A stretch of 22,674 nt of DNA from a virus: positions 1 through 22,674 of IMG/VR virus record IMGVR_UViG_3300010885_009568; one strand, 5' to 3'. Below, in pieces: positions 1 to 22,674 of this stretch. The first letter of the stretch is position 1. Each line of letters begins with the position of its first letter. A model generated the notes under the pieces. The model searched no databases, was not told the DNA's origin, and was given only the letters and a program-made list of their open reading frames with translations. The translations under genes were made by a program, and so were the position numbers.

Positions 1-135
1 GGTGCCTACTGTGAAGATTATAAGCCGCCTGTGTTGGAATACATGGATTTGGAAAAGTTTGCCGAATTGGTTGAACAGGATCTAATCAAAAGACTCCTGT
101 TAAAAACAGGCAGTAAGACAGACCTCAAAAATTAG
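1..135 (+). CDS. C-terminal end of a hypothetical protein (5' end outside window)
   Basis: Frame 1 is open from the first base to a TAG at 133-135 and gives 44 residues, ending in LKTGSKTDLKN. The stretch contains a short charged helix-like segment (EYMDLEKFAELVEQDLIKRLL). The start codon lies upstream of the window, so length and family cannot be judged. The next gene begins 10 nt after the stop with its own Shine-Dalgarno (GGAG overlapping the stop), so the two are probably in one operon. Function not recognised. Confidence 0.6.
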   Translation, partial: GAYCEDYKPPVLEYMDLEKFAELVEQDLIKRLLLKTGSKTDLKN

Positions 136-145
136 GAGATACGCG

Positions 146-658
146 ATGATCAGTATTAAAGATTTTATGGAAACGGTTAAATATCGGTTGACCGAAGGAT
201 CTGATTATCAGTGGGCCTGTTTTGGACCAGACGCAAACTCACTGGACAGTTGGAATGGCGATAATGATACTGGATATTCAGCTAGCATCATATTTGACAC
301 CAAAACACAAGAGGTGTACGAGGCTACTACCTTTGATTACAAAAGGAATCGGGCTTATCGTTTACTACACCCCGAATATAAACAGGCCTATCTTGATGAA
401 GCCAAAGTTAGGAACATTGATCCCAACGTGGCGTGCGATGACATTAAGTACGTAGATTTGGATGTGGATCAAGACTTTTTGGAAAAGACCTGTGCTATTG
501 TAGCCGGCGAGGACTATTCTACAAAGGTAATGATTGAAATTGACCTAGACCATGACATACTTTATGCTGCCATGCTAGCTGCTCACGAAAAGGATATCAC
601 ATTGAATCAGTACGTAGAAGAAGCATTGCAACATGCGGAATGGTCAGAGAAGTGGTAA
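146..658 (+). CDS. Hypothetical protein with C-terminal ribbon-helix-helix-like segment
   Basis: 170 residues from ATG 146, preceded by TAGGAG (SD) about 9 nt upstream. Residues 1-120 are of a type I recognise from marine T4-like phages, but without a function. Residues 127-163 show the pattern of a ribbon-helix-helix fold: a short strand (TKVMIEIDL), a helix (DHDILYAAMLAAHEKDI), then T-L-N-Q-Y-V-E-E-A-L, which resembles the second helix of HicB/Arc-type proteins. That would fit a DNA-binding or antitoxin-like regulator, but this is inferred from pattern only. It is followed by a 79-nt gap that carries a promoter, so it is probably the last gene of its operon. Confidence 0.75.
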   Translation: MISIKDFMETVKYRLTEGSDYQWACFGPDANSLDSWNGDNDTGYSASIIFDTKTQEVYEATTFDYKRNRAYRLLHPEYKQAYLDEAKVRNIDPNVACDDIKYVDLDVDQDFLEKTCAIVAGEDYSTKVMIEIDLDHDILYAAMLAAHEKDITLNQYVEEALQHAEWSEKW

Positions 659-682
659 TAGGATAAATCGGTAATCTGCCGG

Positions 683-711
683 TTGATACAAACTTAGTTT
701 AGTAGTATACT
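683..711 (+). promoter_or_regulatory. Sigma70-type promoter for the 738 operon
   Basis: TTGATA at 683-688, a 17-nt spacer, and TATACT at 706-711. This is one mismatch from consensus in each box with ideal spacing. The predicted start is near 718, which leaves a leader of about 20 nt with an AGGAA Shine-Dalgarno (726-730) before the ATG at 738. Suggests early transcription by host RNA polymerase. Confidence 0.7.
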
Positions 712-737
712 TAAGAGAAGTACACAGGAATAATGTC

Positions 738-1028
738 ATGATCTATTTTGGCTTCTCGTTAAATAACCCAGTTTGGACAAATCGTTTTAAGACTTTTTGG
801 AGTCGTGTTTGGTCTGTGACCAAAAATAAAACATTGGAAATTGAAGTTTATCGTAGTCATACGCTAGTAGGCTTTAGTTTTACATTTGCGCCATTTGGCA
901 GAGACCACGGTGGATTTAGTTTTGATATTGAATTGTTTGGGTATGCACTTGACTTTCACTTTCATGACAATCGCCATTGGGATCCTGATACTAATACTTG
1001 GCAAACACAAGACACAATAGGAGAATAG
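738..1028 (+). CDS. Hypothetical protein, aromatic-rich, 96 aa
   Basis: ATG 738 follows AGGAA by 7 nt and is the first gene after a good sigma70-type promoter. The protein is rich in Phe, Trp, His and Gly, with alternating strand-like segments (TLEIEVYRSHTLVGFSFTF, FSFDIELFGYALDFHFHD), so a small all-beta fold is likely. No signal peptide, metal site or catalytic motif was seen. I recognise the type as an unannotated marine phage protein; role unknown. The next gene starts 3 nt after its stop. Confidence 0.65.
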   Translation: MIYFGFSLNNPVWTNRFKTFWSRVWSVTKNKTLEIEVYRSHTLVGFSFTFAPFGRDHGGFSFDIELFGYALDFHFHDNRHWDPDTNTWQTQDTIGE

Positions 1029-1031
1029 AAT

Positions 1032-1304
1032 ATGTCGATTTTTGCTTCCTTGCTACCTAACGAAAATAAAGACGCGCCGCTTACTAAGCGCGTAACAAAG
1101 ATTATGGAAAACTATGCCCTCATGGATACCCCATTCACCGAAGAAGTTTGCGACCGTATTATGGCAGACACACTCGCCGAGTTTGGAGAAAGTGCGGCTG
1201 CTAGAGTAATGATTGATACTGACACTAATGAGATTGAAATTACTGTTCCCGATCTTACCGGCAAGCCTATGGTATTTTCATCACTAAAACTATTCAAACG
1301 TTAA
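1032..1304 (+). CDS. Hypothetical protein, 90 aa
   Basis: ATG 1032 lies 3 nt after the previous stop, with AGGAGAA just upstream as SD. The sequence is mixed alpha/beta: a helical, acidic first two thirds (EEVCDRIMADTLAEFGESAA) and a strand-rich end (TNEIEITVPDL). No motif recognised. It sits in a run of small genes behind the 683-711 promoter, typical of early phage proteins that act on the host, but nothing in the sequence shows a target. Confidence 0.6.
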   Translation: MSIFASLLPNENKDAPLTKRVTKIMENYALMDTPFTEEVCDRIMADTLAEFGESAAARVMIDTDTNEIEITVPDLTGKPMVFSSLKLFKR

Positions 1305-1306
1305 TC

Positions 1307-1408
1307 ATGACACAGTGGACATTGAGCATGAATAATGATGGTTGGTTATTAACAGATACCAAATATTGGTTCTATGGTCCATTGACAATAGAAAAGGTAC
1401 AGGATTAA
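1307..1408 (+). CDS. Small protein, 33 aa
   Basis: ATG 1307 is 3 nt after the preceding stop, and the reading frame ends TAA 1406-1408 directly against the ATG of the phosphoesterase gene at 1409. The product is MTQWTLSMNNDGWLLTDTKY followed by WFYGPLTIEKVQD. The alternating Trp/aromatic pattern suggests a tiny beta sheet. No clear SD, so translation would depend on coupling. The exact fit between neighbours is the main reason to call it a gene. Confidence 0.5.
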   Translation: MTQWTLSMNNDGWLLTDTKYWFYGPLTIEKVQD

Positions 1409-1972
1409 ATGGAAAAGATTTGGTTTACTTCTGACAATCACTTTGGTCATAAGAACATCAAGAATTTTTGCCCTAACACTCGCAAGGGTGCTACTGTGGA
1501 AGAAATGGATCGTTTAATGATTGAAATGTGGCAGGCACAGGTTGCGCCAGAGGACCATGTGTATACACTTGGCGATGTGTTCTTCTGTGACGCAACCCGA
1601 GCTAGGTCCATCATGCGGCAGCTACCTGGCCAAAAGCACCTAATTTACGGTAACCATGACAAGGTCATCAAGAGCAACAAGGATCTGCGCGATATGTTTG
1701 TCGCAGTGCATGATTATCATGTCCTGCGTATAGACGGCGTGAAAGTTGTTCTGTTTCATTTTCCTATCTGGGAGTGGGATCAGATGCATCGCGGGTCGTA
1801 CCACTTATTCGGGCATGTTCATGGTAACGCAACTGTACCGGGACGAGCAGTTGATGTTGGTATCGACGGAGAGCTATCTTCTGGCGATATGAGCCTGTAT
1901 TCTTGGGAAAGAGTGCGTGAGCATCTCTCTAAGAAAGAAGTTCGACCCCATCACAATAAAGCCTCAATGTAG
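1409..1972 (+). CDS. Calcineurin-like metallophosphoesterase
   Basis: 187 residues with the full metal-site set of the calcineurin-like phosphoesterase superfamily: D9-x-H11 (SDNHFGH), G55-D56, G81-N82-H83-D84, H117 (LFHFPIW) and G135-H136-x-H138 (FGHVHG). These bind two metal ions and hydrolyse phosphomonoesters or diesters. The short length and lack of extra domains match the small phosphoesterases common in phages, whose substrates (nucleotides or RNA ends) are mostly unknown. The ATG touches the stop of the preceding 33-aa gene (TAAATG). A cytoplasmic enzyme is expected, since there is no signal peptide. Confidence 0.9.
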   Translation: MEKIWFTSDNHFGHKNIKNFCPNTRKGATVEEMDRLMIEMWQAQVAPEDHVYTLGDVFFCDATRARSIMRQLPGQKHLIYGNHDKVIKSNKDLRDMFVAVHDYHVLRIDGVKVVLFHFPIWEWDQMHRGSYHLFGHVHGNATVPGRAVDVGIDGELSSGDMSLYSWERVREHLSKKEVRPHHNKASM

Positions 1973-1981
1973 GAGATTAAA

Positions 1982-2134
1982 ATGAAGATTTGGATTAAGA
2001 AGTGGTTTCCGTTGTTTATTGCAATTGCGTCATTAATATTCGCACTTCTCAATACGCTTGTTGATGAAGCCGGAGTTGCATCTGGGTTTTATATAGCATT
2101 TGCTGGCTGGATGATTGTATTTGCTAATGAGTGA
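1982..2134 (+). CDS. Small membrane protein, 50 aa, two predicted TM helices
   Basis: ATG 1982 follows GGAG (1972-1975) and the frame closes at TGA 2132-2134. The product begins MKIWIKKWFPLF and has two hydrophobic segments, about residues 9-27 and 34-48, joined by an acidic turn (VDEAG). The Lys-rich N-terminus suggests it faces the cytoplasm. The stop overlaps the next gene's ATG by 8 nt (ATGAGTGA). Size and topology would suit a small inner-membrane phage protein (holin-like, spanin-like or superinfection factor), but there is no lysis gene nearby and I cannot choose. Confidence 0.55.
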   Translation: MKIWIKKWFPLFIAIASLIFALLNTLVDEAGVASGFYIAFAGWMIVFANE

Positions 2135-2900
2135 AGTTGCACATTTTTTCTTAGATGAGGGCAATCTTATTAAGATACGGTTGCCCTTTAATTCTAAGTT
2201 TATAAAACACTTTAGAAAGAATACCTATAATACCTACGTTTGGAATAGACAGGAAAAGGTATATCAAACACCATTCAGCACGTATGCTTTTAAGTTTGCA
2301 GCAAAGGATTGTACTAAGTTTTTTGAGATCAGTTACTGCGATAAATTAAAACCAATTATTGAATTTACTGATTCAATCAAAGATTGTATCTTTGAACCTA
2401 CGCTGGTTAGGTCCGGTAATTTTTATTATATCGTTGGCAGTAATGAGTCACTCCATGAGCAGATTAAAGATATGGCATTGGATGATTCTATGCAATCATT
2501 GTATGCTTGTTCGTTGCTTGGAATAAAGGTGCATGAAGATATTTTAGCTAATAATTTACCCAAACAGTTTGCAGCAAGTAGAACTTTTAGAATAAGTAAA
2601 GATATGGTACCACTAGTGCGAGATTGGCTAAGAATGTTAGAAATACAAAATATTGTTATGTCGCCGCGGTTTGGTTCTGATGTAAAAAATTCACTAAACA
2701 TTCAAGCAAGCTATGTGATAGACCAACTTAATAAGGCTAGTTTTTCAATAATTATCCCTAAAAATAGAACACAACTTCATACTAATATTCGGGACAATTT
2801 GGCTGGTAAAAGATTTGTGTACTTTTCTACTAAACTTGAAGATCAATATGAAGTTGCCAACAACATTAATGCAGATAAGGTAGTCGTTCTCGACTTTTAA
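2127..2900 (+). CDS. HARP-like protein adjacent to UvsW
   Basis: 257 residues from ATG 2127, which overlaps the preceding stop by 8 nt. Residues 11-60 resemble the HARP domain of SMARCAL1-type annealing helicases: a strand (NLIKIRLPFNSKFIKHFR), then Y-x2-Y-V-W-N-R-Q-E-K-V-Y, where HARP has the 'YD..TK.W.F' core. The remaining 200 residues are not recognised. The gene ends 1 nt before uvsW, so the two are co-translated. UvsW, like SMARCAL1, regresses forks and anneals strands, so a separately encoded HARP-like partner is plausible. The family call comes from pattern memory only. Confidence 0.6.
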   Translation: MSEVAHFFLDEGNLIKIRLPFNSKFIKHFRKNTYNTYVWNRQEKVYQTPFSTYAFKFAAKDCTKFFEISYCDKLKPIIEFTDSIKDCIFEPTLVRSGNFYYIVGSNESLHEQIKDMALDDSMQSLYACSLLGIKVHEDILANNLPKQFAASRTFRISKDMVPLVRDWLRMLEIQNIVMSPRFGSDVKNSLNIQASYVIDQLNKASFSIIIPKNRTQLHTNIRDNLAGKRFVYFSTKLEDQYEVANNINADKVVVLDF

Positions 2901-2901
2901 T

Positions 2902-4356
2902 ATGGCTACATGTAAAATAATAATTAAAGACGAAGTTAATGCTAAGATAGAGGGTCTAGAACTGGACGCTAGACGAGCGTTAATGAAAAAGTTTGAGTTT
3001 GAAATACCCGGCGCAAGGTATCTACCCGCAGTGCGATTGGGTAGATGGAATGGTAAAATCAGTTACTTTAGTCTAGCCGGTAGTACATATATCAATCTAC
3101 TAGAACAAATCATTCCCGTACTGGATAGTTACGGTTATGACATTGAGCTAGAAGATTTACGTACATACACTACTACATTCAATTTTGATGAAGTGTCCTC
3201 GGAATCATTCGCTGACCGAACTTGGCCAGTAGGGCATCCCAATGCTGGACAACCTATCACTCTGCGAGATTACCAAGTAGAACTTGTCAACCACTTTTTG
3301 GCCAATCCACAGTGCTTGCAAGAGATTGCCACAGGTGCAGGTAAGACAATCATGACTGCGGCTCTTAGTAAAAGCGTAGAAAAGTATGGTAGATCAATTG
3401 TCATTGTACCAAACAAAAGTTTGGTAACACAAACTGAAGAAGATTATGTCAATCTTGGATTAGACGTTGGTGTTTATTTTGGTGATCGCAAAGAATACAA
3501 TAAGACTCATACTATTTGCACTTGGCAGTCATTGAACAATCTACTAAAGAACACTAAAGCCGGTGAAGCAGATATTCCTATTAGAGAATTCATTGAGGGT
3601 GTGATTTGTGTCATGGTTGATGAAGTTCATCAAGCAAAAGCCGATGCTCTTAAAACATTGTTGACTGGGGTGTTTAGTCATGTTCCTATTCGTTGGGGAT
3701 TGACCGGTACTATTCCCAAAGCCGAATTCGAGCGAACTTCACTTCTAGTAAGTTTAGGTCCTGTTATAAACAAACTTGCCGCAAGTGAGTTGCAGGATAT
3801 GGGAGTATTAGCTAGGTGCCATGTAAACATTATTCAATTAAAAGATAATGTTGGATTTTCAAATTATCAGAGTGAATTGAAACATTTGCTTGAAAACAAA
3901 GAACGTCTAGACAAGATAGCCCAATTAATCAATAAGATCAGCGATACTGGCAACACTTTAGTACTGGTAGATAGGGTAAATGCAGGTAAGGAAATTATCA
4001 GTAGACTTTCCGATGCGGTTTTCGTTAGCGGCGAAACTAAGCTAACCGAAAGAAAAGAAGAATATGACGAAATCAAAACAAGCACGAACAAGATATTGGT
4101 TGCTACTTACGGTGTTGCCGCTGTTGGAATTAATTTGCCTCGGATTTTTAATCTGGTGCTTATTGAGCCCGGAAAATCATTTGTTAGGGTTATTCAAAGT
4201 ATTGGGCGCGGAATAAGAAAAGCCGAAGATAAGGACGAGGTGATGATTTGGGATATTACAAGTGACTGTAAGTTTGCCAAACGTCATCTTACTCAAAGAA
4301 AGGTCTTTTACAAAGAAGCACTCTACCCGTTTAGTATGGAAAAGTTGAGCTATTGA
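2902..4356 (+). CDS. uvsW: UvsW-type superfamily 2 helicase
   Basis: 484 residues with ordered SF2 motifs: L-R-D-Y-Q (121-125), Walker A ATGAGKT (143-149), DEVH (240-243), LTGT (267-270), motif V ATYGVAAVGI near 401-410 and motif VI QSIGRGIRK (432-440). In T4, UvsW unwinds branched DNA and R-loops, regresses forks and helps switch from origin- to recombination-dependent replication. Residues 1-115 match the small N-terminal domain seen in UvsW proteins (GARYLPAVRLGRWNGKISYF). It starts 1 nt after the HARP-like gene with no SD, so it is probably coupled. Its stop codon lies inside the -35 box of the next promoter. Confidence 0.92.
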   Translation: MATCKIIIKDEVNAKIEGLELDARRALMKKFEFEIPGARYLPAVRLGRWNGKISYFSLAGSTYINLLEQIIPVLDSYGYDIELEDLRTYTTTFNFDEVSSESFADRTWPVGHPNAGQPITLRDYQVELVNHFLANPQCLQEIATGAGKTIMTAALSKSVEKYGRSIVIVPNKSLVTQTEEDYVNLGLDVGVYFGDRKEYNKTHTICTWQSLNNLLKNTKAGEADIPIREFIEGVICVMVDEVHQAKADALKTLLTGVFSHVPIRWGLTGTIPKAEFERTSLLVSLGPVINKLAASELQDMGVLARCHVNIIQLKDNVGFSNYQSELKHLLENKERLDKIAQLINKISDTGNTLVLVDRVNAGKEIISRLSDAVFVSGETKLTERKEEYDEIKTSTNKILVATYGVAAVGINLPRIFNLVLIEPGKSFVRVIQSIGRGIRKAEDKDEVMIWDITSDCKFAKRHLTQRKVFYKEALYPFSMEKLSY

Positions 4357-4381
4357 CTCTTGGCTAAAAATAGCATATAAT
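4353..4381 (+). promoter_or_regulatory. Near-perfect sigma70 promoter giving a leaderless start at 4388
   Basis: TTGACT at 4353-4358, a 17-nt spacer, TATAAT at 4376-4381, then six bases (AGAAAA) and ATG 4388. Transcription normally starts about 7 nt after the -10 box, which is the A of the ATG. There is no Shine-Dalgarno. The -35 box overlaps the uvsW stop codon (4354-4356). Confidence 0.8.
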
Positions 4382-4387
4382 AGAAAA

Positions 4388-4888
4388 ATGCACATACTTA
4401 CATTAGAAAATAAATTTTATAACCTAGAAACTCTTCCTGAAGAGATTGATGACCTTAGATTTGCCATTCTTGACAATTCAAATCCAAGTGCAGTTGATTA
4501 TCATTATATTCCGCTGATCTTTTTAGAATCATTTAATGCTCCTGCACTAGTATTAAAAGTAGGGGACTTTAAACTTAAGATGCCGTTAGATTGGCAAATC
4601 TTAATTGGTGAAAGTGAACACGGTGATTTAGAAACACTGCCACTAACTAGCCTAAATGATAGAGGATTTAACGCATTTGAGTTTAATCCGCTATCAGCAT
4701 TTTCCCCAACTTTCTTGCCCATTGAGATAGTAGACATATATAATGAGGTAACTTGGTATGCACCTAGACTTAGAAATGGACAGTTCCTATGCGTTCCATT
4801 AGGAGAAGGTTACAAACCCAAATGCATTTACTTTGTTAAAGAGATTAGTAGAAACTGTGAAATTGTAGATTACAATCAGGTGTTTTAA
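4388..4888 (+). CDS. Hypothetical protein, 166 aa, probably translated from a leaderless mRNA
   Basis: ATG 4388 is the first in-frame start and lies exactly 6 nt after a TATAAT box, with no SD. The sequence is mixed alpha/beta and acidic at first, with a conserved-looking stretch around residues 120-150 (NEVTWYAPRLRNGQF, then VPLGEGYKPKCIYFVKEI). I recognise it as a recurrent marine T4-like phage protein of unknown function, often near replication genes. No catalytic motif seen. It heads an operon that continues into the gp62-like gene. Confidence 0.7.
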   Translation: MHILTLENKFYNLETLPEEIDDLRFAILDNSNPSAVDYHYIPLIFLESFNAPALVLKVGDFKLKMPLDWQILIGESEHGDLETLPLTSLNDRGFNAFEFNPLSAFSPTFLPIEIVDIYNEVTWYAPRLRNGQFLCVPLGEGYKPKCIYFVKEISRNCEIVDYNQVF

Positions 4889-4889
4889 T

Positions 4890-5165
4890 ATGAAGTGGTT
4901 TGATAAGTGGTTTTCTAGAAAGTGTAGACAGGCTTGGCAAAATAGTAACACTGCACAAATACCTACATCTATAATAGATACTAGTTTGAGATCGAATGGT
5001 CTAAACTTCACATTTTATACTGCTAACGGTGGTTATGTCATAGAGTATCACACATTTAACCTCGAATCAGATAGTAGCTATCATTCTCTGCATATCATCA
5101 CTAAAGATCAAGATTTAGGAGAAGGCATTGCTCATATTATTACATACGAGATGTTAAAGAAGTAA
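4890..5165 (+). CDS. Hypothetical protein, 91 aa
   Basis: ATG 4890 lies 1 nt after the previous stop (TAAtATG) without SD, and its TAA overlaps the next ATG by 1 nt (TAATG at 5163-5167), so it is likely coupled on both sides. A basic, amphipathic N-terminus (MKWFDKWFSRKCRQAW) is followed by strand-rich sequence (LNFTFYTANGGYVIEYHTF). Function not recognised. The N-terminal helix could contact membrane or nucleic acid, but this is only a guess from composition. Confidence 0.65.
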   Translation: MKWFDKWFSRKCRQAWQNSNTAQIPTSIIDTSLRSNGLNFTFYTANGGYVIEYHTFNLESDSSYHSLHIITKDQDLGEGIAHIITYEMLKK

Positions 5166-5755
5166 TGGCAAAGAAGAAAGCATCAGCAGCGGACGAAAAA
5201 CTTGAACAAGTTGAGTTCAGCTTGTTTGAAGCCATTGCAGCCTGTGATCGTAAAGACTACGACTGGTGGGACAAACTGACCGCAGAGCAGCAAAAGAAGT
5301 TTCATCCATATGTAATGTTAACCTTTCTAAGTTCAGTAAAAGCAAATAGAGCGTTGCAAGAATTCCATGTTCTTAGTGTCAACGAGATGGCTAACAAGTA
5401 TGTGCTGAACGAAGTAGTGAGTAAGCATCCCAAGTTGCAGTGGTTGATGTTGTGTGCTTCCACATTAGGTAGAGGTAAACAATATCACCAATGGATTCCT
5501 AGTCTGCGACCCAAAGTAACTAAACTACAAGAAGCCGCTACTCAAAAAGAAATTAGTGAATATTATGGTAAGTTGTATCCCAATGCCGATGCAAGTTTAA
5601 TCAAAGAAATTTCGGAAGAATACGTCAGTCAACATAAACGTAAAGTTTATTTGTCTAAACACTTCCCCAATCTAAAGATTGAAGATATCGAACTCCTCAA
5701 TAGTCTGGTAACCAATGAAGAAATCGAAAAATACGAAAGAGACCTTGGAAACTAA
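5165..5755 (+). CDS. 62: gp62-like sliding-clamp loader small subunit
   Basis: 196 residues, close to T4 gp62 (187 aa). The best match I can see by eye is the segment HPKLQWLMLCAS-TLGRGKQYHQWIP (residues 88-112) against T4 gp62 'LMAAVPRGKRYGKW', within a wholly helical protein that has a preceding 'KYVLNEVVSKHP' helix. T4 gp62 pairs with the gp44 ATPase to load the gp45 clamp for the replicative polymerase. No P-loop is present, as expected for this subunit. Gene 44 and gene 45 are not in the window. It overlaps the next gene by 41 nt. Confidence 0.6.
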   Translation: MAKKKASAADEKLEQVEFSLFEAIAACDRKDYDWWDKLTAEQQKKFHPYVMLTFLSSVKANRALQEFHVLSVNEMANKYVLNEVVSKHPKLQWLMLCASTLGRGKQYHQWIPSLRPKVTKLQEAATQKEISEYYGKLYPNADASLIKEISEEYVSQHKRKVYLSKHFPNLKIEDIELLNSLVTNEEIEKYERDLGN

Positions 5756-6425
5756 GCATAGTTGTGAATTTTGCAACCGCAGTTTCGTAAGAGAATCTAC
5801 TCTAATGAGTCATCTGTGTGAGTATAAACACCGATGGATGAACAAGGACGCGCATGGAAATCGTATTGGGTTTCAAACTTGGTTGCAGTTCTATACTAAG
5901 AATAGCCCAAGCACTAAAAAGCGAACATATATGGACTTTATAAAGAGTCCATATTACACCGCATTTCTTAAATTTGGTAACTATTGTATTGATGTGAATG
6001 TCATAAACATTCCCAGATATGTGGATTGGTTATTAAAGAATCAGATTAGTGTTGACTCTTGGAATACTGATACGAACTATACAAAGTTTATTATCGCATA
6101 TCTTAAGGAAGAAAATCCGTTTGACGCAATTGCTAGAAGTATTGAAACTACTATTGCACTAGCAGAGAAAGAAAGAATTCAAACTAAAGATAGTCTGCGT
6201 TACGGCAACAAGAATCGTATATGTCATGAAATCACAGCTGGCAGAATTAGTCCATGGATGCTTTATCATAGCGGAAGCGGGAAAGAGTTCTTGTCTACGC
6301 TAGATGAGATGCAAGTTAAACTGGTTATTGACTATATTCAACCTGAGCAGTGGGCTATTAAGTTTAGACGAGATCCGGCAATTGTACCCCAAGTACAGGA
6401 ACTGTTAGCCGCCGGCGGCTATTAA
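5715..6425 (+). CDS. C2H2 zinc-finger protein, 236 aa
   Basis: The N-terminus holds a C2H2-type metal site: C17-x2-C20-x12-H33-x5-H39 (CEFCNRSF ... LMSHLCEYKH). The rest is largely helical, with aromatic-rich segments (SPYYTAFLKFGNYCIDV) and a C-terminal segment with ISPWMLYHSGSGKEFLSTL. I recognise this architecture from marine T4-like phages, always unannotated. Its place after the gp62-like gene and before small early genes suggests a replication or late-transcription accessory role. The only ATG that keeps the finger is 5715, giving a 41-nt overlap with the upstream gene. Confidence 0.75.
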   Translation: MKKSKNTKETLETKHSCEFCNRSFVRESTLMSHLCEYKHRWMNKDAHGNRIGFQTWLQFYTKNSPSTKKRTYMDFIKSPYYTAFLKFGNYCIDVNVINIPRYVDWLLKNQISVDSWNTDTNYTKFIIAYLKEENPFDAIARSIETTIALAEKERIQTKDSLRYGNKNRICHEITAGRISPWMLYHSGSGKEFLSTLDEMQVKLVIDYIQPEQWAIKFRRDPAIVPQVQELLAAGGY

Positions 6426-6426
6426 A

Positions 6427-6705
6427 ATGGTCAATGTTCCTTCAGACTTTCAAGATTATGACGATGACGATCCTAATATTGAATTTAGGCGTGCCAGAGT
6501 AAAATACTGGTGTGCGCTTAAAGTATTGGGTAAAGAGTTTGCAGACATAGAGGATAGTTCCCAATGGGAAAACTTTGTATATTGGGTAGAAGATAAGTAT
6601 GGGTTCAAAGTGATTTTTCATTCGGGAAATGAACCGGCAATTACAGATATGTACACTATCACAGATGAAGCCAAATTTGTTTTCTTTAAGCTAAAATACC
6701 TGTAA
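6427..6705 (+). CDS. Hypothetical acidic protein, 92 aa
   Basis: ATG 6427 lies 1 nt after the stop of the zinc-finger gene (TAAaATG), so coupling is likely. The N-terminus is strongly acidic (DFQDYDDDDPNIEF), followed by Trp- and Tyr-rich helix and strand segments (WENFVYWVEDKYGFKVIF). No motif recognised. Acidic, aromatic small proteins like this are common among early phage products, but no target is evident. Confidence 0.6.
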   Translation: MVNVPSDFQDYDDDDPNIEFRRARVKYWCALKVLGKEFADIEDSSQWENFVYWVEDKYGFKVIFHSGNEPAITDMYTITDEAKFVFFKLKYL

Positions 6706-6717
6706 ACTGTTTAAGTT

Positions 6718-6945
6718 ATGTTAGACTTTCACTTTAGATATGCACCTCATGATACTTGGCAAGATTACCTTTATCAGATTGGAAAAAGGTGTATGCCAGA
6801 CACAGCATATACCGCAATGCAGAAAAAATATCCCGGAGACTATACGCTACAGCAAAGATATGATAGTGATCTAGGTGGTTACTATTATACCATGCATTGG
6901 GAAAATGAAGCAGGTAAAACTTTTTGGTTATTGAAGTACTCATGA
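6718..6945 (+). CDS. Hypothetical protein, 75 aa
   Basis: Starts at ATG 6718, 12 nt after the previous stop with only a weak SD (TAAG). Twelve aromatic Tyr/Trp/Phe residues in 75 (DLGGYYYTMHWENEAGKTFW) give a strand-rich appearance. The TGA at 6943-6945 is 1 nt before the next ATG. It shares its style with the flanking small genes and lies in a consistent coding direction. No family recognised. Confidence 0.55.
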   Translation: MLDFHFRYAPHDTWQDYLYQIGKRCMPDTAYTAMQKKYPGDYTLQQRYDSDLGGYYYTMHWENEAGKTFWLLKYS

Positions 6946-6946
6946 A

Positions 6947-7180
6947 ATGACCGTAAAACTTAAGGTGCGGTTACTCAAGCATAAGGAATTCATTCCTTGG
7001 TTAGAAAGAGAAGTTGGACCATTGAAGCATAGTAAACCTATCGTTGGATGGACAGGTAGTGGATGGAAAGTGTATTATGAAGGTGTCTCTGAGGATGGGC
7101 CGCAACCGGCACCTATGATGATTACTGTAGATATTGAAGATGAGAAAAAAGCTCTGTGGTTTGCATTGAGGTGGTCATAA
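6947..7180 (+). CDS. Hypothetical protein, 77 aa
   Basis: ATG 6947 follows the preceding TGA by one base. The protein begins with a basic segment (MTVKLKVRLLKHKEF) and ends in a hydrophobic aromatic stretch (KALWFALRWS). The ending WFALRWS resembles that of the preceding 75-aa protein (FWLLKYS) and of the 92-aa protein (FFKLKYL), so the three consecutive small proteins may share a fold or be old duplicates. Role unknown. It is the last gene before a 118-nt gap with a promoter. Confidence 0.55.
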   Translation: MTVKLKVRLLKHKEFIPWLEREVGPLKHSKPIVGWTGSGWKVYYEGVSEDGPQPAPMMITVDIEDEKKALWFALRWS

Positions 7181-7246
7181 AAAGCCAAATATGAAAAGCT
7201 TTGGAAAAAGAAGTGTTGATTGAGACTTTTATTTAACCTCAAGAAA

Positions 7247-7255
7247 TGTTATAAT
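7247..7255 (+). promoter_or_regulatory. Extended -10 promoter for the exonuclease/DnaE-like operon
   Basis: TGTTATAAT is a perfect extended -10 (TGn + TATAAT at 7250-7255). No good -35 is found 17 nt upstream, as is usual for extended -10 promoters. The predicted start is near 7262, leaving a leader of about 37 nt that contains GGAG (7288-7291) before ATG 7299. The whole 7181-7298 gap holds nothing else recognisable. Confidence 0.6.
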
Positions 7256-7298
7256 AATATTTAGAATATTTGTTTTGTAAGTGTTATGGAGAAAAATA

Positions 7299-7829
7299 AT
7301 GGATTGTATGATAGATATTGAGAGTTTAGATACAAGCCCTTATTGTGTCATTCTGACTATAGGGGCTGTGCTATTTGACCCGAAAGGTAACGGAGTAGTT
7401 GAAAAACTAGAACTCCGTCCTACGATAGAAGAACAAACAGAAAAGTTCAACCGAGTTATTAACGATGATACTATTCGTTGGTGGAGCGAACAGAGTCCCT
7501 CTGCATTAGAAGAAGCAATGAGCGATAGAGATAGAATTTCTTTCAAAGAAACAATGGAAAAACTCTACAAGTTTTGTTGGAATCGTAGAGCAGTTTGGAG
7601 TAACGGTGCAGGATTCGATGTTGTTGCTATGGAAACAGCATTTAGACAGTTAGACATGCCTATACCGTGGCCCTTCTATACCGTTAGAGATACTAGAACT
7701 CTTTATGAAATTGCTAATGTTAAACTAAAAAGCGGCGGGCATGTGACGAGCCATAAGGCAATTGAGGATGCTGAGCGGCAGGCAGTGGTTGTGCAAGAAG
7801 CATACAGGAAGTTAGGCCTTAGTAACTAA
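7299..7829 (+). CDS. dexA: DexA-like DEDDh 3'-5' exonuclease
   Basis: 176 residues from ATG 7299, chosen because GGAG lies 7 nt upstream; the longer GTG at 7281 would put the SD inside the gene. DEDDh exonuclease motifs are present: D6-I-E8 (Exo I), D107 in N-G-A-G-F-D (Exo II), and H152-x4-D157 (SHKAIEDA, Exo III). T4 DexA degrades single-stranded DNA from the 3' end, and the same fold forms the DnaQ proofreading subunit. It shares an operon with the DnaE-like protein 15 nt downstream, which may be meaningful. No polymerase or helicase domain is fused. Confidence 0.85.
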   Translation: MDCMIDIESLDTSPYCVILTIGAVLFDPKGNGVVEKLELRPTIEEQTEKFNRVINDDTIRWWSEQSPSALEEAMSDRDRISFKETMEKLYKFCWNRRAVWSNGAGFDVVAMETAFRQLDMPIPWPFYTVRDTRTLYEIANVKLKSGGHVTSHKAIEDAERQAVVVQEAYRKLGLSN

Positions 7830-7844
7830 TTAAAGGAAATTTAG

Positions 7845-8420
7845 ATGAAGTTTAATTCTGATGTGGACATAGATTTGGGAGATAGAAATAAATTATTGAC
7901 CGTAATCAAGCACATCCCTGCTAGTATGCGTAACGCCAATCCTATTAGAAAACATGCTACCGGGGTACATGTTACAGAAATACCATACGACCCCGTTAAT
8001 AACATGGCTGCTATTGATTACAAAGAAGCAGAGAAGCGCGGGTATTTTAAGTTAGACTTACTGAACGTGCATGTCTACGAGCAGGTTAAAAGTGAAGAGC
8101 ACCTACTAGAATTAATGAAAGAGCCAAATTGGGCTAAGTTGAGTGATCCTATCTTTGTAGAAAAGTTGATTCATCTGAGTAATCATTATCAATCGATTAG
8201 AAAAATGCCTGAGATTATTAATAGCATTCCTAGACTTGCGATGTTCCTAGCAATAATTAGACCTAGTAAGAAGCATTTAATAGGTTTACCGTGGAAAGAG
8301 ATAGCAAAGACAGTGTGGGAAAAAGATTCTACTGGCTATCAGTTCAAGCAGTCCCATAGTTTGGCCTACGCGCAACTAGTAGTAGTTCATATGAACTTGC
8401 TGAGCGAAAACAAAAAATGA
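7845..8420 (+). CDS. Miniature DnaE-like (C-family replicase) protein, 191 aa
   Basis: Motifs of the bacterial Pol III alpha subunit appear in the right order in a very short protein. SDVDIDLGDR (5-14) matches the PDFDVDF catalytic strand; KHATGVHV (36-43) matches KHAGGVVI; IDYKEAEKRGYFKLDLL (57-73) matches 'QFDKSDVEYAGLVKFDFL' with the third catalytic Asp at D71; AMFLAIIRP (132-140) matches ALVALFRPGP; and FKQSHSLAYAQLV (167-179) matches FNKSHSAAYALVS. The PHP domain and most finger elements are absent (bacterial DnaE is about 1160 aa). It could be a reduced polymerase, a non-catalytic factor or a binding decoy. SD AAGGAAA at 7833-7839; its stop overlaps the next ATG (ATGA). Confidence 0.78.
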   Translation: MKFNSDVDIDLGDRNKLLTVIKHIPASMRNANPIRKHATGVHVTEIPYDPVNNMAAIDYKEAEKRGYFKLDLLNVHVYEQVKSEEHLLELMKEPNWAKLSDPIFVEKLIHLSNHYQSIRKMPEIINSIPRLAMFLAIIRPSKKHLIGLPWKEIAKTVWEKDSTGYQFKQSHSLAYAQLVVVHMNLLSENKK

Positions 8421-8761
8421 AACCAAGAATTGAAACAACTAGTTCTTATCCTGTAAGCATTTTTATTGCAGGGAATTACACACATGCGTCTATGTGCGCT
8501 AGAACATATTGTGATACGGTAGGGCATTGTGTCACAATCACCCCTACTAAATATTTATATACTGGCGGGGAAGAAGATGGGGTAATCATTGGATTTATTA
8601 ACTATCCTAGATTTCCCTCGGACAAAGAAAAAATAATGCAACATGCAGTGTCCTTAGCAAATAGATTATGTGATGTGTTAAAGCAGCAATCTTTTTCTAT
8701 TCAGACACCGGAAAAGACCGTTTGGTACAGTTACAGAGACGAGGACGCAATCAATGAGTAA
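8417..8761 (+). CDS. Hypothetical protein, 114 aa
   Basis: ATG 8417 overlaps the DnaE-like stop by 4 nt (ATGA), and its TAA overlaps the deformylase ATG by 8 nt (ATGAGTAA). A Rossmann-like start (PVSIFIAGNYTHASMCARTYCDTVG) is followed by the segment YLYTGGEEDGVIIGFINYPRFP, which looks conserved and which I recognise from marine phages without an assigned function. No nucleotide-binding P-loop. Coupling on both sides suggests constant stoichiometry with its neighbours. Confidence 0.7.
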   Translation: MKPRIETTSSYPVSIFIAGNYTHASMCARTYCDTVGHCVTITPTKYLYTGGEEDGVIIGFINYPRFPSDKEKIMQHAVSLANRLCDVLKQQSFSIQTPEKTVWYSYRDEDAINE

Positions 8762-9248
8762 ATTGTTGTCAGAAAATGACCCTATCCTATTAGAAATCAG
8801 CGAATCTTGGGATTTTGAGACAGACGGGGATCCTAATGACATTATTCGTGACATGATTAAGACCATGTTTGAACACAACGGAATAGGGTTATCCGCAATT
8901 CAAGCAGGCATCAAAAAGCGCATCTTTATTATGGGAAACGAACAGAATCTAGTAGCCTGCATTAACCCAAAAATTCTAGAAAAACATGGAGAAGTTCGTG
9001 ATGTTGAGGGTTGCTTAAGCTTCCCCGACCTTTGGATGCACGTAGCCCGAGCAGAAAAGATTAAGGTAAAATATCAAGATATCAGAGGTATGACAGTTGA
9101 ACGGGAATTAGAAGGGCTATTGTCTAGAGTTTTTCAACATGAATATGATCATTTGAACGGTATTTGTTTTGTTAATAAAGTTGGGCCGGTAACGCTTGAA
9201 CGGGCTAAAGAGAAAAGAAAGAAAAGATTAAGGCATTCTCTTAACTAG
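8754..9248 (+). CDS. def: Peptide deformylase
   Basis: 164 residues with all three deformylase motifs: GIGLSAIQ (43-50), EGCLS (85-89) and HEYDH (129-133). Cys87, His129 and His133 are the expected metal ligands and Glu130 the catalytic base. The enzyme removes the formyl group from new N-termini. Phage-encoded deformylases are well known in marine T4-like phages, where they are thought to support translation of host or phage membrane proteins. Motif 1 has Ser47 where Ala is usual. The C-terminus is basic (KEKRKKRLRHSLN) and overlaps the convergent minus-strand gene by 21 bp. Confidence 0.95.
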   Translation: MSKLLSENDPILLEISESWDFETDGDPNDIIRDMIKTMFEHNGIGLSAIQAGIKKRIFIMGNEQNLVACINPKILEKHGEVRDVEGCLSFPDLWMHVARAEKIKVKYQDIRGMTVERELEGLLSRVFQHEYDHLNGICFVNKVGPVTLERAKEKRKKRLRHSLN

Positions 9249-9608
9249 GGTGATACTTTTTCGCTTTATTCGACGCTTGTTGATGTCAGAGATGCTAACG
9301 ACTGGACCGTGAATAATAGTTAGATTTTTGTTCATAAATGTACGTAAGTACGTTCTAAAAGGGTCCCATTCTTGCTTTAAAAACAGATTTATGGGTATAG
9401 TTCTATTGCTTTCCCACCACCAAGCATCACCAAGATGTAAGAATTTCTCTCTTATAACGGATTCTACTATAGAACCGTAGTCGTATATTGTAGTTACTAG
9501 TTCGTCTCTATTTTGCACTATACCTACGTAATCTTGTCCGGCATAGGTACACACCGTAATAAAAGGGTGAGTGTCGCTCAATTTCGTGAAAAAATCTTTG
9601 TCTGCCAT
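9228..9608 (-). CDS. Hypothetical protein on the minus strand, 126 aa
   Basis: The only supported minus-strand gene. ATG is at 9608-9606 and the stop at 9230-9228, overlapping the end of def tail to tail. The protein starts MADKDFFTKLSDTHPFITVC and has an aromatic patch WWWESNRTIPINLFLKQEW (about residues 63-81) and a very basic end (KRRIKRKS). A strand-rich central region (VGIVQNRDELVTTIYDYGS) recalls small Sm-like or SH3-like barrels, but this is weak. I recognise the type from marine phages, also inverted relative to its neighbours. Function unknown. Confidence 0.75.
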   Translation of the reverse strand: MADKDFFTKLSDTHPFITVCTYAGQDYVGIVQNRDELVTTIYDYGSIVESVIREKFLHLGDAWWWESNRTIPINLFLKQEWDPFRTYLRTFMNKNLTIIHGPVVSISDINKRRIKRKSITLVKRMP

Positions 9609-9617
9609 TATTATGTT

Positions 9618-9625
9618 TATTTACT
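9618..9625 (-). promoter_or_regulatory. Possible late-type promoter for the minus-strand gene
   Basis: On the minus strand the bases read AGTAAATA, one mismatch from the nATAAATA pattern used elsewhere in the window. It lies 9 nt before the ATG at 9608, so the predicted start (about 9612) would leave almost no leader. No sigma70 boxes with good spacing were found on this strand. Confidence 0.3.
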
Positions 9626-9655
9626 CAAAATTGCCCATTGTTAATAATTTATCTG

Positions 9656-9663
9656 AATAAATA
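9656..9663 (+). promoter_or_regulatory. T4-type late promoter (AATAAATA)
   Basis: AATAAATAC starts at 9656. It is followed 5 nt later by AAGGAG (9669-9674). It marks the change from the early block on the left to late genes on the right. The expected start is near 9669. Confidence 0.6.
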
Positions 9664-9761
9664 CTTACAAGGAGTGGCAATCAGTGTATACAACCGCAGT
9701 TTTTTTATATACCCAGCGTAACATAGTTGTTGTACTATCAGGACCATCCCCAAGGAGATTC

Positions 9762-10496
9762 ATGCCAGTATATTCTAAACCTCTCACCTTACACAAAGGT
9801 GTAGATAATCAATTACAATTTCAATTCTTAAATCAAGAGCAAAAACCCGTAGATGTGACCGGACTTGAAATAACTTTTAGAGCATTGGATCAAACTGGTT
9901 CTGTTATTCTATTTCAACAGACACTAACCCCTGTATTCTCTGCCACTGGCATAATGCAGCTTAATTTAGATTTAAGTACGCTAGTTCCAATCACTGCTCA
10001 ACAATGCTTTTATACGTTATCAATACCTTCACAAACTGGGAATGCACACTATCCTGTATATGTCGATGCACAAGCACAAGCCAGAGGTGATCTATACATA
10101 GTTAACTCGGTGTTGCCTAGTGTTGTTCCATCACTCAGCGTTACAATTCCTACAGTTCAAGGCAATCCTGGACCGTATCCCTTCACTGCTAATGATCAAC
10201 CGCTGTGGGATGCTAGTGCTAATATTTGGTTCAGCAGCATCATTACTAACGACAACAACCCAATACTGACACTACAGATGCAATATTATCAGTATACTGG
10301 AAACGTTGTGGTTTTGGGTTCTTGCACGGGTAATAGTGACTGGGCACCGGTTCAGGCATTCTCATACGCTAATGTTACCGATACTAAGGGATATGTATTA
10401 GAAGGGTTCTACCCGTACGTTCAAATTGCGTTTGAAGCTAATGCTAATAATATCGCAAATGGGTTTGATACGCTATCTAACATTTACGCCAGATAA
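9762..10496 (+). CDS. Putative virion structural protein, 244 aa
   Basis: ATG 9762 has AAGGAG (9752-9757) 4 nt upstream. The frame is open back to a GTG at 9684 that also has AAGGAG 9 nt before it, so a 270-aa form is possible; I prefer 9762 because phage proteins of this type begin MxVYSKPLTLHKGVDN. Residues about 13-130 look like an immunoglobulin- or BppU-like beta domain (LQFQFLNQEQKPVDVTGLEITFRAL). The region 140-150 (VPSLSVTIPTVQG) and the rest are also strand-rich. A late promoter drives it. The likely role is a baseplate, tail or neck-associated component; not proven. Confidence 0.72.
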   Translation: MPVYSKPLTLHKGVDNQLQFQFLNQEQKPVDVTGLEITFRALDQTGSVILFQQTLTPVFSATGIMQLNLDLSTLVPITAQQCFYTLSIPSQTGNAHYPVYVDAQAQARGDLYIVNSVLPSVVPSLSVTIPTVQGNPGPYPFTANDQPLWDASANIWFSSIITNDNNPILTLQMQYYQYTGNVVVLGSCTGNSDWAPVQAFSYANVTDTKGYVLEGFYPYVQIAFEANANNIANGFDTLSNIYAR

Positions 10497-10511
10497 CTGT
10501 ACTTCAATCAC

Positions 10512-10526
10512 ATTATAGTCTATAAT
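10512..10526 (+). promoter_or_regulatory. Promoter -10 (TATAAT) for primase, inside a small palindrome
   Basis: TATAAT at 10521-10526 lies exactly 6 nt before ATG 10533, the same spacing as at 4388 and 19130. The -35 candidate TGTACT (10498-10503) matches only 3 of 6 bases. The -10 is half of a perfect inverted repeat, ATTATA-GTC-TATAAT (10512-10526), so a TATAAT also exists on the other strand. No SD precedes the gene. Confidence 0.55.
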
Positions 10527-10532
10527 CAATAG

Positions 10533-11507
10533 ATGTTTGAGATTCTATCTATTATTCCGGGCAAAAAGAAACTAACCAGTTCCGGTTGGCATAGTTTCAA
10601 TGCCGTATGTTGCCATAATCGCGGACACAAGCCGGATCGTAGGATGCGCGGCGGCATTATCTTTGATGGTCCAAACAGATGGATCATGCATTGCTTCAAT
10701 TGCCAGTTTAAGTGCGCGTTCACATTGGGTAGACCATTAAACAAGAATACTAGACAACTGTTGAGTTGGTGTGGGGCAGATGAGGATCAAATAACCAAAT
10801 GGAGTTTTGAAAGTCTACAGCATAAAGACTTATTAGACTTTACCAATCTTCGGAGAGAAAAGAGAAAGATAAAATTTAAAGAAATGCCTCTCCCCGACGG
10901 AGAAATGTTAAACTCTGAAAATCCAAAGCACAAAGTATACATTGATTATCTGCACGGAAGGGGAATAACTAACAGTGATTATCCTTTTCTAGTGACACCA
11001 AATGCGGCTGGACGTTATAATCAAAGAATAATCATACCTTACACATTTAAGAATAAAATTGTGGGGCATACGAGCCGATTTATAGATAACAAAATGCCAA
11101 AGTTCATCAATGAACAGCAGCCAGGTTATCTGTTTGGATATGATTTACAAAAACCCAATTGGCAAGTTTGCATAGTGGTAGAAGGCATATTTGATGCACT
11201 CAGTATTAACGGGTGCGCGTTAATGCACAACACGATTAGTGAAGAACAAGCCACTCTACTTAAAACCCTGTATAGAAAGGTGATTGTTGTTCCAGATCAA
11301 GACAAGGCAGGATTAGAAATATGTGACAGAGCATTGGAATTGGGATTTAGTATAAGTATGCCCAATTGGGGTGTTAAAGATGCTAATGACTCCGTAGTAA
11401 AATATGGCAAGACAGCTACTATGCTAAGTATTTTGCAGAATGAAACTACCAGTAAGATTAAGATAGAAATGCAAAGAAAGAAAATTGATAAACGTAATAA
11501 ATTATGA
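10533..11507 (+). CDS. 61: T4 gp61-type DNA primase
   Basis: 324 residues. A likely zinc site lies at the N-terminus (C26/C27, H28, H32 with C54 and C57: CCHNRGH ... HCFNCQF). A TOPRIM domain follows, with E217 (VVEGIFDA) and D255-x-D257 (VVPDQDKAG), and a C-terminal K-D-A-N-D (282-286). T4 gp61 makes RNA primers together with the gp41 helicase, encoded next. ATG 10533 sits 6 nt after TATAAT and has no SD, so a leaderless mRNA is predicted. It lies among late genes but has its own promoter. Confidence 0.88.
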   Translation: MFEILSIIPGKKKLTSSGWHSFNAVCCHNRGHKPDRRMRGGIIFDGPNRWIMHCFNCQFKCAFTLGRPLNKNTRQLLSWCGADEDQITKWSFESLQHKDLLDFTNLRREKRKIKFKEMPLPDGEMLNSENPKHKVYIDYLHGRGITNSDYPFLVTPNAAGRYNQRIIIPYTFKNKIVGHTSRFIDNKMPKFINEQQPGYLFGYDLQKPNWQVCIVVEGIFDALSINGCALMHNTISEEQATLLKTLYRKVIVVPDQDKAGLEICDRALELGFSISMPNWGVKDANDSVVKYGKTATMLSILQNETTSKIKIEMQRKKIDKRNKL

Positions 11508-11547
11508 AACGATATCACTTTGATAATTGTAAGGATTAGGAAATTTA

Positions 11548-12930
11548 ATGATAAAAGATTATAATATTGATGTACAGACACTATTCTTACGTATGATGGT
11601 AACTAACTCCGAGTTGTTTACTCGCGTTATCAATATCATGAATGCAAAGAATTTTGAACGCACTATCAGACCAGTTGCAGAGTTCATTGTGGATCATACA
11701 GAAAAATATAGTATGATGCCAGATCCAACACAGATCAAGGCTACGACTGGAGTAGACATTGAACCAATTCCCGAACTAGGTGAAGGTCATTATGATTGGT
11801 TTCTAGAAGAGTTTGAACAATTTACTAAGCGGCAAGAACTTGAGAGGGCAATTCTTAAGGCAGCGGATCTTCTTGAACAGGGAGATTTTGATCCGGTAGA
11901 AAAACTGATCAAAGATGCAGTACAGATTAGTCTACAGCGTGACATGGGTACAGACTATTTTGCTGACCCCAAAGAGCGTCTCAATAGGTATTTCAATCAA
12001 GGCGGTCAAGTAAGCACTGGCTGGCCCCAATTAGACCGTGTGATGTATGGTGGCATGAGTAGAAAAGAATTAAACATCTTTGCCGGTGGTTCTGGTTCTG
12101 GTAAATCCTTGATTATGATGAATCTTGCATTGAATTGGTTACAGCAAGGATTGAGCGGTGTCTATGTCACTTTGGAATTGTCTGAAGAACTGACCTCGTT
12201 AAGAACTGACGCGATGTTGACTAATATGAGTACTAAAGAAATTCGTAAAAGTATTGACGACACCGAACTTAGAGTAAAGATGGCTGGGAAAAAGTTTGGT
12301 CAATATCGTGTAAAGTCATTGCCAGCGCAGGCTAATGTTAACGACATCAGAGCGTTCATTAAGGAAGTACAGATACAAACTGAGATTAAAGTAGATTTCG
12401 TGATGATTGATTATCTTGATCTAATCATGCCTGTATCAGTCAAAGTAAACCCCACAGATCAGTTTATCAAGGATAAGTATGTTTCAGAAGAACTTAGAAA
12501 TCTAGCGAAAGAACTTGGAGTTCTTATGGTGACTGCATCTCAGTTGAACAGAAGTGCAGTTGAGGAGATAGAATTTGATCACAGTCATATCGCAGGTGGT
12601 ATCTCAAAGATCAATACTGCTGACTTTGTATTTGGTATCTTTACTTCTAGGTCTATGCGTGAGCGGGGAAAGTATCAGATACAGTGCATGAAGTCGCGTA
12701 GTTCGACGGGTGTAGGAATGAAAATTGACTTAGAATATAATATAGAAACTATGCGTATTACTGACGAAACGCCAGATGAAACCGTAAAAAGTGATTCCCC
12801 TAGTCAAATTATGAACAAAATTAAGACGGTTTCTACTATATCTAGTAGCACGGAACCCGAAATCAAAAAGATTGTAGCCGATGTTCAGAGTACTAAGTTA
12901 AAGAGTTTGCTCAATCAACTAAACAAATAA
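11548..12930 (+). CDS. 41: T4 gp41-type replicative DNA helicase
   Basis: 460 residues of the DnaB/RecA-type helicase family. Helical N-terminal part (1-135), then Walker A GGSGSGKS (180-187), the E210 region (YVTLELSEEL), Walker B VDFVMIDYLD (282-291, D288), the TASQLNRSA sensor (329-337), and arginine-rich C-terminal motifs. As in T4, it forms a hexamer that unwinds the fork and recruits the gp61 primase encoded just upstream. SD AAGGA/TAGGA within the 40-nt gap; ATG 11548. The C-terminal 60 residues are Ser/Thr/Glu-rich and may bind partners. No intein or frameshift. Confidence 0.92.
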   Translation: MIKDYNIDVQTLFLRMMVTNSELFTRVINIMNAKNFERTIRPVAEFIVDHTEKYSMMPDPTQIKATTGVDIEPIPELGEGHYDWFLEEFEQFTKRQELERAILKAADLLEQGDFDPVEKLIKDAVQISLQRDMGTDYFADPKERLNRYFNQGGQVSTGWPQLDRVMYGGMSRKELNIFAGGSGSGKSLIMMNLALNWLQQGLSGVYVTLELSEELTSLRTDAMLTNMSTKEIRKSIDDTELRVKMAGKKFGQYRVKSLPAQANVNDIRAFIKEVQIQTEIKVDFVMIDYLDLIMPVSVKVNPTDQFIKDKYVSEELRNLAKELGVLMVTASQLNRSAVEEIEFDHSHIAGGISKINTADFVFGIFTSRSMRERGKYQIQCMKSRSSTGVGMKIDLEYNIETMRITDETPDETVKSDSPSQIMNKIKTVSTISSSTEPEIKKIVADVQSTKLKSLLNQLNK

Positions 12931-12944
12931 TTCCTCAAAGTTCC

Positions 12945-12952
12945 GATAAATA
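12945..12952 (+). promoter_or_regulatory. T4-type late promoter (GATAAATA)
   Basis: GATAAATAC begins at 12945, 15 nt after the gp41 stop. The predicted start is near 12958, giving a 12-nt leader with AGGA (12959-12962) ahead of ATG 12970. It drives the 81-aa protein and the 1105-aa polyprotein-like gene. Confidence 0.7.
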
Positions 12953-12969
12953 CTTCATAGGACCTTTGT

Positions 12970-13215
12970 ATGCAGAAAAAAACTAGAAGTCTGTTGGAAG
13001 AATTGGAGGCTATTGGCAGTAACCGTGATATTAATCATATCATAGAAAGCCGTGCTAACAATGTCATTGCCAGCGCCATAAATTTACTAGAACTGATCAG
13101 TAAGCATTATCCCGGCGAAAAAGCAGAAATTCTAGAAAAGAAGCTATTGAGTTCCATAAAGAGCAAAGACCAAGATAGGTTTTCTAAGTCTCTGAGGAAA
13201 AAAAATGAGATTTAA
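12970..13215 (+). CDS. Hypothetical helical protein, 81 aa
   Basis: First gene after a late promoter, with AGGA 7 nt before ATG 12970. The product is fully helical and charged (SLLEELEAIGSNRDINHIIE, then AINLLELISKHY, then KSLRKKNEI) with no Cys. It overlaps the following large gene by 11 nt. I recognise the type as a short, unannotated marine T4-like phage protein usually placed near this large gene. A chaperone, scaffold or core-protein role for the large product is a guess from the coupling. Confidence 0.7.
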   Translation: MQKKTRSLLEELEAIGSNRDINHIIESRANNVIASAINLLELISKHYPGEKAEILEKKLLSSIKSKDQDRFSKSLRKKNEI

Positions 13216-16200
13216 CGAAATTTATGAAGCCGGTGATCCTAATAAGCCAGACATAGGTCCGGGCAGGGTAAAAGTTCCTCGTTTTAAGCCGGACGTTGCG
13301 GGAAGAGGTGGACCCAATTGGATAAACAGCAAGCTTCATAATATGGCTACCAACATAGCGGCTGCCCGAATGGCAGCTGAACCATTTCATCCTGAAGATG
13401 AACAGGGTGATGCGTATGCTAGAGCATACGGCACAGGATCGACACTTAATGTGTCACCAAAAGAACTGGCTGCAAGACGAAAGGATATTAAACGTAAGTT
13501 AGCGGCTGAACAGTTTGTAAAAGCGGCAACACGTAAATTTTTACAGCGCATAGATAGAGACAAACAAGATCATCTTAACGATCCAGACAATCCAACATTT
13601 GTTTGGCCAAACACTGAAGAAGAATGGAAGAGATGGATAGATTACGAAATTGAAAAACTAGCAACGTCTTCTCAAGATAAAACATCAAAAAAATCATCAC
13701 CATCACTCCCTTTTAAAATTTTGGATTATGACACATTAAGCACTGAATTTGCAAAAGCCGCTATGAATAGCCGAATAAATCAAGATCCTACAGTAGGCGC
13801 AGCGGACGATTATGAACTACAAAGAATACTAGGCAAAATAAGTGAAAAGGTATATGACTATCTAGACCCTCCTGTCGACAGGACTAAGGAGCATCCCGGC
13901 ATTTCTGCCAGAAGAACTGCCGTTAGACCAAAAGAGCCAAAAGAGCGTAGAAGTCAAGCTTCTACGGTCCCTAATCCATCAAACCTTAATCCAGTAGACC
14001 CATCGGAACAGCAACCTGCAGCAGCTCAAACATTCAAATGGGGAGGAGAGCAATGGACTAACGGGCCCAATGGATGGACTAATTCTAAAGGTAGAACAGC
14101 ATCAGCTAATGATGCAACAGTATTAAATCAGGCTATGTCGCAACAACAAAATCCAGCTCAACCTAGACCTGGGTATGGCCCTAAAAATAGACCTGCGCAA
14201 GCACAACAACCGGCACAAGCTGCACAAGCACAACGACCGGCACAACCTGCACAAGCACAACAACCGGCACAACCTGCACAAGCACAACAACCGGCACAAG
14301 CTGCACAAGCACAACGACCGGCACAGGCTGCACAAGCACAACGACCGGCACAGGCTCCCGCACAATCTAAACCTGTAACACCTGTTGGACAGAAGCCTAA
14401 GGTAAAACCCGATCCTAAAAATCCCGGCAAGTTTGTAGACGCTGTTACTGGAAAACCAGTAGCTATGGAAGAACGCTTGTACAAAAGCAAACCAAATGAT
14501 TTGTCAAAGAATGAACCAATGAATCTTGCCGAATCATTACGCAAACTAAGCGATAGATTAGATCAGCTAACATCTAAGAATCACATTAATGAAAGTAAAA
14601 ATTCTTATAGGCATAACACCTTAAATGAAGGTGGAGCAATGCCCGGCGTAGGACCTATACATATTAGCGAAATAAATCCTACACTTACCGCTTTGCAAAA
14701 AAAGTTAGGTCTTGATTTGAAAAACAATACTTTGGGCAGTGTAGGTAAAAAAGAGTTTAGTGGCGATATAGATATTGCTGTAGACATTGATCCCGCTGAA
14801 GCGGCTAAGCTTGCTGAAAGATTAAAAACAATTCCTGAAATACTGGACCTCTCAAGAGGCTCAGTAATAAGCACTAAAGTGAAAATTGCTAATTATGATC
14901 CTAGTAAAAAAAGTCCCGATCCTACCAAACCAAGAACAGGATATGTGCAAATAGATTTTATGTTTGGTAATCCGCAATGGTTAAAAGATTTTTATCACGC
15001 GCCGTATGAGAAGGATAGTAAGTACAAAGGTGTACATAGAAATATATTAATTTCTGCAATTGCAGCGCATTTAGATAAGATAGAAAGCAAAGAAAAAATT
15101 GATGACGGCAGACCGGTTATTTCCACGAGGTGGATGTGGAGCCCAACAAACGCACTAGTGCGGATAGAAAGAACTCCAGAAAAAAATAAAAAAGGTAATG
15201 GTTACACTAAGAAGAATGACAACAGAATTATAGCAGGACCATATAGAGATCTTAATGATGTCGCAAAGCATCTAAGACTAAACAGTGCTGATAATTTGTA
15301 TTCATATGAAACTCTACGAAAGGCAATGGATAAAAACTATTCGCCAAACTTGATTGATCAAATACTAAAAGATTTCGCTAATAACGATGTGATAAAAGAA
15401 TTGGGCGTGCCTGAAGATATCAAAGAGTACACGTTAGAAAGTAAAGAGTGGTTCAAAAACATAAAGAATAGATTGTCTGATCTTACCGAAGCTAGAGACG
15501 CTAGCCCTCGCATCCCTCACCCGGAAGATGCAATATTTACTAGTCAAGCTGAAGCACTGAAATATGAACAAGCATTAGAAGATACGATTACTGGTGCAGA
15601 TAAGATCAGCATCAAGTGGGATGGTGGTATAGCTCTATTCTTTGGTACAAGCCCGGAAGGTAAGTTCTTCATTAACGACAAGTATATGCCTGATGGTTTC
15701 TATGCATACAGTCCGCAAGATTGGGAACGATATGACACTACTATTAAAAAGTCAAGAACAGCAAGACCCGATCTTTACAACAAAATAGCAGTTATTTGGA
15801 AAGGGTTGCAGCAATCGGTGACCGACACCGGTATCTACAAGGGTGACTTAATGGATGTAAGTGACGGCAAGGCACTTCAACCGGTAAACGGCAACTTTCA
15901 ATTTAAGCCAACTACTGTTACATACAATGTTCCTGCAGCCAGTCCGTTAGGAAAATTAATTCAGAATAAAGTTGGAGTAATAGTAGTACACCAGCGCAAC
16001 GGCGCACCTTGGGATGGTAAGACAGGATTAGAGAACCGCAGTAACGTAGCCATTATACCTCCTAAAGCTGGAGTACAATTCAAGTTAAAGAATCCGGGTA
16101 GACTAGCAACAGATGCCCGCAATGCAGTATTACAACAAGGCCCTATTGCGGAAAAATTCTTGAACGGGATGGCAAAAACAGCCAAAGACTCGATACAAAA

Positions 16201-16522
16201 GTATTTTAATCATAAGATTACTAGTCAAACTAACGAAGATTTGCTGCCGTGGTTGCAGAAGGAAGTAAGCGGTAAACAGTATCAACTATTAACTGCGTAT
16301 ATTAAAGACAATTCTGAAGGTATGAAGGCACTAGAAAAAGTATGGAATAGCGTATACAAACTGAAAGAAAATCTAGTTTCACAGCTTGAGAAACAAGTAA
16401 GCGGGTTTTCCCAAACAATCAACGGACAGCCCGGCGGTGAAGGATTTGTAGTACCCACTAGAGCCGGCCTTGTAAAGTTAGTAAATCGTATGCAGTTTGG
16501 TAGCGCACACTTCAATAAGTAA
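13205..16522 (+). CDS. Multidomain late protein: CTS-like N-terminus, PAQ repeat, nucleotidyltransferase and KxDG ligase-like domains
   Basis: 1105 residues; SD GAGG about 8 nt before ATG 13205. Order: residues 1-9 MRFNEIYEA, like T4 capsid-targeting peptides; 10-430 mostly disordered, with 9-residue PAQ repeats (331-384); about 485-745 a Pol-beta-type nucleotidyltransferase with G511-S512, S519-G520-D521-I-D523 and D584 (YVQIDFMF); about 768-1100 a ligase-like domain with K804-W-D-G807, Y878-K-G-D-L-M, EGFVV (1079-1083) and VKLVNR (1090-1095). Candidate prohead-protease sites: IYE8/A, LAE443/S, INE463/S, LNE475/G, LTE762/A. The domains likely act on nucleic-acid ends, perhaps after injection with the DNA. 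Substrate unknown; the packaging idea is inference. Confidence 0.82.
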   Translation: MRFNEIYEAGDPNKPDIGPGRVKVPRFKPDVAGRGGPNWINSKLHNMATNIAAARMAAEPFHPEDEQGDAYARAYGTGSTLNVSPKELAARRKDIKRKLAAEQFVKAATRKFLQRIDRDKQDHLNDPDNPTFVWPNTEEEWKRWIDYEIEKLATSSQDKTSKKSSPSLPFKILDYDTLSTEFAKAAMNSRINQDPTVGAADDYELQRILGKISEKVYDYLDPPVDRTKEHPGISARRTAVRPKEPKERRSQASTVPNPSNLNPVDPSEQQPAAAQTFKWGGEQWTNGPNGWTNSKGRTASANDATVLNQAMSQQQNPAQPRPGYGPKNRPAQAQQPAQAAQAQRPAQPAQAQQPAQPAQAQQPAQAAQAQRPAQAAQAQRPAQAPAQSKPVTPVGQKPKVKPDPKNPGKFVDAVTGKPVAMEERLYKSKPNDLSKNEPMNLAESLRKLSDRLDQLTSKNHINESKNSYRHNTLNEGGAMPGVGPIHISEINPTLTALQKKLGLDLKNNTLGSVGKKEFSGDIDIAVDIDPAEAAKLAERLKTIPEILDLSRGSVISTKVKIANYDPSKKSPDPTKPRTGYVQIDFMFGNPQWLKDFYHAPYEKDSKYKGVHRNILISAIAAHLDKIESKEKIDDGRPVISTRWMWSPTNALVRIERTPEKNKKGNGYTKKNDNRIIAGPYRDLNDVAKHLRLNSADNLYSYETLRKAMDKNYSPNLIDQILKDFANNDVIKELGVPEDIKEYTLESKEWFKNIKNRLSDLTEARDASPRIPHPEDAIFTSQAEALKYEQALEDTITGADKISIKWDGGIALFFGTSPEGKFFINDKYMPDGFYAYSPQDWERYDTTIKKSRTARPDLYNKIAVIWKGLQQSVTDTGIYKGDLMDVSDGKALQPVNGNFQFKPTTVTYNVPAASPLGKLIQNKVGVIVVHQRNGAPWDGKTGLENRSNVAIIPPKAGVQFKLKNPGRLATDARNAVLQQGPIAEKFLNGMAKTAKDSIQKYFNHKITSQTNEDLLPWLQKEVSGKQYQLLTAYIKDNSEGMKALEKVWNSVYKLKENLVSQLEKQVSGFSQTINGQPGGEGFVVPTRAGLVKLVNRMQFGSAHFNK
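14195..14356 (+). repeat. Six tandem 27-bp units coding for a 9-aa PAQ repeat
   Basis: Exactly 162 bp, 6 x 27. Each unit encodes A-Q-A-Q-(Q/R)-P-A-Q-(A/P), with only a few base differences between copies (caa/cga, gct/cct, caa/cag). It lies in the disordered linker of the 1105-aa protein. The repeat keeps antisense frames open, which explains apparent ORFs on the other strand. The near identity of copies suggests recent expansion and possible length variation between strains. Confidence 0.95.
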
Positions 16523-16551
16523 CCGCAATCCCTTAATTTTTTCAACACAGG

Positions 16552-16559
16552 CATAAATA
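16552..16559 (+). promoter_or_regulatory. T4-type late promoter (CATAAATA)
   Basis: CATAAATAT at 16552, 30 nt after the preceding stop. The predicted start is near 16565, giving a leader of about 43 nt with AAGGA (16594-16598) 9 nt before ATG 16608. Confidence 0.7.
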
Positions 16560-16607
16560 TTAGTATGGGAGCAGTAGGCACCCAACAAACATTAAGGAAT
16601 TTTTAAA

Positions 16608-17033
16608 ATGGCACAATTTACACGTACAAACGGTGACTTTTACCCAGTAATGAACCTTGACTATCCTGCATATTCGAATCCTGGCGTTAACGCTCTTGAT
16701 TCAGGTTATGTAGTTCAGCCACAAGGCCCAAAGCTTGACTTCTTCACACTCAGTGCAGCTAGCGGCACTGGCTTCAGCCCAACTCAGGCCAATGTTATTG
16801 TTTCAACTGTTCAGCAGTTGGCAACAATTTACATTTATGAGTATGTGGACACAAGCACAGACACGCTTTCTTTCGCTGTATACCCAACAGGCGCTTGGGC
16901 AGTTGATAACAGCTACGGTGCTAACGCAAACGTAACTGCCGCTGTAATCGCAGCACTGACCTCAGCTTCAGTTGCTAATACAGTTACTGGTGCAAACTCA
17001 GCGACATTCACCACAGTTTACACTGGTCTCTAA
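16608..17033 (+). CDS. Putative abundant virion protein, 141 aa
   Basis: The gene forms a clean single-gene late unit: late promoter, good SD (AAGGA), ORF, then a strong terminator 26 nt after the stop. The protein is rich in Ala, Thr, Val, Asn and Ser, with only two Lys/Arg pairs near the start, and a beta-type pattern (IVSTVQQLATIYIYEYVDT; TVTGANSATFTTVYTGL). Composition resembles that of the protein starting at 22038. Such units often encode highly expressed capsid decoration, head-fibre or tail proteins. Exact role not recognised. Confidence 0.72.
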   Translation: MAQFTRTNGDFYPVMNLDYPAYSNPGVNALDSGYVVQPQGPKLDFFTLSAASGTGFSPTQANVIVSTVQQLATIYIYEYVDTSTDTLSFAVYPTGAWAVDNSYGANANVTAAVIAALTSASVANTVTGANSATFTTVYTGL

Positions 17034-17059
17034 TACTAGTTTGACTGTCTGAAACAACG

Positions 17060-17086
17060 AACCCGGGATTTATTCCCGGGTTTTTT
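17060..17086 (+). terminator. Rho-independent terminator
   Basis: A perfect 9-bp stem (AACCCGGGA / TCCCGGGTT), loop TTTAT, with the T-run continuing through 17086. Strongest hairpin in the window; it ends the 16608 transcript just before the next late promoter. Confidence 0.95.
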
Positions 17087-17091
17087 GCCTC

Positions 17092-17099
17092 TATAAATA
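17092..17099 (+). promoter_or_regulatory. Canonical T4 late promoter (TATAAATA), 4 nt from the start codon
   Basis: TATAAATA is the exact T4 late consensus, 5 nt after the terminator. In T4 the octamer spans about -13 to -6, which puts +1 at about 17105, at the ATG of the next gene (17104). That predicts a transcript with essentially no leader. Confidence 0.75.
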
Positions 17100-17103
17100 C
17101 AGC

Positions 17104-17562
17104 ATGAATCACCTACTTTCATGTTACACATTGTTTGACATAACACAGACTAACGTGTTAAACAGGTCAAAGCCTTTAGCTAGTGATATACCTGAAATTT
17201 GGAATCATAGAAGAAGCACACAGGCTAACTTTGATACTATTTTGCAAGCAATTTCATTACGATCACAGCCTGAGATAGTTAAAATTCCTACAAAAATAAA
17301 GATCACACTTGATGACGATAAATTTGGTTTTCTTTACAAAGGCTATGACGAGGAAGAAATAGTAGCATGGACCTTTGATTTTCAAGTACAGCATCCTAGT
17401 GTGTTTAGCGACGGGATAGAAGATTTAAGTTATTTATATAGTGATTGCGACGGAGTACCCATGATAAGATGCAACACCGAATGGCATAGAGTATCTAACT
17501 TTTTAGATACCACCCCTGAACTTAGAAACATATATTTTATACACCATGAACAAGATCAATAA
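17104..17562 (+). CDS. Hypothetical late protein, 152 aa
   Basis: ATG 17104 lies 4 nt after a perfect TATAAATA, with no SD. The N-terminus MNHLLSCYTLFDITQTNVLN is of a kind I recognise from marine T4-like phages (xHLFSCFTLFDIT), which supports this start. Later parts are mixed, with a central WTFDFQVQHPSVFSDGIEDL and a conserved-looking DCDGVPMI. It overlaps the next gene by 17 nt. Late control suggests a virion or assembly role; no domain recognised. Confidence 0.72.
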   Translation: MNHLLSCYTLFDITQTNVLNRSKPLASDIPEIWNHRRSTQANFDTILQAISLRSQPEIVKIPTKIKITLDDDKFGFLYKGYDEEEIVAWTFDFQVQHPSVFSDGIEDLSYLYSDCDGVPMIRCNTEWHRVSNFLDTTPELRNIYFIHHEQDQ

Positions 17563-18028
17563 AGTAAAACAGTTCTTTGCTAGGGAACTATCAAAGGAAA
17601 TCCAAAGTATTATGCTTTTGGAAGTATCGGACGGGAGTTATCTAGCGTTTGGAAAATACAGTATTGCTCCTAAAGACGGGTGGTATGAAATACGCACAAT
17701 AAAAGAACCCTGGCGTGATCGTACTATGATATCAGATCTAAAAATAGCCGTAACTTGGTGCATATTTGACAAGCATTCACGAATACTAGAAACTAGGAGA
17801 TTGCCCGAAATAGACACCGAACTAACCGGAATTAAAATAACTTTAGCTTCATTACAGCAAAAATTCAATAATTCTAGCAATTCGGCTGATAAATGCATCT
17901 ATCTAGCTAAGATACAGGAAACTAAATATAAGAAATCTATGATATTACGTGAATTAAATCTGTATCTTGGAACCTCTGCTCTTTGGCAAAAAGAGAAGTT
18001 CAAGAAATTTGACCCCTCATATTCCTAG
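17546..18028 (+). CDS. Hypothetical late protein, 160 aa
   Basis: ATG 17546 overlaps the previous gene by 17 nt and has no strong SD, so coupling is likely. The sequence has an N-terminal helix (NKINKVKQFFARELSKEIQS), a strand-rich middle (IMLLEVSDGSYLAFGKYSI), the segment AVTWCIFDKHSRILETRRL, and a helical, basic C-terminal third that ends KFKKFDPSYS. The set with the 152-aa protein recurs in marine T4-like phages, again without known function. No catalytic motif. Confidence 0.72.
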   Translation: MNKINKVKQFFARELSKEIQSIMLLEVSDGSYLAFGKYSIAPKDGWYEIRTIKEPWRDRTMISDLKIAVTWCIFDKHSRILETRRLPEIDTELTGIKITLASLQQKFNNSSNSADKCIYLAKIQETKYKKSMILRELNLYLGTSALWQKEKFKKFDPSYS

Positions 18029-18034
18029 AATTCT

Positions 18035-18042
18035 GATAAATA
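18035..18042 (+). promoter_or_regulatory. T4-type late promoter (GATAAATA)
   Basis: GATAAATAC begins at 18035, 7 nt after the preceding stop. The predicted start is near 18048, with a leader of about 19 nt and a weak GGA before ATG 18067. Confidence 0.7.
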
Positions 18043-18066
18043 CACTAACAAGACTGGAAACACATT

Positions 18067-18753
18067 ATGAAACTCAATGATTTAGACTCTAAAGGTTATG
18101 CTGTAAAAGCTCTCAAGGAAAGCTTTGACTATAAATTTGATACATCAGGATTAAACACTGGTGCAGCTACAAAGATGCTTAGAAAAGTGCAAGGTTTAAA
18201 GAAAGAAATGAAGGCAACACCTAACTTCTATGAGAATCAGAATTCACCTTCATACATGAAGCTAGTGTTTATGGAAGAAGCTCTAACTGAACACATTGTT
18301 AGTAACAAGCCGCGCGCCGCAAGAATCATCATTGAGAACGAAGAAGTAGAAAAGTCACAAGTAATCTTAGCTGCTCAAGATATAGTTGATTCTGTGCAGA
18401 AAATGATTGAAGAAACTAGTGATATGCTTGTTAAAGAATTGCCTGCACTTACATCAAGTGTTGAAAATGAAATTGGTGTAAATGAAAGCACTCAATTCAA
18501 TCAGCAAGTTTCAGAAGCATTAACCGGTCTTAGCCAAGCTATGGCACAGGCTAAAGCCACACTACAGAATGCACTAAATGGGCTAACAGGTCAGGGAGGA
18601 AATCCAGAAGCATTTGCTCCACCGGCAGGCGGCGCAGCTTCACCTCTAGAGGTTCCGCCAGAGGGTGAGGTTTCACCTGAGGAAGCTCCTGAACTGCCAG
18701 CAGAAGAACCAGAAGAAATGCCAACACCTAGAGTTGGGCGTGAAAAGAGATAA
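18067..18753 (+). CDS. Putative virion or head-assembly protein, 228 aa
   Basis: First gene after a late promoter. It starts MKLNDLDSKGYAVKALKESF. The middle (95-173) is helical and heptad-like (VEKSQVILAAQDIVDSVQKM; then ASEALTGL-type repeats with Ala, Gln and Leu), consistent with coiled coil. The tail (180-222) is rich in Pro and Glu (EVSPEEAPELPAEEPEEMP) and ends in a basic GREKR. The architecture recalls phage scaffold or core proteins, and I recognise the family from marine T4-like phages. I cannot say whether it is in the final virion. The next gene starts 2 nt after the stop. Confidence 0.72.
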   Translation: MKLNDLDSKGYAVKALKESFDYKFDTSGLNTGAATKMLRKVQGLKKEMKATPNFYENQNSPSYMKLVFMEEALTEHIVSNKPRAARIIIENEEVEKSQVILAAQDIVDSVQKMIEETSDMLVKELPALTSSVENEIGVNESTQFNQQVSEALTGLSQAMAQAKATLQNALNGLTGQGGNPEAFAPPAGGAASPLEVPPEGEVSPEEAPELPAEEPEEMPTPRVGREKR

Positions 18754-18755
18754 CA

Positions 18756-19091
18756 ATGTATCTCTTTGAGCTAGATGAAGAACCATTAGTTGTAAAGATA
18801 ATCACAGTAAGTGATCAATTGGCTACGGATGTGCAGTCGGGTAAAGTTAAACCTGATTGGACTGTGGATGAGCTATTGTCGTATTATAGAAAGTATAATA
18901 TAGTTCTGAGCAAAGATGATTTGTATAACATGATTAAGCAGCCGCCGTTACAGAATTATATCACCAATATTCAGGGTGATAATGTAATATTTAAAGGTCA
19001 ACAAGAAAAGCCGGCTATGTCAGGTCCTCCTCCTGCACCTGAAGATCAAAAGAAAGTCGTAGCAAAAATGGCTAAGAGAGCTGCAAAATAG
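18756..19091 (+). CDS. Hypothetical late protein, 111 aa
   Basis: ATG 18756 is 2 nt after the previous stop, with GAAAAGAG as a moderate SD. Sequence: MYLFELDEEPLVVKIITVSD, then a helical WTVDELLSYYRKYNIVLSKD, then a PPLQNYITNIQGDNVIFKG strand segment and a Pro-rich basic tail (SGPPPAPEDQKKVVAKMAKR). Probably works with the upstream 228-aa protein, with which it is co-transcribed. No fold recognised. The stop is followed 4 nt later by the -35 box for the nuclease gene. Confidence 0.68.
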   Translation: MYLFELDEEPLVVKIITVSDQLATDVQSGKVKPDWTVDELLSYYRKYNIVLSKDDLYNMIKQPPLQNYITNIQGDNVIFKGQQEKPAMSGPPPAPEDQKKVVAKMAKRAAK

Positions 19092-19094
19092 CAT

Positions 19095-19123
19095 TTGACA
19101 GATAGAATAACATTTGCTATAAT
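19095..19123 (+). promoter_or_regulatory. Perfect consensus sigma70 promoter, leaderless start
   Basis: TTGACA (19095-19100), 17-nt spacer, TATAAT (19118-19123), then TAGTTA and ATG 19130. Both boxes and the spacing are exact consensus. The predicted +1 is the A of the ATG. No SD. Confidence 0.88.
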
Positions 19124-19129
19124 TAGTTA

Positions 19130-19816
19130 ATGTATATACCTAACAAATTTCCATATAATGCATTAGATAGAGAAACAATCAATGGTTCTAGACATTACGT
19201 AACTCCAGATGGTCACCGAGTACCTAGTGTCACAACCATTTTAGACGCAACTAAACCCGAAGAAAGCAAGAAAGCACTACAAGAATGGCGCAAACGTGTG
19301 GGTCATGCTAAAGCACAGCAGATTACTACCGAAGCAGCTAGTCGTGGTACTAGAATGCATAAGTGGCTAGAAAACTATGTTAAGACTGGCAACATGGGTG
19401 AACCGGGTACTAACCCGTATAGTGTACAGAGTCATCAGATGGCTCAACGCATCGTTGACGAAGGGCTTGTAAATTGTAGTGAATTTTGGGGTACAGAAGT
19501 TTCACTTTACTATCCTGAAATTTATGCAGGAACTACTGACTTAGTAGGAATCCATACTGGTTCAGCAGCTATTATGGATCATAAACAATCTAATAAAGTT
19601 AAAAAGCGTGAATGGATTGATGACTACTTCATCCAACTTGCGGCATATTCTAATGCCCATAATAAAGTTTGGGGGACTAATATCCGTAAGGGTGTTATTT
19701 TTATGTGTACTGCTGATAAGCAATACCTAGAGTTTATCATTGAAGGTAAAGAATTTGACAAATATTCTGACCTTTGGTTTGCTAGATTAGAAGAATACTA
19801 CACTAAATTTTTGTAG
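19130..19816 (+). CDS. PD-(D/E)XK (RecB/MGME1-like) nuclease
   Basis: 228 residues with the ordered core of this nuclease superfamily: RGTRMHKWLE (72-81), E123 (WGTEVSL), G-T-T-D137, D150-H-K152 (IMDHKQSN) and Q169-x3-Y173 (QLAAYSNAH). This matches the Cas4/RecB/MGME1-type single-stranded DNA exonuclease layout; mitochondrial MGME1 trims DNA flaps. A DNA end-processing role in phage replication or recombination is likely. The gene sits among late genes but behind a perfect sigma70 promoter with a leaderless start, so early expression is expected. Confidence 0.85.
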   Translation: MYIPNKFPYNALDRETINGSRHYVTPDGHRVPSVTTILDATKPEESKKALQEWRKRVGHAKAQQITTEAASRGTRMHKWLENYVKTGNMGEPGTNPYSVQSHQMAQRIVDEGLVNCSEFWGTEVSLYYPEIYAGTTDLVGIHTGSAAIMDHKQSNKVKKREWIDDYFIQLAAYSNAHNKVWGTNIRKGVIFMCTADKQYLEFIIEGKEFDKYSDLWFARLEEYYTKFL

Positions 19817-19835
19817 TCGTTTAAGATTCTGTGAG

Positions 19836-19843
19836 CATAAATA
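19836..19843 (+). promoter_or_regulatory. T4-type late promoter (CATAAATA) for the tail fibre
   Basis: CATAAATAA at 19836, 20 nt after the nuclease stop. The predicted start near 19849 lies inside the 5' arm of the hairpin described next. Confidence 0.68.
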
Positions 19844-19867
19844 AGTGTATTAGGATAAGATACACTT
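19843..19867 (+). promoter_or_regulatory. Hairpin with Shine-Dalgarno in its loop, directly before the ATG
   Basis: Perfect 8-bp inverted repeat AAGTGTAT (19843-19850) / ATACACTT (19860-19867) with loop TAGGATAAG containing AGGA; ATG 19868 follows at once. Transcripts from the late promoter (+1 about 19849) would lack most of the 5' arm, while read-through mRNA from the nuclease promoter would contain it. Confidence 0.65.
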
Positions 19868-21937
19868 ATGGCCATCATTCAAATTTCCCAAATCCAACAG
19901 AGAACCGGTAATCTTGTAGACTTGCCGCAACTAAATGAAGCCGAATTTGGCTGGGCATCAGACACCAAACAGTTGTTTATAGGTAAAACTGTTCCGGCTG
20001 AGAATGTTGAAGTTCTCACCGCCTACTCTAATATTGCGTTCAGTCAAATTACAGGAGCTGTTGGTAATTTAAATATTACCGCATCCGTTGCTAACGGAGA
20101 AGTGCTAACTTTTGACGGTACCAATTGGGTAAACCGAGGCGGTAATGCCGGCGGCTTTATTAATTTAGGTAATGTTGATAATGTGCATCTTGGTGGAGGG
20201 ACAAGCGGTTATGTATTACAAACAGACGGCACTGGCAATCTAAGTTGGACTGCACAGACTGGGAACGGTGGAGGTAATGGTACACCCGGCGGTGCAACTA
20301 CACAGATTCAGTTTAACAGTGCAGGGGCTTTTGGCGCTAGTGCAAATTTCACATATAACTCTTCTAGTTCACTATTAACAGTAAATGGCAATGCAAATGT
20401 TGGCAATCTAAATGCTAGTTCGTTGGTCAGTGCCTCATTGTTTAGTTCCAATATTGCAACAGGAACTCCTCCCTTATCAGTACAATCATCTACACAGGTG
20501 CCAAACTTATATGCGACCTATGCAACTACTGTAACAAGCGCAGCACAACCTAATATTACAAGTGTAGGTACATTAAGTACGCTTACCGTAACAGGCAATG
20601 CTAATGTAGGCAACATCGGTGCTACTAAAGGTGTATTCATTAATGTAAGCGGAAACGGTAGCGCATTAAGTTCATTGACGGGTGCTAATGTTTCGGGCGC
20701 CGTTGCATTTGCAACTACTGCCAATGGTGTAGCTGCTGCAAATATTGTAGGAGCAGTGCTAACCGCAAACGCATTATTAACAAATACCTCATCTGCTACA
20801 AGTGTATATCCCACGTTTGTCACAAGTTTATCTAATGGTTACTCACAACAGTATGTTAATTCAGCAATTAGTGCGAATCTAGCAAACGGTTCCGTAACCG
20901 CAACTACATTCATTGGCAATGTTATTGGTAATATATCCGGCAATTTTATAGTGAATGGAAGCAATACTGATGTGTTGTTTAATGATTCCGGTGCTGCAAA
21001 CGCTACTGGTGGATTTACTTTTAATAAGACATCCAATCTCGTAACAGTAAACGGCAACCTAGTTTCATCTAATGCCAATTTAGGAAACTTAGTAATTGCT
21101 AACCACTATCAAGGTGTAATAGAAACACCAGCTCAACCAAATATCACATCGTTGGGTACCTTAAATATATTGAATGTAGCTGGCGTCGTAACTGCACCAA
21201 TATTCCAAGGTGCATTCAACGGAGACGGTTCGGGATTGAGTACATTGTCCGGCGCTAATGTCACCGGTGCCGTAGCATACGCAACAACTGCTAATTCAGT
21301 TGCCGGAGCTAATGTATCGGGTACCGTAGCAAACGCTAACAACTCATCGTATTTGGGCGGCGCACCAGCAGCAAGTTATTTGTTGACTAATGGAACAGGT
21401 GCTGGATTAAGTGCAATTACTGGTGCCAACGTCACTGGTTACGTAGCAAATGCAACTTACGCCAACACTTCAGGTAACGTATCTCATGGCATATTCTTTA
21501 GTAATAATGGATTGGGCGCCGGTTCAGGTATTGGTTTTGATGGAACAGCCACTACTACTATTAGTTACAATACTATTGGTGCGTTAGGAGTTGGAAACTT
21601 CACTGGATCAAATCAATTGTTAGCCCCGACCGGGTATCAGGTTCTTCCCGGTGGCCTCAAGATGGCTTGGGGTATGACGCCAACCCCAGCTATTACTAAC
21701 TCTTATCCAGGCGCAACGGTAGTATGTCCTTTTGCAACGGGAGTAAACTTTACTCAAGTATTTTCAGCGCAGGCTACTTTAATTAATCCATATGGCGACA
21801 ATGGACAGGGTGCATATTACGATGTATGGGCACAAGTGGTAGGCTTCACCACTGCCAGTGTGCGGGTAATGGTGCAAGGATCAAGTGGTTCCTCCGGTGG
21901 TTCTTGGAATATATACTACTTGGTTATTGGAAAATAA
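19868..21937 (+). CDS. Tail fibre-like protein with tandem beta modules
   Basis: 689 residues. Residues 1-40 (MAIIQISQIQQRTGN ... ELDT-like GWASDTKQLFIGK) match the short N-terminal particle-binding segment common to phage fibre and tropism proteins. Residues 140-540 hold repeated beta modules: TTQIQFNSAGAF / NTDVLFNDSGAA, TVNGNANVGNL / TVNGN...NLGNL, AQPNITS(V/L)GTL twice, and G(N/D)GS(A/G)L followed by GANV(S/T)GAVA(F/Y)ATTAN. The C-terminal part (587-689: TGYQVLPGGLKMAWG ... YYDVWAQVVGF ... NIYYLVIGK) looks like a gp53-like fibre tip domain. Probably trimeric, host-recognition function. Late promoter; SD inside a hairpin. Confidence 0.85.
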   Translation: MAIIQISQIQQRTGNLVDLPQLNEAEFGWASDTKQLFIGKTVPAENVEVLTAYSNIAFSQITGAVGNLNITASVANGEVLTFDGTNWVNRGGNAGGFINLGNVDNVHLGGGTSGYVLQTDGTGNLSWTAQTGNGGGNGTPGGATTQIQFNSAGAFGASANFTYNSSSSLLTVNGNANVGNLNASSLVSASLFSSNIATGTPPLSVQSSTQVPNLYATYATTVTSAAQPNITSVGTLSTLTVTGNANVGNIGATKGVFINVSGNGSALSSLTGANVSGAVAFATTANGVAAANIVGAVLTANALLTNTSSATSVYPTFVTSLSNGYSQQYVNSAISANLANGSVTATTFIGNVIGNISGNFIVNGSNTDVLFNDSGAANATGGFTFNKTSNLVTVNGNLVSSNANLGNLVIANHYQGVIETPAQPNITSLGTLNILNVAGVVTAPIFQGAFNGDGSGLSTLSGANVTGAVAYATTANSVAGANVSGTVANANNSSYLGGAPAASYLLTNGTGAGLSAITGANVTGYVANATYANTSGNVSHGIFFSNNGLGAGSGIGFDGTATTTISYNTIGALGVGNFTGSNQLLAPTGYQVLPGGLKMAWGMTPTPAITNSYPGATVVCPFATGVNFTQVFSAQATLINPYGDNGQGAYYDVWAQVVGFTTASVRVMVQGSSGSSGGSWNIYYLVIGK

Positions 21938-21946
21938 TAGTTTTTT

Positions 21947-21954
21947 GATAAATA
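21947..21954 (+). promoter_or_regulatory. T4-type late promoter (GATAAATA)
   Basis: GATAAATAC begins at 21947, preceded by a T6 run. The predicted start near 21960 gives a leader of about 78 nt, the longest late leader in the window unless the 9762 start is correct. Confidence 0.7.
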
Positions 21955-21962
21955 CTTCGTAC

Positions 21963-22000
21963 ACTCTCATAGTGAGAGTTTATGCAGTACCCACTGCGTA
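21963..22000 (+). promoter_or_regulatory. Two adjacent hairpins in the leader of the 22038 gene
   Basis: Hairpin 1: ACTCTCA (21963-21969), loop TAG, TGAGAGT (21973-21979). Hairpin 2, one nt later: TATGCAGT (21981-21988), loop ACCC, ACTGCGTA (21993-22000), with one G-U pair. An alternative stem CCACT (21991-21995) / AGTGG (22000-22004) would exclude hairpin 2. A free AGGAG SD follows at 22025-22029. May stabilise the mRNA 5' end or regulate it. Confidence 0.65.
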
Positions 22001-22037
22001 GTGGTTAGAACCCACACCATTTACAGGAGAAAATCAA

Positions 22038-22674
22038 ATGGGACGTCCTTTAAAAATCGCTAAATCGCAAACAGTATTAACAATTACAGCAACAGGTTCC
22101 GGATTAGGAGCTGCTGTAACAGTATCACAAAACTTGACTACAACTCCAACTGTTGGTGTAGCAGCAGGTATGCCCTTTATCCCAGCAACAACAGTTGGTG
22201 GATTAGTTGGCGGCACTACATATTACATTAATGCTATTACTGGTAATCACACATTTACTGTGTCAACTACACAACTAAGTGTTCAACCGCAAGTACTAGC
22301 AACATTGTCAACTACTTCAGCACAAACAGTTAAAGCAACAGTTGGCTTAGTTGACTATGCATTTAACAATCCAAATAACTCAAATACATCAGCACCATCG
22401 GGTTCTAATGCATCGTTTGGTGCTGTAGGTGGTAACACTGCACAATACGGTAAGCAGACTCTAGTTGCAGTTGCAATTGGTCAGAATGGTATGGCTGGTG
22501 GTGGACTTGCAACAGACAGCGGAAGCTCACAATTCTTTGCTTCAGTTGACTCGCTTGCTAACATAGCAGCAGGTACAGTGATTCAGGCAAACGTAGCAAA
22601 TATCAATGGTACTTCTACTGATTTGGTTACTCTTGGTACGGTTGCTACAGTCGATGCCGGTGTATTACTTGCAA
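22038..22674 (+). CDS. Putative virion structural protein, N-terminal 212 aa (runs off window)
   Basis: ATG 22038 has AGGAG 8 nt upstream and the frame stays open to the end of the window, so the C-terminus is missing. The product begins MGRPLKIAKSQTVLTITATG and is Ala/Thr/Val/Gly/Ser-rich with beta-type alternation (TTYYINAITGNHTFTVSTTQ). Two segments may be related domains (TVGLVDYAFNNP and the later DSGSSQFFASVDSL). Low Lys/Arg content and the late promoter support a secreted-type or virion surface protein. Composition matches that of the protein at 16608. Likely fibre, head decoration or baseplate protein. Confidence 0.75.
   Translation, partial: MGRPLKIAKSQTVLTITATGSGLGAAVTVSQNLTTTPTVGVAAGMPFIPATTVGGLVGGTTYYINAITGNHTFTVSTTQLSVQPQVLATLSTTSAQTVKATVGLVDYAFNNPNNSNTSAPSGSNASFGAVGGNTAQYGKQTLVAVAIGQNGMAGGGLATDSGSSQFFASVDSLANIAAGTVIQANVANINGTSTDLVTLGTVATVDAGVLLA

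Follow-up and report, generated by a model that had tools for sequence, protein, structure and literature searches.

Organization of the locus

The window analyzed here is a stretch of 22,674 nucleotides from the uncultured T4-like virus record IMGVR_UViG_3300010885_009568. An open reading frame with an ATG start at positions 13205-16522 (forward strand) encodes a protein of 1105 amino acids, in which an N-terminal module is followed by two enzyme-like domains. The main features of the transcription unit are as follows.

12945..12952, + strand: late-promoter-like motif of the T4 type, GATAAATA, 25 bp upstream of a two-gene unit (the 81-aa gene, then the fusion gene)
12970..13215, + strand: 81-aa protein (PHROG 11854, virion structural protein)
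13205..16522, + strand: 1105-aa fusion (proposed polyprotein) of an N-terminal module, a Pol X-like nucleotidyltransferase (NT) and a KxDG ligase-like DUF6267 domain
13232..14620, + strand: N-terminal module spanning residues 10-472; a PAQ run of low complexity lies near 330-390

The fusion gene lies directly after primase (gp61-like) and helicase (gp41-like) genes, with exonucleases nearby, and it is surrounded by virion-structural PHROGs and late-type promoter motifs. The heptamer ATAAATA occurs seven times on the forward strand of the window, always in intergenic DNA, which makes up 8% of the window and where 0.7 occurrences would be expected; the six copies with a listed downstream gene are each found 11-55 bp before that gene. 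The preliminary description of the locus had placed the gene under a late promoter, together with structural genes and apart from the replication genes. The late-type motif is indeed present upstream, but the gene adjoins the gp61-like and gp41-like replication genes, from which it is set off by its own late-type promoter. In many relatives, too, a conserved small gene of the 81-aa type separates the NT cassette from the gp41-like helicase gene.

Residues 10-472 matched no family. The N-terminal module is possibly the counterpart of a separate tagged gene that precedes the NT gene in relatives; a direct comparison of the N-terminal ~470 residues with that gene gave an E-value of only about 0.01, partly due to low-complexity sequence.

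A Pol X-like nucleotidyltransferase domain

14630..15409, + strand: Pol X-like nucleotidyltransferase domain, residues ~476-735, palm and thumb (invariant motifs, model, fold and profile matches)
14765..14773, + strand: catalytic D521-I-D523 of SGDID (invariant; aligns with pol beta SGDMD)
14954..14956, + strand: third catalytic Asp D584 in VQIDF (invariant; aligns with pol beta RRIDI)

All motifs quoted in the preliminary description are present in the reading frame, and their catalytic residues, here and in the ligase-like domain, are invariant among relatives and therefore not due to chance. In the NT domain, the signature GS-x6-SGDID comprises G511/S512, D521 and D523, and the third aspartate, D584, lies within YVQIDFMF; the three aspartates are conserved without exception in 40 aligned relatives, with identities down to 22%.

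The nucleotidyltransferase assignment, made earlier from motifs, agrees with the predicted fold, which belongs to the Pol-beta superfamily and is closest to the palm and thumb of Pol X. The AlphaFold model of the domain (pLDDT 89.4) gave 48 Foldseek matches at E<=1e-3 (best E-value 1e-4, probability 1.0), and the 50 matches listed were all pol beta or lambda. VIA aligned 184 residues with a Z-score of 9.2 across palm and thumb (model residues 1-240). In profile-profile comparison with Pol X, the domain reached an E-value of 1.2e-5 over 147 collinear columns, against 0.05 or worse for unrelated controls. The Pfam Pol X palm profile (PF14792) was matched by a single NT, that of L119, with an E-value of 7.8e-4 that lies below the cut-off, and we therefore call the domain Pol X-like rather than classing it as Pol X. 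Otherwise, a Pfam scan of the NT relatives returned only scattered chance matches, with Polbeta at an E-value of 0.04 in two members, and sequence and profile searches of the PDB found nothing relevant.

With DNA polymerases X (pol beta and lambda, bacterial PolX, and phage Pol X such as that of Yersinia phage GN1/YerA41) the domain has in common the GS...GDxD motif with a third aspartate, palm and thumb, and a collinear profile. It differs from them in scoring under the Pfam palm cut-off, in stand-alone genes without an 8-kDa lyase or PHP domain, and in being adjacent or fused to a ligase and carrying an N-terminal [LI]xE[AG] tag. Together, motifs and models support well the prediction of a minimal Pol X-like polymerase/nucleotidyltransferase, which may perform template-dependent DNA synthesis.

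DUF6267 as a probable ligase

15494..16519, + strand: KxDG ligase-like domain (DUF6267), residues 764-1105 (Pfam match, invariant motifs, model, fold)
15614..15625, + strand: motif I, K804-W-D-G, with the predicted adenylylated lysine (invariant)
15842..15850, + strand: motif III-like G880-D881-L882 in YKGDLM (G and D invariant; Asp replaces the usual Glu)
16097..16390, + strand: helical insertion before motif IV, residues ~965-1062 (model helices 208-305)
16436..16450, + strand: motif IV, G1078-E1079-G-F-V (E invariant)
16475..16489, + strand: motif V, K1091-L-V-N-R1095 (K, L, V and R invariant)

Family libraries recognize only the second half of the protein, as DUF6267 and PHROG 455, both listed without function. 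The match to DUF6267 (PF19782) is strong (E-value 3e-29, 103 bits versus a cut-off of 27) and is shared by 38 of 38 relatives, in which K804, D806, G807, D881, E1079, K1091 and R1095 are invariant at identities of 24-67%.

The model of this domain (pLDDT 92.5) has the predicted fold of a covalent nucleotidyltransferase/ligase, as had been proposed from the KxDG signature. The best 50 VIA rows listed were all RNA or DNA ligases, although with weak Z-scores of 5.8-7.2; the top rows were the RNA ligases NgrRnl, REL1 and T4 Rnl1, and rows for RNA and DNA ligases lay within about 1 Z of each other. A Z-score of 7.2 falls in the range where a common arrangement can arise. A Foldseek search of the PDB with the ligase model found nothing below an E-value of 1e-3 (best ligase 0.33); rows for CorA, coils and cohesin were set aside as unrelated. 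Given this weak Foldseek result, we consider the fold support moderate. As the DUF6267 profile gave no signal against classical phage DNA ligases (E-value 0.18), the ligase assignment rests on motifs and fold. PF01068 was not among the listed families matched by the ligase relatives, and PF09414 (RNA_ligase) did not match the window domain and in 16 records matched other genes only. The domain ends about 14 residues past K1091 and thus has no OB domain or motif VI, with the helical insertion before motif IV instead. The fold match spans motifs I-V, which implies that K804, E1079 and K1091 would share one pocket. DUF6267 is thus probably a KxDG ligase without OB domain, predicted from motifs and model to be adenylylated at K804, and the enzyme identity of the NT and ligase pair as predicted is well supported.

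DUF6267 occurs in 466 phage records, nearly all of cyanophages, and the environmental viral contigs that carry it number in the hundreds. A literature search retrieved no paper on the family, and the sources searched assign it no function. The cyanophage relatives mentioned in the preliminary description do exist, as DUF6267 is T4-GC 71. This gene of cyanophages, pelagiphages and methylophages is homologous to residues 764-1105 and follows gp41; unlike the window gene, it adjoins or is fused with a HIGH-type cytidyltransferase, and in P-HM2 and HTVC008M there is no NT gene alongside. In S-PM2 and S-CRM01, a late-type promoter motif lies just upstream, as in the window, which weakens the idea of an early replication ligase in cyanophages.

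Pairing of the two genes

An NT gene preceding a ligase gene is a conserved arrangement, found in 57 of the 76 environmental loci seeded by the ligase (43 with a separate NT in the flank, nearly always directly upstream and overlapping, and 14 with a fusion). Among all 128 distinct ligase loci, the NT was adjacent in 78, fused in 17 and within 3 kb in 14. In PA5oct, Phosso and Atu_ph07, the NT lies close to a distantly related KxDG ligase-like gene; PA5oct EST35_0228 had no relatives in a search of viral contigs. Of the 19 surveyed records, 10 also encode a classical ATP DNA ligase, so the pair does not simply stand in for a missing replication ligase. P-HM2 and HTVC008M have DUF6267 and lack a PF01068 ligase.

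Capsid-targeting-like tag and predicted prohead-protease sites

13205..13231, + strand: capsid-targeting-like N-terminus MRFNEIYE/A, residues 1-9, with predicted prohead-protease site IYE/A (motif, T4 CTS rules)
14621..14632, + strand: predicted prohead-protease site LNE/G (residues 473-476), where the NT module begins (motif)
15482..15493, + strand: predicted prohead-protease site LTE/A, residues 760-763, between the NT and ligase modules (motif)

The rules for T4 capsid-targeting sequences (CTS) were taken from the literature (PMC9026906). The motif [LI]xE[AG], which is of the T4 prohead-protease type, was present within the first 40 amino acids of 88 of 100 NTs (88%) and 79 of 107 ligases (74%), compared to 9 and 10 in shuffles and 103 of 1145 other genes (9%), and was often preceded by a capsid-targeting-like start. 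The motif is short, and its exact form is missing in 12% of the NT and 26% of the ligase sequences. The window fusion contains exactly three such sites, one per module start, and of 16 distinct fusions, 12 have the looser [LIV]xE[AGS] ahead of the ligase core. Alternatively, the sites within fusions could be left over from what were once start regions.

The fragmentary window contig contains neither gp21 nor gp23, whereas each of the four surveyed records that have a full-length gp23 (L126, L177, PA5oct and Phosso) also encodes gp21; in L177, which encodes a fused NT-ligase, gp23 carries the site HLAE/A. The database record of the PA5oct NT reads "structural protein, ESI-MS/MS". This NT, for which alone a virion record exists, is without an N-terminal [LI]xE tag, and the ligase-like gene of PA5oct is not marked as MS-detected. 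T4-GC 190, a cyanophage neighbor, was detected in S-SM1 virions (PMC3037559).

The internal head proteins of T4 (IPI-III, Alt) are likewise expressed late and carry a short propeptide at the N-terminus that ends with (I/L)xE, and T4-type gp21/gp23 heads also occur in relatives of the window virus. Here the cargo would differ, being a polymerase-ligase pair, with three modules per chain and a site at each junction. Virion packaging and ejection of NT and ligase are likely, as far as we can infer from these signatures, whose position at the N-terminus and the module boundaries likely explains the late expression that had seemed odd for a repair enzyme.

Proposed function and alternatives

What the computations show, namely the two folds, catalytic residues that do not vary, the pairing of the genes, a late-type promoter motif and the pattern of tags and sites, leads us to propose, as a somewhat probable reading, a virion-packaged pair for gap filling and end joining, made here as a cleavable polyprotein. 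Catalysis, cleavage, packaging of the window protein, time of action and substrate, which we infer, would be as follows. The fusion would be a precursor of two enzymes that act in the same end-repair reaction, the NT adding missing nucleotides at a broken 3' end and the DUF6267 ligase, self-adenylylated at K804, joining the 5' phosphate with the 3' hydroxyl. The protein would be made late and drawn by its MRFNEIYEA N-terminus into a T4-type prohead, where a gp21-type prohead protease would cut after E8, E475 and E762 and free NT and ligase inside the head. Both would then travel in the capsid alongside the genome and, after ejection into the next cell, repair nicks, gaps or cut ends at a time when no new viral enzymes have yet been made. 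We lean slightly towards DNA as the substrate because the NT has a Pol X palm and thumb, with RNA nearly as likely.

A role in RNA repair, in which the pair, packaged or not, would restore and reseal tRNAs cut by host anticodon nucleases, is a possible though less probable alternative. The concept of RlaP acting with an RNA ligase (Rnl1 or Rnl2) has been published for jumbo phages and likewise pairs, in large phages, a Pol-beta enzyme and a KxDG ligase (PMC7824862). It is in line with the RNA ligases at the top of the VIA rows, with the missing OB domain, which several RNA ligases also lack, and with a comparison against annotated viral models, where the first named ligase after members of the DUF6267 type was the RNA ligase of Atu_ph07, located beside the NT of that phage. 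The near tie between RNA and DNA ligase rows weakens the first of these points, and the palm and thumb are those of a DNA polymerase family. The NT is also not detectably RlaP: PF10127 matched none of the NTs, and among 16 records it was found in G008 only, at 57.6 kb and not at its NT (91.3 kb). One genome carries a true RlaP and an RNA ligase separately, away from the NT. The pair described here thus differs from RlaP with Rnl1/Rnl2 in an NT outside the RlaP profile, a ligase outside the RNA_ligase profile, and a late/virion context.

Late DNA repair or maturation without packaging, in which nicks and gaps of concatemers are mended before they are packaged and the N-terminal motif means something else, appears unlikely. 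The adjoining gp61/gp41-like genes, the exonucleases nearby and the late-type promoter motif would suit such a role, as would the DUF6267 of P-HM2 and HTVC008M and the report that most subgroup 2.1 jumbo phages are without any known DNA ligase (PMC7824862). It leaves unexplained, however, why unrelated neighbors have the [LI]xE[AG] tag in common and why the PA5oct NT has an MS record, and the classical ligases in about half of the surveyed records speak against it. That the protein is a structural component of head or tail with dead or repurposed enzyme folds is very improbable; the virion-structural genes and late-type promoters all around and the large, low-complexity N-terminal module would fit, but the catalytic residues of both enzymes are all invariant, in relatives down to 22-24% identity.

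Wider comparison

African swine fever virus, which belongs to an unrelated virus group, encodes a Pol X and a ligase for gap filling and sealing, as separate proteins. For the preferred reading of a packaged repair pair, a tentative generalization, which we rate just short of even, is that many aquatic T4-like viruses carry a capsid kit for gap filling and ligation (Pol X-like protein and DUF6267), in some cases as a polyprotein cut by the prohead protease, which would be injected to repair the genome or host-cleaved RNAs before viral expression. If packaged, the present pair would be the first polymerase-ligase repair set known to us that a bacteriophage delivers from its capsid. The conserved NT-ligase gene pair, the late-promoter motif and the [LI]xE[AG] pattern of tags and sites are new here. 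With DUF6267 as a probable ligase and a Pol X-like partner, two widespread families with no assigned function become directly testable enzymes. If the pair is packaged, screening for the [LI]xE[AG] tag would be an easy way to spot further injected enzymes of uncultured T4-like phages. The pair is also relevant to a puzzle raised in the literature, where many such phages seem to be without any DNA ligase (PMC7824862).

Folds of the two fused domains

The window is a 22.7-kb piece of an uncultured virus whose T4-type genes include a uvsW-like helicase, a gp61-like primase, a gp41-like helicase and exonucleases. It encodes a proposed fusion of a nucleotidyltransferase (NT) and a KxDG ligase-like domain (ligase):

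13205-16522, plus strand, fusion gene, 1105 aa

Sequence libraries matched only the end of this protein, to DUF6267 (E 3e-29) and secondly to PHROG 455, both families of unknown function in the libraries, and PDB sequence searches with the fusion gave no match. Viral-contig scans gathered about 177 loci; the queries were the complete protein, its NT region and a profile of the ligase. NT relatives are 22-67% identical, with D521, D523 and D584 invariant; those of the DUF6267 region are 24-67% identical, with K804, D806, G807, D881, E1079, K1091 and R1095 invariant.

AlphaFold2 models of both domains were built from the window and viral-contig sequences only. As suggested in the preliminary description, the first domain has a Pol-beta-type nucleotidyltransferase fold. 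Its model is confident (pLDDT 89.4, pTM 0.78), each of the 50 Foldseek matches listed was to pol beta or pol lambda, with E from 1e-4 to 1e-3, and VIA aligned 184 residues over palm and thumb with Z up to 9.2; the uridylyltransferase TUT7 aligned over the palm only (86 residues, 2.0 A). When a profile of 55 divergent NTs was compared with one of 11 Pol X sequences (10 taken from annotated records and one of human pol beta), the match had E 1.2e-5 over 147 collinear columns and took in all three Asp residues, the thumb helix and the strand after it; unrelated families in the same profile set, compared with each other, scored E 0.05 or worse. Judged by profile, NT is not RlaP.

The model of the second domain is also confident (pLDDT 92.5, pTM 0.88). 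Foldseek was weak (best ligase match E 0.33), but by VIA all 50 matches listed were RNA or DNA ligases, headed by Naegleria RNA ligase, RNA editing ligase 1 and T4 Rnl1. The Z-scores of 5.8-7.2 are not decisive by themselves; the ligase-type fold that had been proposed is supported by the homogeneity of this list combined with the occurrence of motifs I, III, IV and V in order. Fold and motif order would also place K804, E1079 and K1091 in one pocket, the arrangement asked for in the preliminary description. A helical insertion precedes motif IV, and the domain ends about 14 residues past motif V, so that it has no OB domain. Among viral models, the RNA ligase of phage Atu_ph07 was the first named ligase after DUF6267-type members. 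Both enzyme identities are very probable.

Association of NT and ligase genes

In relatives, an NT gene is usually followed by an overlapping ligase gene, and fusions occur in several divergent lineages. Among 76 ligase-seeded loci, 43 had a separate NT in the flank, 14 were fused and 19 had no NT, some of these ending just upstream of the ligase. For all seeds with duplicates removed, a tally biased by one contributing scan that used NT as seed, 128 ligase loci comprised 78 with directly adjacent NT, 17 fusions, 14 with NT at most 3 kb upstream, 9 without NT despite at least 2 kb of upstream sequence, and 10 too short to judge.

Distant relatives of NT occur in phages PA5oct, Phosso and Atu_ph07, in each case near a gene that has KxDG and EG-V/K motifs:

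Atu_ph07 AUZ94878, overlaps the NT gene
Phosso gp446, overlaps gp447
PA5oct EST35_0228, three genes upstream of NT

EST35_0228 matched the DUF6267 profile across the motif IV-V region (E 1.5e-4), and the Phosso gene fell below significance. NT and a ligase-like gene therefore remain neighbours even with another ligase subfamily and in reversed order.

Where NT and ligase lie about 1 kb apart, the spacer can be a second nucleotidyltransferase gene. This Pol-beta-like family (about 338 aa, start MKIRDIILEGGWDT, motifs GSSAYH...GDIDLQM...VQIDFMW) scored E 2e-6 against NT by profile and had no Pfam match. It was seen in several loci:

L006, 856-1869
L117, 2006-3019
L144, 2066-3079
L150, 2941-3966
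L152, 4251-5225

One contig (L125) carries two DUF6267 paralogues flanking an NT gene, at 3947-5155 (403 aa) and 5980-7059 (360 aa), one of them of cyanophage type. In Vibrio phage 2.275.O, a Pol X homologue (NVP2275O_117, L196:2177-2941) and a DUF6267 protein (NVP2275O_191, L205:5001-6176) are genomically far apart.

Late promoter motifs

Forward ATAAATA occurs seven times in the window, always in intergenic sequence (8% of the total), where 0.7 would be expected:

9657, 12946, 16553, 17093, 18036, 19837 and 21948, plus strand, ATAAATA

The six with a listed downstream gene lie 11-55 bp ahead of it, and judged by sequence the seven would form a clean late-promoter map. The late promoter previously ascribed to the fusion is present as a motif, GATAAATA at 12945, ahead of an 81-aa gene and the fusion. 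In the cyanophages S-PM2 and S-CRM01, a terminator-like sequence and AATAAATA precede the DUF6267 gene.

Tag-like starts and candidate cleavage sites

T4 internal head proteins carry N-terminal propeptides of 10-19 residues for prohead targeting, which gp21 cuts after Glu (PMC9026906); Alt is cleaved at ITE-6 and LTE-619 (PMC5694885). NT and ligase proteins of this family open with M-[RK]-x-x-[DE]-[FIL]... or with a very short leading stretch, followed by [LI]xE[AG] right before the conserved core. This motif lies within the first 40 residues in 88 of 100 NTs, 79 of 107 ligases and 103 of 1145 other genes (9 and 10 for residue-shuffled NTs and ligases), counts that describe families rather than independent events, since homologous sequences are not independent. 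The tags fall outside the confidently folded parts of both models, and similar ones open unrelated neighbours (MKINEIINEG, MKIRDIILEGG, MEFIKDITES).

The 1105-aa fusion contains exactly three [LI]xE[AG] sites (residues 6-9, 473-476 and 760-763), each at a module start. With the looser [LIV]xE[AGS], 12 of 16 distinct fusions have a site right before the ligase core; such junction sites may be left over from what were once gene starts. gp21 was present in all four surveyed records with full-length gp23, and in L177, a genome where NT and ligase are fused, the gp23 propeptide contains HLAE|A. The PA5oct NT and the small gene right before it (EST35_0230, start MRLDEIQ) are both recorded as structural proteins by ESI-MS/MS.

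T4-GC 190, the neighbour of DUF6267 in cyanophages, was detected in S-SM1 virions (PMC3037559). In cyanophages and a methylophage (S-PM2, Melnitz, P-TIM40) DUF6267 adjoins this HIGH-type cytidyltransferase, and in one S-PM2 record the two are fused. T4-GC 190 relatives open with T4-CTS-like sequences; in Melnitz and P-TIM40, the starts of the cytidyltransferase-like neighbours are MKKFSEIIEARG and MRFLDFIKEAKETK.

Possible role of the pair

The simplest reading to take in the enzyme folds, the pairing, the late-type expression, the tags and the PA5oct record is a putative head-packaged gap-filling and sealing pair, here made as a cleavable polyprotein. NT and ligase would be carried in the head, and the fusion would be cut into its parts; packaging seems somewhat likelier than its absence. 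The Pol X thumb speaks for a DNA substrate; the ligase's structure-space neighbours and the published theme of RlaP with RNA ligase (PMC7824862) speak for RNA. That the pair merely replaces gp30 is unlikely, since 10 of 19 surveyed records also encode a classical DNA ligase; P-HM2 and HTVC008M have none, in agreement with the published remark (PMC7824862) that a known ligase is missing from most jumbo phages of subgroup 2.1.

Other proteins of the window

A 170-aa protein (146-658, start MISIKDFMETVKYRLTEGSD) has a tag-like LTE|G and a single, weak PHROG match, to HicB antitoxin. A small protein at 7845-8420 matches DNA polymerase PHROG 11778 and resembles a short gene at L210:2955-3539 (both in the range of 191-195 aa); it may be a split polymerase piece. 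The 689-aa protein at 19868-21937 (start MAIIQISQIQQRTGNLVDLPQLNEAEFGW), without PHROG match, begins in a style resembling the PA5oct structural protein EST35_0241.
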